From an uncultured Lachnospiraceae bacterium (GTDB taxonomy: Bacteria > Bacillota > Clostridia > Lachnospirales > Lachnospiraceae): a DNA stretch of 64,000 bases. Below are positions 1-64,000 of this stretch, piece by piece; the stretch's first letter is position 1; the number at the start of each line of letters is the position of its first letter. The notes beneath the pieces are model-generated. The model was not told where the DNA came from. It searched no databases and saw nothing but the letters and a program-made list of their open reading frames with translations. The position numbers and the translations under genes are program-made. The stretch is from positions 1 to 64,000 of the forward strand of contig CANTEG010000012.1 in assembly GCA_947652735.1 (NCBI GenBank), read 5' to 3'.

Positions 1-587
1 AGCTTTCAGATACAGAGATAGAGAAGTGGGAAAAGAAAGCAAAGGTAGGTCTTTTGAGAAGGGATGACACGATAAATAGTCTCCTTTCTTCCATGAGAAG
101 CATACTGAACAAGGCTGTTACAGTCACTGACAAGGATGGCAATGAGAAAACTTATACACTTGCATCACTTGGAATTGTCACAGGTGATTACTCAGAGAGA
201 GGTAAGCTCCATATTATGGGAGATCCTGATGACACTGATTATGCACAGGAGGAAAATAAGCTTAAGGCAGCTCTTTCAGCTAACCCTGAGATATTCTCAC
301 AAGTGTTTGTAGGAGAGAAGGAAAATCCTGGTATTGGTTCGCAGCTTTACAGCTCATTGCAGACGGCTATGAAGCGTACGGAAACAAGTCGTTCGCTCAC
401 GTTCTACAACGATATTACAATGGAAGAAGAGATGGAAGACAAGGACGATGAGATTGACAAGTGGGCTGAGAAGCTTCAGGAATTGGAAGACAAGTATTAC
501 AAGCAATTTGCGGCTATGGAGAAAGCAATGGCATCACTTCAGTCGCAGCAGTCATATCTTGCACAGCTTATGGGATCTGCTTCATAG
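1..587 (+). CDS. fliD: Flagellar cap protein FliD (hook-associated protein 2), C-terminal part
   Basis: The frame is open from base 3, so the 5' end lies outside the window and about 194 C-terminal residues are visible. FliD caps the filament tip and helps exported flagellin fold into place. The visible part has the polar helical end typical of the family (a long acidic/lysine-rich coiled-coil stretch rich in EEEMEDKDDEIDKWAEKLQ-like residues) and ends in QSYLAQLMGS. The call is supported by the fliS gene 26 bases downstream, the usual clostridial fliD-fliS order. No internal start should be used: TTG at 54 is only the first possible start codon after the window edge. Confidence 0.9.
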   Translation, partial: LSDTEIEKWEKKAKVGLLRRDDTINSLLSSMRSILNKAVTVTDKDGNEKTYTLASLGIVTGDYSERGKLHIMGDPDDTDYAQEENKLKAALSANPEIFSQVFVGEKENPGIGSQLYSSLQTAMKRTETSRSLTFYNDITMEEEMEDKDDEIDKWAEKLQELEDKYYKQFAAMEKAMASLQSQQSYLAQLMGSAS

Positions 588-613
588 ACAAGAGATTAGG
601 AGGCTAATTTGTT

Positions 614-994
614 ATGGCATATAATAATGCAGCAAAGGCATATGGCACAAACAAGATTGCAACGGCATCACCTGCTGAGCTTACGCTTATGCTTTACGAT
701 GGAGCGGTGAAATTCTGTAATATAGCGATTGCTTCTTTGGAGAAAAAGGATTTTGAAACGACCAATACCAATATCCAAAAAAGCAGAAATATTATCGTGG
801 AGCTGAATACGACTTTAGATCATAAGTATGCTGTGGCGGATGATTTTCAGCGTATGTACGATTATATATATGCTCTTCTTGTAGAGGCAAACATGAATAA
901 AGATATGGAACTTTTGCAGAGGGCGCTTGACGAAATTCGCGGTATGCGTGATTTGTGGAAAGAGGTTATGACAAAGTCAAGGGAACAGCAGTAA
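614..994 (+). CDS. fliS: Flagellar export chaperone FliS
   Basis: FliS binds the C-terminus of unfolded flagellin in the cytoplasm, prevents premature polymerisation and delivers it to the export gate. The protein has the family length (126 residues) and hallmarks: an N-terminal AYxxNKIATASPAELTLMLYDGA segment, followed by four helices ending in a basic/acidic tail. An AGGAGG ribosome-binding site lies at 599-604, ten bases before the ATG. It sits between fliD and the FlgN/FliT-like gene and upstream of flagellin, so the whole filament-assembly module is together. Confidence 0.96.
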   Translation: MAYNNAAKAYGTNKIATASPAELTLMLYDGAVKFCNIAIASLEKKDFETTNTNIQKSRNIIVELNTTLDHKYAVADDFQRMYDYIYALLVEANMNKDMELLQRALDEIRGMRDLWKEVMTKSREQQ

Positions 995-1030
995 AGTTAA
1001 CGCAAGGATATATAGAGAGCGAGGGACAGT

Positions 1031-1513
1031 ATGAGCCAAACCGATACGTATGTAAATATTATGCAGGAGTCATTGGTTAGAAAGAAAAAGTATCTCTTGG
1101 AAATTTTGGAGCTGACGCAGACACAGGAGCAGCTTGCAAAGGCGAAGAAGTTTGATGAGGATGCTTTTGGTGACACAATTGACAGAAAAGAAGTACTCAT
1201 AAATAATGTTGAAGAAATTGACAAAGGTTTTACTTCTGTGTATGATAGAATAAGGACAGAGGTTATGGAGGAAAAGGAGCTTTATCATGATGAGCTTCTT
1301 GCCATGCAGTCCCTCATTAAAGAATGTGTTGACTTAGGTATGCAGATAGAAGCCATGGAAGAGCGGAACAGGGCGAGCCTGGAACATGCTTTTTCCACTG
1401 GTTTTAAGGGCATCAAACGTGCCAAACAGTCAAAGCAGGTGGCCAATAAGTATTATAAATCTATGGCAAATGGTACAGTCAATGACTCTATGTTATATGA
1501 CAGAAAAAAATAA
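1031..1513 (+). CDS. FlgN/FliT-like flagellar export chaperone
   Basis: A 160-residue, highly charged, almost entirely helical protein with no membrane segment or signal peptide. Its size, coiled-coil character, position directly after fliS and C-terminus (a basic helix followed by NKYYKSM and a short DRKK tail) fit the FlgN/FliT class of small export chaperones for hook-associated or cap proteins. In the family these form helical hairpins that bind their clients' C-termini. FlgN and FliT are hard to tell apart by sequence, so no symbol is given. It starts at ATG 1031 after a GAGGGACAG ribosome-binding site. Confidence 0.7.
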   Translation: MSQTDTYVNIMQESLVRKKKYLLEILELTQTQEQLAKAKKFDEDAFGDTIDRKEVLINNVEEIDKGFTSVYDRIRTEVMEEKELYHDELLAMQSLIKECVDLGMQIEAMEERNRASLEHAFSTGFKGIKRAKQSKQVANKYYKSMANGTVNDSMLYDRKK

Positions 1514-1535
1514 TTAAAAAATTTTAAAAACAGGG

Positions 1536-1562
1536 TTAAGTATCAGAAATGTAATCCGATAT
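1536..1562 (+). promoter_or_regulatory. Sigma-28 (SigD/FliA)-type promoter of flagellin
   Basis: A TTAAG element at 1536-1540 is followed, at 14-15 bases, by TCCGATAT at 1555-1562. The Gram-positive sigma-28 consensus is TAAA-N14..16-GCCGATAT. It lies about 140 bases upstream of the flagellin start, just after the chaperone gene stops, where a class III flagellin promoter is expected. Confidence 0.75.
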
Positions 1563-1604
1563 ATAAAATGTAAGCAACAAAGAAAGCTTACAAAACAAAA
1601 ATGG

Positions 1605-1695
1605 TAATATCTCTTCGGAGAATTACATAAATAAAAATAACGCCGGCAAGACCGGTAGTACATCTTGCAAGGACGCAAGATTATATTCAAGGAGG
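1605..1695 (+). promoter_or_regulatory. Structured flagellin leader with two CsrA-like sites
   Basis: Two small hairpins precede the flagellin. One spans 1605-1625 (stem TAAT-TCTC with one bulged A, UUCG tetraloop at 1614-1617). The other spans 1663-1680 (perfect stem TCTTGC/GCAAGA with loop AAGGAC). The loop presents GGA at 1671-1673 in the context CAAGGACG, close to the CsrA consensus (CARGGAYG in a loop). A second similar site, CAAGGAGG at 1688-1695, is the ribosome-binding site itself. In Bacillus subtilis CsrA represses hag translation through one upstream site and one over the ribosome-binding site, relieved by FliW. The same arrangement is inferred here; neither csrA nor fliW is in the window. 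Confidence 0.6.
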
Positions 1696-1702
1696 AATTA
1701 TT

Positions 1703-2515
1703 ATGGTAGTACAACACAACATGCAGTCTATCAACACTAACAGAATGTTAGGACAGAACGTTAAGGCAGTTAGAAAGTCAACTGAGAAGTTATCATCAGG
1801 ATACGGCGTAAACCGTGCAGCAGATGATGCAGCAGGACTTTCAATCAGTGAGAAGATGAGAAACCAGATCAGAGGACTTAACCAGGCAGTTAAGAACGCT
1901 GAGGATGGTGTATCACTTATCCAGACAGCAGAAGGTAACATGAATGAGATTCACAGCATCCTTCAGCGTATGGGCGAGCTTGCTACTAAGGCAGCAAACG
2001 ACCCTAATGCAGATGAGGATCGTACAACAATCTCTGATGAGATCACAGAGCTTACAGCAGAGATCGATTCTATCGCTAAGAAGGCATCATTCAACGGTAC
2101 TAAGCTTTTAACTGGTTCATTCACTGGTAAGAATCTTCAGGTTGGTGCGGTTGCAGGAGAGAACATGGTAATAAGCATCCAGAGTATGTCAGCTTCAACA
2201 CTTGGTGTTAGCGGACTTTCCGTTAGCTCACACTCTGCAGCTTCAACTTCAATGTCTCTCATTACTTCAGCTATCAAGCAGGTTTCAGCAGCTAGATCAC
2301 TTCTTGGTGCTAAGCAGAACAGACTTGATTACACAATCAACAACCTTGAGAACTACGCAGAGAACTTAACTTCAGCTGAGTCACAGATCAGAGACACTAA
2401 CATGGCTACTGAGATGACTAACTACACTAAGAATAACATTCTTCAGCAGGCTGCACAGTCAATGCTTGCACAGGCTAACCAGTCTACTCAGGCTGTACTT
2501 TCATTACTTCAGTAA
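1703..2515 (+). CDS. fliC: Flagellin, short form with minimal central domain
   Basis: The filament subunit, 270 residues. The N-terminal D0/D1 region (MVVQHNMQS, LSSGYGVNRAADDAAGL, QIRGLNQAVKNAEDG) and the C-terminal D1/D0 region (LGAKQNRLDYTINNL, ending in QSTQAVLSLLQ) are both complete. Almost no D2/D3 domain lies between them: residues about 140-190 are short, and 16 of residues 158-189 are Ser or Thr. These are the likely O-glycan acceptors for the Maf enzymes encoded downstream. At the TLR5-contact site residues 88-93 read QRMGEL, with Gly where Salmonella has Arg92. It is preceded by AAGGAGG and followed by a terminator. Confidence 0.97.
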   Translation: MVVQHNMQSINTNRMLGQNVKAVRKSTEKLSSGYGVNRAADDAAGLSISEKMRNQIRGLNQAVKNAEDGVSLIQTAEGNMNEIHSILQRMGELATKAANDPNADEDRTTISDEITELTAEIDSIAKKASFNGTKLLTGSFTGKNLQVGAVAGENMVISIQSMSASTLGVSGLSVSSHSAASTSMSLITSAIKQVSAARSLLGAKQNRLDYTINNLENYAENLTSAESQIRDTNMATEMTNYTKNNILQQAAQSMLAQANQSTQAVLSLLQ

Positions 2516-2531
2516 TCTAATTATTGACAAG

Positions 2532-2567
2532 ATAAGTCGGTTCCATTGCGGACCGGCTTATTTTGTT
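2532..2567 (+). terminator. Rho-independent terminator after flagellin
   Basis: Arms 2532-2541 (ATAAGTCGGT) and 2552-2561 (ACCGGCTTAT) pair over ten positions with one G-U, with a ten-base loop, and run into TTTTGTTT at 2561-2568. It isolates the highly expressed flagellin transcript from the glycosylation operon. Confidence 0.9.
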
Positions 2568-2603
2568 TAATAAGAAACTTAGGGTTTTAAAAGAGAAAAT
2601 TCG

Positions 2604-2632
2604 TTGTATAACTTTGTGATTTTTGATATTAT
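2604..2632 (+). promoter_or_regulatory. Sigma-A-type promoter at the head of the glycosylation island
   Basis: TTGTAT at 2604-2609 and TATTAT at 2627-2632 are separated by exactly 17 bases, in the AT-rich gap after the flagellin terminator and 38 bases before the next gene. No other promoter this good is evident on the + strand before 43.1 kb, so it may drive a very long operon. Confidence 0.65.
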
Positions 2633-2669
2633 ATATTTAATAATGATTCAATAAAAGAGGAGGATAGAG

Positions 2670-2936
2670 ATGGATAAGGAAACCTTAGATAATATGAAAA
2701 AAAGCTTGAATGATATTGCAGATATTCTTTACAAGGGAGATACTATGGATGGTATTGCCCATATGAGTAATGTAATTCCTGATATAGCAGCTATTGCATC
2801 GGATATGCCTGATGAGGAGGCAAGACAGGAGATGATTGATAATGCACTTGCTCCGCTTCTTGACGCGATGGAGCAGGAGGATGGAACGCTTATGGCAGAT
2901 ATCATAAGCTATGAACTCGTTCCTTTATTAAATTGA
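2670..2936 (+). CDS. Small acidic helical protein, unknown
   Basis: An 88-residue acidic protein, predicted all-helical, with no cysteine, signal peptide or membrane segment. I do not recognise a family. It has a good AGAGGAGGATAGAG ribosome-binding site and its own promoter, and is the first gene of the glycosylation island, 40 bases ahead of the first maf gene. The composition (DIADILYKGDTMDGI, MPDEEARQEMIDNAL) suggests a small helical bundle that could act as an adaptor for the Maf enzymes or flagellin, but this is only inferred from position. Another small helical protein of unknown role lies near the island's other end (49390-49761). Confidence 0.75.
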   Translation: MDKETLDNMKKSLNDIADILYKGDTMDGIAHMSNVIPDIAAIASDMPDEEARQEMIDNALAPLLDAMEQEDGTLMADIISYELVPLLN

Positions 2937-2976
2937 TTTAAATAATTTGCCACATACGGGATTTAGGAGTAGATAA

Positions 2977-4806
2977 ATGAATATATACGATAAAAATTTA
3001 GAAGCCCTTTTAATAAATAACCGACTGATATATGAATATTTACATAGTGGCAAGGTAACAGAAGATGAGCATGTTAAGGTCGAAGCTGCTAAAAATGGTG
3101 AGCTTATAATAGTTTCACACGGAGTATATCTTAATTCAAAGTATAATCCGACAGGAGAAGCCCAAAAATATATGCAGGACATGGCAAAGCTTCCGGAGGA
3201 GGCTGTTCTTGTTATGTTTGGTCTGTCAAATGGAGAATTTGCCAAAGCTTTTTTGCAAATGAACAGCAAAAATATACATTGTCTTGTTGTAGAGCCGGAT
3301 ATTGAAATTTTTATACAGGTTATGAAAAATATTGATATAACAGGTTTGCTGTCAGATGATAGATTTCAGCTTATAGTATATGGAATAAATGACAATAAGC
3401 TTGAACAACTTGTGTCCGGGCTTCTAAAATCCTACAACAAAAATACGAATCAACATATTGCACTGCCCAAGTATGGGCAATTATATCCAAGAGAACTGAA
3501 TGCCATGATTACTGTTTTGAACGAACGGTATGACAGGCAAAAAATAGAATATAACACAGCGGCTTACGGGGGAGCAACGGCATGCAAAAACAGTTTTTAC
3601 AATGCAAAGTTTTTTGTAAACTGTAGGAGTACCGATGACTTAATTGGAAAATTTCCTGTAGATATGCCGGCTATTGTTGTGTCAGCAGGACCATCACTCG
3701 CTAAGAATGTTCATTTGCTGAAAAGGGCAAAGGGGAAAGCGTTTATTATATGTACAGACACAGCTATTAATGCAGTACTGGAAACAGGTATAAATCCGGA
3801 TATGGTTATCGCAGTAGATTATGAAAAACCAGTAAGCCTATTTATGGCAGAGGAATTAAGCAATATTCCTTTTTTGGCAGATACAGAATTCAACACGGAG
3901 GTTTTGGAGTATTTAAAACCTAAAAATTTATTTTTTACGACCAGCGAGGAAGGGACATGGCAGAAGCTTTTCCTAAAAGTAGGAAGCAGTCTTACATGTG
4001 TTGATGTAGGAGGATCCGTAGCTACAACGGCGATAAGTAACCTCGTTAAATGGGGGTTTAAGAAAATAATACTGATTGGACAGGATTTGGCACTTACCGG
4101 AAACAAAGAACATGTGGGTGATACTGAGGAAGTAACTGAGTTTGACGAAAGATATTATAAATTTATTGAGGGGATAGACGGCGATATGCTGCCTGTCAGG
4201 TTTGATTTTTTAATCTATCTCAGGTGGATAGAGGAGCTTGCTTTTAACAATAAAGATATAGAAATAATTGATGCTACAGAGGGCGGAATAAAAAAAAGAA
4301 ATACTTCTATTATGACACTTGAAGCTGCTATAGATAAATTCTGCATGAAAGATTACGATGTAAATACAATATTGGAATCTGTTCCAAGATTGTTTACAGG
4401 GGAATCGGCAGGTCTTATTGTTGATGAGTTGGAGCATATGCGGAACAACTTGAAGCGGTTTATGAATGATTTTAATAAAGCGGTGGAATATTGCAATGAA
4501 GGAAGTAATATACTCGTTGGCAGATGCTATGACATAAAGAGATTAAAGGAGATTAATGCCTTTATTGGGGAAGTAGATGATGCATTTGTTAATTCTGACG
4601 AGCAGATTTTTATAAATAAATTTATGGCGCAGGCAGAAGAACAGATGGCGGACGATTTTTATGTTGAAGAAGAAAATGAAATTGACGAAGCTGTCCGTAT
4701 GTACAAAAAATCAGCATCCTATTATAAAATGCTGGCTGACGTAATACCAGAGATTGTAAGTATATTGGAGGAAACTGAAAAATATCTGACAGATAAAAAG
4801 AGGTAG
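2977..4806 (+). CDS. maf: Maf-family flagellin glycosyltransferase (paralogue 1)
   Basis: Motility-associated factor (Maf; DUF115, annotated 6-hydroxymethylpterin pyrophosphokinase MptE-like), a family that transfers nonulosonic acids to Ser/Thr of flagellin in the cytoplasm. The 609-residue protein has the N-terminal Maf region (YLNSKYNP, FGLSNGEF), the central Rossmann-like domain with VSAGPSL (Gly238-Pro239) and GGSVATTAISNLVKWGF, the IGQDLALTGN stretch with His379, and a helical C-terminus. It starts at ATG 2977 behind TTTAGGAG. It is the most divergent of the five paralogues in its C-terminal half, and is followed by paralogue 2 after seven bases. Confidence 0.93.
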   Translation: MNIYDKNLEALLINNRLIYEYLHSGKVTEDEHVKVEAAKNGELIIVSHGVYLNSKYNPTGEAQKYMQDMAKLPEEAVLVMFGLSNGEFAKAFLQMNSKNIHCLVVEPDIEIFIQVMKNIDITGLLSDDRFQLIVYGINDNKLEQLVSGLLKSYNKNTNQHIALPKYGQLYPRELNAMITVLNERYDRQKIEYNTAAYGGATACKNSFYNAKFFVNCRSTDDLIGKFPVDMPAIVVSAGPSLAKNVHLLKRAKGKAFIICTDTAINAVLETGINPDMVIAVDYEKPVSLFMAEELSNIPFLADTEFNTEVLEYLKPKNLFFTTSEEGTWQKLFLKVGSSLTCVDVGGSVATTAISNLVKWGFKKIILIGQDLALTGNKEHVGDTEEVTEFDERYYKFIEGIDGDMLPVRFDFLIYLRWIEELAFNNKDIEIIDATEGGIKKRNTSIMTLEAAIDKFCMKDYDVNTILESVPRLFTGESAGLIVDELEHMRNNLKRFMNDFNKAVEYCNEGSNILVGRCYDIKRLKEINAFIGEVDDAFVNSDEQIFINKFMAQAEEQMADDFYVEEENEIDEAVRMYKKSASYYKMLADVIPEIVSILEETEKYLTDKKR

Positions 4807-4813
4807 CTTTCAC

Positions 4814-6649
4814 ATGTTATATGAAGAAAATTTGGCAGTGCTTCAGAGTAAATATAAGAGTGTTTATGATGTGGTACATGCAGATACGTGGATTTCTGCA
4901 TCGCATATCTCTGTTAAACCTGCACGCAAAGGCGGACAAGTAATTGTATATCATAAGCAGGAAAGAGATATTTACCTAAACTCTAAGTATGACCCTTTCC
5001 ATGAAGCAAACAAGTATATGTCAGAATATTTTGACATGTCGGACGAGTCTATACTTTTTATGTATGGGCTTTCAAATGGGAGCTGTGTCAGAGAGTTTAT
5101 CAAACATACGAAAAAAAATGTTAAATGTATTGTTTATGAGCCATGTGCTGATATTTTCATGCAGGTAATCAAGAACATAGATATTAAGGATATACTTGAG
5201 TCAGATAGGGTGTATATTGTCGTTAAAGGTATTAATGATGATGACTTTTCTGTTGCTGTCAGTAAATGGTTGCAGCTTTATAATAAAGATATGAATAAGA
5301 TTATGGCAGCACCTAAATATAAGGACTTATTTAATGAAGGTCATGCATTATTTATGCAGGAAATAAAAGAGCTGTATGAAAAGTTCTATATTTTTTCCAA
5401 TACTGATATCAGGCTTGGAAAAATCTTTGCAATAAATGGCTTACGCAATATGGTATTTCTTGCAGGCTGCCGCAGTGGAATAGAGCTTCAGGGGAAATTT
5501 CCTGAAGATATGCCTGCTGTTGTTGTGGCAGCAGGACCGTCTTTGGAGAAAAATATTAAGCTCCTTAAGGATGTAAAGGGTAAAGCATTTATATTTGCTA
5601 CGGATACGGCTATTCCACATATAATTAATATTGGTATAAAGCCTGATGCGATAATATCTATTGATCCGACGAAGCCACTGGATTATTTTAAGGTTAATGA
5701 CATAGAAGATATACCGTTTTTTGTGGAAATGTATGCAACAGCAGAGGTTTTGGAATATGTAAAAGCTAAAAATTTATTTTTTATGTCATCGGATTCCACA
5801 ATATGGAGTGAATTGTTTCAGAAAGCAGGAAGCAAAATTTTTAGCATGGGTAACGGAGGTTCTGTAGCGACCGCAGCGATAGCTAATTTAATTTTATGGG
5901 GTTTTAAGACAATTATTTTGATTGGACAAGATCTTGCTTTTACGGGGAATCGTGTACATGCAGGAGAAGATGCCATTGAAATTAGCAAGGCGGATACCGG
6001 GTACATGACGGTAAAGGACATAAGCGGAAATGATGTTTTGATAGAAAAGGGTTATTATATATATCTTAAATGGATAGAAAATATCGCACTCAAATATCGC
6101 GATATTGAATTTATAGATGCCACAGAGGGTGGCGCTTTCAAAAAAAATTTAAAGCAAATGACATTTAAGGATGCCATAGATAAATATTGTGCAGCTTCCT
6201 ATGACAATATTTCGGATATTTTGTTGTCTCCGCCACGGTTATTTACGGGTGAAGATATTCAATTTGTAATTGCTTCTCTTGAACATATGAAATGTGATTT
6301 CGAAAATATAAAAGAACAGCTTTTGGTGTGCAGGGATGATTGTATAAAGGGGAAGGAAATTTTAGAGTCGGAAAAGATTAATATTGATGAACTGAGACGC
6401 ATTAATGCAAGCATAAAAAAAACAGATGAGATGATAGAGGATTGTGACGAGACTGTATTTTTAAAGAAATATGCCGCAGAATTAGAGGCGGATATGATGG
6501 TAGACATGTATCATGAGGAAACAGATGATATTAAGGAAACAATCAGAATGTATGAAAAAAGCAGGAAATATTATGATGGGCTTTTAAAGATAATGCCGGA
6601 ATTGATAAAATTGGCGGATAATAGTATTACACAGTTAAATATTACTTAG
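4814..6649 (+). CDS. maf: Maf-family flagellin glycosyltransferase (paralogue 2)
   Basis: A 611-residue Maf protein, co-linear with paralogue 1. It has YLNSKYDP, MYGLSNGS, AAGPSLEKN (Gly241), GGSVATAAIANLILWGF, IGQDLAFTGNRVHAGED (His382) and FIDATEGGAFKKN. The last motif is shared almost identically with paralogues 3-5 and marks the Maf central domain. The long helical C-terminus (about residues 450-611) is probably the flagellin-recognition part, as inferred for other Mafs. It starts seven bases after the previous stop with AGAGGTAG as ribosome-binding site, so translation is likely coupled. Confidence 0.93.
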   Translation: MLYEENLAVLQSKYKSVYDVVHADTWISASHISVKPARKGGQVIVYHKQERDIYLNSKYDPFHEANKYMSEYFDMSDESILFMYGLSNGSCVREFIKHTKKNVKCIVYEPCADIFMQVIKNIDIKDILESDRVYIVVKGINDDDFSVAVSKWLQLYNKDMNKIMAAPKYKDLFNEGHALFMQEIKELYEKFYIFSNTDIRLGKIFAINGLRNMVFLAGCRSGIELQGKFPEDMPAVVVAAGPSLEKNIKLLKDVKGKAFIFATDTAIPHIINIGIKPDAIISIDPTKPLDYFKVNDIEDIPFFVEMYATAEVLEYVKAKNLFFMSSDSTIWSELFQKAGSKIFSMGNGGSVATAAIANLILWGFKTIILIGQDLAFTGNRVHAGEDAIEISKADTGYMTVKDISGNDVLIEKGYYIYLKWIENIALKYRDIEFIDATEGGAFKKNLKQMTFKDAIDKYCAASYDNISDILLSPPRLFTGEDIQFVIASLEHMKCDFENIKEQLLVCRDDCIKGKEILESEKINIDELRRINASIKKTDEMIEDCDETVFLKKYAAELEADMMVDMYHEETDDIKETIRMYEKSRKYYDGLLKIMPELIKLADNSITQLNIT

Positions 6650-6698
6650 GCAGACTATACGGATTATGATAATATAAGCAATTTTTTGGAGGAATCAC

Positions 6699-8543
6699 AT
6701 GATATTTGAAGACAATTTGAAGGCGTTGGAAATTAAATATCAAAGTATTTATAAGTCAGTAAACGAAGCAGATACAAACCTTCAATCGGAAGCTGTGCAT
6801 GTTGAAAAGGCACGCAAGGGCGGAGATATTATAGTTTATAATGAGCAGGGGAAAGATATTTTCTTAAATTCAAGGTATGACCCGATAAATGAGGCAGGTA
6901 AATTTATGGAAGAATACTTTGAAATGCCTGAAGAATCTATTCTTATTATGTATGGGTTATCAAATGGCTATTATGCAAGAGAGTACATAAAAAACGCTAA
7001 CCGAAACACGAAATGTATTATATTTGAGCCATGTATGGAAATATTTATGCAGACGTTGGGGTGTATAGATATTAGTGATTTATTAGGGTCAGACAGGATT
7101 TATATTGTAGTGCGGGGTGCTAATGATGAAGATTTTGATTTTATTGCACAGGAATGGCTACAGATATATAACATAAATAATAATAAGCTTGTTGCAGTAC
7201 CGAAATATAAGGAACTGTTTTGTACAGATTATGATGCGTTTAGACAACAGCTTGATGAAATATATCAAAAAATTTATGTATCTTCCAATACTGCTGTCGC
7301 AATAGGAAAAGCGGCAGTGAAGAATGATTTTTATAATATGCTTTTCTTTGAAGGGTGCAGAAGCGGCATGGAGCTTTGTGATAGGTTTCCTGAGGATATG
7401 CCTGCCATAGTTGTTTCCGCAGGACCTTCACTTGAAAAGAATGTTGAAATGCTTAAAAATGCCAAAGGAAAAGCGTTTATATTTGTGGTTGATTCCGCTA
7501 TTCCTAAGGTGATGGAAATCGGAGTAACGCCTGATGCGATAATATCAGTAGACCGGCTTAAATCAGTAGACAATTTTAAGGCAGAGGGGTTAGATGAGGT
7601 TCCGTTTTTTGCACATATGGATGTTAATACAGAGGTATTATCTTCTTTAAAACCGAAAAATTTATTTTTCTACTGCTGTGATAATGAGCTTTGCATTGAT
7701 TTATTTAAAAAGGCAGGAAGTGAAATTGACTATATGGAAGGCGGCGGTTCTGTGGCAACCGCAGCGATTACAAATTTGATTTCATGGGGGTTTAAAAGAA
7801 TAATTTTGATTGGACAAGACCTTGCTTTTACGGGAAACCGTATGCATGCAGGCGAGGAAGCTGTTGAAATTAACCATGATGATGGCAACTATAAATATGT
7901 AAAAGACATAGATGGAAATGATGTAATAATAAGACAGGACTATTACATGTATCTGAGGTGGATAGAGGAAACCGCATTAAATAATAGCGGCATCGAATTT
8001 ATTGACGCTACGGAGGGCGGTGCTTTTAAGAAAAACTTAAAGCAGATGACACTGGAAGATGCAATTAAGGAATATTGTATACATGAATATAATATATCTG
8101 ATATTTTTCTTTCTGTTCCGAGACTGTTTTATGGTGATGACAGGCATCTTGTATCAGATATATTTTTAAAGATGAAACGTGACTTTAAATACATAAAGAA
8201 ACAGCTTGCGGTGTGTAAAGCTGATTGCAGGCACGGTATTAGGATTCTTGAGAGCGGAGAGAATGATATCAAGGAGCTTAAGCGTATAAACAGCAGTATA
8301 AGGAAAACGGATGAGCTTATTTCAGATTGTGATGAGAGAATGTACCTGTATAAATATAATGCATCGTCAGAAATTGATATGATGCAGGATATGTATGCAG
8401 AGGAGGAAGATGGGATAAAAGAAACAATCCGCATGTACGGAAAAAGTGAACAATATTATAATTCTATCGAGCAGGTAATACCTGAGCTTATCAATATAAT
8501 AGATGATTGTATTTCAAAGATGGAGGAAAAGGAATTATGCTAA
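6699..8543 (+). CDS. maf: Maf-family flagellin glycosyltransferase (paralogue 3)
   Basis: A 614-residue Maf protein, closest in the window to paralogue 2 (shared FIDATEGGAFKKNLKQMT). Motifs: FLNSRYDP, MYGLSNGYY, SAGPSLEKN (Gly242), GGGSVATAAITNLISWGF, IGQDLAFTGNRMHAGEE (His383). The start is ATG 6699 behind TTGGAGGAATCAC. The stop overlaps the start of pseB by seven bases, so the glycosyltransferase is translationally coupled to the first enzyme of its likely donor-sugar pathway. Confidence 0.93.
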   Translation: MIFEDNLKALEIKYQSIYKSVNEADTNLQSEAVHVEKARKGGDIIVYNEQGKDIFLNSRYDPINEAGKFMEEYFEMPEESILIMYGLSNGYYAREYIKNANRNTKCIIFEPCMEIFMQTLGCIDISDLLGSDRIYIVVRGANDEDFDFIAQEWLQIYNINNNKLVAVPKYKELFCTDYDAFRQQLDEIYQKIYVSSNTAVAIGKAAVKNDFYNMLFFEGCRSGMELCDRFPEDMPAIVVSAGPSLEKNVEMLKNAKGKAFIFVVDSAIPKVMEIGVTPDAIISVDRLKSVDNFKAEGLDEVPFFAHMDVNTEVLSSLKPKNLFFYCCDNELCIDLFKKAGSEIDYMEGGGSVATAAITNLISWGFKRIILIGQDLAFTGNRMHAGEEAVEINHDDGNYKYVKDIDGNDVIIRQDYYMYLRWIEETALNNSGIEFIDATEGGAFKKNLKQMTLEDAIKEYCIHEYNISDIFLSVPRLFYGDDRHLVSDIFLKMKRDFKYIKKQLAVCKADCRHGIRILESGENDIKELKRINSSIRKTDELISDCDERMYLYKYNASSEIDMMQDMYAEEEDGIKETIRMYGKSEQYYNSIEQVIPELINIIDDCISKMEEKELC

Positions 8544-9529
8544 ACGATAAATCAATACTGATAACTGGCGGAACGGGGTCATTTGGCAATCATTTTGTTA
8601 ATTATATTTTTAAACACTATAAGCCTAAAAAGGTTATTATATATTCCAGGGATGAATACAAGCAGTTTGTAATGGCAAACAAATATAAGGAGCATGCAAA
8701 GGAACTGCGATTTTTTATTGGTGATGTCCGTGATAAAGAACGCCTGAGCAGAGCGTGCGGTGATGTGGATTATGTAATACATGCTGCTGCAATGAAACAG
8801 GTTCCTGCATGTGAATATAATCCGATTGAGGCTATCAAGACTAACATAAACGGAGCGATGAACATTATTGATGCGGTATTGGATTCAACATCAGTAAAAC
8901 GTGTTGTGGCACTTTCAACGGATAAGGCGGTAAATCCTATCAATCTTTATGGTGGAACGAAACTGGTGTCTGATAAACTGTTTGTTGCAGCAAATGCATA
9001 TGTAGGCAACAGGGATTTGAATTTTTCCGTTGTCAGGTATGGAAATGTGGCAGGCAGCCGTGGCTCGGTGATACCTTTTTTCCAAAATATTATAGATGGC
9101 GGAGGCAAAACCTTGCCAGTTACCGATTACAGAATGACAAGATTTTGGATAGATTTGGAACAGGGAGTAGAGCTTGTTATAAAGGCATTGAGTGAGGCAA
9201 AGGGCGGTGAGACATTTATATCAAAAATACCATCCTTTAAGATAACAGATCTTGCAAATGCAATGCTTCCGGGATGTGATATGCCTGAGGTAGGAATACG
9301 TGAGGGTGAGAAACTGCATGAAGTAATGATTACCCGTGAGGATTCTTTAACTACATATGAATATGAAAAGCATTATATTATTTATCCTCATTTTGAGTGG
9401 TGGGATAAGCAGATTATTCCAGGCGGAAAGCAGGTTGAACAGGAATTTGAGTATAGCTCGCAGAACAATACGGAATGGCTGGGGGTAGAGGACTTAAAGG
9501 ACAGACTATCTAAAATAAATAAAGTTTAG
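8537..9529 (+). CDS. pseB: UDP-N-acetylglucosamine 4,6-dehydratase (inverting), PseB
   Basis: First step of pseudaminic acid synthesis: UDP-GlcNAc to UDP-2-acetamido-2,6-dideoxy-beta-L-arabino-4-hexulose. A 330-residue SDR with the NAD(P) motif GGTGSFG, AAMKQVPACEYNP, and catalytic residues aligning with the H. pylori enzyme: Asp129-Lys130 (STDKAVNP), Tyr138 and Lys142 (YGGTK). I chose ATG 8537 over an upstream in-frame start at 8507. It is preceded by GGAGGAAAAGG, overlaps the maf stop, and places the Rossmann motif at the usual distance from the N-terminus. Confidence 0.95.
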   Translation: MLNDKSILITGGTGSFGNHFVNYIFKHYKPKKVIIYSRDEYKQFVMANKYKEHAKELRFFIGDVRDKERLSRACGDVDYVIHAAAMKQVPACEYNPIEAIKTNINGAMNIIDAVLDSTSVKRVVALSTDKAVNPINLYGGTKLVSDKLFVAANAYVGNRDLNFSVVRYGNVAGSRGSVIPFFQNIIDGGGKTLPVTDYRMTRFWIDLEQGVELVIKALSEAKGGETFISKIPSFKITDLANAMLPGCDMPEVGIREGEKLHEVMITREDSLTTYEYEKHYIIYPHFEWWDKQIIPGGKQVEQEFEYSSQNNTEWLGVEDLKDRLSKINKV

Positions 9530-9540
9530 GGGGCTGACAA

Positions 9541-10170
9541 ATGTTTAAAACAGAGCAGGAGCAATTTTGGGCAGGTGAATTTGGCAATGATTATATTGAT
9601 AGAAATAAATCTTATTCCATTATTTCATCAAATATAGCACTCTTTGCTGAAATATTTGGTAAAAATATGTCAGGGAATGGTGTAAACAGTATTATAGAGT
9701 TTGGCTCTAATATTGGCATGAATCTCAGAGCAATAAATATGATAAAACCGGAAATGAATCTCGGTGCAATTGAGATAAATGAAAGGGCATGTGATATATT
9801 AAAAGAGAGCTTTCAGGATAAGATTAAGGTATACCAAAGCTCAATACTGGAATGTGATATAGAGGAAACATATGATATAGTGTTAATCAAAGGCGTGCTT
9901 ATACATATCAATCCTGATGAGTTGGATACAGTATACCAAAAGCTTTATGAATGCGCCAATAAATACATTATTATTTCAGAGTATTATAATCCAACGCCTG
10001 CTGTTATAGAATACAGGGGTGAAAAGAATAAGCTGTTTAAAAGAGATTTTGCAGGTGACATGCTGGATAAGTATCCAAATTTAAAGCTTGTGGATTATGG
10101 CTTTAAGTATCATAGGGATAACATGTTCCCAATGGATGACTTGACGTGGTTTTTGTTAGAAAAGTGTTAG
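9541..10170 (+). CDS. Pseudaminic acid biosynthesis-associated methylase
   Basis: A 209-residue SAM-dependent methyltransferase of the family found next to pse genes (TIGR03587-like). The characteristic opening TEQEQFWAGEFGNDYIDRN is followed by a SAM-binding IIEFGSNIGMNL near residue 55 and a typical DIVLIKGVLIHINPD strand-helix. It lies between pseB and pseC with 11 and 63 bases of spacing and has its own GGGGG-rich ribosome-binding site. The family assignment comes from the opening motif and context. The methylated position (on the sugar or the finished nonulosonate) is not known from sequence. Confidence 0.88.
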   Translation: MFKTEQEQFWAGEFGNDYIDRNKSYSIISSNIALFAEIFGKNMSGNGVNSIIEFGSNIGMNLRAINMIKPEMNLGAIEINERACDILKESFQDKIKVYQSSILECDIEETYDIVLIKGVLIHINPDELDTVYQKLYECANKYIIISEYYNPTPAVIEYRGEKNKLFKRDFAGDMLDKYPNLKLVDYGFKYHRDNMFPMDDLTWFLLEKC

Positions 10171-10233
10171 ATTAAAAGGATAGAATTTTATAAGCAGATG
10201 ATTTGGAGCCTATAGTGAGAGGTGATAACATTC

Positions 10234-11364
10234 ATGTATATTCCATATGGCAGACAAGCAATAGATGAAAAAGATATACAGGCAGTTGTGGATGTCCTTC
10301 GTTCAGACTATCTTACGACTGGACCTAAGGTTATGGAATTTGAAAAACGCGTGGCAGAATATGTGGGAGCAAAATATGCCGTTGCGGTAAACAGTGGTAC
10401 GTCAGCACTTCACATAGCGTGCCTTGCGGCAGGAATAAAAAAAGGTGATGAAGTTATTACATCGCCAATTACATTTGCTGCTTCCTCAAACTGTGTTCTT
10501 TATTGTGGAGGAACCCCTGTATTTGCTGATATAGATGAGCATACATATAATATTTTACCTACAGAGATTGAAAAGGCGGTAACGGAGCACACAAAAGCAA
10601 TTATTCCTGTGCATTATGCGGGTCAGCCTTGTGATATGGATGCAATCATGGATATTGCAAAGAAATATAATTTATTGGTTATAGAGGATGGAGCACACGC
10701 ATTAGGAGCGTCATACAAGGGGCATAAAATAGGCAGTATAGCAGATATGACCTGTTTCAGTTTTCATCCTGTAAAGCCGATTACAACAGGTGAAGGCGGA
10801 ATGGTTGTTACAAACAGCGAAGAACTGTACAAGAGGCTTGTTTTATTTAGAAGTCACGGCATAACAAGGGACGAGGCTATGATGACGGAACAACAGGGAG
10901 ACTGGTATTACCAGCAGTTGGAGCTTGGTTACAATTACCGAATAACGGATATTTCATGTGCTTTAGGGCTTAGTCAGATGGATAAGCTGGATAAGTTTGT
11001 TGAGAGGAGAAGAAGGATTGCCAGACGGTATAATGAGGCATTTCAGGATATTGATGAGATAAAAATACCTACACAGTTAAGTAACTGTGAGAGCGGATGG
11101 CATTTATATATGATTCAGGTCAGGTCTGATTGCAGAAAGAAGATATTTGACAGACTGAGAAAAAATGGAGTAGGGGTAAATGTACATTATATACCTGTTT
11201 ATATGCATCCATATTATCAAAAAAATGGTTATGATGGGGTGTGCTGTGAAAACGCAGAGGTATTTTACAATAGAGCTATCAGCCTGCCTATATTCCCTCT
11301 TTTGACGGATGAACAACAGGAGTATGTTATTGGTCAGGTGATTGAGGCGGTCAGAGGGACGTAA
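10234..11364 (+). CDS. pseC: UDP-4-amino-4,6-dideoxy-N-acetyl-beta-L-altrosamine transaminase, PseC
   Basis: Second step of pseudaminic acid synthesis, a PLP aminotransferase of the DegT/DnrJ/EryC1 fold that aminates C4 of the PseB product. The 377-residue protein has NSGTSALHIACLAAG, EDGAHALGASYKG, the PLP lysine Lys181 in FHPVKPITTGEGG, and YNYRITDISCALG. Start ATG 10234 is preferred over GTG 10222, because GAGAGGTGA at 10217-10224 is then an ordinary ribosome-binding site and the protein begins MYIPYGRQ as relatives do. Confidence 0.95.
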   Translation: MYIPYGRQAIDEKDIQAVVDVLRSDYLTTGPKVMEFEKRVAEYVGAKYAVAVNSGTSALHIACLAAGIKKGDEVITSPITFAASSNCVLYCGGTPVFADIDEHTYNILPTEIEKAVTEHTKAIIPVHYAGQPCDMDAIMDIAKKYNLLVIEDGAHALGASYKGHKIGSIADMTCFSFHPVKPITTGEGGMVVTNSEELYKRLVLFRSHGITRDEAMMTEQQGDWYYQQLELGYNYRITDISCALGLSQMDKLDKFVERRRRIARRYNEAFQDIDEIKIPTQLSNCESGWHLYMIQVRSDCRKKIFDRLRKNGVGVNVHYIPVYMHPYYQKNGYDGVCCENAEVFYNRAISLPIFPLLTDEQQEYVIGQVIEAVRGT

Positions 11365-11402
11365 AAATCATGTAGGAGTCTCTATAAAAATTTGATATGC
11401 AG

Positions 11403-11437
11403 CATCAGGCCGTTTGCAGAAGGCAAATGACCTGATG
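11403..11437 (+). other. Strong hairpin between pseC and a glycosyltransferase gene
   Basis: CATCAGG (11403-11409) pairs perfectly with CCTGATG (11431-11437). Inside, GTTTGC (11412-11417) pairs with GCAAAT (11423-11428) around a five-base loop. No U-run follows, so it does not look like a full terminator. It may be an mRNA-processing or attenuation element inside the operon. Confidence 0.6.
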
Positions 11438-11460
11438 TTCAAAATTCGAGGAGCTTTAGT

Positions 11461-12984
11461 ATGTGGGGAAATGAATGGGAAAGGCTGTTAAAAGATTTAT
11501 CTGACGGGACGCTCAACGCTGAATTGTTTGATGAGTTATATGAGTCGGTCAGGGATGCGCGTGAGATGGAAAAAGGGAAACTGATTGACAGGTTGTTATG
11601 CTACATGGGAACAAGCATACAACAGGATGTTTTTCTGTACTCATTTATCCTGAAGCTAAGTAAGGATGTTACTTATTTGTCACGATTGTTGGAATTGGTT
11701 TTATCGGACAACAGCCTTGATTGGAAGCAGTTATATTTCCTGCATGAGCAAATCAATCAGATTATTTTTGTAAATCATGAACTGAGTAATAATAATATAG
11801 AGGTGTCAAACTGGAGGCTTTTGCAAAAAATCTATTGTATGTGCAGGAAAACAATGGAGCTCGAATTGAACCCGATTCCAAAGGAGAAAAGGAATAAAGA
11901 GCTTGCTGTGGTGATTATACAACAGTTTTTAGGAGAGGGGCATGGCCCTTCAAAAGTAGCATTGGACAGGTGCTCCGTGTTACGAAAAATGGGAAAAAGG
12001 GTTCTTCTTATAAATACAGCGGAGCTGTTAACAATGCAGGGCAGACTTCCCTTTTTTGAAGCAGGGTATGGAAATTATTTTCCACATTTGCTTGAATGTC
12101 AGACGGTAAGCTGGCAGGGGGAAACATTCCAGTATTACCAGTGTGAAGACATAATGCCTGATGAAGAAGAAATTAATAGTCTGATAAATGCTGTTAAGAG
12201 GCTTAAACCATGTGTAGTTGTGGAGATTGGGGGAAGCAGCTTGGTAGCAGGTCTGATTAATGAGATGATACCAGTGTTGAATGTAGGGACTGTATTATGT
12301 TGTTCCAAGACGTTAGCCCGATATCAGGCTGTCAGTAGTAATATATTAGAAGAAGCCAACAGCTTAGTAAAGGCTGTGGGGAAAGACAGTTCTCATATTA
12401 TACAGGGAAGGTTTACATATTCCTTTGAAAAGCAAACTGATTTTTTGAAGCGGGAAGATTTGGGTATAGATGAAGATGCATTTGTGCTGGTAGTGGTAGG
12501 CTGGCGTCTGGATGAGGAAATGAATGAAGGCTTTATGAAGATGCTTGATGAGACCCTCAGGGACAACATGCGTGTGGTTATTATTGGGAAATGTGATTCT
12601 TACGAACAAAAGTTGTCAAACTATCCGGGATTAATGAAATATATGATTAATTTTGGTGTATGCCCTGATCTTTTGTCCAGGCTTGAATTGTGTGATTTGT
12701 ACATTAATCCTACGAGACGGGGCGGCGGAACAAGTGCGGTGCAGGCAATGTTTAAAGGAAAACCTGTAATCACTGTTAATTTTGGGGATGTGGCAGGAAT
12801 CGTAGGAGACAGATTTTCCTGTAGAGACTATAATGAAATGAGCCAGCTTATTGATAGATACTATGAAGATAAAGCATTTTATAATGAACAATCGCGATAT
12901 GCACAGCAACTGGCTGATATTTACATGGATTCTGATAAAGAGTTTGTGCGGATTATCGGAGAATATGAGACTAGAATAGATTAG
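11461..12984 (+). CDS. GT-B-fold glycosyltransferase
   Basis: A 507-residue protein. The first 140 residues are helical and unrecognised. From about 145 a two-Rossmann GT-B arrangement follows: ELAVVIIQQFLGEGHGPSKVALDRC, then FVLVVVGWRLDEE, and a donor-site region NPTRRGGGTSAVQAMFKG with GKPVITVNFGDVAG. These resemble GT4/GT1-type enzymes. No signal peptide or membrane segment is seen, so it should act in the cytoplasm, like Maf. It lies between pseC and the fourth maf gene. The sugar and acceptor are unknown. PseG was considered, but PseG is present at 52015 and the motifs do not match. Confidence 0.75.
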   Translation: MWGNEWERLLKDLSDGTLNAELFDELYESVRDAREMEKGKLIDRLLCYMGTSIQQDVFLYSFILKLSKDVTYLSRLLELVLSDNSLDWKQLYFLHEQINQIIFVNHELSNNNIEVSNWRLLQKIYCMCRKTMELELNPIPKEKRNKELAVVIIQQFLGEGHGPSKVALDRCSVLRKMGKRVLLINTAELLTMQGRLPFFEAGYGNYFPHLLECQTVSWQGETFQYYQCEDIMPDEEEINSLINAVKRLKPCVVVEIGGSSLVAGLINEMIPVLNVGTVLCCSKTLARYQAVSSNILEEANSLVKAVGKDSSHIIQGRFTYSFEKQTDFLKREDLGIDEDAFVLVVVGWRLDEEMNEGFMKMLDETLRDNMRVVIIGKCDSYEQKLSNYPGLMKYMINFGVCPDLLSRLELCDLYINPTRRGGGTSAVQAMFKGKPVITVNFGDVAGIVGDRFSCRDYNEMSQLIDRYYEDKAFYNEQSRYAQQLADIYMDSDKEFVRIIGEYETRID

Positions 12985-13014
12985 CCTGCAAATAAAATTT
13001 GAGGAGGGCAGCAC

Positions 13015-14847
13015 ATGACCATATACGAGAATAATATGATGATATTAAAAGAAAAGTATCAGGTGATATATGAGGCAATAAAGGATGTCTGTGCAGATAC
13101 CTTATGTGATATTGTGAGTATTGAGGATGCCCGCAAGGGTGGTTCTGTTGTTGTATATCATGGTGACGGAAACGATGTATATTTAAATTCAAAATATGAC
13201 CCTTTCCATGAAGCGTTAAAATACATGGAAGAAACCTTTGAAATGCAGGACGGTGCACTGCTCGCCATGTATGGTCTTTCCAATGGCTGCTACGTTAGGG
13301 AGTATTTAAGGCATGCCAAAAATAATACAAGATGTATTGTGTTTGAGCCAAGTAAAGAGGTTTTTGTGCAGGTGCTTTTCAATATTGATATATCTGAGCT
13401 AATCAAATCAAATCGGGTTTTCTTTATCGTGCAGGGTGTGAATACGGAAGAATTTTCTGCAATTGCGGGCGAGTGGCTTGACATGGCAAATAAGGATGCG
13501 AATAAGATTATGGCAGCACCCAAATATATTGAGTTGTTTCGTGACGGTTATGAGATTTTTAAGCAATGCTGTGTTGATATGTATGAGAAGCTGCACATCA
13601 TTGCAAATATTGCAGAGGAGTATGGGGAGCAGGAAGTAAAAAATGAAATTCATAATATGAAATATATGGCAGGATGCCGATTAGGTGCGGAGCTTAAGGG
13701 GATGTTCCCTGATGACATGCCTGCAATCATAGTGTCGGCAGGCCCCTCGTTGGAAAAAAATGTTGGACTTTTGAAGGAAGCAAAGGGGAAGGCATTAATA
13801 TTTGTTGTTGACACTGCTATCCCTAAGGTGATGGAGCATGGGATAAAACCAGATGCAGTCATATCGATAGACTGCATTCAGGCAACTGAATCATTTGACT
13901 TTGACGGAATAGATGGGTTGCCTTTTTTCGTACATCCAAACACAAATAGAGCGGTTTTGAATTTTGTCAAACCACAAAATTTATTTTTCTTTTCGTCAGA
14001 TTCTACAGTATGGAACAATTTGTTTAAAAAGTTGGAGAAAGATATAACTGCTATGAGTATGGGTGGTTCCGTGGCAACAGCGGCAATGACAAATTTGATT
14101 TCATGGGGCATAAAAAGAATCATTTTAATCGGTCAGGATTTGGCATTAACGGGCAACCGCATGCATGTGGGTGAAGCTTCCATTGAGGTTAGTGCGGAGG
14201 ATAATCAGTATAAGATTGTAAAGGATATCAGTGGCGAGGATATTATTACAAGAAAAGACTTTTATTATATTTTAAAATGGATGGAGGAGACTGCCCTAAA
14301 GCATAGTGATATTGAATTTGTCGATGCTACGGAGGGCGGTGCCCTGAAAAAGAATTTTACCAATATGACCTTTCGGGAAGCAATCGACAAATATTGTACA
14401 AAAGAATATAACGTTGAAAAAATTATGCTGTCTGTTCCGCGTCTGTTTGAGGGCGATTGGCGCAAGCTGATTATTGATGCACTGGAAAAGATGAAAACGG
14501 ATTTTAAAAATATGAGAAGACAGCTTGCGGGCTGTAAGGCTGATTGTATCAGGGCAAAAAAATTGATTGAAAGCGGAGCAGGAAATACAAAAGAGCTAAA
14601 ACGTATCAACAGTAACATTGTTAAAACCGTTGACATGATACAAAAATCAGATGAAAGCACCTGTATATATAAATGGACGGCAGGAGCAGAATTTAACATG
14701 TTAAAGCACGATGCAGGAGCAGACGGCAGTGAGGAAACAGCGGTTTTGCAATGCGGGAAAAATGCAGAATATTTTGGGAAACTGGCGGATGCCATGCCAA
14801 AGCTTACTGAAATTGTCGAAGAATGTTTATTGGAGCTTAAGTCTTAA
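13015..14847 (+). CDS. maf: Maf-family flagellin glycosyltransferase (paralogue 4)
   Basis: A 610-residue Maf protein with YLNSKYDPFHEA, MYGLSNGCY, SAGPSLEKN (Gly243), GGSVATAAMTNLISWGI, IGQDLALTGNRMHVGEA (His384) and FVDATEGGALKKNF. The last motif is shared with paralogue 5, so 4 and 5 look like a recent tandem duplication. GAGGAGGGCAGCAC precedes ATG 13015. The C-terminal helical region departs most from the other paralogues in the last 60 residues. Confidence 0.93.
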   Translation: MTIYENNMMILKEKYQVIYEAIKDVCADTLCDIVSIEDARKGGSVVVYHGDGNDVYLNSKYDPFHEALKYMEETFEMQDGALLAMYGLSNGCYVREYLRHAKNNTRCIVFEPSKEVFVQVLFNIDISELIKSNRVFFIVQGVNTEEFSAIAGEWLDMANKDANKIMAAPKYIELFRDGYEIFKQCCVDMYEKLHIIANIAEEYGEQEVKNEIHNMKYMAGCRLGAELKGMFPDDMPAIIVSAGPSLEKNVGLLKEAKGKALIFVVDTAIPKVMEHGIKPDAVISIDCIQATESFDFDGIDGLPFFVHPNTNRAVLNFVKPQNLFFFSSDSTVWNNLFKKLEKDITAMSMGGSVATAAMTNLISWGIKRIILIGQDLALTGNRMHVGEASIEVSAEDNQYKIVKDISGEDIITRKDFYYILKWMEETALKHSDIEFVDATEGGALKKNFTNMTFREAIDKYCTKEYNVEKIMLSVPRLFEGDWRKLIIDALEKMKTDFKNMRRQLAGCKADCIRAKKLIESGAGNTKELKRINSNIVKTVDMIQKSDESTCIYKWTAGAEFNMLKHDAGADGSEETAVLQCGKNAEYFGKLADAMPKLTEIVEECLLELKS

Positions 14848-14880
14848 CAGATGATGCTTCATGTGCAGGAGGATAACAAT

Positions 14881-16689
14881 ATGACCATATATGAGAAAAA
14901 TATGGAAGCATTGAAAGAAAAATATCAGGTAATATATGATGCTTTAGGTGGTATTCGTGAGGATGAATTATCGGAGCTTGTACATATTGAGGATGCCCGC
15001 AAGGGGGGGCAGGCTGTTGTATATCACGATAACGGAAAGAGTGTTTATTTAAATTCGAAATATGACCCTGAAAATGAGGCATCAAAGTATATGGCGAATA
15101 CCTTTGAAATGAAAAATAATGCATTGTTAATAATGTATGGTCTTTCCAATGGCTATTATGTGAAGGAGCATATCAAGCATGTGAAAAATACAAAATGTAT
15201 TGTTTTTGAGCCAAGTATGGATATTTTTATGCAGGTTATTTCGCATATTGATATATCGGAACTTATCCAATCGGAGCGTTTTTGTCTTTCAGTAAGGGGA
15301 ATTAACACAGAGGAATTTCTCATCACGGTTGAAAAATGGCTTGATATGGCAAATAAGGATGCAAATAAAATAATGGCAGCACCCAAATATGTAGAATTAT
15401 TTCAGGACGGTTATGAGGAGTTTAGAATGAACTGCATGGATATGTATAAAAATCTGCAGGTAGTTACATATGCTGGTCTTGATATGGGAAAAAATGTAGC
15501 AAAAAATGAGATTTATAACATGCTGTTTTTCGAGGGTTGCAGGAGCGGAGAATGCCTGAAAAATAAATTTTCAAAGGATATGCCTGCCATTATTGTAGGA
15601 GCAGGACCATCTCTTGAAAAAAATATGGACCTTATAAATGAAGCAAAGGGAAAGGCACTTATCATAGTCGTCGATACGGCTGTTGCAAGGGTTGTGAAAA
15701 AAGGTATAAAGCCTGATGTAATAATATCTATAGATGAGGAAAAGCCGGTAGATATGTTTAAGATCAATGGAATAGGGGAATTCCCATTTTTGGCAGAGGT
15801 AGGAACAAACAGAGATGTTTTAGAATATGTCAGACCAAAGGATTTGTTTTTTATATCGACTAATTCCGGTATTTGGAAGGAAATGTTTAAAAAGGCAGGG
15901 AGTGACATTACAGATATTGAACCGGGCCTTTCTGTTGCAACAGCGTCTATAGCTGCTCTAATATCATGGGGGTTTAAAAGAATTATTTTTATTGGGCAGG
16001 ATCTTGCCTTTACAGGCAGCGATGTAAATATGGCTGAAGATGAAAGTGGAAATTATTTATGTGTTAAGGATATTAATGGAGAAGATATACTCACACGAAG
16101 AGATTACTACATATATCTGAAATGGATGGAGAATGCGGCATTTACAAATAAGGATGTTGAATTCATAGACGCCACAGAGGGTGGGGCCTTAAAGAAGAAC
16201 TTTACATGTATGACTTTTAGGGAGGCAATCGATAAATATTGCACTGAGGAGTATGATATTGAGAGCCTTTTGTTATCTGCTCCGAAGCTGTTTGTTGGTG
16301 ATGACAGAAAGATTATATCTGAAACTCTTGAAAAGGTAAAAAGGAATCTCAGAAATTTGAGAAAACAGCTTGTAAGCTGCAAGGCTGATTGTTTACGAGG
16401 TAAACGAATATTGGAAAGTGGAGAGGGCAATGTAAAAGAGCTTAGCCGAATTGGTGCCAATATTGATAAGCTTATAAAAGCTATAGAAGGCTGTGATGAA
16501 AGGGCACTCATATATAAATGGACAATAGCTTCAGAAATAGGTGTTTATGAGAATTTAAACGGAGAAGATGATGCGATAACGGCAGGCATACGTGCATTTG
16601 AAACAAATGCAAAATATTTCGAGGAAATTGGAAATGCGATTCCGGAGCTTATAGAGATAATTGACGATTGTCTTTCAAAGATAATATAG
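14881..16689 (+). CDS. maf: Maf-family flagellin glycosyltransferase (paralogue 5), altered active-site region
   Basis: A 602-residue Maf protein starting MTIYEKNMEALKEKYQV, like paralogue 4. ATG 14881 is chosen because CAGGAGGATAAC lies just upstream and the start matches paralogue 4; an in-frame ATG at 14851 has no such support. It keeps VGAGPSLEKN (Gly242) and IGQDLAFTG but differs at two places conserved in the other four. GGSVAT has become GLSVAT, and the conserved His after the QDLA(L/F)TG motif is replaced by Asn383 (GSDVNMAED). It also carries a run of seven G at 15003-15009. It may have a different substrate or be weakened. Confidence 0.92.
   Translation: MTIYEKNMEALKEKYQVIYDALGGIREDELSELVHIEDARKGGQAVVYHDNGKSVYLNSKYDPENEASKYMANTFEMKNNALLIMYGLSNGYYVKEHIKHVKNTKCIVFEPSMDIFMQVISHIDISELIQSERFCLSVRGINTEEFLITVEKWLDMANKDANKIMAAPKYVELFQDGYEEFRMNCMDMYKNLQVVTYAGLDMGKNVAKNEIYNMLFFEGCRSGECLKNKFSKDMPAIIVGAGPSLEKNMDLINEAKGKALIIVVDTAVARVVKKGIKPDVIISIDEEKPVDMFKINGIGEFPFLAEVGTNRDVLEYVRPKDLFFISTNSGIWKEMFKKAGSDITDIEPGLSVATASIAALISWGFKRIIFIGQDLAFTGSDVNMAEDESGNYLCVKDINGEDILTRRDYYIYLKWMENAAFTNKDVEFIDATEGGALKKNFTCMTFREAIDKYCTEEYDIESLLLSAPKLFVGDDRKIISETLEKVKRNLRNLRKQLVSCKADCLRGKRILESGEGNVKELSRIGANIDKLIKAIEGCDERALIYKWTIASEIGVYENLNGEDDAITAGIRAFETNAKYFEEIGNAIPELIEIIDDCLSKII
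15003..15009 (+). repeat. G7 homopolymer inside maf paralogue 5
   Basis: Seven consecutive G encode Lys-Gly-Gly near residue 41, where the other maf genes encode the same residues with mixed codons and no long run. Poly-G tracts in Campylobacter maf genes cause phase variation. Seven is short for that, so this is only a candidate slippage site. Confidence 0.5.
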
Positions 16690-16702
16690 TGAGGTGAAGT
16701 GT

Positions 16703-17740
16703 ATGAGTTACATGGACTATTGCATAGATGTTTCCTTTACAATAAAGGATGCAATGAAGTGTATTGAAATGGTAAAACCTAAAATTGTATTTATTGTTGA
16801 AGATAAAAAGCTTATGGCATCTCTTACAGACGGAGATGTCAGAAGATTTCTACTTGCGGGAGGGGCATTATCTGATTTTGCAATTGATGCAGGTAATAAA
16901 AATACTCGTTTCTCACATAATATGGCGGAAGCAATGGAGCTTTACCATCAAAAGAATTATGTTGCCATACCAATATTAAATGATAAGAAAGAGCTTATCG
17001 ATATTTATATTGGTGAAAAAAACCGTGTAGGAAAACAGGAGTCTTTAAATATTCCGGTTGTAATAAATGCAGGAGGTAAGGGAACCCGGCTTGAACCGTA
17101 TACAAAAATATTGCCAAAGCCTTTGATTCCTGTAGGTGAGATGCCGATTATTGAGCATATTATGCAAAACTTCATGGAATATGATTGTAAACAGTTCAGC
17201 ATCATTGTAAATTATAAAAAGGATTTAATGAAGGCATATTTTTCTGATTGTGATAAGAAATATGATATTACATGGTATGATGAGGACAAGCCTCTAGGAA
17301 CAGGGGGCGGACTCTGCTATTTAAAGGGGAAAATAGATACAACATTTTTCTTTACAAACTGTGACAATCTTCTTCTTTCAAATTATGGAAGTATGCTTCG
17401 GTTTCATAAAGAGAATAAAAATGTGATTACAATGGTTTGTGCATATAAAAATATAGTGATTCCTTATGGCGTAGTTGATATGGGAATAAACGGCTCAATC
17501 AATTCTATGGAGGAAAAACCGGAGCTTTCTTTTTTGACAAATACAGGCATATATATTGTTGAGCCTGAGGTTCTATCTGATATAGAGGATGAAAAGCCCA
17601 TTGGATTCCCTGATGTTGTCAAAAACCAAATGGAAAAGGGACGGAAGGTTTCCATTTATCCTGTCAGTGAAAATGAATGGCTTGATATGGGACAGTTGTC
17701 AGAGCTGGACAAAATGAGAGAACGATTGTATGGTGATTAG
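16703..17740 (+). CDS. CBS-domain sugar nucleotidyltransferase, PtmE-like
   Basis: A 345-residue protein with an N-terminal CBS-pair region (about 1-115, with ASLTDGDVRRFLLAGG and YVAIPILNDK) and a C-terminal nucleotidyltransferase domain (NAGGKGTRLEPYTKILPKPL from about 122, then PLGTGGGLCYL and NTGIYIVEPEVL). The same architecture is found in Campylobacter PtmE, a glucosamine-1-phosphate guanylyltransferase that feeds the GDP-linked legionaminic acid pathway. It begins the second nonulosonate block, supporting legionaminate rather than plain sialic acid. ATG 16703 is chosen because GAGGTGAAG (16691-16699) is then the ribosome-binding site. Confidence 0.82.
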   Translation: MSYMDYCIDVSFTIKDAMKCIEMVKPKIVFIVEDKKLMASLTDGDVRRFLLAGGALSDFAIDAGNKNTRFSHNMAEAMELYHQKNYVAIPILNDKKELIDIYIGEKNRVGKQESLNIPVVINAGGKGTRLEPYTKILPKPLIPVGEMPIIEHIMQNFMEYDCKQFSIIVNYKKDLMKAYFSDCDKKYDITWYDEDKPLGTGGGLCYLKGKIDTTFFFTNCDNLLLSNYGSMLRFHKENKNVITMVCAYKNIVIPYGVVDMGINGSINSMEEKPELSFLTNTGIYIVEPEVLSDIEDEKPIGFPDVVKNQMEKGRKVSIYPVSENEWLDMGQLSELDKMRERLYGD

Positions 17741-17742
17741 AG

Positions 17743-18804
17743 GTGACCGCTATTTTAAAAATATATGACAAACACGATACAGTTGCTTGGAATGACTGTG
17801 TAAAATCTTTTGAAAATTGGGATATTTATTATTTGTATGAATATGCATATTCATTTATGCTACATGGGGATGGAGATATTTTTCTCATTTATTATGAAAA
17901 CAAGAATGAAAGATTTTGCTATGTAGTTATGCAGCGAGACATTGCAGAGTTTAATAAGTTTGAGGGTAAGCTCGAAAAGGGAACGCTGTTTGATTGGGAA
18001 ACTCCATACGGCTATGGGGGTCCATTGGTGGACACGACAATATCAACAGAAATCCAAAAGCTGTTTATGAAAGAAATATCATCCTACTGTAAAGAGAATA
18101 ATGTTATTTCTCAGTTCGTAAGATTCCATCCGCTGCTGGATAATCATATGACCTTGCCTGAAGTTTTTGAAACACGATATTTAAGGGATACGATTTACAT
18201 AGATACATCGGATAAAGAGCGGATTATGAGTAACATGGATAGTAAAAATCGTAATATGGTGCGTAAGGCAAAGAAAAGTAATGTTGTTGTTGTGCGAAAA
18301 GATATAAATGAAATAGATGATTTCATTTCCATGTATAATGAGACCATGAAAAAAAATGCGGCAGAGGAATATTATATTTTTGACGGAAAGTATTTTGATT
18401 TCCTTACGGCTTTAAAAGAAAACGGATGTGTATTTTATGCAGCTTATGATGGACAACCAATCAGTGGAGCCATCATGTACTATAATGACAGATATATGCA
18501 TTATCATCTGGCAGGCTCAAATACAGAATTCAGGAAATATGCTCCAAATAATTTGCTTTTATATGAAGCGGCATGTTGGGCATGTGAGCATGGAATTAAA
18601 AAACTCCATCTGGGTGGAGGAATGTCTGCCGATGACAGCTTGTTTGGATTTAAAAAGCAGTTTAACCTACATGGCAGATGTCCGTTTGTGGTAGGGCGGA
18701 CTATCTTCGACCTTGAAGGATACAATAAATTACTTCAAATACGAAAACAGATAAATCCAGAATTTGATATAAATAACGAGTTTATGATTCAATATCGGGG
18801 GTAA
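17743..18804 (+). CDS. FemAB-like GNAT-fold acyl/aminoacyl transferase
   Basis: A 353-residue protein resembling FemX/FemAB-type transferases. The N-terminal half carries TPYGYGGPLVD, and the C-terminal GNAT-like half carries NRNMVRKAKKSNV, YNETMKKNAAEEYYIFDGKYF and HYHLAGSNTEFRKYAPNNLLLYEAACWA. Relatives transfer amino acids or acyl groups to amino sugars. In this position it probably acylates an amino group on the nonulosonate or another flagellar sugar. The start is uncertain. GTG 17743 sits inside AGAGGTGA, which itself looks like a ribosome-binding site; no in-frame ATG follows closely, and ATT 17752 at normal spacing is a possible unusual start. Confidence 0.75.
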   Translation: MTAILKIYDKHDTVAWNDCVKSFENWDIYYLYEYAYSFMLHGDGDIFLIYYENKNERFCYVVMQRDIAEFNKFEGKLEKGTLFDWETPYGYGGPLVDTTISTEIQKLFMKEISSYCKENNVISQFVRFHPLLDNHMTLPEVFETRYLRDTIYIDTSDKERIMSNMDSKNRNMVRKAKKSNVVVVRKDINEIDDFISMYNETMKKNAAEEYYIFDGKYFDFLTALKENGCVFYAAYDGQPISGAIMYYNDRYMHYHLAGSNTEFRKYAPNNLLLYEAACWACEHGIKKLHLGGGMSADDSLFGFKKQFNLHGRCPFVVGRTIFDLEGYNKLLQIRKQINPEFDINNEFMIQYRG

Positions 18805-18808
18805 TGAA

Positions 18809-19804
18809 ATGGGTGTATATATAATTGCAGAAGCAGGAGTGAACCATAACGGAAGTGTAGAAATAGCAAAGAAGCTGTGTCTGGCGGCAAAAGAGGCAGG
18901 AGCAGATGCAGTTAAATTTCAGACATGGATTACCGAAAAAATAATAACAAAAACTGTTAAGCAGGCTGATTATCAAAGCCAAAATACAGGCAGTGATAAG
19001 TCCCAGTTTGATATGCTTAAGGAGCTTGAGCTTTCTTATGATGATTTCAGGGAAATAAAAGGCTACTGTGATGAAATAGGCATTTGCTTTGCTTCAACTG
19101 CAGACGAGCCTGACAGTCTTGATTTTTTGGTGGAGCTTGGAATCCCGTTTATAAAAATAGGTTCGGGCGATATAGTGAATCTTCCATTTTTACGGTATAT
19201 AGGAAGTAAGAAAATGCCTGTTATTCTTAGTACAGGAATGAGTACACTGGCTGATGTGGAAGAGTCATTAAAAGCTCTCCGGCAAGGGGGAGCCGAGGAC
19301 ATATCACTGTTACACTGTACCACAAGCTATCCATGTCCGTATGATAAGGTTAATTTAAATGCCATGGACACACTCCGCAGGGCATTTGGTGTAGAGGTTG
19401 GTTACTCTGACCATACGATGGGTATAGAGGTTCCAATAGCAGCAGTGGCACGTAATGCAACGATTATTGAAAAGCATTTTACACTTGACAGAAGTATGGA
19501 AGGACCTGATCATCTGGCAAGCACGGAACCGAATGATTTTAAAAAGATGGTTGATTCAATTCGAAATATAGAAAAAGCGTTGGGAAGTGGAAGTAAACAT
19601 CCAACAGATGAAGAAGTAGAAATATCACAGGTGGTATTAAAGCGCATTGTAGCAAAACGGGAGATTCCGGAAGGAAAGATTATTGATGAGGAAGACCTGA
19701 TTGTTAAGCGAAATGATTTAGGAATTCCTGCAAGGTTTTGGGATTTGGTAGTAGGAACAACAGCGAGAAAAAATTATGAAATTGATGAGGCGGTAGAGTT
19801 TTGA
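18809..19804 (+). CDS. neuB: Nonulosonate synthase, NeuB/LegI type
   Basis: Condenses phosphoenolpyruvate with an N-acyl-aminohexose to make a nine-carbon sugar. The 331-residue protein has EAGVNHNGSVEIAKKL at the N-terminus, a TIM barrel with VKFQTW, STGMSTL, LHCTTSYPCP and EKHFTLDRSMEGPDH, and a C-terminal SAF/antifreeze-like domain (about 275-331, KREIPEGKIIDEEDL). The EKHFTLDRxMxGPDH signature is typical of NeuB and LegI rather than PseI, which is separately encoded at 50508. The preferred substrate cannot be set from sequence alone. The CBS-nucleotidyltransferase upstream favours legionaminate. Confidence 0.93.
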   Translation: MGVYIIAEAGVNHNGSVEIAKKLCLAAKEAGADAVKFQTWITEKIITKTVKQADYQSQNTGSDKSQFDMLKELELSYDDFREIKGYCDEIGICFASTADEPDSLDFLVELGIPFIKIGSGDIVNLPFLRYIGSKKMPVILSTGMSTLADVEESLKALRQGGAEDISLLHCTTSYPCPYDKVNLNAMDTLRRAFGVEVGYSDHTMGIEVPIAAVARNATIIEKHFTLDRSMEGPDHLASTEPNDFKKMVDSIRNIEKALGSGSKHPTDEEVEISQVVLKRIVAKREIPEGKIIDEEDLIVKRNDLGIPARFWDLVVGTTARKNYEIDEAVEF

Positions 19805-20997
19805 TGGCTGATGGGAATGAAAATAAATATCAGGTATGTGTGATAACAGGAACGAGAGCAGAATATGGTTTGCTGAGAGAAGTGTTATTTAAGCTTCGTG
19901 ACTATGATATGGTAACCCTTAAGCTTATCGTGACTGGAAGTCATCTCAGTGAACAATTTGGAAATACACAAAAGGAGATAATTGAAGATGGTTTTGCGGA
20001 CTATATTAAGGTTCCTATTCCATTGGAGGATGACAGTAAGCTGGGGATGGCAAAGGCAGCAGGAATAGCAATGGAGCGGTTCGCTGAGTTTTTTGCAGGT
20101 TACAAGCCTGATATATGTATTGTTTTAGGGGACAGATTTGAAATTTTTGCTGCGGCATCTGCCGCACATCTGATTGGAGTACCTGTAGCACATATATCTG
20201 GAGGCGATGTGACGGAGGGAGCAGTTGATGATGCCATGAGGCACTGCATAACTAAGCTGAGTAGTCTGCATTTTCCGGGATGTGAACAGTCGGCAAAACG
20301 AATTATCCAAATGGGAGAATCGCCTGATAGAGTATTCAATGTCGGAGAACCCGGAGTGGAAAATTGCCTTAAGGTTAAATACTTATCACGTAACGAGCTT
20401 GCACAGGATATAAATTTTGATGCGATAATGGGTGATTATGCGGTTGTAACATTCCATCCTGTTACGATGGAGAACAATACTGCAATTTCACAGTTGCATG
20501 AATTGATTCATGCGATGGATGAGTTTACTGATATGTCATACATCATTACAATGGCAAATGCAGACGCAGACGGAAGAAAAATAAATGATGTATGGGCAAC
20601 CGAAAATGAAAACCGTAGCAATTGGAAGTTGGTTTCTTCATTAGGCGTAGTGAGATATTTATCAGCAGTGAAGTATGCAAAAACAGTTATTGGTAACTCA
20701 TCAAGTGGTATATATGAGGCACCACCAATGGGAACTCCAACGGTAAATATTGGTGACCGTCAAAAGGGAAGAATGATGGCTGAAAGTGTGGTGTGCTGTC
20801 TGCCGGAAAGAGAAAGTATTATAAATGCCATTAGGACTGTTTTAAAGGATGACTTTCAAAGCAGAACCCAAAATGTTGTTTCACCATTTGGTGATGGGAC
20901 AGCGTCTGAGCAGATTGTAGAACATGTTATAAAATATTTAAATCAAAATCATGAAACTATAAAAAAAGGCTTTTATGATGTTGATTTTGCTTTGTGA
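19804..20997 (+). CDS. neuC: Hydrolysing UDP/GDP-sugar 2-epimerase, NeuC/LegG type
   Basis: Releases the nucleotide and inverts C2 to give the mannosamine-type precursor for NeuB/LegI. The 397-residue GT-B-fold protein has ITGTRAEYGLLREV, VTGSHLSEQFG, LGDRFEIFAAASAAHLIGVPVAHISGGD, DDAMRHCITKLSSLHF, and the late GNSSSGIYEAP and NIGDRQKGR motifs. ATG 19804 overlaps the neuB stop (TGATG), so the two are translationally coupled. As for neuB, sialic (UDP-GlcNAc) and legionaminic substrates cannot be separated by eye. Confidence 0.93.
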   Translation: MADGNENKYQVCVITGTRAEYGLLREVLFKLRDYDMVTLKLIVTGSHLSEQFGNTQKEIIEDGFADYIKVPIPLEDDSKLGMAKAAGIAMERFAEFFAGYKPDICIVLGDRFEIFAAASAAHLIGVPVAHISGGDVTEGAVDDAMRHCITKLSSLHFPGCEQSAKRIIQMGESPDRVFNVGEPGVENCLKVKYLSRNELAQDINFDAIMGDYAVVTFHPVTMENNTAISQLHELIHAMDEFTDMSYIITMANADADGRKINDVWATENENRSNWKLVSSLGVVRYLSAVKYAKTVIGNSSSGIYEAPPMGTPTVNIGDRQKGRMMAESVVCCLPERESIINAIRTVLKDDFQSRTQNVVSPFGDGTASEQIVEHVIKYLNQNHETIKKGFYDVDFAL

Positions 20998-21005
20998 GGT
21001 GGAAG

Positions 21006-21704
21006 ATGAAAAGTATTGCTGTTATTCCGGCAAGAAGTGGTTCGAAAGGACTTCCGGATAAAAATATTATGGATTTAAACGGAAAACCTTTGATGGCATA
21101 TACCATTGATTCCGCATTGAAATCAGGGTGTTTTGATGAGGTGATGGTATCAACAGATTCTGATTACTACGCGGAAATTGCAAAGAATTGTGGAGCATCT
21201 GTTCCCTTTTTGAGAGGTGACGCTACTTCAGGTGATAATGCCGGTTCATGGGATGTTGTAAGAGAGGTTCTTTCAAACTACATAAACAGTGGCAGGATGT
21301 ATGACTATGTGGCATTACTGCAGCCCACATCGCCTCTTAGAAATGAGGAAGATATTTTAGGTGCTTTTGATATGCTGAAAAGTGAAGAAGTACATAATGT
21401 TGTAACGGTAACTGAGGTTGATCATCCTGTACAGCAGTGCTTTAAAATGCCACCAAATGGTTCAATGAAGGAAATGGCAGAGTCACCTTATAGCTACACC
21501 AGAAGGCAGGATTTAGAACCATACTATAGAGAAAATGGGGCAATCTATTTGGTTGACGCAAAAAAAATAATGGATAAGGATTATAATTTTTATGCAGATG
21601 CCTGCCACGGATATATTATGGCACGGGAAAAGTCGGTGGATATAGACGCAAAAATAGATTTGGAGATAGCTGGGGTTGTACTGAAGTCATATACGAAAAG
21701 TTAA
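21006..21704 (+). CDS. neuA: CMP-nonulosonate synthetase, NeuA/LegF type
   Basis: Activates the nonulosonate with CTP to the CMP-sugar used by the transferases. The 232-residue protein has the signature IPARSGSKGLPDKNI, LQPTSPLRNEEDI, ENGAIYLVD and a C-terminal VDIDAKIDLEIA. ATG 21006 is used because GAGGTGGAAG (20995-21004) is then the ribosome-binding site; the upstream GTG overlaps the neuC stop. A second CMP-sugar synthetase (pseF) lies at 49798, so the two nonulosonates seem to have separate activating enzymes. Confidence 0.94.
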   Translation: MKSIAVIPARSGSKGLPDKNIMDLNGKPLMAYTIDSALKSGCFDEVMVSTDSDYYAEIAKNCGASVPFLRGDATSGDNAGSWDVVREVLSNYINSGRMYDYVALLQPTSPLRNEEDILGAFDMLKSEEVHNVVTVTEVDHPVQQCFKMPPNGSMKEMAESPYSYTRRQDLEPYYRENGAIYLVDAKKIMDKDYNFYADACHGYIMAREKSVDIDAKIDLEIAGVVLKSYTKS

Positions 21705-21721
21705 AGAAAAGAGGGAAATTT

Positions 21722-22372
21722 ATGAGTAAGGAAAAAATTGTACTTGTAGGAAACGGTCAGCATGCCAGAGTTGTTTTATACAATTTAAAAATGCAGGGGT
21801 TGTATGATGTGGCTTGTTTTACAACACATGATCCTGAATTGGTTGGTAGCATTTATGAAGGCTATGAAATAGGCGGCACGGATGATGATATAGATATCAT
21901 ACGGGAAAAATATCATACAAATAAGTTTTTCATTGCCTTTGGAGACATGAAAAAAAGAAAAAAGGTGTATGAATACTATGTTTCTAAGGGATGGGAAGCA
22001 GTAAATATTATTCATCCTGACGCTGTAGTGTCAGATGAGGCATCATTGGGAAAAGGTGTATTAATTGAATGTGGCTGTTTGATTACACCAAATCCTGTAA
22101 TTGGAAATAATGTTGTAGTAAACACAGGTTCGCAGGTTAATCATGATAACATAATAGAAGATCATGTGTATATAGCATCGGGGGTAATCCTGTCAGGGGG
22201 AGTAACCATAAAAGAAAATACTCTTTTGGACGACGGTGTCATAGTGACATTGGGACATACGGTAGAAAAAAATTGTTTGATTGGTGCAGGTGCTGTTGTT
22301 ACTAAGGATATTCCTGAAAATGTGATAGCATATGGAAGTCCGGCAAAAATAATAAGAGATAATGACTATTAA
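21722..22372 (+). CDS. neuD: NeuD/PglD/LegH-family sugar acyltransferase
   Basis: A 216-residue left-handed beta-helix acyltransferase. A Rossmann-like N-terminal part ([18 protein letters not shown]) is followed by hexapeptide repeats ([48 protein letters not shown]). The likely general base is the His in [18 protein letters not shown]. PglD and LegH acetylate the C4 amino group of bacillosamine-type sugars, while NeuD O-acetylates sialic acid. In a legionaminate block the LegH role is likely. It follows neuA by 17 bases. The acyl donor could be an unusual CoA, given the next gene. Confidence 0.88.
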
Positions 22373-22383
22373 GGAGGATAAAT

Positions 22384-22773
22384 ATGGAAAAAATAACTTC
22401 AACAATTAGATTAAGAATGTCTGCGAAGGATGCACATTATGGCGGTAATTTGGTGGATGGAGCACACATGGTTCATTTGTTTGGAGATGTAGCGACGGAA
22501 TTATTGATAAAAGCGGATGGTGATGAAGGACTATTTTGTGCATATGATGAAGTTACATTTTTGGCACCGGTGTATGCCGGAGATTACATAGAGGCGTATG
22601 GGGAAATCACAGAGTTTGGTAATACATCAAGGAAGATGAAATTTGTGGCAAAAAAGGTGATTGCTGCGAGACCCGACATAAGTCCGTCAGCGGCAGATTT
22701 TTTAGAGGAGCCTATTATTGTCTGTACTGCAAGCGGCACTTGTGTTACGCCTAAGGATTGTAAGCGTAAATAA
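22384..22773 (+). CDS. Beta-aminoacyl-CoA ammonia-lyase-like hotdog protein
   Basis: A 129-residue hotdog-fold protein. The opening [18 protein letters not shown] and the [18 protein letters not shown] segment closely match my recollection of beta-alanyl-CoA:ammonia lyase of Clostridium propionicum and 3-aminobutyryl-CoA ammonia-lyase of lysine fermentation. Those enzymes reversibly add ammonia to acryloyl- or crotonyl-CoA. No other lysine- or alanine-fermentation gene is nearby. Here it sits inside the glycosylation operon, 12 bases after neuD with an AAGGAGG site. Run in the aminating direction it could supply a beta-aminoacyl-CoA for sugar N-acylation. This is inference from context. Confidence 0.78.
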
Positions 22774-22800
22774 AGGCCGAAAAAAGGAGGATTTATACAC

Positions 22801-23457
22801 ATGAAATCTTTTGATGAAGGATGGGAGAAAATTCACGCAGAAAATGAATGGGGAAAGTACCCTTCGGAGCATGTTGTACGATTTGTGGCAAGAAATTATT
22901 ATAAAAGGGATAGAAAAACTGTTAAGATATTGGATTTTGGCTGCGGTGTCGGGGCGCATACATGGTTTCTTTCCAGAGAAGGTTTTAATACATACGCATT
23001 TGATGGTTCAAAAAGCGCTGTGGAAAAGGCGAAAAAGTACCTTGAAAACGAGGGCCTTAAGGCAGATTTTAAGGTAATGGATGCATTGGAACAGGGATAT
23101 GACAATAATTTTTTTGATTGTGTAATCGATAACGTCACCATATATGCCAATAAGCTTGATGCTATAAAGCAAATGTATCAAAATATATATAACATGTTAA
23201 AGGACGGCGGAAATATATTAACTGTTGTGTTTTCAAAAAATACACAAGGGTACGGTGAAGGTGAGGAAATAGAAAAGGATACATTTGTCAGTGTTGAGTT
23301 AAGTAAGACTATGACGCCGATGGCACACTATTTTGATGAAAGTAGCCTTATCGATATACTTTCTAAAATTGGATTTAAAGATATCTGTACGGAGATGAGT
23401 CGTTACACAGATCGGGGAAATACGGTTGAGCATATCATTGTGTCGGCGAAGAAATAA
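22801..23457 (+). CDS. Class I SAM-dependent methyltransferase
   Basis: A 218-residue methyltransferase with the SAM-binding motif ILDFGCGVGAHTWFLSREG near residue 41, an acidic residue closing strand 2 (YAFDGSKSAV), and FDCVIDNVTIYANK followed by MLKDGGNILTVVF. It probably O- or N-methylates a flagellar sugar or nonulosonate. Its site and substrate are unknown. It is well separated in sequence from the Pse-associated methylase at 9541 and from the FkbM proteins. AAGGAGG precedes ATG 22801. Confidence 0.85.
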   Translation: MKSFDEGWEKIHAENEWGKYPSEHVVRFVARNYYKRDRKTVKILDFGCGVGAHTWFLSREGFNTYAFDGSKSAVEKAKKYLENEGLKADFKVMDALEQGYDNNFFDCVIDNVTIYANKLDAIKQMYQNIYNMLKDGGNILTVVFSKNTQGYGEGEEIEKDTFVSVELSKTMTPMAHYFDESSLIDILSKIGFKDICTEMSRYTDRGNTVEHIIVSAKK

Positions 23458-23514
23458 GGGAGTCAAAAGGTCAGGGATATCAGTATGATTTTAAACCAAG
23501 GAGGGCTGGACTAT

Positions 23515-24294
23515 ATGAAGGTCGTAATTTTAGCGGGCGGTTTTGGAACACGAATATCTGAGGAGTCAGAATATAAGCCAAAGCCTATGATTGAGATAGG
23601 CGGAATGCCCATTTTGTGGCATATTATGAAAGAGTATTCTGCATATGGTTTTCATGAATTTATAATATGTGCAGGGTATAAGCAGCATATGATTAAAAAA
23701 TGGTTTGCAGATTATTTTCTTTATACATCAGATATGACCTTTGATTTCACTCAGGGAAACAAAATGACTATCCACAATCAAAAATCTGAGCCGTGGAAGG
23801 TAACAGTTGTAAATACAGGACTGCATACGATGACTGGAGGACGTATAAAACGAATCAGGTCTTATGTAGGGAATGAAACATTTCTTATGACATACGGAGA
23901 TGGTGTGTGTGATGTTGATGTTTCTAAGCTGGTTGAATTTCATAAGAATCACGGAAAAATTGCAACCCTTACATCAGTTATGATGAAGCAGGAAAAAGGT
24001 GTGCTTGACATCGGTGGAGATAATGCTGTCCGTTCTTTCAGGGAGAAAAGTATAACTGACGGAGCGCCTATCAATGCAGGGTATATGGTTTTAAATCCGG
24101 AAATATTTGATTATATCAAGGATGATAATACTGTCTTTGAGCAGGAACCCTTAAGAAAGCTGGCAGAACAGGGAGAATTAATGTCATATTTACATAGGGG
24201 ATATTGGCAGTGTATGGATACAAAACGTGAAATGGATATATTAGAACGACTATGGGAAAATAATCAGGCACCGTGGAAGAAATGGGAGGATTAA
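23515..24294 (+). CDS. rfbF: Glucose-1-phosphate cytidylyltransferase
   Basis: Makes CDP-glucose from glucose-1-phosphate and CTP, the entry to all CDP-3,6-dideoxyhexoses. The 259-residue protein has VVILAGGFGTRISEESEYKP, KPMIEIGGMPILWHIMKEYS, FILTYGDGVCDVD-like FLMTYGDGVCDVD, and INAGYMVLNPEIFDYI. ATG 23515 is preferred over the in-frame ATG 23485, because AAGGAGG (23500-23506) lies just before it and relatives begin MKVVILAGG. It is four bases from rfbH. Confidence 0.95.
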   Translation: MKVVILAGGFGTRISEESEYKPKPMIEIGGMPILWHIMKEYSAYGFHEFIICAGYKQHMIKKWFADYFLYTSDMTFDFTQGNKMTIHNQKSEPWKVTVVNTGLHTMTGGRIKRIRSYVGNETFLMTYGDGVCDVDVSKLVEFHKNHGKIATLTSVMMKQEKGVLDIGGDNAVRSFREKSITDGAPINAGYMVLNPEIFDYIKDDNTVFEQEPLRKLAEQGELMSYLHRGYWQCMDTKREMDILERLWENNQAPWKKWED

Positions 24295-24297
24295 AGT

Positions 24298-25635
24298 ATG
24301 TTTCAGGACAAGACAGAGCAGCAGGCAAAAAATGAAATATTAAGCTTGGTAAAAGAATATTGTGATACGTTTCACAATCAAAGAAAGTCATTTGAGCCAG
24401 GGGACAGAATTGCATATGCGTCAAGAGTGTATGACTCGGACGAAATGTGCAATTTGGTTGATTCTGCATTAGAGTTTTGGCTTACCTCCGGCAGATATAC
24501 AAATGAATTTGAAAAACAACTTTCCGAATACTTAGGAGTAAAATACTGCTCCCTTGTAAATTCAGGCTCATCTGCCAATTTACTTGCGTTTATGGCACTT
24601 ACATCACCTCTTCTGGGGGAAAGGCAGGTGCGTCCGGGTGATGAAATGATTACGGTAGCGGCAGGATTTCCGACTACGGTTACTCCAGCCATACAATATG
24701 GTGTGGTTCCTGTTTTTATTGATGTCACAATCCCGCAATATAACATGGATGTGAGCATGCTTGAGGCGGCATTGTCAGATAAGACAAAGGTTGTGATGGC
24801 GGCACATACGCTGGGAAATCCATTTGACCTAAAGGCAGTCAAAGCGTTTTGTGACAAGCATGGACTTTGGCTGATTGAGGACAACTGTGATGCACTTGGA
24901 ACAACATATGAGATAGACGGGGAGGTTCGCTATACAGGAGCAATCGGTGACATTGGAACATCGTCATTTTATCCGCCGCACCATATGACAATGGGAGAGG
25001 GTGGTGCCGTGTACACGAATAATCCACTGCTCCATAAATGTGTACGCTCTTTTCGGGACTGGGGCAGGGATTGTGTATGTAATCCGGGACAGGATAATAT
25101 GTGCGGTCATCGGTTTGACGGCAAGTACGGTGAGCTCCCGTCTGGATATGACCATAAATATGTGTATTCCCACTTCGGCTACAATCTGAAAGCAACGGAT
25201 ATGCAGGCTGCTGTCGGATGTGCACAGCTTAAAAAGTTTCCGTCCTTTGTGGAGAAAAGAAAAAAGAATTTTGCACGTTTGATGGATGGATTAAAGGGCT
25301 GTGCGGATAAGCTGATTTTGCCTGAGGCATGTGAAAACTCTGACCCGAGCTGGTTTGGATTTTTGATTACCTGTAAGGAGGGTGTTGACCGTAATGTACT
25401 TGTCCCTTATCTTGAGGAACGGGGAATACAGACTCGTATGTTATTCGCAGGCAATCTGATTAAACATCCTTGCTTTGATCAGATGAGAAAATCAGGAACC
25501 GGGTACCGCACAGTAGGTGAGTTAACAAATACAGACCGTATTATGAAGGATTCTTTTTGGATAGGTGTATATCCGGGAATGACGGATCAGATGATAGATT
25601 ATATGGCGGAAACTATAAAAGAGGCTATTAAGTAG
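24298..25635 (+). CDS. rfbH: CDP-6-deoxy-D-xylo-4-hexulose-3-dehydrase (RfbH/E1)
   Basis: Removes the C3 hydroxyl of CDP-4-keto-6-deoxyglucose using pyridoxamine phosphate and an iron-sulfur cluster. The 445-residue aminotransferase-fold protein has the family hallmark of His in place of the PLP lysine (His228-His229 in SFYPPHHMTMGEGG). A Cys-rich DCVCNPGQDNMCG segment fits the [2Fe-2S] site. The enzyme needs a reductase partner (RfbI/E3 type), and none is encoded in the window. CDP-glucose 4,6-dehydratase, the preceding step, is at 34115. Confidence 0.95.
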   Translation: MFQDKTEQQAKNEILSLVKEYCDTFHNQRKSFEPGDRIAYASRVYDSDEMCNLVDSALEFWLTSGRYTNEFEKQLSEYLGVKYCSLVNSGSSANLLAFMALTSPLLGERQVRPGDEMITVAAGFPTTVTPAIQYGVVPVFIDVTIPQYNMDVSMLEAALSDKTKVVMAAHTLGNPFDLKAVKAFCDKHGLWLIEDNCDALGTTYEIDGEVRYTGAIGDIGTSSFYPPHHMTMGEGGAVYTNNPLLHKCVRSFRDWGRDCVCNPGQDNMCGHRFDGKYGELPSGYDHKYVYSHFGYNLKATDMQAAVGCAQLKKFPSFVEKRKKNFARLMDGLKGCADKLILPEACENSDPSWFGFLITCKEGVDRNVLVPYLEERGIQTRMLFAGNLIKHPCFDQMRKSGTGYRTVGELTNTDRIMKDSFWIGVYPGMTDQMIDYMAETIKEAIK

Positions 25636-25791
25636 TGTCAGCCGTTTGTCATATTTTAATAGAAAGACATGCGAATATATGCTAAACTAGCTGTGTAGGG
25701 CAAAATAGAGTGAGGAGACGCCCATATGGACAACCTAAGTTTATGATGCGGTGATTGCTAACGGGATTGTAGCATGGAATAGGAAATAAAT
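25636..25791 (+). other. Intergenic gap with a possible mini-ORF or gene remnant
   Basis: This 156-base gap is the only sizeable one in the dideoxysugar block. It contains ATG GAC AAC CTA AGT TTA TGA at 25725 behind a GTGAGGAGA-type site (six codons). In another frame it holds a stretch reading YDAVIANGIVAWNRK up to a TAA, which looks like the last codons of a lost gene. A weak TGC-TAAACT element lies at about 25680. The gap may mark the seam where the following four genes joined the rfb genes. Confidence 0.4.
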
Positions 25792-26670
25792 ATGAATAAG
25801 ATAAAAGTTGGAATCATAGGGACGGGAAATATCGGGACAGATATTTTAATGAAATTAAAAAGATCAAGTATATTGGAATGTGGAATTTTTGCCGGTCGCA
25901 ACCCTGATTCAAAGGGAATTCAGCTTGCAAAGAAGATGGGTGTGCCAACATCGACAGAATCAATTCGGGCAATTGAGGAAAATCCAGATTGTTGCGAAAT
26001 AGTATTTGATGCAACTTCAGCAACAGTACACAAGCAAAATGCACCCATTCTGAGAAGACTGAAAAAATTCGCAATTGATTTGACACCGGCACATGTGGGA
26101 AAAATGTGTGTTCCTGTATTGAATTTGGAAGATTGTCTTTTGTTAGATAATGTAAATCTGATTACTTGTGGTGGGCAGGCAACAATCCCTATTGCAAAGG
26201 TTATTAGTGATGTACATCCGGAAACAAAATATATTGAAATTGTTGCAACCATTGCATCTAAGTCAGCAGGTCCGGGGACGAGAAATAATATTGATGAATT
26301 TACACAAGCAACAAGAGATGCCTTGTCAGAGTTTACAGGGATTGAACATACGAAGGCTATTATTGTGTTGAATCCGGCAGAGCCTCCTATTACGATGCAT
26401 AATACGGTATATGCATTGATTGACAACCCGAATATGGATGAAATCAGACGTCGTGTACGCGAGATGGAAGCAAAAATTAAGAAATATGTGCCTGGATATT
26501 CTATTTTGTTAGAACCAAGCTATGAAAATGGACGTGTCACAACGACGCTTCAGGTTGTCGGATTGGGAGATTATTTGCCCAAATACTCGGGTAATTTGGA
26601 TATTATTACTTGTGCTGCCATTGAGATTGCGGAGTATTATGCACGGGAAAAGCTATTAAAGAGGGGATGA
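25792..26670 (+). CDS. dmpF: Acylating acetaldehyde dehydrogenase (DmpF/MhpF type)
   Basis: Interconverts acetaldehyde + CoA + NAD and acetyl-CoA. The 292-residue protein has the NAD-binding VGIIGTGNIGTDIL, the catalytic Cys126 in TCGGQATIPIAKVI, IASKSAGPGTRNNIDEFTQ and the C-terminal VGLGDYLPKYSGNLDIITCAA dimer region. All are intact. In catabolic operons it channels acetaldehyde from the aldolase encoded by the next gene, only four bases downstream here. Its place in a flagellar glycan operon is unusual. It could run in reverse to feed acetaldehyde to the aldolase for synthesis of 4-hydroxy-2-oxovalerate. Confidence 0.93.
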   Translation: MNKIKVGIIGTGNIGTDILMKLKRSSILECGIFAGRNPDSKGIQLAKKMGVPTSTESIRAIEENPDCCEIVFDATSATVHKQNAPILRRLKKFAIDLTPAHVGKMCVPVLNLEDCLLLDNVNLITCGGQATIPIAKVISDVHPETKYIEIVATIASKSAGPGTRNNIDEFTQATRDALSEFTGIEHTKAIIVLNPAEPPITMHNTVYALIDNPNMDEIRRRVREMEAKIKKYVPGYSILLEPSYENGRVTTTLQVVGLGDYLPKYSGNLDIITCAAIEIAEYYAREKLLKRG

Positions 26671-26674
26671 TAGA

Positions 26675-27724
26675 ATGAGTAAAATCAAAATATTTGATTG
26701 TACACTGCGGGACGGAAATCATGCCTTGAAGCATCAATTGACGGAAGATAATATTGAAGACTATTGTCTTGCAATGGATGGAAGTGGCGTTTATACAATT
26801 ATGGTAGGACATGGAAATGGATTAGGTGCTTCTTCTTTGCAGGTAGGACTGGCACTTTTAGATGAACGTACAATGCTGCAGACAGCAAAAAAAAATCTGG
26901 AAAGGACAAAGCTGGGAATATATATGATTCCTGGTTTTGGAACGATTAAAGATAATCTTGAGCCAGCTATACAAGACGGTGTGGAACTGTTTGAGATAGG
27001 ATGCCACTGTACGGAGGCAGATACAACGAGAGAGCATATAGAGTATTTGTGTAATCGTGGTCTTGAAACATATGGGGTTTTGATGATGTATCATATGGCA
27101 TCTCCGGAAAAGATTCTTGAAGAAGCACAAAAGATGCAGTCATACGGAGCAAAGGGTGTAATTTTGATGGACTCAGCAGGTGCCTCGACACCAGAAATGG
27201 TTCAGCGTGTTATTGCTTTGTTGGTAGATAATTTACACGTTCAGGTTGGGTTTCATCCACATAATAATATGGGATTAGCCGTTGGTAATGCATATACAGC
27301 AGTTTGTGAAGGTGCCACAATTATTGACGGAACTTTGCGTGGATTTGGTGCAGGGGCGGGAAATTGTCAACTTGAAGATATTGTTGCGGTACTTGAGAAA
27401 ACGGGGAAACGGACGGGCATTGACTTGTACAAAATGTTAGATGCCAGCGATCAGGTAATGCCTGATATCATGGGAACGGAATTTGGACAGGATTCCATTA
27501 GTATTGTCAGTGGGCAGGCAGGTGTATTTTCAGCATTTAAGCTCCATGTGTTGAATGCGGCAAAGGAATTTGGAGTAGACCCAAGAGATATATTTAAAGA
27601 ACTTGGAAAAAGAAAAGCTGTTGGGGGACAGGAAGATATGATTGTGGAGGTGGCAGAGAAACTCTCTTCTCCAATGGGTTCAAGAAATAGTAATGTAAAT
27701 TATCAGTTGGAATCGTTATTATAG
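26675..27724 (+). CDS. dmpG: 4-hydroxy-2-oxovalerate aldolase (DmpG/MhpE type)
   Basis: Reversible aldol cleavage of 4-hydroxy-2-oxovalerate to pyruvate and acetaldehyde. The 349-residue TIM-barrel protein keeps CTLRDGNHALKHQ (Arg12, Asp13, His16 match the DmpG active site), GHGNGLGASS, HCTEADTTREHIEYL, the metal ligands in GFHPHNNMGLAVGNA, GFGAGAGNCQLE and the C-terminal RKAVGGQEDMIVEVA. It therefore looks like a genuine DmpG rather than a distant HMGL-like protein. It forms a gene pair with dmpF and is 20 bases upstream of the TPP enzyme. A run of nine A at 26887-26895 lies in its coding sequence. Confidence 0.93.
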   Translation: MSKIKIFDCTLRDGNHALKHQLTEDNIEDYCLAMDGSGVYTIMVGHGNGLGASSLQVGLALLDERTMLQTAKKNLERTKLGIYMIPGFGTIKDNLEPAIQDGVELFEIGCHCTEADTTREHIEYLCNRGLETYGVLMMYHMASPEKILEEAQKMQSYGAKGVILMDSAGASTPEMVQRVIALLVDNLHVQVGFHPHNNMGLAVGNAYTAVCEGATIIDGTLRGFGAGAGNCQLEDIVAVLEKTGKRTGIDLYKMLDASDQVMPDIMGTEFGQDSISIVSGQAGVFSAFKLHVLNAAKEFGVDPRDIFKELGKRKAVGGQEDMIVEVAEKLSSPMGSRNSNVNYQLESLL

Positions 27725-27744
27725 ATAAATAGGAGGTTATATTA

Positions 27745-29535
27745 ATGAATGTTTCGGAATTTATTTTTGATTTTTTTTCAAAAAAAGGAATTGACACTGC
27801 ATTTATGGTAACGGGTGGGCAAGCAATGTGGCTGAACGATGCCATCGGAAAAAGTGGAAAGTATAATATTATTTGTACACATCACGAGCAGAGTGCAACT
27901 ATGTCAGCAGATGCTTATGGAAGAATTAAGAATAAACCTGCATTGGCACTTGTGACGGCTGGTCCAGGTAGTGTGAATGCTATGAATGGAGTAGTAGGCG
28001 GATATACAGATTCATCACCAATGATAATTATTTCCGGGCAGGCTGCTCTTTCATTTGTCCAATATCAGGAGGAAACTAAAATACGTCAGCATGGAGTACA
28101 GGGAATAAATATCAAACCATTGGTAGAGAATGTTGTAAAATATTTTATAACAATAGATGATGCACAAAAGACCGAATATTATTTGGAAAAGGCATATCAG
28201 GAAGCCACATCCGGACGTCCGGGACCGGTATGGGTGGATGTTCCGTTGGATATTCAGAATACACAGGTTGACTTGAAATACATGGAAAAATATGATTCTG
28301 AAGAAGAGCCTGAAGGCAGAATTGGTTTATTGCAGGCGGTAAAACATGCATATAAACTTTTAGAGACAGCAAAAAGACCGGTTTTTCTGGTTGGTCAGGG
28401 AGTTAGTCTTGCAGGTGCCAGAGAATTATTTTATGAATATGTTAACAAGGTTAGAATACCAGTAATTACGGCCAGGTTAGGTATTGATCTTATTGAATCA
28501 GATAATGATTTATATGTTGGCAGACCTGGCAACTACGGAGAGCGAGCAGCTAACTTAGCTATTCAAAATGCAGATGTTATTATTTCCGTAGGCTGTCGTT
28601 TGGCATCATCCTTGGTAGGTCATGCTCCGAAAGAATTTGGTAAGCATGCATATATTTATGTGGTTGACATTGATCAGAAGGAATTGGATAAACCAGGTGT
28701 GAAAATTGACTATAAGGTAAAACTTGATTGTAAGGCTTTCTTTGAAGGGATGAGTAGTAAACTGGCAGAATATTTTCTGCCATCATATGAAGAGTGGATT
28801 CAAGTGACTCAAAAATGGAAGAAGAATTATCCTGTATGTGACCCTGAATATAAGAATCAGAAACCCGTAAATTCATATTATTTTATTGATAAATTATCAC
28901 AGCTTGCAAAGAATGATGCTGCGATTATGGTAGATACCGGTTCCTGTTTCCATGTAGCATGTCAAACATGGAAAATAAAAAAGGGACAAAAATATCTGAC
29001 TACAGGCGGGCTTTCCTCTATGGGTTATTGGTGTGCAGGAATTGGGGCATGTATGGCAAATGATAGGAAGGAAACAATCGTAATTACAGGTGATGGCAGC
29101 CTTCAGATGAATCTGCAGGAATTTGCAGTTATCAAGCATAATAATTTGCCAATTAAGACATTTGTACTTAATAACAATGGGTATTTGTTAATACGTCATA
29201 CCCAACGTAATTTTATGGAGGATCGATTTGTTGGTGAGAGTCCTGCTTCAGGCGTTTGGTGTCCAGATACGTTAAGGATTGCTGAGGCATACGGAATTAA
29301 GGCAGTTCGTATAGAATCTGTTGATGAAATAGACCAAAAAATAAAGGAAGTATTAGAGTATAGAGGACCTGTGGTATGTGAGGTTATGACCCCGGAATGG
29401 CAATTATTGATTCCAAGAATTGCCTCAGATAAGCTTCCGGATGGAACACTTCGTTCCAGAGATTATGAGGATATGTTCCCTTACCTTGATCCGGAAGAAT
29501 TGAAAGCTCAGATGGTGGCTGAGAATGAGAAATAA
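27745..29535 (+). CDS. TPP-dependent acetolactate synthase/YerE-like enzyme
   Basis: A 596-residue ThDP enzyme with all three family domains. The N-terminal Pyr domain has the activating Glu48 in CTHHEQSATMSADAYGR. A central domain follows, and the PP domain has GDGSLQMNLQEFAVIKHNN (GDG at 449-451) ending in NN. In Yersinia pseudotuberculosis O:VI, YerE of this family transfers a two-carbon unit from pyruvate onto C4 of CDP-3,6-dideoxy-4-ketoglucose to make yersiniose. Lying between rfb genes and a reductase, this protein probably does the same kind of carbon-branching. True acetolactate synthase is the alternative, but no small subunit or ilv gene is present. Confidence 0.82.
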   Translation: MNVSEFIFDFFSKKGIDTAFMVTGGQAMWLNDAIGKSGKYNIICTHHEQSATMSADAYGRIKNKPALALVTAGPGSVNAMNGVVGGYTDSSPMIIISGQAALSFVQYQEETKIRQHGVQGINIKPLVENVVKYFITIDDAQKTEYYLEKAYQEATSGRPGPVWVDVPLDIQNTQVDLKYMEKYDSEEEPEGRIGLLQAVKHAYKLLETAKRPVFLVGQGVSLAGARELFYEYVNKVRIPVITARLGIDLIESDNDLYVGRPGNYGERAANLAIQNADVIISVGCRLASSLVGHAPKEFGKHAYIYVVDIDQKELDKPGVKIDYKVKLDCKAFFEGMSSKLAEYFLPSYEEWIQVTQKWKKNYPVCDPEYKNQKPVNSYYFIDKLSQLAKNDAAIMVDTGSCFHVACQTWKIKKGQKYLTTGGLSSMGYWCAGIGACMANDRKETIVITGDGSLQMNLQEFAVIKHNNLPIKTFVLNNNGYLLIRHTQRNFMEDRFVGESPASGVWCPDTLRIAEAYGIKAVRIESVDEIDQKIKEVLEYRGPVVCEVMTPEWQLLIPRIASDKLPDGTLRSRDYEDMFPYLDPEELKAQMVAENEK

Positions 29536-30445
29536 GAATACAGGAGTGGTGGTGACGGGTGCAACCAGTATGATAGGGATTGCACTCATTGAAGAATGTG
29601 TAAAAAATAATATCCCTGTAGCTGCTATTATACGTCCACATACAAAACGTATCAGTAGATTACCTAAAACAAATTTAATAACAATATATGAGTCGGAACT
29701 ATGTGAATTGTCAAAAGTTGATATACAATCCGGTTCATGGGATGTGTTTTATCACCTTGCATGGAGTGACACTGGAAAAGATACAAGAGATAATCCGAAT
29801 TTGCAGGAAAAAAATATAAAGTATACATTAGATGCTGTGAATCTTGCAGAAAAGCTGGGCTGTACTACATTTATCGGAGCTGGTTCGCAGGCGGAATATG
29901 GACCGGTGGATGGGGTGATTTTTCCGGATACAAAGACAAATCCTGTTATAGCATATGGAATGGCGAAGGAAGCTTCCCGTATGCTTAGTTCAAGACTGTG
30001 TGATATATATGGGATAAAACATATTTGGGGAAGGATATTCTCTGTTTATGGGCGCTATGATAATGAGGGAACAATGCTTGTGTATGCAATAAAAAAATTA
30101 CTATCAGGGGAAATGGCTGAATTTTCCACAGGAAACCAGCCATGGGATTATCTCAATGAGTATGATGTGGGAAGAGCATTTTATCTGTTAGGCAAAAGTG
30201 AGAATGCAAGAGGAACCTATTGCATTGCCTTTGGCAAAAGCAGGCCTTTAAAGGAATATATTTTGGAATTGGGAGGACAGCTTGGGGCTATTGATAGATT
30301 AATATTTGCTGAGCAAGGGGAAAAAAAAGATGTGGGGATTCAGGCAAATATTGATAAATTGAAAAGGGATACAGGTTTTGTACCAGAGATTTCTTTTTCG
30401 GTTGGAATTCAAAAAATGATTAGTGCTTATAAGGAAAATACATAA
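29525..30445 (+). CDS. NAD(P)-dependent SDR reductase, CDP-sugar type (YerF-like role)
   Basis: A 306-residue extended SDR with VVVTGATSMIGIALIEEC, a Ser-containing FIGAGSQAEYGP, catalytic Tyr144 and Lys148 (AYGMAK), and GRIFSVYGRYDNEGTM. Relatives include CDP-abequose and CDP-paratose synthases, and YerF, which reduces the keto group left after carbon-branching. The start overlaps the preceding TPP gene by 11 bases, so the two are coupled, which favours the YerF role. A run of eight A lies at 30321-30328. The exact product is not knowable from sequence. Confidence 0.82.
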   Translation: MRNKNTGVVVTGATSMIGIALIEECVKNNIPVAAIIRPHTKRISRLPKTNLITIYESELCELSKVDIQSGSWDVFYHLAWSDTGKDTRDNPNLQEKNIKYTLDAVNLAEKLGCTTFIGAGSQAEYGPVDGVIFPDTKTNPVIAYGMAKEASRMLSSRLCDIYGIKHIWGRIFSVYGRYDNEGTMLVYAIKKLLSGEMAEFSTGNQPWDYLNEYDVGRAFYLLGKSENARGTYCIAFGKSRPLKEYILELGGQLGAIDRLIFAEQGEKKDVGIQANIDKLKRDTGFVPEISFSVGIQKMISAYKENT

Positions 30446-30503
30446 AAAGATATGTATTTAATAAAGCTTGTATGACAAGAAATAATAAATATAGGAGTGC
30501 TTT

Positions 30504-33500
30504 ATGGATAATGGTGCAGCTTTAAAATATGAACAGGGAATCGCTCTTTTTGAGGAAGGACACTATGAGGAGGCAGTTGCATGTTTTATTTGTGCATATG
30601 AGAGTGGCTATATGCAGGCTGAAATACTTCAGAACATTTATAATTGTTTTGGCACCCCTAATATTCAGGAATTTCAGGATAATTATAATGTGACCGGTGT
30701 TGAACGATATGGTGTTAAATGTGAGGACACCGTTATTGATTTTATTCCAGTTGCAGAATATACATTTTATATCTGGCATAGAAAACAGGAAAAATTTTTA
30801 GGACTGCTTGATGTCTCGGATATGAAAAAGCCTGTAAGTAAAAGCTTTCAAAGCTTATTTATAACTGATAGATGCAATATTGAAGATATGCTGGATTTGT
30901 TAACACAGAAAAACTGGAGTCATGTATATATATTGCTTCAGGGACAGGAGTCAGAGCTTCTTTCCTTTTGTAAGCTGCCACTTTTTTTCACACAGTATTT
31001 AAAGGATGCCGTATTTTTCAAATCGGAGGAAGAATTAAAGTCATATTTTAAAAATAGGGAAAATTATCTTCCGCATAAAATGTGCACTGATAATGAACAA
31101 TATTATAATGCCTTATTTGATGAAATACATAATGAAAGAATTAACGAAATAGGTGAGGAGAGAAATAATATATTCCTGTCTATTTGTGTTCCAACTTGGA
31201 ACAGAGGTCTGCTGGCACTTGATGCGGTGAAAAATATATTGTTATTGTCATATGATGCCGAAATTGAGGTTGTAGTGTCAAATAATGGTTCAGATAAGAC
31301 AGAAGGTTACGATGAGCTGAAAAAAATCAAAGATTCACGACTTCGCTATTACGAGCTTGACAGCAATAAGGGATTTGCTTATAACTTCAGAAATGTACTG
31401 GGCAAAGCGAAGGGAAAATTTGTGGTGATGTGCAGTGATGAGGATTTATTAAAACTGGATGCATTTCCCCAATATTTAGATTTTCTTAAAGAAAATGACG
31501 ATGTACGTTTTTTAACTACCAGTGGAGACGGACAAGGGTTTAAAAAAGATGAAAGCTGTATTTATGAAGAAGGAAGCTTATCTTATAGTGAAGCAATCAA
31601 TGCAAACTATATTACAGGCGCTACATATAATAACGAATATATGAGGAAAAATCAAATTTTAGAAGCGTATGATGAGATGAAGGAACAGGAATTTATTTTT
31701 CAGTATCCTCATTGTGCACTTGCTGTTATGGCAGTAAAGGGTGGAAAAGCAGGTTTTTGCAATATTAATTTATGGACAGCAAAGGAGCCTGAAGAAGCAC
31801 AGGGTATGTTAGAATATATGAAGCTGGAACATCGTATTGAGCAACAAAATTATGCTATTTCTTTTTTTTCAAAGATTGTTACTGACCAATTAGAGATAAT
31901 GGAGATGATATCTATATGGATGTACAAAACATATCATTTATTGCGAGCAGGTTTTCAAGGTTCGCCTGAAGTGCACATAGAAAGGTACAACTGGTTGGAT
32001 GTATGTTTATTGATTTATGATAGCCAGATAAAGCTGATAAAAGAATATTCGTGGATGCAGGAAGATATAAAAGAAGTGTTAAATGAATTAGCATATAATA
32101 ATTTTATTGAATTTGCTATGGAAAATCCGGTAAGAAGTCTTCAGACAGAACAGGAAGCTCATATTCAGAAAACAATGTCCTTGATTATTCAAGAAAAGAT
32201 AAAACAGGGTGTTTTGCCTAAGGATATTTCAACATTTAAAATTGAACAGACAATAAAAGAATGCATGTCTGAGAAAAGGGAGATTAGGAAAGATATTATG
32301 GATAATGGTGCAACTTTTAAATACGAACAGGGTATCGCTCTTTTTGAGGAAGGACGCTATGAGGAGGCAGTTGCATGTCTCATTGATGCATATGAGAGTG
32401 GCTATATGCAGACCGAAATTATTCAGGATGTTTATAGCTGTTTTGTCACCCCTAATATTCAGGAATTTCAGGATAATTATAATGTGACAAATGTTGAACA
32501 ATATGGTGTTAAATGTGAGGACACCGTTATTGATTTTATTCCTGTTGCGGAATATACATTTTATATTTGGCATAAAAAGCAGAAAAAATTTTTAGGTCTG
32601 ATTGACGTAGCAGATATAAAAAAGCCTGTAAGCAAAAGCTTTCAAAGTTTGTTTATAGAAGATGGATGCAACATCGAAGACACCATAAAATTTCTGACAC
32701 AGAAAAACTGGAGTAATGTCTATGTCCTGCTTAGTGGTGAGGACTCAGAGCTTCTTTCTTTTTGCAAGCTGCCACTGTTTTGGGGACAGTATTTAAAGGA
32801 TGCTGTCTTTTTTAAATCGGAGGAAGAATTAAAGTCTTACTTTCAAAACAGTGAAAATTATCTCCCGAAAGAAATATGTGCAGATGATGTACAATATTAT
32901 AATGATTTATTTGAAGAAATACATAATGAAAGGATTAGAAAAGTAGGGGGGGATAGAAATAATATATTTCTGTCTATTTGTATTCCTACTTGGAACAGGG
33001 GATTGTCGGCGCTTAATGTGGTAAAACATATATTGGCTGTTTCCTATGATGCTGAGCTTGAGGTTGTTGTGTCAAATAACGGTTCCGACAAGACGGAAGG
33101 GTATGATGAGCTGAAACAAATCAAGGATTCCCGTCTGAAATATTATGAGTTCGACAGCAACATGGGTTTTGCCTGTAATTTCAGAACTGTGCTTGGTAAG
33201 GCAAGAGGAAGATTTGCCGTTACGTGCAGTGATGAGGATTTGTTAAATGTAAATGAATTGTCAAATTATCTGGATGTTCTTATTAATAACACAGATGTCA
33301 GATTTTTAACTACAAGTGGAGTTGGACCTAATTTTAATAGCGGGGAAAGTTGTATTTATGAATCGGGATTTGATTCATGCGTTCATGCAATCAATACAAA
33401 TTATATTACAGGTGCAACATTTAATATTCAGTATATGAGAGAAAATAAAATATTTGAAAAATATGATGCGTTAAGTGGACTGGCATTTATCTACTGGTAT

Positions 33501-34067
33501 GCACAGTGTGTTATGGCTGTTGTTACGACAATGGGAGGTAAAGCAGGATTTTCCAATATTGTATTATGGCAGGAGGGCGGAATAGATAATGAAACCGGAA
33601 TGCTAAAATATATGAGGCTGGAAAATAGGATTGAGCAACAAAATGACGCTGTTGAATTTTGTAATATGGTTTTTGGTAATGATATGAAACTGTTTTTATT
33701 AATGATGATTGAGCGCATGAGTAAAACATATTTTTTGTTAAATGTGGGATTTTACTGTTTACCGAAAGAATTTATGAGTGAATATAAATGGCTGGATGTA
33801 TGTCTGGCTATTTATGAAAGTCAGTTAGAATTAATTGATAAGTATTCAGGTGGGCAGGAAGCAATAATAAAAACATTAAAAGGAATCATTTTTGATGAAT
33901 TTAGTGAGTATGTGCTGGATAACCCAGTGAAGGACTATCAGACGGAACAGGAAGGTCTGATACAGGAAAAGGCGGCACTTGTCGTACAGGAAAAAATAAA
34001 GGGTGGGCGAATGCCGAAGGATATTTCTACAAAAGAGATAGAAGAAGCGATAAAAGCATGTTTATAA
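30504..34067 (+). CDS. Tandem-duplicated GT2 glycosyltransferase fusion
   Basis: A 1187-residue protein made of two near-copies (residues 1-598 and 599-1187). Each copy has a short TPR-like opening (KYEQGIALFEEG...YEEAVAC), an unrecognised 130-residue region, then a GT2 domain with SIC(V/I)PTWNRG, VVVSNNGSDKTEGYDEL and the metal-binding CSDEDLL, and a helical tail. The second copy begins MDNGATFKYEQG exactly like the first gene start (MDNGAALKYEQG). This suggests two tandem genes fused by loss of a stop. Both GT2 active sites look intact. A G7 run lies just before the second GT2 domain. It probably adds sugars to the flagellar glycan in the cytoplasm. Confidence 0.85.
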   Translation: MDNGAALKYEQGIALFEEGHYEEAVACFICAYESGYMQAEILQNIYNCFGTPNIQEFQDNYNVTGVERYGVKCEDTVIDFIPVAEYTFYIWHRKQEKFLGLLDVSDMKKPVSKSFQSLFITDRCNIEDMLDLLTQKNWSHVYILLQGQESELLSFCKLPLFFTQYLKDAVFFKSEEELKSYFKNRENYLPHKMCTDNEQYYNALFDEIHNERINEIGEERNNIFLSICVPTWNRGLLALDAVKNILLLSYDAEIEVVVSNNGSDKTEGYDELKKIKDSRLRYYELDSNKGFAYNFRNVLGKAKGKFVVMCSDEDLLKLDAFPQYLDFLKENDDVRFLTTSGDGQGFKKDESCIYEEGSLSYSEAINANYITGATYNNEYMRKNQILEAYDEMKEQEFIFQYPHCALAVMAVKGGKAGFCNINLWTAKEPEEAQGMLEYMKLEHRIEQQNYAISFFSKIVTDQLEIMEMISIWMYKTYHLLRAGFQGSPEVHIERYNWLDVCLLIYDSQIKLIKEYSWMQEDIKEVLNELAYNNFIEFAMENPVRSLQTEQEAHIQKTMSLIIQEKIKQGVLPKDISTFKIEQTIKECMSEKREIRKDIMDNGATFKYEQGIALFEEGRYEEAVACLIDAYESGYMQTEIIQDVYSCFVTPNIQEFQDNYNVTNVEQYGVKCEDTVIDFIPVAEYTFYIWHKKQKKFLGLIDVADIKKPVSKSFQSLFIEDGCNIEDTIKFLTQKNWSNVYVLLSGEDSELLSFCKLPLFWGQYLKDAVFFKSEEELKSYFQNSENYLPKEICADDVQYYNDLFEEIHNERIRKVGGDRNNIFLSICIPTWNRGLSALNVVKHILAVSYDAELEVVVSNNGSDKTEGYDELKQIKDSRLKYYEFDSNMGFACNFRTVLGKARGRFAVTCSDEDLLNVNELSNYLDVLINNTDVRFLTTSGVGPNFNSGESCIYESGFDSCVHAINTNYITGATFNIQYMRENKIFEKYDALSGLAFIYWYAQCVMAVVTTMGGKAGFSNIVLWQEGGIDNETGMLKYMRLENRIEQQNDAVEFCNMVFGNDMKLFLLMMIERMSKTYFLLNVGFYCLPKEFMSEYKWLDVCLAIYESQLELIDKYSGGQEAIIKTLKGIIFDEFSEYVLDNPVKDYQTEQEGLIQEKAALVVQEKIKGGRMPKDISTKEIEEAIKACL
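30504..34067 (+). repeat. Head-to-tail duplication of about 1.79 kb
   Basis: Unit 1 is 30504-32297 and unit 2 is 32298-34067. The DNA is nearly identical over long stretches near the 5' ends (compare 30655-30735 with 32449-32530, both running through the CCTAATATTCAGGAATTTCA segment) and diverges in the 3' thirds. That pattern fits an old duplication with later partial homogenisation or a recent duplication under diversifying selection. Confidence 0.9.
32946..32952 (+). repeat. G7 homopolymer before the second GT2 domain
   Basis: Seven G encode Val-Gly-Gly-Asp just upstream of SICIPTWNRG in copy 2. Copy 1 has no run here. A slip would truncate the second module while leaving the first intact. 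Candidate only. Confidence 0.5.
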
Positions 34068-34114
34068 ATAGTCATCCACATGGGCTGATATTCAATGGAT
34101 TGTGAGGATAAGAA

Positions 34115-35179
34115 ATGGATAATAATTTTTATAAAAATAAAACTATATTGGTGACGGGGCATACAGGGTTTAAGGGTGCATGGATGTGTAAGCTGTTACA
34201 AATGCTTGGAGCAAATGTGATTGGTTATGCATTAAAGGCACCAACGGAGCCTGCTATATTTGATTTGTGTAATATTGCAGACGGTATGGTTTCGGTTTTG
34301 GGAGATGTACGAAACAAAGAGCTGCTTCGTGAAGTGTTTCAACAGTATAAACCTGAAATTGTAATTCACATGGCAGCACAACCCATAGTGAGAGAGTCGT
34401 ATGTCAATCCTGTATATACATATGAGACAAATATAATGGGAACCGTGAACGTTCTGGAAAATGTGCGAATGACACCATCCGTGAAGTCAGTTGTAAATGT
34501 TACAACGGACAAGGTATACAAAAACAGAGAATGGGCTTGGGGATACAGGGAAGACGATGAGTTAAATGGTTATGACCCATATTCAAACTCAAAATCCTGT
34601 TCTGAGCTTGTGACGGGCAGTTATATTAATTCGTTCTTTTTGGAGCGTGATATCGCAGTTTCCACTTGCAGGGCAGGTAATGTTATCGGTGGAGGCGATT
34701 TTGCAGTGGATAGAATTATTCCTGACTGTATACGTGCGGTAGAAAATAACAAAAACATAATCGTGCGAAACCCGTATTCAACACGTCCGTATCAACATGT
34801 GCTTGAACCTGTCGCGGCATATCTTATGGTTGCGAGAAAGCAGTATGACGACAAAAAGCTGGCAGGGAGTTATAATGTAGGACCATCTGATGAGGACTGC
34901 TATACAACAGGTGAGCTTGTTTCCTTATTTTGCGATGAATGGGACAGACACACAGGTACAAAGCCTGTATGGGAAAACCGAAGTGAGGGCGGTCCACATG
35001 AGTCAAACTTCCTGAAGCTTGACTGCTCAAAAATAAGAAATACGTTTGGCTGGAAACCGGTATGGGGTGTAAGACAAGCAATGGAAAAAATTGTTGAGTG
35101 GAATGTAAGTTACCTGAATAAGGGCGATGTAACGGGGTGTATGGAAAAGCAAATTGAGGAATATCTGGCAAATGTATAG
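34115..35179 (+). CDS. rfbG: CDP-glucose 4,6-dehydratase
   Basis: Converts CDP-glucose to CDP-4-keto-6-deoxyglucose, the substrate of RfbH. The 354-residue extended SDR has ILVTGHTGFKGAWMCKLL, VIHMAAQPIVRESYVNP, NVTTDKVYKNREW, and the Tyr/Lys of YDPYSNSKSCSEL, plus RAGNVIGGGDFAVDRIIPDC. These are classical RfbG/DdhB motifs. It lies 8.5 kb from rfbF and rfbH, with the branching genes and the tandem glycosyltransferase between, which marks the limits of the dideoxysugar block. Confidence 0.95.
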   Translation: MDNNFYKNKTILVTGHTGFKGAWMCKLLQMLGANVIGYALKAPTEPAIFDLCNIADGMVSVLGDVRNKELLREVFQQYKPEIVIHMAAQPIVRESYVNPVYTYETNIMGTVNVLENVRMTPSVKSVVNVTTDKVYKNREWAWGYREDDELNGYDPYSNSKSCSELVTGSYINSFFLERDIAVSTCRAGNVIGGGDFAVDRIIPDCIRAVENNKNIIVRNPYSTRPYQHVLEPVAAYLMVARKQYDDKKLAGSYNVGPSDEDCYTTGELVSLFCDEWDRHTGTKPVWENRSEGGPHESNFLKLDCSKIRNTFGWKPVWGVRQAMEKIVEWNVSYLNKGDVTGCMEKQIEEYLANV

Positions 35180-35194
35180 TTAAGGGAGAAATAT

Positions 35195-37480
35195 ATGAAA
35201 CTGGACATTTTAATAGCTGTTGCCGAAAAAGGCGGCGTGGAAAATGTAATAAATGATACTGTACCATATTTGCAGCAACAAGGGGTCTTGGTTCGTATTG
35301 TCCAAATTATATGGGAGGGAACACCCTGGGCAGATTCAGGGATACCATTTTATCATCTTATAAATGGCAGGGATATAAGTACAAGCAGGGACATGATAAA
35401 TTCATATAAGGAATTTCTTCAGGAGACATATGTTCCTGATACGATTCTTGCCACAGTATGGCCGTTAATGAGTTATGTGGGGAAAAATGCGGTATCTGAG
35501 TTAGGGTGTCCGCATGTAAATATTATTTCGTGGCTGCACCATGCACCAATTATCAATTATGAGATCTCAGGCTTTGGAGGATTTGAGGAGCTTAAGATGG
35601 CAGATGGTCATATAGCTATAAGTGAGATGATATATACTGAAATAAAAGAAAAGCTGCCTGATGTGCAGATATGCAGAGTGAATAATCCTGTTGATATCGA
35701 AAAGTATTCATGTAAGTGTGAAGCTGATATAAGCGATATTCATAAGCTGTGTTATGTGGGTCGCATCAGTGCGCAAAAGCGGTTAGATATCATAATAAAG
35801 GCATTGGAGATATTGGGTTCCGCTTACGAACTTTCTATCATTGGATCAGATTCATATGAATATGCGGAGGAGATAAAAAAGCTTGCATTGGATTTGGGTG
35901 TGGAAGACCGTATAACATGGCATGGCTGGCAGTCAGAACCATGGTGTGTTGCAAAAGAGTCAGATATTATAATAATGTCATCCGATGTAGAAGGATTTCC
36001 GTTAGTTGCCATTGAGGCATTGGCAAATGGACTGCCTGTTGTGACAACACCTGCCAGTGGAATTGAAGAATTGGTACGTGACGGGGAGAATGGATATATA
36101 TATCCTTTTGGTGATTACGAAAGTCTTGCGCGTATTATAAAGGATATAAATGATGGCAGGAAGCTTATGCCATCTGCGGATATGTGCCGCCAGAGTGTGC
36201 AAAAACATAATCGCAGCACAGCAGTGAAAGGCTTTTGGAATGAATTAAGCAGGCTCGTTGATGAGATTGAACCACAAAAGGCGGTCAATCATGCAAGGAG
36301 GCAGAAAGAGGCGGTCATAGAATGGAATAAAAAATATTTGGAGGCAGAAAGGCAGTATTTAAGCAAGGCTGATAAGTTAATTAGGGAAGGAACCGCTGAT
36401 GCATACGAAAAAATTTGCGGGATGTTTGAGGGAACCGAAGGAATGTCTGTTGATGAAATTATTGATGCCGGAAAAATTCCGATTAATATTTTTAAGGGAA
36501 GAACAGAGATTTCATATCTGATTCAGGCTGTAAACATATATTACAGAGAGCAGGAGGCGGGAGACTGCGTTACTGTTTTTGATCATGGCGAGAGTTTTTT
36601 GGATGTTATGGATGTTATTAACCAGGTGAGGTTTTTGTTGTGGGAGCTGGAATTTTTTAAAAGTGATGAGGCTCTTGTCGAATATTTAGGAAATAACAAC
36701 ATATCCGCCAGTATGTTGTCATATTTGGCAGAACCATGTATTAAGGAGCTGCGTAAAACGGCATCAGTGAACCGTTATGAACAGGCTGATAAGGATTTAA
36801 AACGTCATGCAGGAAAAAAGGTTGCATTTATTATGTGTGTCAATAATGATGTTTATATGCAGGAGGCATTGTACTTTATAAATAATCTGGAGGTTCCTTA
36901 TGGATGTGAGGTAGAGATTTTTACAATCGAGGATGCAAAAAGTATGACATCAGGATATAACGAGGGCATGAATGCGTCAAATGCAAAATATAAAGTGTAT
37001 CTGCATCAGGATGTGTTTATAGTAAATCCGTATTTTATATATGACATATTGGATATCTTTGAAAATCCTGATGTGGGAATGATAGGCGCTGTAGGTTTTG
37101 CTGAGCTGTGCGGCTTTGCAGAAAATCAGGTGTTGGGTTTTTGGAGGGAAACAGGTAAAATTTACAGTGCAAATGCTTATGGAACAGGCTTATGTAAATT
37201 TGGACAAATGTCTGCCGAATATGAAAGCGTGGAGGTTGTTGACGGGGTGTTGATGGCAACACAATATGATATACCGTGGCGTGAGGACCTGTTTGACAAA
37301 TGGGACATGTATGACATGTCTCAAAGTATTGAATTTCACAGAGCAGGCTATGATGTGGTAATTCCAAATGTGAAGCTGCCGTGGTGTCTGCATGATGAAG
37401 GGTTTGTGAATATGGTTCATTACTACGAAGAACTTGACAAGCTTAAAAAGGAATATTTTTCTGATGGCGTAGGTTGCTAA
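35195..37480 (+). CDS. Two-domain glycosyltransferase (GT4 plus GT2-like)
   Basis: A 761-residue protein. Residues 1 to about 355 form a GT4-type GT-B enzyme with AEKGGVENVINDTV, CYVGRISAQKRLDIIIKAL, MSSDVEGFPLVAIEALANGLPVV and GENGYIYPFGD. A charged helical linker (about 365-535) joins it to a C-terminal GT-A domain of the Glyco_tranf_2_5 type (PF13712-like): KKVAFIMCVNNDVYMQEAL, TSGYNEGMNASNAKYKVYLHQDVFI and a late HDEGFVN. Both domains look complete, so one polypeptide may add two successive sugars. It starts 16 bases after rfbG and so may act on the branched dideoxyhexose. Confidence 0.85.
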   Translation: MKLDILIAVAEKGGVENVINDTVPYLQQQGVLVRIVQIIWEGTPWADSGIPFYHLINGRDISTSRDMINSYKEFLQETYVPDTILATVWPLMSYVGKNAVSELGCPHVNIISWLHHAPIINYEISGFGGFEELKMADGHIAISEMIYTEIKEKLPDVQICRVNNPVDIEKYSCKCEADISDIHKLCYVGRISAQKRLDIIIKALEILGSAYELSIIGSDSYEYAEEIKKLALDLGVEDRITWHGWQSEPWCVAKESDIIIMSSDVEGFPLVAIEALANGLPVVTTPASGIEELVRDGENGYIYPFGDYESLARIIKDINDGRKLMPSADMCRQSVQKHNRSTAVKGFWNELSRLVDEIEPQKAVNHARRQKEAVIEWNKKYLEAERQYLSKADKLIREGTADAYEKICGMFEGTEGMSVDEIIDAGKIPINIFKGRTEISYLIQAVNIYYREQEAGDCVTVFDHGESFLDVMDVINQVRFLLWELEFFKSDEALVEYLGNNNISASMLSYLAEPCIKELRKTASVNRYEQADKDLKRHAGKKVAFIMCVNNDVYMQEALYFINNLEVPYGCEVEIFTIEDAKSMTSGYNEGMNASNAKYKVYLHQDVFIVNPYFIYDILDIFENPDVGMIGAVGFAELCGFAENQVLGFWRETGKIYSANAYGTGLCKFGQMSAEYESVEVVDGVLMATQYDIPWREDLFDKWDMYDMSQSIEFHRAGYDVVIPNVKLPWCLHDEGFVNMVHYYEELDKLKKEYFSDGVGC

Positions 37481-37546
37481 AAGCAATCATGGTGAAATTT
37501 TTCTTGGATATAGTATATATGAAAAGGCAAAAGGAGAAATCAGGAT

Positions 37547-38719
37547 ATGGGTATTAATTTGTCTAAAGTAAGCAATAGTATTCGGGGATTGATAAACCGC
37601 AATGATTTATCTTTGCAGGACGTAGATAAAATCAATACACTTATGCAGCAGGTGAATAATATTTTGTTTCACAATCCCACGCTTAAATTTCAGGTGTTCC
37701 ATGATTGTACAATATTAGAAGGACTGGAGGCATTCCGCAGTGAGACAGAATGCATCTTAAAGATTTGGAATGATTTTGAAGTCTTAAGTGCAGGAAATTA
37801 CGCTAATAAACAGTTTGCGGAGATATATGGTTTTTTTAAATATGTAGACCCTGAAATAATTTATGAAAGAGTTGTTTCTCATTTTGAAAGCTTATCAATG
37901 GATATAAAGGAACAATTTGTGCGTGTGCGTAAAGGATACCTTTTCATAAATGAGAAGCTTGATTATAGGGATAACGATTATTCATTAATCAAGCAGCATG
38001 TTGATGTTATGTGTAATAGGGTTGAGGATTATAAGTGGTTATACAACCGTTTGGGTGACTGGCGCTCTAGGGTTATTCTAAATGAAATTATTACCTATTG
38101 GTTCAGATTTGATTTGGATAGACTATGGAATTTGCAGGAAAATATTTTCCCGGAGTACTATGATGTGGATTTAATATCATGTAATTCGGAGGAGGTGTTT
38201 GTTGACCTGGGTGCATATATTGGGGACTCTACCATAAATTTTATTGATGCATTTGGTACCTATAAAAGAATATACAGTTATGAGCTTGCTCCGGGAACTT
38301 ATAAGCAATTGGAGGCAAATTTGTCAGGAATAGCTAATATTACTTTGAAAAATAAGGGTGTGGGTGACAGAAACGAAACAATCTACATAGAGGATACGGA
38401 GCTTGAAGTAGGCAATAGCATTGCAAGGAAGGGGAATTGCCCTGTAGAGCTTGTAACCTTGGATGATGATATCGATGAGCCTGTTACATGTATTAAGATG
38501 GATATTGAGGGGGCAGAAAAAGAGGCTCTTTGTGGTGCCAGAAATCATATAATAAATGAAAAACCAAAACTGCTCATATGTGCATATCATATTCCGGAAG
38601 ATATTTTTGATATTCCAAGAATTATTACGGATATGAGAGATGATTATAAGTTGTATTTGAGATATGATGGGAAACCAGGTTTGATATGGCCATGTGATTA
38701 TGTTTTATATGCGATATAA
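37547..38719 (+). CDS. FkbM-family methyltransferase (tandem copy A)
   Basis: A 390-residue protein. The C-terminal half (about 215-390) is an FkbM-type SAM methyltransferase with VFVDLGAYIGDSTINFI, the conserved acidic YSYELAPGTYKQLEANL, VELVTLDDDIDEPVTCIKMDIEGAEKEAL and AYHIPEDIFDIP. The N-terminal 210 residues are an unrecognised helical region shared with copy B. FkbM enzymes commonly O-methylate sugars, so a methylated residue in the flagellar glycan is inferred. ATG 37547 is preceded by AAAAGGAGAAATC. Confidence 0.87.
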   Translation: MGINLSKVSNSIRGLINRNDLSLQDVDKINTLMQQVNNILFHNPTLKFQVFHDCTILEGLEAFRSETECILKIWNDFEVLSAGNYANKQFAEIYGFFKYVDPEIIYERVVSHFESLSMDIKEQFVRVRKGYLFINEKLDYRDNDYSLIKQHVDVMCNRVEDYKWLYNRLGDWRSRVILNEIITYWFRFDLDRLWNLQENIFPEYYDVDLISCNSEEVFVDLGAYIGDSTINFIDAFGTYKRIYSYELAPGTYKQLEANLSGIANITLKNKGVGDRNETIYIEDTELEVGNSIARKGNCPVELVTLDDDIDEPVTCIKMDIEGAEKEALCGARNHIINEKPKLLICAYHIPEDIFDIPRIITDMRDDYKLYLRYDGKPGLIWPCDYVLYAI

Positions 38720-38744
38720 AACCTAAGAGAGGAGTATGCAGAAC

Positions 38745-39914
38745 ATGAATATTGATTTATCCAAGGTAAGCAGCATGATTCGCGATTTGATAAGCTGTAA
38801 GGAGTTGTCTTTACAGGATATAGATAAGATTCAGAATTTGATGCAGGAAGTGAATAAGGTTTTGTTTCACAATCCCACGCTTAAATTTCAGGCATCCCAT
38901 GATTGTACAACCTTGGAAGGCTTGGAGGCATTCCGCAGTGAGACTGAGTATATTCTAAAGCTGTGGACTGACTATGAAAAATTTAGTGCAGAGAATTATG
39001 TAAACAAGCAGTCCGCGGAAATATATGGATTTTTTAAGTATGTTGACCCTGAAATCATTTGTGAAAGGGTTATATTACATTTTGAAAGCCTGCCAATTGA
39101 GGTAAAAGAACATTTTGTGCGTCTGCTGAAAGGCTATCATTTTATAAATACGAAATTGGATTATAAGGATAAGGATTATTCGCTAATTAAACAACATGTT
39201 GATGCTATGTGTAACAGAGTAGAAGATTATAAATGGTTATATGACCGTTTGGGTGATTGGCGTTCTAAGGCAACATTAAATGAGATTATTATTTATTGGT
39301 TTCGGTTTGATTTGGACAGATTGTGGAGTTTGCAGGAAGGTATTTTCCCTGAGTATTATGACTTGGATTTGCTGACATGCAGCTCTGAGGAAGTGTTTGT
39401 TGACTGTGGTGCATATACAGGAGATTCTGCCATAGAGTTTATAAATGCGTATGATATGTATAAAAAAATATATTGTTATGAGCTGACCCCGGAAATTTAT
39501 AAGCAGTTGGAGGCAAATTTGCAGGGGGCTGATAACATTAGTCTTAGAAATAAAGGTGTGAGTAACAAAAAAGAGACCATTTATATAGAGGATACCGTGG
39601 ACGCAGGCAACAGTATTGTAAGGAAAGGGAGCTGTCCCGTAGAGCTTGTAACCTTGGATGATGATATTGATGAGCCTGTAACCTGTATTAAAATGGATGT
39701 TGAGGGTGCGGAAAAGGATGCACTTTGCGGTGCAAGAAACCATATCGTGAATGAAAAACCAAAGCTGCTCATATCTGCATATCATATTCCGGAAGATATT
39801 TTTGATATTCCGAAACTGATTACAGATATGAGAGATGATTATAAATTATATTTGCGATATGACGGAAAACCTGGATTAATTTGGCCTTGCGATTATGTTT
39901 TATATGCATTATGA
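38745..39914 (+). CDS. FkbM-family methyltransferase (tandem copy B)
   Basis: A 389-residue close paralogue of copy A over its whole length, including the N-terminal helical region (NPTLKFQASHDCTTLEGLEAFRSE in place of copy A's QVFHDCTILEG). SAM motif VFVDCGAYTGDSAIEFI; end AYHIPEDIFDIPKLITDM. ATG 38745 is preferred over ATG 38736, because GAGAGGAG at 38727-38734 would touch the upstream ATG, and the chosen start matches copy A (MxIxLSKVS). The pair arose by tandem duplication. They may methylate different positions. Confidence 0.87.
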   Translation: MNIDLSKVSSMIRDLISCKELSLQDIDKIQNLMQEVNKVLFHNPTLKFQASHDCTTLEGLEAFRSETEYILKLWTDYEKFSAENYVNKQSAEIYGFFKYVDPEIICERVILHFESLPIEVKEHFVRLLKGYHFINTKLDYKDKDYSLIKQHVDAMCNRVEDYKWLYDRLGDWRSKATLNEIIIYWFRFDLDRLWSLQEGIFPEYYDLDLLTCSSEEVFVDCGAYTGDSAIEFINAYDMYKKIYCYELTPEIYKQLEANLQGADNISLRNKGVSNKKETIYIEDTVDAGNSIVRKGSCPVELVTLDDDIDEPVTCIKMDVEGAEKDALCGARNHIVNEKPKLLISAYHIPEDIFDIPKLITDMRDDYKLYLRYDGKPGLIWPCDYVLYAL

Positions 39915-39923
39915 GAATAGCAG

Positions 39924-41969
39924 TTACACGATTTTAGCAATAATCTGGCTCTCATAAACAGGGTCAGAAATCTCTGCAACGATATTTCCGCCCGCCACCT
40001 CGTTATTATATTTTCCGGTTACTGTTGTTCTGCCCCCGGTTCCGTGGTGCATCCACTCGTATTCCATATCAATATGGCCGATATCAAGTGCATGAAAGCC
40101 CGATATGGCCAAGTCGTAGGCCAGCACAGTAGCCGTCATGCCAAGGGAAATAAGCACCAGTCTGTCCTTGTCACATTGGAGGGCAAATGCCAGCAGGTCA
40201 TCATACTTGTCAAAGGCATTTTCGGCAGGTGCCAGAATACGTTTGATATCAAGTGCATTGTCAAACAAATCGTTCCCGATGCCCATGCGTGTCTGTTCGC
40301 CCTCAATGATGAGAAGCTTTTTCTTATCCCATATTCGGCGTAAATTGGCAAAACGTTTCCGCGGTGCATCGGTCATATTGTCCGCCCACATGGCATATGG
40401 TCTTGTCAGATATGTATTACAGTATGTACGGTTCATATCCAGCAATGCATAGTGTTCCTGACGGATTTCTTCTTTCAGATAAGTTCTGATTTCGGATTTA
40501 CCCTGATTGTTGTATTTTGAAAGGTCGCCATAATTATCTGCAATACCGATTAAAATACGTTCATCCTCTGTCTGTAAAACCTCTTTGAGACGTATGGCGA
40601 GCCTTTCGTTAACAGATTGGAACTGCTGTCTGTAGCGCTTGGCAATCATGTCAAATTCGCCGTCCCCAAACCTGCACAAAGATTTTTTCTCATGGATTAT
40701 CTTTTCTATGGTAACGTCAAACGGCTCGATTGTCGGGAACGTGCCGTCCTTAAAGTCGCTGATTTCATATTTCAGGTTATTAACTGTGCAGTTCATAATA
40801 TACTGGTCTGTCAAAATTTGATTGATTCTGTCAGCGATTTGTGTCATTGCATTTTCAAATACACCTTTGTCTGCATATGTATCCGTATGTGGCTGTCCCT
40901 TTGCGTTATGGTCTGACACCATGGTCCCTGTTTCAACTTTCTCAAAAATAGGAATTCCAAATCCTGATATTAGTTCCAGTCCGAACAGTGCTGCCATATC
41001 CATATAGGCTCTGTTTTCGCTGCTGTGAGTTGTAATATATGCATCTGCCTGTGCGAACAGGCTGCGCATGTCAGCAGGTGCTCCCACATGGAGATTGATA
41101 TAACAATCATATTCGTCATACTTTGAAAAAACTTCTTGGAGTCTGTCAAGTCTGCTTTTTGTATTTTCGTCCTCAGTCACATATATGAGAAGTTCGTAAT
41201 TGGTATCGGAATATGATTTTGCAAAGGAGTCGATTATAGCTTCCCATATCGGATAATCCTGTTCAAAGTCGGGAATCAGTAAATATATTTTTTCTTCTCC
41301 TGTATGTTCTTTTGGTGTCGGGGTTATGTCAATTGGTTCAAGACTGCGGATTTCCTTTGCCGCAGCAGGTGCACATAAACGGATAAAGCTATCGGCATTA
41401 CTGCAAAGAAGCTTTGTTTTTCCTGCAATCTTCTTGCTGCTCCAATTCCACCATTGAATAAGATTATACATCTCGATTTCTTCATTAGAAAATCGCCATC
41501 CTACCACCTTTGCCGGATTTCCTGCCACGATAGCATAGCTTGGTACATCCTCCGTTACAACAGAACCACATCTGACAAGTGCACCGTTGCCGATGGTTAC
41601 CCCGCTTGAAATGATTACATGAGACTCTATGCAACAGTCGTTCATAATAATGACCTGTCTGTTTTGTCTTACATATACTGAATTTGGTTGCCAATTTGGG
41701 GCATATATCAGGTTTTGGGACGGACACCTGTAATTGGAAACAGGCTCAATGCTTATATGCACATCCAAACCGATAGAAGTATATCTGCCAACTTGAAAAA
41801 GATATGGAAGTTCATTTGTCATGTCTACGGCGACAAAAAGGCTTTCTATATGACTGCCTCTGCCAATTGTATATATTGGGACCTGTTTGCTTTCATGTAA
41901 TACATCCTCGTAGCAGATATAATCGTTATCATAGGAGCTGTTATTTATTTCAAATTTGAATTTATCCAT
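39924..41969 (-). CDS. Hexapeptide acyltransferase fused to a GT-D-type glycosyltransferase
   Basis: A 681-residue three-part protein. Residues 1 to about 180 form a left-handed beta-helix O-acyltransferase (VIISSGVTIGNGALVRCGSVVTEDVPSYAIVAGNPAKVVGW). About 225-370 resembles the C-terminal half of a GT-B enzyme. About 410-681 matches the GT-D fold (DUF1792-like: KSLCRFGDGEFDMIAKRYRQ, LIGIADNYGDL, WDKKKLLIIEGEQTRMGIGND). The start is ATG at 41969, because GGAGG lies at the right distance upstream; a TTG at 41993 is an alternative. It ends nine bases from the convergent FkbM gene. Acyl and sugar substrates are unknown. Confidence 0.82.
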   Translation of the reverse strand: MDKFKFEINNSSYDNDYICYEDVLHESKQVPIYTIGRGSHIESLFVAVDMTNELPYLFQVGRYTSIGLDVHISIEPVSNYRCPSQNLIYAPNWQPNSVYVRQNRQVIIMNDCCIESHVIISSGVTIGNGALVRCGSVVTEDVPSYAIVAGNPAKVVGWRFSNEEIEMYNLIQWWNWSSKKIAGKTKLLCSNADSFIRLCAPAAAKEIRSLEPIDITPTPKEHTGEEKIYLLIPDFEQDYPIWEAIIDSFAKSYSDTNYELLIYVTEDENTKSRLDRLQEVFSKYDEYDCYINLHVGAPADMRSLFAQADAYITTHSSENRAYMDMAALFGLELISGFGIPIFEKVETGTMVSDHNAKGQPHTDTYADKGVFENAMTQIADRINQILTDQYIMNCTVNNLKYEISDFKDGTFPTIEPFDVTIEKIIHEKKSLCRFGDGEFDMIAKRYRQQFQSVNERLAIRLKEVLQTEDERILIGIADNYGDLSKYNNQGKSEIRTYLKEEIRQEHYALLDMNRTYCNTYLTRPYAMWADNMTDAPRKRFANLRRIWDKKKLLIIEGEQTRMGIGNDLFDNALDIKRILAPAENAFDKYDDLLAFALQCDKDRLVLISLGMTATVLAYDLAISGFHALDIGHIDMEYEWMHHGTGGRTTVTGKYNNEVAGGNIVAEISDPVYESQIIAKIV

Positions 41970-42069
41970 GAATTCTTTCCTCCATATATCCAAGAACTAA
42001 GTTACATATGATGTTGCCTGATTTATCATTTATGTATTCTTTGAGATTCATTTTCAATGCCTCATTCAT
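41962..42069 (-). CDS. Possible 35-residue protein bridging two minus-strand genes
   Basis: ATG at 42069 overlaps the end of the upstream GT2 gene (ATGAATGA arrangement). The stop at 41962-41964 overlaps the start of the downstream acyltransferase gene (ATGGATAA). It encodes MNEALKMNLKEYINDKSGN followed by a short hydrophobic stretch and MEERIHG. The double overlap suggests translational coupling through the gap. I see no strong ribosome-binding site, and no family is recognisable, so it could also be a gene remnant. Confidence 0.4.
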   Translation of the reverse strand: MNEALKMNLKEYINDKSGNIICNLVLGYMEERIHG

Positions 42070-43018
42070 GTTTATCGGCTTCTGTCTGTTTTAAAAGCTC
42101 TGCATATTTAGCAGCAAGCGCTTCCACGTTATTGCAGTAATTTTTCAGTGCATTGATTTCATCACGCTGTGTATATTTAAGCGTAAGGGACTCTTCTGGG
42201 AGTTTGACGGGATTTTTTATAACCTCTATTTCTGCATCAGGCATCAGATAAAGAGCACTTAATGTTTGAAGTAGGTCTGTTGTCAGGGGAGTACCCTCTT
42301 TCACCTGCTCATAAATAACACCCCAATGGAAGCCGTTGACCTCGTATCTGCCAGGTATGGAAAGAAGATTTGTATATCCGATTAATGCTTTGGATTTTAT
42401 TTGTTCTTCACTTCGTATAGGGAAATGGGCAAGCTTTAAATCAGGGAATAAGAAATTGCCATGTTCTCTGGAGAATATGGCTGCGTGATTTCCGTCAAGC
42501 ACATGAAAGCCTTCTTCCTGTGTTAATGCTGACGGAATAATTACTTTATTATGTGTACTTACGGTGTCAGAAAAGCAAAATGACTGTCTTTTTGCAACAT
42601 TGATTTCATTTTTGTCATCATAATCCGTTGGTATATATACACGCCATGATACATAGTAAAGGGCATCCCTGCTTAAAGAGTAAAGTGATGATTTTGCATC
42701 GTCCATGCTGATGGTTTCATTTGTGGGAATAAAGATTTCATCGTCGTCAAGAGGGACAATGAAATCAGACGGATATTTTTCATACACATAGGCACACAGA
42801 TTATCCATTTTTTTAGCCTGTGCATGCTGTATTTCCGTATCGTTTATAATTTCAATCTTAAATCCCTCTGTCTGCAAGGCGGTTAATATTTCAACTGTTC
42901 GGTCTGTGCTCATATTATCTAAGAAAACGAATTGGTCAATTAACCAACTATTTCCCCGGATACATGCTTCAATAACATCGGCAGCATTTTTAATTACTCC
43001 AATGGCGGTTATTTTCAT
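42062..43018 (-). CDS. Glycosyltransferase family 2-like protein
   Basis: A 318-residue GT-A enzyme of the Glyco_tranf_2_4 type: ITAIGVIKNAADVIEACIRGN at the N-terminus, FLDNMSTDRTVEIL, and VPLDDDEIFIP as the metal-binding Asp site near residue 95. It is the first gene of the minus-strand block and has AAAAGGAGAACAC before its ATG. No membrane segment is seen, so it fits the cytoplasmic assembly of the flagellar glycan. Donor and acceptor are unknown. Confidence 0.87.
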   Translation of the reverse strand: MKITAIGVIKNAADVIEACIRGNSWLIDQFVFLDNMSTDRTVEILTALQTEGFKIEIINDTEIQHAQAKKMDNLCAYVYEKYPSDFIVPLDDDEIFIPTNETISMDDAKSSLYSLSRDALYYVSWRVYIPTDYDDKNEINVAKRQSFCFSDTVSTHNKVIIPSALTQEEGFHVLDGNHAAIFSREHGNFLFPDLKLAHFPIRSEEQIKSKALIGYTNLLSIPGRYEVNGFHWGVIYEQVKEGTPLTTDLLQTLSALYLMPDAEIEVIKNPVKLPEESLTLKYTQRDEINALKNYCNNVEALAAKYAELLKQTEADKHE

Positions 43019-43081
43019 TGTGTTCTCCTTTTATTTTTTTAAAAAATCACGGGCATAATTTATCGTTAGATATATAAATAT

Positions 43082-43111
43082 ATTATATATTAATTGCGGC
43101 AGCTTTGTCTA
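43082..43111 (-). promoter_or_regulatory. Sigma-A-type promoter of the minus-strand block
   Basis: Read on the minus strand, TAGACA (43111-43106) is 18 bases from a perfect TATAAT (43087-43082), about 65 bases upstream of the GT2 start. Its -35 lies in the loop of one hairpin of the inverted-repeat element at 43093-43152. Confidence 0.65.
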
Positions 43112-43152
43112 CGTTCAAAGCCAATATTTCCAAGTGGGAAAAATGCCGCAAT
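43093..43152. repeat. Nested inverted repeat able to form a three-way junction
   Basis: The outer arms ATTGCGGCA (43093-43101) and TGCCGCAAT (43144-43152) match over nine bases. They enclose hairpin 1 (GCTTTG 43102-43107 / CAAAGC 43116-43121) and hairpin 2 (TTTCC 43127-43131 / GGAAA 43137-43141). It lies between the divergent promoters and overlaps the minus-strand -35. It could be an operator cluster or a small mobile-element remnant. Confidence 0.7.
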
Positions 43153-43166
43153 AGAGCAAAATTGCG

Positions 43167-43198
43167 TTGATAAAACAATATAGGAATGATAATATAAT
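43167..43198 (+). promoter_or_regulatory. Sigma-A-type promoter for the right part of the island
   Basis: TTGATA (43167-43172) is 17 bases from TAATAT (43190-43195), overlapping a perfect TATAAT at 43193-43198. It lies about 55 bases upstream of the glycosyltransferase at 43254, and would restart + strand transcription after the minus-strand block. Confidence 0.6.
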
Positions 43199-43253
43199 GG
43201 TATGTAAATTGCCGTTGAAATGAAAACTGTTGTAAAATATGAGGATGTTACAA

Positions 43254-44447
43254 ATGAAAATACTATATTTGTTTAACCGGGGACTTATGACTCCCGATTT
43301 GGCAATGTCGCTTATCATGGCAGGGCATCAGGTGGATATGATTGAAAACTATGAGTGCTCTTATGTAATTGACGATGAGGTATGCAGAAATAAAATTGCA
43401 GAGGCGGTTTTGCGTGCGAAAAATGAAATGCCTTATGATTTTGTCATATCCTATAATTATGTTCCCTCAGCGGCATATGTGTGCGATGCTATGGGTCTTT
43501 TGTACATTTCATGGATGTATGACAGTTGGCAGCCGACCCTTTATTCCGAGGCGATAAAGCTTTCCTGCAACAGAATTTTTGTTTTTGACAGTGCAGAGTT
43601 CAAATACATAAAGAATTTGGGCGTGGAGCATGTGTATTTGCTGCCTTTGGCGGTAAATTATGACAGGCTTGGTGAAATGGACTTGGCTGATGCGGATGCC
43701 ATATATAGATGCGACATTTCTCTTTTGGGTAAGCTTTATTGTGATGAGTCTGTTAACGGATATAATGCGATGAAGATGTACCTTGCCGAAAATGAACGCC
43801 AAAAGGTTGATACAATTATTTGGCAGACGGCAGGGAGCTGGCGTGACGGAGCTACATGGTTTGATGAGCTTAAGAGTCTGGATTACACTAAGCTGCCAAA
43901 TGTTGACACTGCTGATGCAAGAAAGAACTGTCTCCTGACGGATGATATCTATTATACATCCATTTGCTTTGCAAGGGCTATTACCCAAAGGGATAGAACG
44001 CTGGCATTAAATTCTTTGGCACAAAAATTCGACACACGGATTTATACCTATGAAAAGCCCATAGGACTTACTCCTGCGGTTGCTATACATGATGGCGTAA
44101 GCTACATGGAAGAGATGCCTAAGGTATTCTTTCATAGCAGGATAAATCTTAATATTTCACTGAGAAGTATATTCACCGGGATTCCGCTGCGGGTATTTGA
44201 CGTAATGGGCAGTGGTGGATTCCTTATGTCAAACAGGCAAAAGGATATGGACGGGTTGTTTATTGATGGTGTGGATTACGTTTCCTTTGATTCGATAGAT
44301 GATTTGAATGATAAAGCGGAGTATTACTTAAATCATGAGGATGAGCGGATAAAAATATTGACGCATGGCTATAGAAAGGTGTGCAGTTATCACACATACC
44401 AGCATCGGATAAAAGAAATTATAAATATATGCGGATTTAATAAGTAA
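43254..44447 (+). CDS. CgeB-like GT-B glycosyltransferase (copy 1)
   Basis: A 397-residue protein with an N-terminal DUF3880-like domain (MKILYLFNRG, SYNYVPSAAYVCDAMG) and a C-terminal Glyco_trans_1_2-like domain: INLNISLRSIFTGIPLRVFDVMGSGGFLMSN, YYLNHEDERIKILTHGYRKV, YHTYQHRIKEI. The architecture resembles CgeB, a spore-surface maturation protein of B. subtilis. Here a role in the flagellar glycan is inferred from context. ATG 43254 is chosen because GAGGATG precedes it and copy 2 starts at the equivalent place (MKLIFCYWG). Confidence 0.83.
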   Translation: MKILYLFNRGLMTPDLAMSLIMAGHQVDMIENYECSYVIDDEVCRNKIAEAVLRAKNEMPYDFVISYNYVPSAAYVCDAMGLLYISWMYDSWQPTLYSEAIKLSCNRIFVFDSAEFKYIKNLGVEHVYLLPLAVNYDRLGEMDLADADAIYRCDISLLGKLYCDESVNGYNAMKMYLAENERQKVDTIIWQTAGSWRDGATWFDELKSLDYTKLPNVDTADARKNCLLTDDIYYTSICFARAITQRDRTLALNSLAQKFDTRIYTYEKPIGLTPAVAIHDGVSYMEEMPKVFFHSRINLNISLRSIFTGIPLRVFDVMGSGGFLMSNRQKDMDGLFIDGVDYVSFDSIDDLNDKAEYYLNHEDERIKILTHGYRKVCSYHTYQHRIKEIINICGFNK

Positions 44448-44478
44448 CCATATAAAAGCTGTGAAAGGATGCGGATAA

Positions 44479-45546
44479 ATGAGAGAGATAGGTTCGGATT
44501 TTTGGGAAATCAGGGAATGTGGCACATGTGATTTCTTGTCCTTTGTCGGCAAAACCGACAGTGACAATATAGCTTTGCTTAAGTCTGGCAGAAATGCACT
44601 TAAGGCGTTGTGTGACATAATGGGAGAGAAGAAAAAGGTACTGCTCCCTGCTTTTACATGCAGTACAGTTGTTGAACCGTTTTATGGGAATGGGTTTAAA
44701 ATAGCGTATTATGACATCAACGGAGATTTTACAATTGACGGGAACAGCCTGACACACATGATAGAGCAGGAACAGCCAAATCTGATACTGGTTCATTCTT
44801 ACTGGGGCTTTCATACATGTGGGAATGTCGATAAGATTTTGCAGGAGTTTAGAAGCAGTGGGGGGGTTTTGGTTGAGGATTTAACGCAATCATTATTTTC
44901 CGAAAATATAAGACTTGAAGCTGATTATTATGTGTCAAGCCTGCGGAAGTTTTTTGCCATACCAAACGGCGGCTTTATTATGAGTAAGCGCGCCTTAAAT
45001 ATAGAAACGGAAATTGATAAATCAGGCATAGATGAAATTGCAAGGGAAACGTTTATGCTTAAAAAGGATTATATAGCTTACAAGCATGACGCAAAAGCGG
45101 AATTTAAGGCGGGCTATAAAAAGATAAATGTTATTATGGAAGATAATTCTGCAATATATGGGATTTCTCCAATATCGCAGCATATTTTAAATACCCTTGA
45201 TATCGAATATATAAAGGACCAGAGAATTAAAAATTATAATTATCTTCACAATTATGTAGATAAAAATTGCAAAAAGCTTACTGTTGCCATGCCTCAGGCA
45301 GGAAATGGAATGGTGCCGTTATATTTTCCTGTGTTTGCAATAAACAGGGATGAGTTTCAGTCATATATGTCAGAGCGGGATGTGTATTGTCCAATCATAT
45401 GGCCGAAGTGTGAGTTGATAAAAGGGACGTTTCCAAACGCCGATAATATGTATGACAATCTTATCTGTATACCGATTGACCAACGATATACGGAGGAAGA
45501 CATGAAGCATATAGGAGAGGTGCTGTCGGGCTACGAAAGCATTTAA
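44479..45546 (+). CDS. Atypical PLP aminotransferase-fold enzyme (DegT-like)
   Basis: A 355-residue fold-type I protein. The order of motifs is that of DegT/DnrJ sugar aminotransferases (SGRNALKALCDIMGEKKKVLLPAFTC, the cofactor-binding Asp in VLVEDLTQSLFS, and a candidate PLP lysine in SSLRKFFAIPNGGF). The protein is clearly divergent from PseC and from LegC-type enzymes. It may aminate a nucleotide keto-sugar. A PglF-like dehydratase that could supply such a substrate lies at 48110. A G7 run occurs at 44860-44866. The exact reaction cannot be assigned. Confidence 0.75.
   Translation: MREIGSDFWEIRECGTCDFLSFVGKTDSDNIALLKSGRNALKALCDIMGEKKKVLLPAFTCSTVVEPFYGNGFKIAYYDINGDFTIDGNSLTHMIEQEQPNLILVHSYWGFHTCGNVDKILQEFRSSGGVLVEDLTQSLFSENIRLEADYYVSSLRKFFAIPNGGFIMSKRALNIETEIDKSGIDEIARETFMLKKDYIAYKHDAKAEFKAGYKKINVIMEDNSAIYGISPISQHILNTLDIEYIKDQRIKNYNYLHNYVDKNCKKLTVAMPQAGNGMVPLYFPVFAINRDEFQSYMSERDVYCPIIWPKCELIKGTFPNADNMYDNLICIPIDQRYTEEDMKHIGEVLSGYESI
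44860..44866 (+). repeat. G7 homopolymer inside the aminotransferase gene
   Basis: Seven G encode part of SSGGVLVEDL, just before the cofactor-binding Asp. It is the third G7 run in the island's coding sequences and a candidate slippage site. Confidence 0.5.
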
Positions 45547-45591
45547 GTGGGATTGCATGGAGGGGAAAGATAAATTTAATTAATTACCAAT

Positions 45592-45637
45592 ATTAAATGC
45601 TGGTTTAAGGTTGGGACATAGCGGGCTGGTATTTAAT
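45592..45637. repeat. Inverted-repeat element, short form
   Basis: ATTAAAT (45592-45598) and ATTTAAT (45631-45637) flank two copies of GCTGGT (45599-45604, 45625-45630). The string AAATGCTGGTTTAAG recurs, with one base inserted, in the long hairpin at 58776-58840. It fills the 108-base gap before the second CgeB-like gene. Confidence 0.5.
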
Positions 45638-45654
45638 GACATGAGGTTAATAGT

Positions 45655-46836
45655 ATGAAACTGATATTTTGTTATTGGGGCAATATGATGGAGGATAAAT
45701 TTACCGAGGCGTTCAGGCGTCTGGGGCATGAGGTGATACCCTTTGAACAGGAATTTGTGGAAAAGGACTATGACACGGATTATTTAAAAAATCTTGTCAG
45801 TTTTGTGCACGCAAATGAAAATGTGTCTTTTGTACTTTCCATAAATTTTATTCCCATAATTTCAAGAGCGTGTAAGTTTCTCAATATGCCATATTTGTCA
45901 TGGCTCTGTGACTGCCCGTGTTACTCGTGTTACTCCAACACATTTGCAGATGCCCATAACCACACGTTTTTCTTTGATAAAATGCACGCGGAGAGATTTA
46001 GAACTGTATATCCACAGACAAATATATACTATCTTCCGGGGGCATGCGACCCTGTACGGTTTGCAAACAATGTCATATCAGATATGGATTATGAAACATA
46101 TGGCTGCGACGTTTCATTTGTAGGCTCCCTTTATTCTGAAAAGGGAACACACCAAAGGATAAGTGAGACTTTGCCGCCGTATCTTATGGGATATGTGGAC
46201 GGAATCATTAATGCCCAGCTAAATGTATACGGCTACAACTTTATGGAGGAGTCACTGGACGAGTCGTTTATAGAGGAATTTAAAAAGCATATGGAGTGGC
46301 AGGTTCCGCCTGATTACATGGATGATGCACGGAGTGTAATTGCAGATTATTATTTTGGCTACAGGTGTACCATGCTTGACCGTATTGCAACATTAGATGC
46401 AGTAAGCCGAACCTTTAACACGGATTTGTATACCACAAGTGATACATCAATGCTTCCATATGTTAACAACCGGGGCATTGCTGACTCCAATATCATGCTG
46501 CCTAAAATATACAAATGCAGTAAGGTTAATTTGGAAATCGCAAGTAAAACTTTTAAATCAGGCATGACGTTACGGCTCTTTGAAATTATGTGTGCAGGCG
46601 GTTTTGTGATTGCAAATTATCAGACGGAAATACCTGACTACTTTACGGTTGACAAGGATGTTGTTGTTTATGAAAGTATACCTGACCTGCTTAATAAAAT
46701 TGACTATTATCTGACACATGAGGATGAGCGGATGGAGATTGCAGCAAATGGGCAACAAAAGGTTCTCGAACACCATACATACGATGTCCGCGTGAGGCAG
46801 ATGATTGATAAGGTTATCGGTGATTTTAATACATAG
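45655..46836 (+). CDS. CgeB-like GT-B glycosyltransferase (copy 2)
   Basis: A 393-residue paralogue of the protein at 43254, with the same order of parts. N-terminus MKLIFCYWGNMMEDKFTEAF; middle MPYLSWLCDCPCYSCYSN and YLPGACDPVRF; C-terminal donor domain VNLEIASKTFKSGMTLRLFEIMCAGGFVIAN with DYYLTHEDERMEIAANGQQKV. The Cys-rich CDCPCYSC stretch is not in copy 1. GAGGTTAATAGT precedes ATG 45655. The two copies flank the aminotransferase gene, so the three genes may form one unit handling an amino sugar. Confidence 0.83.
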   Translation: MKLIFCYWGNMMEDKFTEAFRRLGHEVIPFEQEFVEKDYDTDYLKNLVSFVHANENVSFVLSINFIPIISRACKFLNMPYLSWLCDCPCYSCYSNTFADAHNHTFFFDKMHAERFRTVYPQTNIYYLPGACDPVRFANNVISDMDYETYGCDVSFVGSLYSEKGTHQRISETLPPYLMGYVDGIINAQLNVYGYNFMEESLDESFIEEFKKHMEWQVPPDYMDDARSVIADYYFGYRCTMLDRIATLDAVSRTFNTDLYTTSDTSMLPYVNNRGIADSNIMLPKIYKCSKVNLEIASKTFKSGMTLRLFEIMCAGGFVIANYQTEIPDYFTVDKDVVVYESIPDLLNKIDYYLTHEDERMEIAANGQQKVLEHHTYDVRVRQMIDKVIGDFNT

Positions 46837-46853
46837 AAGGGAGTTTTATATTT

Positions 46854-48026
46854 ATGAAATTAAATATATGTATATGGGATAGCATTAATTTAGGCATTGA
46901 TAAAATTAAAAATTATCTGAACATGGATAATGTTAATATAGTTGCAGAGGTAAATAATACTGAGTCAGACCGATATGTAGAAATTCAACAAATGGGAACA
47001 GTTCCCAATGTGGATTATTATTTAGTGTTTGAATGGAACTGTCACAGTAAGGTAAAAAGAGTAGTTGAATTGCTGAAACTGAATACAGACAAGGTTCTAT
47101 ATTATGATTTGTCAGCTCCCCGCACAACGTTATACGCCCTGTATGAAAATGTGGATTCATACTGTATCTTTCAAAAATCTGTAACAAGATATTTTGATGT
47201 ATTTAATCAAAGTCTGACAAACAAATATTTGACCTGTACTGTAGAGGGGGTGTCCTATATTGGTGATATCCATGACGCTACCATTATGCTCAGCATGTAT
47301 GTTTCAGGAGAAAATTGGGCAGGTGATACAATGCGTCAATTTTTTAGACTGGCACAAAAATTTTATTCTGTGGAATGCGGTAAAGAGGGAATCTTTTGTG
47401 ATATAGGTGCAAATATAGGAACAACCTGTATATATTTTAAAAAGAAGCTTGACCCCAATGTTAAAATATTAGCGTTCGAGCCCTCAAAAGAAAACTTTAA
47501 GATGTTAAAAATGAATATGCTTTTGAATGACATAGGTGACTCTGAGGCAACTCTTGTCCCTATGGGAGTGTCAGATGTTCATAGCCAATATCAGATTTCT
47601 TATGTTTCGTATAACCCGGGTGGGACATCCCTGCATGAGGCAGATGATGAGGGTGTGGAAAATGCTTCTACGGTAGAGGCAATTCCTTTTGATGATTATG
47701 TGGAAGAAAATAACATTGATATAAGCAGGATTAAATATATATGGGTAGACACAGAGGGCTTTGAGGGAGCTTTTCTAAATGGTGCAAAAAAAACATTAAG
47801 TCAGCTTGATGTACCTGTTATCATGGAATTTACACCTAAGCTTTTATGCCAAAATGATGCCGAAGGTAAGTTCATGGATGCTGTAGAAGCTTTGTATGCA
47901 TCGTATATCATAATGGAAGATGAAACGGAAACCATACATCCTGTATCAGAACTAAGGGAATATTTTGGAAATGATAGTGAGATACAATTTGATATCTTTA
48001 TGTTAAAAGGGGAGAAACACCATTGA
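46854..48026 (+). CDS. FkbM-family methyltransferase (third copy)
   Basis: A 390-residue protein with a C-terminal FkbM methyltransferase: FCDIGANIGTTCIYFKKKL, ILAFEPSKENFKMLKMNM, IKYIWVDTEGFEGAFLNGAKK and VIMEFTPKLL. The N-terminal 180 residues (MKLNICIWDSINLG...) are unrelated to the N-termini of the tandem pair at 37547 and 38745, so it is a separate acquisition. It probably O-methylates a sugar of the glycan. AGAAGGGAG precedes the ATG. Confidence 0.85.
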   Translation: MKLNICIWDSINLGIDKIKNYLNMDNVNIVAEVNNTESDRYVEIQQMGTVPNVDYYLVFEWNCHSKVKRVVELLKLNTDKVLYYDLSAPRTTLYALYENVDSYCIFQKSVTRYFDVFNQSLTNKYLTCTVEGVSYIGDIHDATIMLSMYVSGENWAGDTMRQFFRLAQKFYSVECGKEGIFCDIGANIGTTCIYFKKKLDPNVKILAFEPSKENFKMLKMNMLLNDIGDSEATLVPMGVSDVHSQYQISYVSYNPGGTSLHEADDEGVENASTVEAIPFDDYVEENNIDISRIKYIWVDTEGFEGAFLNGAKKTLSQLDVPVIMEFTPKLLCQNDAEGKFMDAVEALYASYIIMEDETETIHPVSELREYFGNDSEIQFDIFMLKGEKHH

Positions 48027-48109
48027 ACTTCCCGTTGATTAAAGAATAGTGAAATGATAAAATAATTACATGTTACATATATTTGAGATAACGGAGGAGG
48101 CAATAGGAA

Positions 48110-49318
48110 ATGTTTGACTTGAGCCAGTTTGTTGCTGAAAATGTTATAAAACGTGACACAAGCTTATTTGAAGAAGATATTAAAGCAAACAGGGATGTGC
48201 TTTCCCAAAAAATTGAAGGCAAATCTGTACTGGTTATCGGGGGAGCTGGCAGTATTGGAAGCTCATTTGTTAAAGCTGTGCTGCCATTTAAACCGGAAAC
48301 AATGATAGTTGTGGATATTAACGAAAATGGTCTGGCGGAGCTTACGAGAGATTTGCGTTCCATGAGAGGTATGTTTGTTCCAGAAGATTACATACCATAT
48401 CCAATGGATTTTGCATCTGCCGTATTTGAAAAAATGTTTCGGGCACGCGGCGGTTTTGATATTGTTGCAAATTTTTCCGCCCATAAGCATGTGCGTTCTG
48501 AAAAGGACATTTATTCCATTGAGGCAATGCTTCAAAATAATGTACTTCATGCAAAAAAGCTTCTTGATTTATTGGCTGAGTTTCCACCTGAAGAATATTT
48601 TTGTGTATCTACCGACAAGGCTGCTAATCCCGTAAATATTATGGGTGCAAGCAAGCGGGTTATGGAGGATGTTATTTTTAGCTATTCAGATAAGTTCCCT
48701 GTCAAAACGGCGCGATTTGCAAACGTCGTATTTTCAAATGGCTCTTTACCAGCAGGATTTTTGGCACGTATTTCCAAGCTGCAGCCGTTGAGCGCACCGT
48801 ATGACGTGAGGCGCTATTTTGTCTCCCTTGAGGAAAGTGGTCAAATATGTATGCTCGCGTGTATGCTGGGAAGTAACAGGGAGATATTTTTTCCAAAGCT
48901 GGAAGATGAGCAGATGATGACCTTTGATGTTATCGCTGAAAAGCTTTTGCAGGAACATGGCTTTGAGGTGCTTAAATGTAATTCTGATGATGAGGCAATA
49001 GAAAAAGCAGCAGAGTTAAAATCAGGCAGCAGGTTATATCCTGTGCATTTTTCCATGTCTGATACATCGGGGGAAAAACCGTACGAGGAGTTTTTTACAG
49101 ATGTAGAAACCGTTGATATGGACAGGTTCCGTTCATTGGGTGTGGTGATGGGGAAGGAAGCTCCGGAAAGACAAAGAATTGAAAAATTGTACACAGATTT
49201 GACTTATGTGTTTTCAGGCGATAATGCAACAAAAAGTGATGTGGTCAGACTTCTTGAAGCATATCTTCCTGAGTTTAAGCATATAGAAGCAGGGAAGTCA
49301 CTTGACAGTAAAATGTAA
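48110..49318 (+). CDS. Soluble PglF/CapD-like nucleotide-sugar 4,6-dehydratase
   Basis: A 402-residue SDR of the Polysacc_synt_2 class: VLVIGGAGSIGSSFVKAV, FSAHKHVRSEKD, CVSTDKAANPVNIMGASKRVMED. The catalytic Tyr position is Met (MGASK), as in the Ser-Met-Lys type enzymes PglF and WbpM, which keep C5 configuration, and unlike PseB. It lacks their membrane segments. It could therefore make the 4-keto sugar for a bacillosamine or legionaminate route, the step otherwise missing for the second nonulosonate block. ACGGAGGAGG precedes the ATG. Assignment of the exact sugar is inference. Confidence 0.82.
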   Translation: MFDLSQFVAENVIKRDTSLFEEDIKANRDVLSQKIEGKSVLVIGGAGSIGSSFVKAVLPFKPETMIVVDINENGLAELTRDLRSMRGMFVPEDYIPYPMDFASAVFEKMFRARGGFDIVANFSAHKHVRSEKDIYSIEAMLQNNVLHAKKLLDLLAEFPPEEYFCVSTDKAANPVNIMGASKRVMEDVIFSYSDKFPVKTARFANVVFSNGSLPAGFLARISKLQPLSAPYDVRRYFVSLEESGQICMLACMLGSNREIFFPKLEDEQMMTFDVIAEKLLQEHGFEVLKCNSDDEAIEKAAELKSGSRLYPVHFSMSDTSGEKPYEEFFTDVETVDMDRFRSLGVVMGKEAPERQRIEKLYTDLTYVFSGDNATKSDVVRLLEAYLPEFKHIEAGKSLDSKM

Positions 49319-49389
49319 AAATATATTAAATGGGTGTGGGCTATGCACGATAAATATAGATTGATGTTTACAGATTAGGAGGATTGGTT

Positions 49390-49761
49390 ATGGACAACAA
49401 CAGAAGTGAACAGGTTGAGGCTTTAAAAGTATTACAGGAGTTTAACGGACGTTTAATCAGTAACATGAAAACTCTTGTAAATGAACTGTCGGGAAAACGT
49501 CTGGAGGATACTGACAAGCTTTTGAAGTCAGTGGTTGACGCACTTAATTGGGAAATTCAGGTTGTTAACGGAACGCTGGATGTTTTAAATGAAGGAATAA
49601 CAAGGGTTGATAAAGAGGTCTTTAACAAGACGATAAGCTTGTTGAGTGACGCCATTTCGTCAGGAGTTGACAGCAAAATGGCAGAGCAGTTTGGCAATGT
49701 AATTAATGTGTTTGAAGGCTTGGACTCGGCTGTTAAAGAGGTTGTTAGCGGTCAGGAATAA
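49390..49761 (+). CDS. Small helical protein of unknown function
   Basis: A 123-residue, probably all-helical coiled-coil protein with no cysteine, signal or membrane segment. Its opening is EQVEALKVLQEFNGRLISNM and its end EGLDSAVKEVVSGQE. I recognise no family. ATG 49390 is chosen because TTAGGAGGATT precedes it; the upstream TTG 49384 would place the ribosome-binding site too close. It sits between the PglF-like dehydratase and pseF. With the 88-residue protein at 2670 it is one of two small unknowns embedded in the island. Confidence 0.75.
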   Translation: MDNNRSEQVEALKVLQEFNGRLISNMKTLVNELSGKRLEDTDKLLKSVVDALNWEIQVVNGTLDVLNEGITRVDKEVFNKTISLLSDAISSGVDSKMAEQFGNVINVFEGLDSAVKEVVSGQE

Positions 49762-49797
49762 TATGGTTTAGATTAAGAGTGCTATAGGAGAACGTGA

Positions 49798-50499
49798 ATG
49801 GGACAGGCAATTGCAATTATAACGGCAAGGGGAGGAAGTAAAAGAATACCGCGCAAGAACATTAGGGAATTTTGCGGAAAGCCTATTATAGCATATTCCA
49901 TTGAAGCGGCATTAGAAAGCAAGGCGTTTGACGAGGTGATGGTGTCTACGGATGATGCGGAGATTGCTGAAATTGCAAAAAAATACGGAGCTGAGGTTCC
50001 TTTTTACCGAAGCAGTGCTGCTGCCAATGATTTTGCAACTACGGCAGATGTATTGACAGAGGTACTGAATCAATATGAGAAACTGGGACGTTCCTTTGAG
50101 AGAGGGTGCTGCATTTATCCCACAGCTCCCTTTGTCACAGCGCAGAAGCTATATGATGCGATGAATAGATTAAGTGAAGATGTGGATACGGTGCTTCCTG
50201 TTACTGCGTATTCATTTCCGCCTTTGCGGGGTGTTGTTATAGAAGATGGCATGGTAAGGCAGAGGTGGCCGGAGTATTTTAAGATGCGGTCACAGGACTT
50301 AGAACAGATTTACCACGATGTGGGGCAGTTTTACTGCTTTTGGGTTGATGCGTTTTTAAAGTCGGGCGTGTTAGTTGGGGAAAGAACGGCACCTTATGTT
50401 GTTTCAGGGTTAGAGGTTCAGGATATAGATAATGAGGAGGATTGGACTCTGGCAGAGCTTAAATACATGTATTTGAGACAGCGGCAGCCGGAAGTTTAA
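49798..50499 (+). CDS. pseF: CMP-pseudaminic acid synthetase, PseF
   Basis: Activates pseudaminic acid with CTP. The 233-residue protein has AIITARGGSKRIPRKNI, GKPIIAYSIEAAL, FPLVKTAPF-equivalent CCIYPTAPFVTA, IYHDVGQFYCFWVDAFL and VQDIDNEEDW. The YHDxGQFY segment is typical of PseF rather than NeuA/LegF. It begins the right-hand pse block, nine bases before pseI. TAGGAGAACGTGA precedes ATG 49798. Confidence 0.92.
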   Translation: MGQAIAIITARGGSKRIPRKNIREFCGKPIIAYSIEAALESKAFDEVMVSTDDAEIAEIAKKYGAEVPFYRSSAAANDFATTADVLTEVLNQYEKLGRSFERGCCIYPTAPFVTAQKLYDAMNRLSEDVDTVLPVTAYSFPPLRGVVIEDGMVRQRWPEYFKMRSQDLEQIYHDVGQFYCFWVDAFLKSGVLVGERTAPYVVSGLEVQDIDNEEDWTLAELKYMYLRQRQPEV

Positions 50500-50507
50500 A
50501 GTAAAGG

Positions 50508-51530
50508 ATGATATTTGGCAAGGATACAAGCAAAGCATATATTATTGCTGAAATGTCTGCAAATCATGCGGGGGATTATAAACGGGCAGAAGAAATTGTT
50601 TATGCCGCCAAGGAGGCAGGAGCAGACTGTATAAAGGTACAGACATATACGGCAGATACGTTGACTATAGACTGCTCCAATGAATATTTTCATATTCAGG
50701 ATGGTACATGGAAGGACGAAAACCTGTATCAACTATATCAAAAGGCATATACTCCGTGGGAGTGGCAGCCAAAGCTGAAGGAGCTGGCAGATAAATTGCA
50801 AATTGACTTTTTGTCTACTCCTTTTGACAAAACCTCTGTAGATTTTTTGGAGGAAATGGGACTGGAATTTTATAAAATTGCATCCTTTGAGTTAGTAGAC
50901 ATTCCTTTAATCAGATACATAGCTTCTAAGAATAAACCGATAATTTTATCTACAGGAATGGGAACCATAGAGGAAGTTGGGGAAGCTGTGGATGCCATAA
51001 GGGAATACCATAATTGTATAACATTATTAAGATGTGCAAGTGCATATCCGGCAGTTACTGACGAGATGAATCTCCTGACAATTCGGGATATGAGAGAAAG
51101 GTTTGGCACGCAGGTGGGTTTGTCTGACCACTCAATGGGTTCTTTGGGGGCGGTTACTGCAGTGGCTTTAGGTGCATCTGTTATCGAAAAACATTTTTGT
51201 ATGAGCCGTTCCATAGATAATCCTGACTCCTCCTTTTCCATGGAGCCGGCGGAGTTTAGGCAAATGGTTTTGGATATCCGTGATGTGGAAAAGGCAATGG
51301 GGACGATAAGCTATGGACCTACTTCCCAGGAGAAGGGAAATGTTATCTTTCGACGCTCCATATTTGCTGTAAGGGATATTCGTGAGGGAGAGCTATTGAC
51401 AGAGGAAAATATTCGGGTTATCAGACCTGGATATGGACTTAAGCCTAAGTTTTATAATGAGGTTTTAGGTAAAAGGGTTAAGACAGATATTGCATTTGGA
51501 ACACCTTTAAATTGGAATATGATGGAATAG
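50508..51530 (+). CDS. pseI: Pseudaminic acid synthase, PseI
   Basis: Condenses 2,4-diacetamido-2,4,6-trideoxy-L-altrose with phosphoenolpyruvate. The 340-residue NeuB-family protein carries the PseI-type N-terminus IIAEMSANHAGDYKRA, IKVQTYTADTLT, ASFELVDIPLI, ASAYPAVTDEMNL and EKHFCMSRSIDNPDSSFSMEP, then a C-terminal SAF domain (IREGELLTEENIRVIRPGYGL). The IDNPDSSFS segment separates it from NeuB/LegI at 18809. The ribosome-binding site is weak (GGAAG far upstream), so translation may depend on pseF. Confidence 0.95.
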   Translation: MIFGKDTSKAYIIAEMSANHAGDYKRAEEIVYAAKEAGADCIKVQTYTADTLTIDCSNEYFHIQDGTWKDENLYQLYQKAYTPWEWQPKLKELADKLQIDFLSTPFDKTSVDFLEEMGLEFYKIASFELVDIPLIRYIASKNKPIILSTGMGTIEEVGEAVDAIREYHNCITLLRCASAYPAVTDEMNLLTIRDMRERFGTQVGLSDHSMGSLGAVTAVALGASVIEKHFCMSRSIDNPDSSFSMEPAEFRQMVLDIRDVEKAMGTISYGPTSQEKGNVIFRRSIFAVRDIREGELLTEENIRVIRPGYGLKPKFYNEVLGKRVKTDIAFGTPLNWNMME

Positions 51531-51545
51531 TAATGGGAGGCTTAT

Positions 51546-52007
51546 ATGAATAGCGGAGGGAAATTGCGTCCGGTAAACCAAGCAGATATAGAATTATTAT
51601 TTGGCTGGGCCAATGACCCTGTTACGAGAAAGTATTCATTTTCAACTGATTTTATTTCATGGGAACAGCATGTGAACTGGTTTGCAGGCATGATGGAAGA
51701 TGCGGATACACTTCAGTACATATATGAATATCAGGGCATAGCTTTGGGGCAAATACGACTTACAGTGAGTGGAGATATTGCCGAAGAAGGGTTCAGCGTA
51801 GCTCCTGAAGCAAGGGGAATGGGACATGGTGTTTCCATGTTACGTTTGTTGTATAATGAGGTTAAGGAACAGCATAAAAATATTAAAATGCTTTATGCCC
51901 GAGTTAAGCCAGAGAATATAGCATCAAAGAAATCATTTATTAAAAGCGGGCATATGGAAAAAGAACGGACAACAGCTTATATTTTGTATGAGCTTACAAT
52001 AGAGTGA
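51546..52007 (+). CDS. pseH: UDP-4-amino sugar N4-acetyltransferase, PseH-like
   Basis: A 153-residue GNAT protein with LRPVNQADIELLFGWANDPVTRKYSF at the N-terminus, the acetyl-CoA-binding FSVAPEARGMGHGVSMLRLL, and KMLYARVKPENIASKKSFIKSG. In pseudaminic acid synthesis PseH acetylates the C4 amino group made by PseC. Position between pseI and pseG and the good fit to RimJ/RimL-type PseH support the call. GGGAGGCTTAT precedes ATG 51546. An acyl donor other than acetyl-CoA is possible. Confidence 0.88.
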   Translation: MNSGGKLRPVNQADIELLFGWANDPVTRKYSFSTDFISWEQHVNWFAGMMEDADTLQYIYEYQGIALGQIRLTVSGDIAEEGFSVAPEARGMGHGVSMLRLLYNEVKEQHKNIKMLYARVKPENIASKKSFIKSGHMEKERTTAYILYELTIE

Positions 52008-52014
52008 GATTATA

Positions 52015-53076
52015 TTGGAATTGAGCGGCAGGTACAAGGGCATGTTAGGTATACGGGTGGATGCAGACAATAAAATAGGAACAGGTCATATGATGCGTTG
52101 TCTTGCCATAGCAGATGAAGCAAGAAGACAGGGACATGAAGTTTTATTCATCTGTTCCATAGATGGGGATTCCTATATGATAGAGCAGGCAGGCTTCAGG
52201 TTGGAGCTTATGTCTACAGGGCAAACTCAGTCTTTGGGGGAATGTGCACTTATAGGAGATGTACTAAGACGGTTTAATATATCGACGCTTTTGATAGACT
52301 CTTATTTTGTTACGCCAGAATATATGGAGTGCTGCCGTGCATACTGCAAGACAGTATATATTGATGATTTACATGAAAAAATCTGGCCATGTGATGTGCT
52401 TATCAATTATTCAAATTATTCAGAGTGTTTTCATTATCAGGAAGAATATCCAACAACAAAATTGCTCCTTGGATGCAGGTATGTTCCGTTAAAAAAAATA
52501 TTTAGCCATGTAAATAGGGAAATACGAGAAAACATTTCAGAAATTCTTGTCCTGACAGGAGGCACGGATCCGTTTCATTTTGCAAGGGAGCTGATGGCTA
52601 GGATATTTTCGGAGAATGGAGCTGTGGTTCGAAATTCCTGTACAAAAAAGAAACATTATACAGTGGTATGCGGTGTTTATAATGAAGACAGATGGCTGCT
52701 TGAACAGATGGCAAGTGATAACTCACAGTTGGATGTTCTTTTTAATGTTCAGAATATGGGGCAACTGATGGAGCAGGCGGATATCGCAGTCACAGCAGGC
52801 GGAACGACAATGTATGAGTTGGCAGCATGTGGCACACCGTCTATATGTTATTCATTTGTAGATAATCAGTTACAAAATACAAAGAGCTTTGCTGATAGCG
52901 GATATATGCTTTATGCAGGCGATTTACGGAAACATGATGTTGTGCAGTCTGTTTTAGAGGACATTGATATTTTAGCAAATAGTCAGGAACTTAGAAAGGG
53001 GATGTCATCTCGTTTGCAGGATTTGGTAGATGGAAACGGAGCACAAAGGCTGGTAAAGGCGTTGATGGAAGAATGA
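52015..53076 (+). CDS. pseG: UDP-2,4-diacetamido-2,4,6-trideoxy-beta-L-altrose hydrolase, PseG
   Basis: Removes UDP before PseI acts. The GT-B-like protein has the family opening IRVDADNKIGTGHMMRCLAIA, the conserved IDSYFVTPEY and VYIDDLHEKIWPCDVLINY, LTGGTDPFHFAREL, and AVTAGGTTMYELAACGTPSICYSF. The start is uncertain. TTG 52015 has GAGTGAGA at good spacing (353 residues). ATG 52042 (344 residues) begins right at the first strand, as in relatives, but has only a weak ribosome-binding site. It completes the pse set B, C, H, G, I, F within the window. Confidence 0.93.
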   Translation: MELSGRYKGMLGIRVDADNKIGTGHMMRCLAIADEARRQGHEVLFICSIDGDSYMIEQAGFRLELMSTGQTQSLGECALIGDVLRRFNISTLLIDSYFVTPEYMECCRAYCKTVYIDDLHEKIWPCDVLINYSNYSECFHYQEEYPTTKLLLGCRYVPLKKIFSHVNREIRENISEILVLTGGTDPFHFARELMARIFSENGAVVRNSCTKKKHYTVVCGVYNEDRWLLEQMASDNSQLDVLFNVQNMGQLMEQADIAVTAGGTTMYELAACGTPSICYSFVDNQLQNTKSFADSGYMLYAGDLRKHDVVQSVLEDIDILANSQELRKGMSSRLQDLVDGNGAQRLVKALMEE

Positions 53077-53086
53077 TTTAGTTGAT

Positions 53087-53109
53087 TTAATGTGAAAGAC
53101 AGACATTAA
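53087..53109. other. Inverted repeat after pseG
   Basis: TTAATGT (53087-53093) and ACATTAA (53103-53109) form a seven-base stem with a nine-base loop just after the last island gene. No clear U-run follows, so it is at best a weak terminator, but it marks the end of the island. Confidence 0.45.
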
Positions 53110-53187
53110 CACATATTTGCCGAATTAGGATTTAAACCTTATTCTTCATGCATATATTATATTAACATGCCCTTTAAGGAGCACGAA

Positions 53188-54306
53188 ATGATTTATGTAG
53201 TAAGTTATGGAGATACGCTGTACAGCATTGCGCGTGCCTACAATACCACACCGCAAGAGCTTGCCTATAATAACCAGATTGCGGAGGGGCAGCCGCTAGT
53301 TGTGGGTCAGGCACTTTATATTTTGCCCCAGAATGGTAATCAGGTTCAGAACAATGGCAAACGGTATTTTGGCTATGCCTATCCATATATCAGGGAAGAA
53401 GTTTTAAGAGAGTGTTTGTTGTACATGCAGGCACTCTATATTTTTTCTTACGGGTTTACCACAAGCGGGGAGCTAATCGCTATAGATGATGAACGGCTGA
53501 TTCGGACTGCGGAGGAGTTTGGAGCAGAGCCTGTGTTGGTTTTAACACCATTTTCCGAGGGCGGGACATTTAACAATCAGTTGGTAAATGCCCTGCTGCA
53601 AAATGAAAATGTACAGCAAAGGATAATTCAGAACCTGCTGACTGTCATGCGGCAGAAACGGTATGCAGGAGTTGATGTGGATTTTGAATATGTACTTGCG
53701 ACGGACAGGGATGCGTATGTGGCATTTATTGAGCGTCTGACCACGGAGATGAATGCCAATGGTTTTTACGTCACAATAGCGTTGCCGCCTAAGGTATCAG
53801 ATGATCAGCCGGGGCTTCTGTACGAGGGCGTGGATTATGCAGGGCTTGGCGCGGCTGCCAATCAGGTGCTGCTTATGACGTATGAGTGGGGATACACCTA
53901 TAGTACACCGCAGGCAGTAGCACCGATTCCAAGTGTGCGGCGGGTGTTGGATTATGGAGTTTCCCGAATTCCGGCAAATAAAATTTATATGGGTCTGCCA
54001 AACTATGGCTATGACTGGCCGCTGCCGCATGTACAGGGCGTGACAAGGGCAACCAGTATCGGAAATATACAGGCAGTGGAGATTGCAGCGGCAAATGGTG
54101 CGGTCATTCGGTACGATGATGTTGCCCAGTCACCGTTCTTTAATTACATGTCAGAAGGCATTTCCCATGAAGTGTGGTTTGAGGATGTAAGGAGCATGCA
54201 GGTGCGTTTTGAGATAATCGAAGAGTATGGATTTTTAGGCGGTGGCTACTGGAATCTGATGCGTCCGTTCAGACCGAACTGGCTGTTGCAGAGGTATGGT
54301 GCGTAA
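53188..54306 (+). CDS. LysM plus glycoside hydrolase 18 domain protein (SleL/YaaH-like)
   Basis: A 372-residue protein. An N-terminal LysM domain (about 1-45, YVVSYGDTLYSIARAYNTTPQELAYNN) is followed by a GH18 barrel with catalytic Glu167 in AGVDVDFEYV. Relatives SleL and YaaH are spore-cortex N-acetylglucosaminidases found in the spore coat. No signal peptide is present, which fits a coat-type location, although nothing else sporulation-related is in the window. ATG 53188 follows AAGGAG (53176-53181). The gene is richer in G+C than the island, suggesting separate origin. Confidence 0.9.
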   Translation: MIYVVSYGDTLYSIARAYNTTPQELAYNNQIAEGQPLVVGQALYILPQNGNQVQNNGKRYFGYAYPYIREEVLRECLLYMQALYIFSYGFTTSGELIAIDDERLIRTAEEFGAEPVLVLTPFSEGGTFNNQLVNALLQNENVQQRIIQNLLTVMRQKRYAGVDVDFEYVLATDRDAYVAFIERLTTEMNANGFYVTIALPPKVSDDQPGLLYEGVDYAGLGAAANQVLLMTYEWGYTYSTPQAVAPIPSVRRVLDYGVSRIPANKIYMGLPNYGYDWPLPHVQGVTRATSIGNIQAVEIAAANGAVIRYDDVAQSPFFNYMSEGISHEVWFEDVRSMQVRFEIIEEYGFLGGGYWNLMRPFRPNWLLQRYGA

Positions 54307-54368
54307 TATTCCGTAATGTCGTATTTTCAACGCTTATATTTTGGCATGAGAATTGGATGTGTGAAAAT

Positions 54369-54397
54369 GATGATGTGCTTGTTAAAAGCATGTCATC
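54369..54397 (+). terminator. Possible terminator after the GH18 gene
   Basis: GATGATGTGCTT (54369-54380) pairs with AAGCATGTCATC (54386-54397) with two G-U pairs and a five-base loop. The U-rich stretch (ATATTTTG) starts about ten bases later, further than usual, so confidence is moderate. Confidence 0.5.
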
Positions 54398-54445
54398 GTG
54401 GTACGATATTTTGTATAAAATTAAGATATAGCGGAGGGATTAAGT

Positions 54446-54973
54446 ATGAGTGAACTGTTGGAACAAATTAAAACAAGAAGAAGCATTCGCAAGTATAAAG
54501 CGGATATGATACCACAGGATGTATTAGACCAAATTATCGAAGCAGGTCTTTATGCGGCAAATGGTATGGGGTATCAGAATACGATTATCATTCAAGTTAC
54601 GAATAAGGAGCTGCGCGATGAAATCTCAAAGCTGAATTGTAAGATTGGCGGATGGGAAGATGGCTTTGATCCCTTTTATGGTGCTCCTGCGATGTTAATT
54701 GTCCTAGCAAAAAAGGATTGGGCAAATCGTGCGTACGATGGAAGTCTTGTTATGGGTAACCTGATGCTTGCCGCCCATGAGCTCGGTATTGGCAGCTGCT
54801 GGATTAACAGGGCGAAAGAAGAATTTGAAACAGATTGGGGAAAGAATTTACTAAAATCACTTGGAATAGAGGAAGCGTATGAGGGAATCGGCCATTGTGC
54901 ACTTGGCTATGTGGATGGAGACTATCCGCAGCCTCCAAAAATAAAGGAAAACAGAGTGTTTTATATTAAATAG
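54446..54973 (+). CDS. Nitroreductase-family flavoprotein
   Basis: A 175-residue FMN-dependent oxidoreductase-type protein: the RRSIRKY phosphate-binding motif at 11-17, AANGMGYQNTIII, GAPAMLIVLAKKDWANRAYDGSLVMGNLMLAAHELGIGSCWINRA, and a late GHCALGYVDGDYPQPP. The substrate is not predictable; relatives reduce nitroaromatics, quinones or flavins. It stands alone with AGCGGAGGG before its ATG. Confidence 0.92.
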   Translation: MSELLEQIKTRRSIRKYKADMIPQDVLDQIIEAGLYAANGMGYQNTIIIQVTNKELRDEISKLNCKIGGWEDGFDPFYGAPAMLIVLAKKDWANRAYDGSLVMGNLMLAAHELGIGSCWINRAKEEFETDWGKNLLKSLGIEEAYEGIGHCALGYVDGDYPQPPKIKENRVFYIK

Positions 54974-55065
54974 GGTGAGATATATTTTCTTGCATTTAGT
55001 TTTAAATACCTATAAAATGTATAAGTATTTTGCAATTACACGAATTCTTTGATATGGAGGTAATT

Positions 55066-55449
55066 ATGACTGATATGTATGAATATTTCAAAAGTGTGAT
55101 AGACATGGATACGGCTGCGGTGGTTATATGCAATTTGGAACACAATATTATATATATTAATCCTGCCGCATGTGAAAGATATGCAAAATGGGGAGGGGCT
55201 TCCCTGCTTGGGAAGAATCTCCTTGCGTGCCATAATGCTAAGTCTCAGGAGATGATTAAAAAGGTTGTAGCGTGGTTTTGGGAAGCTGATACAAACAATA
55301 TCATACATACGTTTTTTAATGAAAAAGAAAATAAGGATGTATATATGGTGGCTTTGAGGGATGAAAACCGAAAACTGATTGGCTACTATGAGAAGCACGA
55401 GTACCGTAACCGTGAGACGATGAAGCTATATGACGGAATTAATGTTTAA
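55066..55449 (+). CDS. Single PAS-domain protein
   Basis: A 127-residue protein that is essentially one PAS domain: DTAAVVICNLEHNIIYINPAACERYAKWGG, LLGKNLLACHN, and a strand region VYMVALRDENRKLIGYYEKHE. Such stand-alone PAS proteins usually sense redox, small ligands or haem and signal by binding partners. No output domain is attached. ATG 55066 is used because ATGGAGG (55054-55060) precedes it; the earlier in-frame start lacks a site. Confidence 0.85.
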   Translation: MTDMYEYFKSVIDMDTAAVVICNLEHNIIYINPAACERYAKWGGASLLGKNLLACHNAKSQEMIKKVVAWFWEADTNNIIHTFFNEKENKDVYMVALRDENRKLIGYYEKHEYRNRETMKLYDGINV

Positions 55450-55466
55450 GAAAAGGAGGTGGGATG

Positions 55467-55829
55467 ATGTTAAAGAAAAAAATATATGTATTTTTGATTG
55501 TATGTGTTTGTTTTTTGTGCGGCTGCGGTTCGGGTAAAAAAGAAGTCAGCCAAGAGGATATGGCAAAGCTCTGTAATACCTGGCAGAAGGTCAGCGGTGA
55601 CATGACAACAACATATACAATAAAATCAGATGGTACATATACCGAGCAGTCATCTGCTACTGGCGATGTGCCTGTTAGTGTGACTATCTCAGGGACATAT
55701 AAGTATGATGGAAAAACCATTACATTTGAAAGCAGTGACGGATTATCATATTCTTTTGATGTGTCCTTTGACGGTGAAGACCTGATATTTGAACATAATG
55801 GATACCAAAACAGATATTCTAAAAGGTAG
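55467..55829 (+). CDS. Small lipoprotein, lipocalin-like
   Basis: A 120-residue protein with a lipoprotein signal: a basic KKK start, a hydrophobic stretch IYVFLIVCVCF, and a lipobox LCGC with the acylated Cys near residue 20. The mature part is beta-rich (TTYTIKSDGTYTEQSS, SGTYKYDGKTITFESSDG), like small lipocalin-type or DUF5640 proteins, and should be anchored outside the membrane. ATG 55467 is chosen over the adjacent ATG 55464, because AAGGAGGT (55453-55460) is better spaced for it. Confidence 0.82.
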   Translation: MLKKKIYVFLIVCVCFLCGCGSGKKEVSQEDMAKLCNTWQKVSGDMTTTYTIKSDGTYTEQSSATGDVPVSVTISGTYKYDGKTITFESSDGLSYSFDVSFDGEDLIFEHNGYQNRYSKR

Positions 55830-55913
55830 AAGTAAAAGAGTATCAGGCATTAAAAACATATAAATCTTGGAAAAATGAAATTGAATTATACTTGAGAAAG
55901 GGGAGCATTCATT

Positions 55914-57746
55914 ATGATGTTAAGAGGTAATTCAAGAACGACGGCATTGGTCGGTGGTATCTGTGCATTAAGGGAAAGTATCCATATGTACGAGCAGGTA
56001 CAGGCAACAATTGTATTTAGGGATGGAATCATTATTGAAATTAAACGAATGGGTGACAGTAGTGACATCAACGAACATATTAAAGGGTTAAAAAGCAAAT
56101 ATGACAATCTCCTGGTTGTCCGTTTGGACAACCAGGGAGAACCCTGTCATATCTTTCCAGGTTTAGTTGACATACATAATCATATTGATTATAATATGAT
56201 GCCGATTTGGAACCGCCCCGTGGAGGAGCCTTGGGATAACAGGCACGAGTGGCGAAATTGTACGGAATATCTGGAGGAGGTAAAGGGACTATACCAGTTT
56301 ATATTTGAAAATTGGAAACAATATTCGGTTCCGGGTAAGAAGGATGGTTCGTACAATGAAGACCCATATGCAGTTATTCAGTTTTTTGCAGAGCTTCAGG
56401 CAATCGCAGGTGGTACCACAGCTTTGCAGGAGTCTACGGAGATTAGTTATCCGTCTGATAATCATGGTAATTTCGTTAATAAACAAAAACTCCACCGTAA
56501 AAGCGGACATATTTTATTGCGGAGCACAGGTGTGCCAACGGATTTGGGATTGATGCAAACCCAAAACATCAATAGTGTCATTGATTTTTTTAAGCCTGAT
56601 GTGACTGTTAAACCGAAAGAAAATATTTCATTTTATCTGCCAATAGACACAGGTAACTGGCAGGTTACAGAGATTGGTGAAACAGGTGCAAAGAGGACTT
56701 ATTTTCAGGAATATATTGATTTATTAAAAAATAAAAGTGTTGGTCAGATAGCAAGTGAAACTGGGGGCTACATCGTTCATCTTGCCGAGGGCAGGTCCGG
56801 AAATTTAAGATTGAAAACCGGGGCAGGTAAGAGTGTTGATGCTTACTCAAAAAAGGAATTTGAATATTTCAGGGATAAAATACTGGAAATTGACAATTAC
56901 AGGGAAAAGGTTGTTGTGTCGAGGCTGACACTGATTCATGGATGTGGAATTGATTTGGACGATGAGAAAAACATTAGGTTTATCAATGACTGCTGCATAA
57001 AGGTTGTGTGGTCACCTGTATCGAACCTGCTTTTATATGATGATACACCAAGATATCTTTTGAGCGGAATCAGAACAGATCTTGTATGCATAGGTTCTGA
57101 CTGGGCACCAAGTGGTTCCAAGCATGTGTGGGATGAGGCAAAATTTGCACAAAAGCTTGCCATGAGATGGTTTTACTGGAAGCCGTATCCTGACAATATA
57201 AATGATATTTTTTTGGATATGATAACCAGCGTTCCGGCAAGTGCTGTCGGTGCCACAAAAATTGGGCAAATTGCAGAGGGTATGTACGCAGACTTCTATA
57301 TTGTTTCAAAGGGGCGCAGATTTTCACAGATGGATAATATAGGAGAGGCATTTGAAACATTTTCCGATTATGACACACTGGCTACAATCATAAATGGTAA
57401 TCTGGTGTTTGGAACAAAAGAAATATTTGAGGCATTTGATATTGATGATGACAGGGTGGTGTCGATTGAAGCAGATATGCGGGGCATTGCTGAGGAGGAC
57501 ATAACAGACGATAAAGCAAGGAACTTACGTGTCTATATTCCTGATATAAGAATAAGCCTTGAAAATGGAGATAAGGATATTCATATAGATTTTGATGCAG
57601 CTATAGGGACATTGGACAGGCTGTTTGAGGAATTTAATAAAAGGTATGGCAAGCAGTTTGTCAGAAGTAAGTTACTTGGCTCATATGATATCGGATACCA
57701 AAAGCAGATAGGCAGACTGATGGAAAAGTTTGATTTATCAAACTAG
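55914..57746 (+). CDS. Amidohydrolase-superfamily metal-dependent hydrolase
   Basis: A 610-residue protein. It has PGLVDIHNHIDYN with the metal-binding His88 and His90, IVHLAEG, TLIHGCGID, and CIGSDWAPSGSKHVWDEA as the conserved Asp region, followed by TKIGQIAEGMYADFYIV. These are the ordered metal-site motifs of cytosine-deaminase/ATZ-TRZ-type amidohydrolases. The protein is longer than most because of an N-terminal region and a C-terminal helical tail (about 540-610). The substrate is unknown. A strong hairpin lies inside the coding sequence at 56111-56136. Confidence 0.85.
   Translation: MMLRGNSRTTALVGGICALRESIHMYEQVQATIVFRDGIIIEIKRMGDSSDINEHIKGLKSKYDNLLVVRLDNQGEPCHIFPGLVDIHNHIDYNMMPIWNRPVEEPWDNRHEWRNCTEYLEEVKGLYQFIFENWKQYSVPGKKDGSYNEDPYAVIQFFAELQAIAGGTTALQESTEISYPSDNHGNFVNKQKLHRKSGHILLRSTGVPTDLGLMQTQNINSVIDFFKPDVTVKPKENISFYLPIDTGNWQVTEIGETGAKRTYFQEYIDLLKNKSVGQIASETGGYIVHLAEGRSGNLRLKTGAGKSVDAYSKKEFEYFRDKILEIDNYREKVVVSRLTLIHGCGIDLDDEKNIRFINDCCIKVVWSPVSNLLLYDDTPRYLLSGIRTDLVCIGSDWAPSGSKHVWDEAKFAQKLAMRWFYWKPYPDNINDIFLDMITSVPASAVGATKIGQIAEGMYADFYIVSKGRRFSQMDNIGEAFETFSDYDTLATIINGNLVFGTKEIFEAFDIDDDRVVSIEADMRGIAEEDITDDKARNLRVYIPDIRISLENGDKDIHIDFDAAIGTLDRLFEEFNKRYGKQFVRSKLLGSYDIGYQKQIGRLMEKFDLSN
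56111..56136 (+). other. Strong hairpin inside the amidohydrolase coding sequence
   Basis: CCTGGTTGTCC (56111-56121) and GGACAACCAGG (56126-56136) form an 11-base perfect stem with a GTTT loop. TCT/AGA extends it past one bulged G, and ATGACA/TGTCAT (56101-56106, 56145-56150) add outer pairing. It encodes about residues 66-75 (LLVVRLDNQG) in frame. Confidence 0.8.
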
Positions 57747-57832
57747 AATTACATTTGCGGATTGAAAAATGGTAGTATGTGTGGTTAAATTCTAAATAAC
57801 TACGACTAGAATGGCGAGGAGATGAAACAGAT

Positions 57833-58276
57833 ATGTCAGATACGAAACAGTATAATTTTTACGGATGGGAGCAGGCAGATGCGACAGCAGTAAGTCAGCA
57901 GTACAGTAAAATTAAGACACCGTGGGATTTATATGATGCATTGTCAGAAATATGGTGTGCCGATACATGTGCACCGAGAATGCGGCATGAGTGGAGCAGC
58001 GAAAATAAGACGCTTGGACAGTGCTCAATAACTGCATTTTTGGCTCAGGATATTTTTGGCGGTAAGGTGTTTGGGATACTGAGGCCGGGTGGAAATTACC
58101 ATTGTTATAATGTGGTTGGTGACAGAGTGTTTGACCTGACAAGCGAACAATTTGGAGATGAGATACTTGACTATAAGGAAAATCCTGAACAATTTCGGGA
58201 AGTCCACTTTTCCAAGGAAGAAAAACGTCTCAGATATGAGTACCTGAAGGAGGAGCTTGCACGGCGTTTTAGCTGA
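57833..58276 (+). CDS. YunG-like protein, unknown function
   Basis: A 147-residue soluble protein. The core LGQCSITAFLAQDIFGG, GGNYHCYNVVGDRVFDLTSEQFG resembles B. subtilis YunG as I remember it. The ordered Cys, His and Asp in this core look like a papain-type catalytic triad, but no activity is established. WCADTCAPRM near residue 42 supplies two more cysteines. GAGGAGATG precedes ATG 57833 at somewhat long spacing. Confidence 0.7.
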   Translation: MSDTKQYNFYGWEQADATAVSQQYSKIKTPWDLYDALSEIWCADTCAPRMRHEWSSENKTLGQCSITAFLAQDIFGGKVFGILRPGGNYHCYNVVGDRVFDLTSEQFGDEILDYKENPEQFREVHFSKEEKRLRYEYLKEELARRFS

Positions 58277-58384
58277 TGATTAAATTAGTCAAAGATAACA
58301 CGGAAGACTGAACGGCAAAAGAAGTGTCAAGAATACTTATGTGACTAAAAAATATGGATTGCAGAATGAGAGGATTAAAACATT

Positions 58385-58726
58385 TTGGAATATTTGAATA
58401 ATCTTTTAGAGTATATTGTTGAAGTTGGAATTTTGCTCTTTGAGTTTGTGGGAGTAGGGTTCATTATCATAACGTGCATTGTAAGCTTATACAAGTGCAT
58501 TGTGAGAAAACCTGACACGAGAATTTATCTTGCCAAGGGTTTTGCAATGGGACTTGAATTTAAGCTGGGAAGTGAAATTTTGCGAACCGTGGTTGTACGG
58601 GAGTGGAAGGAAATTGCTATTGTCGCAGGTATCATTGCACTCAGGGCTGCATTGACATTTTTAATCCATTGGGAAATCAAGCAGGAGGAGAGTCTGGCGG
58701 ACAAGGTGATTCAAAAGAAAAAATAA
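58385..58726 (+). CDS. DUF1622-family membrane protein
   Basis: A 113-residue protein with three hydrophobic segments (about residues 10-35, around 48-58, 74-95) and the DUF1622 order of motifs: YLAKGFAMGLEFKLGSEILRTVVVREWKEIAIVAGIIALRAALTFLIHWEI. Function unknown. The start is TTG 58385, supported by GAGAGGA upstream and by the absence of a near ATG. The gap before it (58277-58384) holds a seven-base inverted repeat TTAGTCA/TGACTAA and no gene. Confidence 0.88.
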   Translation: MEYLNNLLEYIVEVGILLFEFVGVGFIIITCIVSLYKCIVRKPDTRIYLAKGFAMGLEFKLGSEILRTVVVREWKEIAIVAGIIALRAALTFLIHWEIKQEESLADKVIQKKK

Positions 58727-58775
58727 TCATGTCGGGATGCATTGCTGTAGACATTAAGTCATTATAGGGATGTTG

Positions 58776-58840
58776 GCATTTAAATTGCTGGTTTAAGATA
58801 ATACGACGTAAGTATATCTTAGACCGGTATTTTTTAATGC
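58776..58840 (+). terminator. Long hairpin terminator after the DUF1622 gene
   Basis: Arms 58788-58804 (CTGGTTTAAGATAATAC) and 58812-58827 (GTATATCTTAGACCGG) pair over 16 positions with one bulge and two G-U pairs. The loop is seven bases and TATTTTTT follows. GCATT/AATGC at 58776-58780 and 58836-58840 extend it. Part of the sequence recurs at 45592-45637. Confidence 0.8.
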
Positions 58841-58875
58841 AGTGATGCATGGAACAGGAAACCAATGGAAGCAGG

Positions 58876-58915
58876 TAAAATTAAGGTTCCATTTTTCGAT
58901 ATTATGTAATATAAT
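58876..58915 (+). promoter_or_regulatory. Overlapping sigma-28-like and sigma-A-like promoters
   Basis: TAAA (58876-58879) is 15 bases from TTCGATAT (58895-58902), six of eight matches to the sigma-28 -10. Overlapping it, TTCCAT (58887-58892) is 17 bases from a perfect TATAAT (58910-58915). Either could drive the HD-GYP gene about 65 bases downstream. A sigma-28 promoter would place it in the flagellar regulon. Confidence 0.5.
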
Positions 58916-58976
58916 GTAACGTGCAATATGCTTTTTTGACAGAAACAAAATTGGTTTTACTCAGAGGAGGGAAAAT

Positions 58977-60047
58977 ATGAGGAAATCAATTCTTATTGTA
59001 GATGACGATGAGTTAAACAGAGAATTGCTGAAACAAATATTTGAGGATGAGTTTGTTATACTTATGGCTCAGAATGGAAAAGAAGCAATCGAACAATTGG
59101 ATGAGCATATGAACGATATTGCAGTTATTTTGCTGGATTTGATAATGCCTGTGTTTAACGGATTTCAGGTTTTAAAATTATTAAATTCAAGAAAAATTCT
59201 TGTTGAGATACCAGTTGTACTTATCACAGCAAAAAATGATGAACAGACAGAGTTTGAATGCTATTCACTTGGTGCATCAGCGGTTATAACAAAGCCATTT
59301 GTTGCACAGACCGTAAAGCAGAGGGTAAATAACATAATTGAAATCCATAGAAATGCAGATATGCTTGAAAAAAAGATTGAGCAGCAACGGGAACGGCTTG
59401 ATGAGCAGCGGCGTAAAATGGAAATCTTTAATGAGAAGCTTGTGGATGTTGTCAGTAATATTGTTGAGTTTCGGGATTTAGAGTCGGGGGCACATGTAAA
59501 ACGTGTCAAGGGGCTTACAAAAATTATGGCGGAAACGTACATGATGCTTTATCCTGAAGCAGGTCTTACCAAAGAAAAAATAAATGTCATAGTAAGGGCA
59601 TCTGCACTTCACGATATAGGAAAGATTTCAATACCTGACAGCATACTTTTAAAACCAGGGCGTCTTACCGATGAGGAAAGAGAAGTAATGATGAGCCACA
59701 CAACAAAAGGCTGTGAAATACTAAAGCTTATGGATGTAGTCCAGGATGATGAACAAATGAAAGCGTCCTATGAAATATGCAGACATCACCATGAAAGATA
59801 TGACGGAAGAGGTTACCCTGATAAGTTGGAGGGTGATGATATTCCGCTTTCAGCACAGCTTGTGTCTATCGTTGATGTTTATGATGCACTTGTATGTGAG
59901 AGAGTTTACAAAAAAGCGTTTGATAAGGATACTGCATACAACATGATTCAGAATGGAGAATGTGGTACATTTTCACCTAAGCTGCTTAAATGTTTTGAAC
60001 ATGCCAGAAAAGACATGGAAGAATTTTCAGACAGTCAGAAGGATTAA
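58977..60047 (+). CDS. Response regulator with HD-GYP domain (RpfG-like, c-di-GMP phosphodiesterase type)
   Basis: A 356-residue protein. The N-terminal receiver has IVDDDELNREL, phospho-acceptor Asp54 in ILLDLIMP, and KPF. A coiled-coil linker (about 125-155) leads to an HD-GYP domain with His212-Asp213 (LHDIGKISIPD), HHHERYDGRGYP (270-281) and DVYDAL. RpfG-type proteins hydrolyse cyclic di-GMP and generally promote motility. AGAGGAGGG precedes ATG 58977. The next gene encodes an HPt protein that could relay phosphate to it. Confidence 0.95.
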   Translation: MRKSILIVDDDELNRELLKQIFEDEFVILMAQNGKEAIEQLDEHMNDIAVILLDLIMPVFNGFQVLKLLNSRKILVEIPVVLITAKNDEQTEFECYSLGASAVITKPFVAQTVKQRVNNIIEIHRNADMLEKKIEQQRERLDEQRRKMEIFNEKLVDVVSNIVEFRDLESGAHVKRVKGLTKIMAETYMMLYPEAGLTKEKINVIVRASALHDIGKISIPDSILLKPGRLTDEEREVMMSHTTKGCEILKLMDVVQDDEQMKASYEICRHHHERYDGRGYPDKLEGDDIPLSAQLVSIVDVYDALVCERVYKKAFDKDTAYNMIQNGECGTFSPKLLKCFEHARKDMEEFSDSQKD

Positions 60048-60074
60048 TAATAAATTTATTAGGGAGGAAAAAAG

Positions 60075-60431
60075 ATGACAGAGGAATTTAAAAATAAACT
60101 GATTGCTGCTAACGTTGATCTTGAGGGTGCAATGGAGCGGTTTATGAACAACGAGGGAATGTATGAAAGGTTTCTCAAGAAGTTTGCAAACGAGACAATA
60201 TACGACCAGTTAGCCAGTGCTGTTGAAGAACAGGATGCGGATAAGGCTTTTGCAGCGGCACATACATTAAAAGGCGTATGCGGAAATCTGTCCCTACAGG
60301 GGCTTTTTGAGGTTGTAAACAAGCAGGTAGAGTTCTTCCGGGCAAAGGACATGGAAGCGGGAGCTGCTATGATGCCGCAGGTTACGGCTGAATACGATAA
60401 AGTCATGGAACTCATTAAGGAAATATTATAA
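60075..60431 (+). CDS. HPt-domain phosphotransfer protein
   Basis: A 118-residue four-helix protein with the HPt signature AAHTLKGVCGNLSLQGL; His63 is the expected phosphorylation site. It is transcribed with the HD-GYP response regulator (28-base gap, AGGGAGGAAAAAAG site). The two probably form part of a phosphorelay; no histidine kinase is in the window. Confidence 0.93.
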   Translation: MTEEFKNKLIAANVDLEGAMERFMNNEGMYERFLKKFANETIYDQLASAVEEQDADKAFAAAHTLKGVCGNLSLQGLFEVVNKQVEFFRAKDMEAGAAMMPQVTAEYDKVMELIKEIL

Positions 60432-60463
60432 TTACATTAGATTGAGAAAGGAAAGTATACAAA

Positions 60464-62203
60464 GTGGCAGATAAAAAAATTATGCTTGGAAATGAGGCAA
60501 TTGCCAGAGGCGCTTATGAGGCAGGCGTGAAGGTTTCAGCCGCATATCCAGGCACACCAAGTACAGAGATTAGTGAAAACATAGTGAAATATCCTGAGAT
60601 TTATGCGGAATGGTCACCAAATGAAAAGGTAGCCATGGAGGTAGCGATAGGAGCATCCATAAGCGGAGTCCGTGCTATGGCTTCCATGAAGCATGTAGGC
60701 GTGAATGTTGCCAGTGACCCACTCTACACAATATCATACGGTGGAGTAAACGGCGGATTGGTACTCGTTGCGGCTGACGACCCGGGCTTGTACAGTTCAC
60801 AGAATGAACAGGACAGCAGAGCGGTTGCGAGGGCGGCGATTGTTCCTGTTTTGGAGCCGTCAGACAGTCAGGAGGCAAAAGAGTTTACCAAGTATGCATT
60901 TGAGCTTAGTGAAAAATATGATACTCCTGTTATGGTTAGGACAACCACAAGACTATCACATTCCCAGGGACCTGTGGAGCTTCTCGACAGGGTGGAGGTT
61001 TCGGATAAAACCTATGAGAGGAACCCTGCTAAATTTGTTATGATGCCGGTTAATGCTAAGGGACGTCATGTGTATGTTGAAAAGCGTATGAAGCAGCTTG
61101 CAGAGGATGGCTGTACAATGCCAATCAATAAGGTATACTACGGAGACACATCCATAGGATTTATTACAAGTGGTATTCCGTATCAGTACGTAAAAGAAGT
61201 ATTTCCTGAGGCATCCGTGCTTAAGCTTGGAATGGTTCATCCGTTGCCGAAAAAGCTCATAGAAGAATTTGCCTCAAAGGTTGACAAGCTATATATATTT
61301 GAGGAACTTGAACCTGTTATAGAGGAACAGGTGCTTTCATGGGGCATAAAGGCACAGGGCAAAGAATTATTTACCGTTCAGGGTGAGTACAGTGCAAACA
61401 TGCTCAGAAAGGCTCTTAAGGGCGAGGATATTTCAGTAAATGAATATGATAATGTGCCAGTGAGACCTCCTATTTTATGTCCGGGATGTCCGCACAGGAG
61501 TGTATTTTCCGTTTTAAATAAGTTGAAAATACATGCGGCAGGTGATATCGGATGTTATACGCTAGGAGCAGTTGCACCTTTGAATGTTATAGATACAACT
61601 GTTTGTATGGGTGCAAGTATTTCTACCCTTCATGGAATGGAAAAGGCAAAGGGCAAGGAATACATCAAAAACTGGGTAGCGGTTATCGGTGATTCCACGT
61701 TTATGCATACAGGAATAAATTCCCTTATGAATATGGTATATAATCAGGGAACAGGAACGGTTATTATTCTTGATAATTCAACGACAGGCATGACAGGACA
61801 CCAGGATCATGCGGCAACAGGAAAGACACTTCAGGGGGAGACGGTTCCTGCAATCAATATATTTAAGCTGTGTCAGTCGCTTGGAATTAAAAATGTAGTT
61901 GAAGTAAATGCATTTGACCTTGAAGCTCTGGAAAAGATTGTCAAGGAAGAAGTTGCAAGGGATGAGGTATCTGTTATTATAACAAAGTCACCATGTGTGC
62001 TTTTAAAGGGAAATGTATTCCCGAATGTATGTAAGCCAATTTCTGAGAAATGCAAAAAATGCGGAATGTGCTTAAAGCCGGGATGTCCTGCACTTACCAA
62101 GCAGGAGGATGGAACGATAGCAATTGACACGACTATGTGTAATGGATGTGGACTTTGTAAGTCACTTTGTAAATTTGATGCCATTGAAATTTGTGAGAAA
62201 TAG
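60464..62203 (+). CDS. iorA: Indolepyruvate:ferredoxin oxidoreductase, alpha subunit
   Basis: Oxidatively decarboxylates aryl-pyruvates from aromatic amino acids to aryl-acetyl-CoA, reducing ferredoxin. The 579-residue protein has the Pyr region GAYEAGVKVSAAYPGTPSTEI, the TPP-binding VIGDSTFMHTGINSLMNMVYN, CPGCPHRSVF, and a C-terminal 2x[4Fe-4S] ferredoxin-like domain (CKKCGMCLKPGCPAL, CNGCGLCKSLCKF). It starts at GTG 60464 after GAAAGGAAAG. IorB follows 13 bases downstream. Confidence 0.95.
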   Translation: MADKKIMLGNEAIARGAYEAGVKVSAAYPGTPSTEISENIVKYPEIYAEWSPNEKVAMEVAIGASISGVRAMASMKHVGVNVASDPLYTISYGGVNGGLVLVAADDPGLYSSQNEQDSRAVARAAIVPVLEPSDSQEAKEFTKYAFELSEKYDTPVMVRTTTRLSHSQGPVELLDRVEVSDKTYERNPAKFVMMPVNAKGRHVYVEKRMKQLAEDGCTMPINKVYYGDTSIGFITSGIPYQYVKEVFPEASVLKLGMVHPLPKKLIEEFASKVDKLYIFEELEPVIEEQVLSWGIKAQGKELFTVQGEYSANMLRKALKGEDISVNEYDNVPVRPPILCPGCPHRSVFSVLNKLKIHAAGDIGCYTLGAVAPLNVIDTTVCMGASISTLHGMEKAKGKEYIKNWVAVIGDSTFMHTGINSLMNMVYNQGTGTVIILDNSTTGMTGHQDHAATGKTLQGETVPAINIFKLCQSLGIKNVVEVNAFDLEALEKIVKEEVARDEVSVIITKSPCVLLKGNVFPNVCKPISEKCKKCGMCLKPGCPALTKQEDGTIAIDTTMCNGCGLCKSLCKFDAIEICEK

Positions 62204-62215
62204 GAGGGAGTACCA

Positions 62216-62794
62216 GTGGAAACTAAAAATATTATGATAGTAGGTGTTGGTGGACAGGGTACTCTGCTTACCAGTCGTATACTCGGTGGAATAACTGTTG
62301 ATGCAGGATATGATGTTAAACTTTCTGAGGTCCATGGGATGGCACAGAGAGGCGGAAGCGTTGTTACGTTTGTCAGATACGGCGATACTGTTGCAGAACC
62401 AATCGTTGAGGAAGGTCAGGCTGATGTCTTGATTGCATTTGAAAGACTTGAAGCTATGAGGTATGCACATTTTCTTAAACCGAATGGAGTTATTGTCGTA
62501 AATGACTGGCGTATAGATCCTATCACTGTTGTAACAGGAGTGGCAAAGTATCCTGACAACATTATTGATGAGCTTAAGAAGTCCCATACAGTATACTCAA
62601 TCAATGCTATGGAAGAAGCAGGAAAGCTGGGAAATGTGAAAGCATTTAATGTTATCGTGTTGGGGCTTGCAGCACGTCATATGGATTTTCCTGAAGAGGC
62701 GTGGCTTAAAGTGATAGAAAACACAGTGCCTCCAAAGACTGTGGAAATAAACCAAAAAGCATTTCTTCTCGGATACAAAAATGATAAGGAATAA
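62216..62794 (+). CDS. iorB: Indolepyruvate:ferredoxin oxidoreductase, beta subunit
   Basis: The 192-residue partner of IorA: IMIVGVGGQGTLLTSRILGG, EVHGMAQRGGSVVTFVRYG and GLAARHMDFPEEAW are standard IorB motifs. Start GTG 62216 follows GGAGGGAGTACCA. The alpha-beta order and spacing are normal for the family. It works in the cytoplasm in amino-acid fermentation and is unrelated to the glycosylation island. Confidence 0.95.
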   Translation: METKNIMIVGVGGQGTLLTSRILGGITVDAGYDVKLSEVHGMAQRGGSVVTFVRYGDTVAEPIVEEGQADVLIAFERLEAMRYAHFLKPNGVIVVNDWRIDPITVVTGVAKYPDNIIDELKKSHTVYSINAMEEAGKLGNVKAFNVIVLGLAARHMDFPEEAWLKVIENTVPPKTVEINQKAFLLGYKNDKE

Positions 62795-62824
62795 ATTCGA
62801 TATTTTGTAAGGAGTGTAAGAAAA

Positions 62825-63622
62825 GTGGTTATAGACTTTCACACACATGTTTTTCCTGAGAAAATGGTGGAAGCGGCAGTTGGGTCTTTGGAAAAAAAGT
62901 CAGGTGTTCCTGCAAATACAAACGGATGTATTGACGGATTGCTTGCCTCCATGGCAGAAGCGGGAGTGAACCGTTCAGTTATACTTCCCGTTGTCACGGC
63001 ACCAAAGCAGTTTTCAGGAATAAACAGGTTTGCAGCATCGATAAATGAAGAATTTTCAGACCGGCTGATGTCCTTTGGCGGAATTCATCCCGATAGTGAA
63101 GATTATAAGGGGCAGTTGCGGTTTTTGAAAGACGCAGGCTTTGTGGGAATAAAGCTGCATCCTGATTATCAGGGTGTGGAATTTAACGATATCAGATATA
63201 AAAGGATAGTGAGTTATGCTTCTGAGCTTGGTATGATTATTCAGGTGCACGCAGGAGTGGATATTGGTCTTCCTGACCCTGTCCACTGTACCCCTGCAAT
63301 GTCCCTTGAGGTAATTCACGAGACAGGGGCGGATAAGCTTGTCCTTGCCCATTTTGGCGGATGGAAGATGTGGGACGAGGTTGAGGAGCTTCTTGTAGGC
63401 GAAGCAGTATATTTTGATACTTCCTTTATACAGGATTACATAAATAAGGCTCAGTTTGAACGCATGGTTTTAGCTCATGGGGCTGACAGAATCCTGTTTG
63501 CCACAGATAGTCCGTGGTCAGGACAAAGGGCATCCGTCGACTGGATACAGTCCTGTGATTTAGATGATGATACAAAAGAGAAAATATTTCATATCAATGC
63601 CGAGAAGCTGTTGGGTATCTGA
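62825..63622 (+). CDS. Amidohydrolase_2-family metal-dependent hydrolase
   Basis: A 265-residue TIM-barrel hydrolase: DFHTHVFPEKM with His6/His8, VGIKLHPDYQG, IQVHAGVDIG, VLAHFGGWKMWDEVEEL, and the C-terminal FATDSPWSGQRASVDWI Asp. The family includes aminocarboxymuconate-semialdehyde decarboxylase-type decarboxylases and lactonases. The substrate is unknown. GTG 62825 follows AAGGAGTG with AAGAAAA spacing. Confidence 0.87.
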   Translation: MVIDFHTHVFPEKMVEAAVGSLEKKSGVPANTNGCIDGLLASMAEAGVNRSVILPVVTAPKQFSGINRFAASINEEFSDRLMSFGGIHPDSEDYKGQLRFLKDAGFVGIKLHPDYQGVEFNDIRYKRIVSYASELGMIIQVHAGVDIGLPDPVHCTPAMSLEVIHETGADKLVLAHFGGWKMWDEVEELLVGEAVYFDTSFIQDYINKAQFERMVLAHGADRILFATDSPWSGQRASVDWIQSCDLDDDTKEKIFHINAEKLLGI

Positions 63623-63712
63623 AATAATGGACAGGTCATGTCTGGTATAATTGTTTATTGTGCCGGGGATGTACAATATTGGAATCGTTTATTATAAAAA
63701 AATGTATTTTAT

Positions 63713-63742
63713 TGTTGCTATATACGGGTACTGTGATATAAT
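63713..63742 (+). promoter_or_regulatory. Extended -10 promoter upstream of the symporter gene
   Basis: TGA-TATAAT (63734-63742) is a perfect -10 with a TG extension. TTGCTA (63715-63720) at 16 bases or TTGTTG (63713-63718) at 18 bases serves as a weak -35. Confidence 0.65.
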
Positions 63743-63771
63743 GTGGCAGGGATGAAGTGTGCACATCTTGC

Positions 63772-63785
63772 TTTAACGCGTTAAA
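63772..63785. promoter_or_regulatory. 14-base perfect palindrome, operator-like
   Basis: TTTAACGCGTTAAA, centred on CG, lies 30 bases downstream of the -10. A central CG with AT-rich arms is the shape of LacI/GalR-family operators, which often repress transporter genes. The regulator is not in the window. Confidence 0.5.
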
Positions 63786-63928
63786 CCGTAGCGGTGTAAA
63801 GTGAAAGATTAAAAGGAATATATAAATTGACATGGCAAAATTGATAATGAACATGTCATTATATATAAAGGAACAAGGTTTCATATTAAGTAAGTAATGG
63901 CAGGGAAGCCTGCAGAAAGAGGAGAGAA

Positions 63929-64000
63929 ATGGTAGTAAAGGTATTAATGTTAGTTGTATTTTTTGCTGTTATGGTCGCTGTGGGGTTATACTGTAGAAAA
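63929..64000 (+). CDS. Sodium:solute symporter-like protein, N-terminal fragment
   Basis: The window ends after 24 codons. MVVKVLMLVVFFAVMVAVGL followed by YCRK is a first membrane segment ending in a short basic loop, as in SSS-family (PutP/PanF-like) transporters. AGAGGAGAGAA precedes ATG 63929. With so little sequence the family call is tentative. Confidence 0.55.
   Translation, partial: MVVKVLMLVVFFAVMVAVGLYCRK

Follow-up and report, generated by a model that had tools for sequence, protein, structure and literature searches.

The gene row at positions 23515 to 35179 of the window (the whole 64,000-nucleotide stretch analysed, positions 1 to 64,000 of contig CANTEG010000012.1, assembly GCA_947652735.1, from an uncultured Lachnospiraceae bacterium) probably directs the synthesis of a CDP-activated 3,6-dideoxy-4-C-(1,3-dihydroxybutyl)hexose, a ten-carbon sugar of the erwiniose type, through a ThDP-dependent ligase and a DmpFG pair, enzymes that ordinarily serve the degradation of aromatic compounds, working in reverse. 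The association between this kind of DmpG and the ligase clade, seen in every locus read, is new, and literature searches for a link between dmpFG and branched sugars returned no relevant report among the papers listed. In the predicted pathway, RfbF, RfbG, and RfbH would form CDP-3,6-dideoxy-4-ketoglucose. DmpF would convert acetyl-CoA to acetaldehyde, which DmpG would join with pyruvate to give 4-hydroxy-2-oxopentanoate, probably in the (4R) configuration. The ThDP enzyme would decarboxylate this acid and add a 3-hydroxybutanoyl unit to the C4 ketone, and an SDR reductase would reduce the new branch ketone to yield the 1,3-dihydroxybutyl group. The sugar would then be built into a glycan of the cell surface, with flagellin as the likeliest acceptor in view of the gene neighbourhood.

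The genes form a single tight row within a flagellar island of this gut bacterium, all on the forward strand, in the order rfbF, rfbH, dmpF, dmpG, ThDP ligase, SDR, glycosyltransferase, and rfbG, with intergenic gaps of 3, 156, 4, 20, -11, 58, and 47 bp, the negative value being the 11 bp overlap of the SDR and ligase genes. Against NCBIfam models, the glucose-1-phosphate cytidylyltransferase gene rfbF (23515..24294, with an alternative start at 23485, a correction to the preliminary description) matched TIGR02623 at 371 bits (cut-off 300), the CDP-4-keto-6-deoxyglucose 3-dehydrase (E1) gene rfbH (24298..25635) matched NF011936 at 725 bits (cut-off 423), and the CDP-glucose 4,6-dehydratase gene rfbG (34115..35179) matched TIGR02622 at 441 bits (cut-off 278). 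RfbH contained Cys197, Cys259, Cys261, and Cys269, with a C-x-C-x7-C motif at 259-269, and a His substituting for the PLP lysine (PPHHM), as in E1 dehydrases; the protein carries the family score, the iron-sulfur cysteines, and the His-for-Lys replacement of the RfbH/E1 group. A search of the genome for an E3 reductase of the RfbI/AscD type gave no candidate, the two PF00175 matches looking like PyrK and NfnA, and RfbH may possibly draw its electrons from a donor other than such an E3. The SDR gene (29525..30445; Pfam Epimerase PF01370, 94 bits) encodes the reductase proposed to act on the branch ketone. Between it and rfbG, in another correction to the earlier account, sits a tandem TPR and GT2 glycosyltransferase of 1,187 aa (30504..34067; TIGR04440 and GT2 matches), the halves of which are similar (identity at 385 of 599 aligned positions) and which could be the transferase of the sugar. 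The arrangement initially described, with rfbF, rfbH, and rfbG around a YerE-like TPP enzyme and an SDR, was borne out by family models scoring above their cut-offs and by JanthE as the best match of the ligase.

The dmpF-like acylating acetaldehyde dehydrogenase gene (25792..26670) matched TIGR03215 at 392 bits (cut-off 282), and the dmpG-like pyruvate aldolase (4-hydroxy-2-oxovalerate aldolase) gene (26675..27724) matched TIGR03217 at 364 bits (cut-off 286; both NCBIfam). The catalytic Cys126 of DmpF was kept in the window and in all 19 aligned relatives, and DmpG retained Arg12, Asp13, and His16, as had been claimed at the outset for both enzymes, together with the metal-binding His194 and His196 and the communication domain PF07836 (Pfam). 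A profile search of the genome found one DmpG above the cut-off and no match to PF01557, which we take to be the fold of the MhpD hydratase that makes the aldolase substrate in the aromatic meta-cleavage pathway. The catabolic direction of DmpG is disfavoured because the genome has no PF01557 gene to feed it, and stray aromatic catabolism was rejected as a role for dmpFG on these two results. In its catalytic and metal-binding residues and its adjacent two-gene arrangement, the pair resembles DmpFG, BphI-BphJ, and MhpEF; unlike in these systems, Leu88 and Tyr291 are replaced and a reverse, biosynthetic direction is proposed.

The DmpG of the window was 39% identical to DmpG, the BphI orthologue, and 38-47% identical to the classical sequences compared. 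It carried Tyr83 and Phe285 at the two sites that govern the stereochemistry of the BphI product. In DmpG numbering, Leu88 was replaced by Tyr or Phe in all 20 covering rows of the clade, and Tyr291 by Phe in 20 of 21 rows and by Val in one; L022, with its genes in pieces, was left out of this alignment, L018 entered without the DmpG N-terminus, and the window, L005, and L020 contributed nearly identical rows. Of the 88 columns conserved without exception across ten classical DmpG sequences, only 12 were lost throughout the clade, including Leu88 and Tyr291. The BphI double mutants L87W/Y290F and L87N/Y290F changed the product from 4S to 4R (PMC3962088, PMC4012138). By analogy, the DmpG of the window would probably form the (4R) isomer; the BphI mutants behind this comparison have Trp or Asn at the first of the two sites, where the window has Tyr. 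The (4R) product was absent from the original proposal.

The ThDP-dependent YerE/ErwE-like ligase (27745..29535), proposed to transfer the 3-hydroxybutanoyl unit to C4, shares its operon with the CDP-3,6-dideoxyhexose genes rfbF, rfbH, and rfbG. Its best match among solved structures was 8rph, the YerE-like JanthE (403 bits), followed by 5ahk (246 bits), a structure titled acetolactate synthase II that we take to be a YerE. Three TPP domains (Pfam), the catalytic Glu48, and the GDG motif at 449-451 were kept. At the position of the AHAS Arg, presumably yeast R380, which binds the acceptor carboxylate, the ligase has Ser289; the clade rows have Ser (13), Ala (6), or Pro (1; n = 20), and Arg occupies this position in both ALS rows, in 5ahk, and in 41 of the 72 ligases outside the clade. 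Where AHAS has Phe, the ligase has Val118, and the residue is Val or Ile, as in the promiscuous JanthE; Phe is found in both ALS rows, yeast AHAS, and 5ahk, and the 72 other ligases include 37 with Asp, 10 with Ile, and only 4 with Phe. The L088 ligase has Ser and Ala at these positions. Given the residue counts among the 72 other ligases, neither position alone tells donor or family, and these pocket residues would make a thin argument about the donor. The pairing with dmpFG is what suggests a 4-hydroxy-2-oxo acid instead of pyruvate as the donor. Ligase matches at 96-98% were in records named Lachnospiraceae, and the clade also occurred in records named after other phyla. A plasmid search with the ligase at E up to 1e-60 brought up 40 records, none of which reached 60% identity (best 31%); those with annotation under the match were labelled acetolactate synthase.

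Among the 19 loci found via ligase similarity, every one had dmpG upstream of the ligase. The match ends lay 13-132 bp apart in 18 loci, and in L012 an SDR gene intervened; dmpF was visible in 18, L018 beginning inside dmpG. Cultured carriers among these loci are Lachnotalea glycerini DSM 28816 (L011) and Clostridium gasigenes DSM 12272 (L017). Recurrence in 19 of 19 loci puts the pair beyond chance, for loci that were found from one ligase and are related by common descent, hence not independent, and that are mostly MAG contigs with possible mis-binning. In the ligase tree (drawn without L022), 20 ligases formed a clade (SH-aLRT 100) that was split from two ALS rows (SH-aLRT 100), and the dmpFG label needed 2 changes, versus a shuffled mean of 19.4. 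dmpFG also adjoined a ligase outside the clade (L088, 39% identical). A search starting from rfbH found dmpFG in none of 17 other RfbH loci and a more distant ligase in 8 of them (13-20 kb read for these eight; a weak 26% DmpG-superfamily match in L059 was excluded from the dmpG count); in L063 the ligase lay about 8 kb from rfbH. Starting from dmpG, no ligase or rfb homologue was present in any of 8 clostridial loci of the classical type (3-20 kb read) or of 24 such loci from Lachnospirales (2.6-4 kb read), and the ligase accompanied all three clade-type dmpG genes of the Lachnospirales search, one of them L084. An SDR-type gene, from a cluster also holding rfbG, was located at most three genes from the ligase in 19 of 21 dmpFG loci, L014 and L022 being the exceptions; the SDR of the window is divergent. 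The preliminary description had proposed a reverse DmpFG, a 4-hydroxy-2-oxovalerate donor, and a four-carbon 3-hydroxybutanoyl branch at C4, and had called for a survey of dmpFG co-occurrence with the branching genes. The surveys made here came out favourably, and we infer that the proposed mechanism is the best-supported reading.

The remaining gene set also fits yersiniose synthesis, and YerE itself prefers pyruvate (PMC12247030); the ligase could instead attach a two-carbon branch from pyruvate, with DmpFG supplying or recycling pyruvate or acetyl-CoA locally. This is unlikely: the ligase clade never occurred without dmpG in 19 loci, an aldolase working by cleavage would depend on a supply of 4-hydroxy-2-oxopentanoate in a genome that gave no PF01557 match, and the changed stereo-determining residues of DmpG are unexpected in a plain pyruvate supplier. 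The eight distant RfbH-side ligases without dmpFG in the 13-20 kb read likewise make a poor fit for the pyruvate-making aldolase that had been offered as a weaker alternative. DmpF-type enzymes may also accept propionyl-CoA, leading to a five-carbon branch. Reduction of this or another acyl-CoA, giving a 4-hydroxy-2-oxohexanoate donor, would agree with the range of ErwE from 4-hydroxy-2-oxobutanoate to -hexanoate (PMC12247030) and with Val or Ile at the Phe139 position of DmpG in the clade, which may enlarge the pocket. On the other hand, BphI Leu89, the change of which to Ala favours longer aldehydes, corresponds to L90 of DmpG and is only Ile or Val in the clade, and a longer aldehyde is improbable. 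That the ligase is a plain acetolactate synthase beside a stray catabolic pair is highly improbable; the family model TIGR00118 matches at 364 bits, but this falls under its curated cut-off of 538, Ser replaces the AHAS Arg, the clade stands apart from the ALS rows, and dmpG is co-located throughout. This identity was rejected on cut-off, tree, and gene neighbourhood.

The proposed route by reverse DmpFG to a ten-carbon sugar resembles the erwiniose pathway in its ThDP ligase, CDP-4-keto-3,6-dideoxyglucose acceptor, and ten-carbon product, a likeness drawn from the published chemistry of ErwE, not from sequence. ErwE of Pectobacterium atrosepticum takes its donor from among 4-hydroxy-2-oxobutanoate, -pentanoate, and -hexanoate and does not use pyruvate, its acceptor CDP-4-keto-3,6-dideoxyglucose being shown with an analogue (PMC12247030), and erwiniose is a ten-carbon branched sugar (PMC8657720). 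Since this donor chemistry is already published, the reaction is less new than first presumed. Unlike that pathway, the present one lies in a flagellar island and in Lachnospiraceae and other-phyla records; DmpFG, with altered stereo residues, are here the likely donor makers, the Pectobacterium cluster lying outside the gene comparison. The branch ketone is reduced in the yersiniose A pathway, as in the pathway proposed here. The CDP-3,6-dideoxyhexose route and ThDP branching at C4 are likewise shared with YerE of Yersinia pseudotuberculosis, whose donors are pyruvate or 2-oxobutyrate (PMC12247030), whereas the present ligase clade is found together with dmpFG. The caryophyllose of Mycobacterium marinum (MMAR_2332) is a 3,6-dideoxy-4-C-branched xylo-hexose with a tetrahydroxyhexyl branch that carries no hydroxyl on the second branch carbon (PMC5706390), the pattern that a 4-hydroxy-2-oxo-acid donor would leave; unlike the proposed sugar, it has a six-carbon branch and is found on mycobacterial lipooligosaccharide.

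A genome survey gave 64 places in 62 of 392 genomes, and 60 were taken (all but the own locus, G113, which was already in the set, and G1154 and G243, whose genus was represented), with L125 unclassed; neighbour classes cover three genes only, and contig ends truncate many loci. Weak 22-31% matches in 14 further survey loci were excluded from the dmpG counts, and we read these as mostly HMGL-type aldolases. We give an even chance to the wider view that sugar-branching ThDP ligases are modular, each sub-clade being accompanied by a cassette of its own for making the 2-oxo acid (DmpFG; an HMGL-type aldolase, joined in half of the cases by a HAD phosphatase; or a NeuB-like synthase, in some cases next to SIS or HAD proteins), and make many undescribed long-branched surface sugars, one module having a DmpG with the same kind of two-residue change as BphI engineered from 4S to 4R. 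The proposed pathway would connect the assembly of branched sugars with an aldehyde-channelling enzyme pair known from catabolism, and it suggests that evolution found a stereochemical switch also designed by protein engineers. The dmpF-dmpG-ligase arrangement may serve as a genetic handle to predict makers of ten-carbon erwiniose-type sugars, and the pathway hints at a wider range of surface sugars with long branches, most of it still uncharted.

The window contained an operon of eight same-strand genes (23515-35179; successive gaps of 3, 156, 4, 20, -11, 58, and 47 bp between ORF calls) in the order rfbF, rfbH, dmpF (acylating acetaldehyde dehydrogenase), dmpG (4-hydroxy-2-oxovalerate aldolase), a ThDP-dependent enzyme, an SDR, a tandem glycosyltransferase, and rfbG, and five of the eight encoded proteins passed curated family cut-offs. 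The ThDP-dependent enzyme, a putative ligase that would branch CDP-3,6-dideoxy-4-ketoglucose at C4, scored below the acetolactate synthase (ALS) cut-off of the family profile. The surrounding flagellar island included FliD, FliS, and flagellin genes (54-2512), five PF01973 proteins (Maf-type glycosyltransferases), and pseudaminic and neuraminic acid genes; this neighbourhood suggests a link between the sugar and flagellin. The glycosyltransferase, a TPR+GT2 protein of 1,187 aa (30504-34067), is an in-frame tandem duplication whose two halves are identical at 385 of 599 aligned positions. In a related locus (L005), the match to this protein covered the region of the second half only. A 3-aminobutyryl-CoA ammonia lyase homologue within the glycan island (22384-22773; NF052388, 194 bits vs. 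a cut-off of 160) may be a source of an unusual N-acyl group. Two similar FkbM-type methyltransferases were located in tandem at 37547-39914 (302 of 393 aligned positions identical). A dedicated E3 reductase (RfbI/AscD-like) for the E1-type RfbH was not found in the genome, whose two PF00175 matches (L145 and L146) resembled NfnA and PyrK.

One scan of genome contigs with the ligase as query retrieved 19 loci (57-98% identical), and the co-occurrence of dmpFG with the branching ligase that the preliminary description expected was borne out. A dmpG homologue was located upstream of the ligase in all 19, with match ends 13-132 bp apart in 18 and one SDR gene in between in L012. dmpF was visible in 18 loci, the remaining one (L018) starting inside dmpG. 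All loci but L014 and the short contigs L018 and L022 also carried an rfbH homologue (16 of 19; partial in L016). Among the taxa named in the record titles are Lachnospiraceae, Clostridium, Selenomonadales, Phycisphaerae, Fibrobacter, Gastranaerophilales, and Synergistales, although some of these labels may be wrong because most records are metagenome bins.

Searches that started from the other genes delimited this association. dmpG was above the cut-off in 9 of 291 Clostridia genomes, including that of the window; at the other eight loci, with DmpG 41-47% identical, the 3-20 kb examined held neither a ligase nor an rfb homologue. Among Lachnospirales, 26 of 392 genomes harbored 27 such genes: 24 had no ligase within the 2.6-4 kb examined, and three, in the window's genome, G1066, and G876 (locus L084), were of the type of the main dmpFG-linked group and adjoined a ligase. 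G876 contained one dmpG of this type and one classical, catabolic-type dmpG. In the phylum, 17 of 299 genomes had rfbH. Besides the locus of the window, 16 genomes gave 17 rfbH loci, of which eight contained a ligase (33-40% identity); dmpFG was absent from all 17, and L059 had a weak DmpG-superfamily match (26%). For the ligase family, 62 of the 392 Lachnospirales genomes reached the threshold (E 1e-130); scores dropped from 1197 and 994 bits in the main dmpFG clade to 647 bits or less in the rest, including locus L088 at 595 bits, which left a clear gap. Within three genes of the ligase, 60 Lachnospirales loci had dmpFG (2), an HMGL-type aldolase (16, with a HAD phosphatase beside it in 8), NeuB-type genes (6), or none of these (35), with 1 unclassed. 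In the phylum of the genome (G580) with the Phycisphaerae locus L015, ligase matches occurred in 8 of 246 genomes, and none of seven further loci (3.7-20 kb long) contained dmpFG. Across the ligase-family loci surveyed, dmpFG loci apart, there was no dmpF match, and dmpG matches reached only 22-31%.

A quick maximum-likelihood tree of 97 ligase rows, in which the long-branched 8rph, 5ahk, and L115 are of uncertain placement, gathered 20 of 21 dmpFG-linked ligases into a single clade (SH-aLRT 100); the dmpFG label needed 2 changes vs. a shuffled mean of 19.4. L088 lay apart, grouped with ligases having different neighbours, which suggests that dmpFG of this type was paired with a branching ligase a second time. 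Other members of the family adjoined an HMGL-type aldolase (~500-550 aa, DmpG superfamily) with a HAD phosphatase (L090, L091, L103, L109, L110, L112, L114, and L121), which suggests different 2-oxo-acid donors; in eight more loci, the aldolase occurred without the phosphatase. Varied combinations of NeuB-like, SIS, and HAD genes were located near further ligases (L118, L131, L065, L086, and L143), as if the donor were a 3-deoxy-2-ulosonic acid; some NeuB genes, such as that in L136 with adjoining neuC, may be ordinary nonulosonic acid genes. L078 (G590:C45) contained a pair of adjacent sugar-branching ligase genes.

The best solved-structure matches of the ligase were 8rph (403 bits) and 5ahk (246 bits), the latter titled acetolactate synthase II and presumably YerE of a Pseudomonas. 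Glu48 and the GDG motif were retained in the alignment. Where acetohydroxyacid synthase (AHAS) has the arginine that binds the acceptor carboxylate, the clade carried Ser (13/20), Ala (6/20), or Pro (1/20); this position was Pro in 8rph and Arg in 5ahk, yeast AHAS, and both ALS rows. 8rph is JanthE, a YerE-like ligase that is reported to accept 4-hydroxy-2-oxovalerate with benzaldehyde (PMC12188165). The position of JanthE Val121 was occupied by Val (13) or Ile (7) in the clade and by Phe in 5ahk, ALS, and AHAS. A simple reading of the pocket is disfavoured by 72 ligases outside the clade, since 41 kept the Arg and the Val121 position was mostly Asp (37) or Ile (10), with Phe in only 4. The pocket is compatible with a donor bigger than pyruvate, without proving one; the actual donor may have one carbon more than 4-hydroxy-2-oxopentanoate. 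According to a 2025 review, ErwE of Pectobacterium atrosepticum makes erwiniose by joining 4-hydroxy-2-oxobutanoate, -pentanoate, or -hexanoate to CDP-4-keto-3,6-dideoxyglucose and does not use pyruvate or acetaldehyde in place of these hydroxy-2-oxo acids; in the in vitro proof, a substrate analogue served as the acceptor (PMC12247030). Erwiniose is a branched sugar of ten carbons (PMC8657720), and caryophyllose carries a 1,3,4,5-tetrahydroxyhexyl branch (PMC5706390), as a 4-hydroxy-2-oxo-acid donor would be expected to give. The chemistry proposed in the preliminary description, in which 4-hydroxy-2-oxovalerate gives a four-carbon branch, thus has a precedent. A literature search on the pairing of dmpFG with a branching ligase found nothing, although earlier publication is possible.

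All compared catalytic and metal residues were retained in DmpG of the clade, and both positions that govern product handedness in BphI had changed. The DmpG Leu88 (BphI Leu87) position was Tyr or Phe in all 20 covering rows, and the Tyr291 (BphI Tyr290) position was Phe in 20 of 21 rows and Val in the other; Leu and Tyr were kept in 33 of 33 classical sequences (8 clostridial, 23 Lachnospirales, MhpE, and DmpG). Ten classical sequences had 88 invariant columns in common, only 12 of which were lost clade-wide. Both stereo positions belong to these 12, and the chance that two given columns would both do so is ~1.7%. Four relatives below the cut-off (L173-L176) carried Phe and His at these positions with no ligase in their short loci, so a bulky first residue alone is not ligase-linked; L170, a Lachnospirales gene above the cut-off, carried Val and Tyr. 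The catalytic His was replaced by Tyr in L170 and by Tyr or Asn across these five, which probably catalyse other chemistry. According to two reports on BphI, Y290F relaxes specificity, and L87N/Y290F or L87W/Y290F flips (4S) to (4R) (PMC3962088, PMC4012138). On the basis of the changed positions and these mutants, the clade DmpG is predicted to form a (4R) product. The matching carbon in the name of erwiniose is also R.

These results suggest that the operon likely encodes an erwiniose-type branched-sugar pathway with a DmpFG donor module, run in reverse and probably stereo-inverted. Such a DmpFG-linked pathway would belong to a flagellar island in this bacterium and occur also in records named after distant bacteria.
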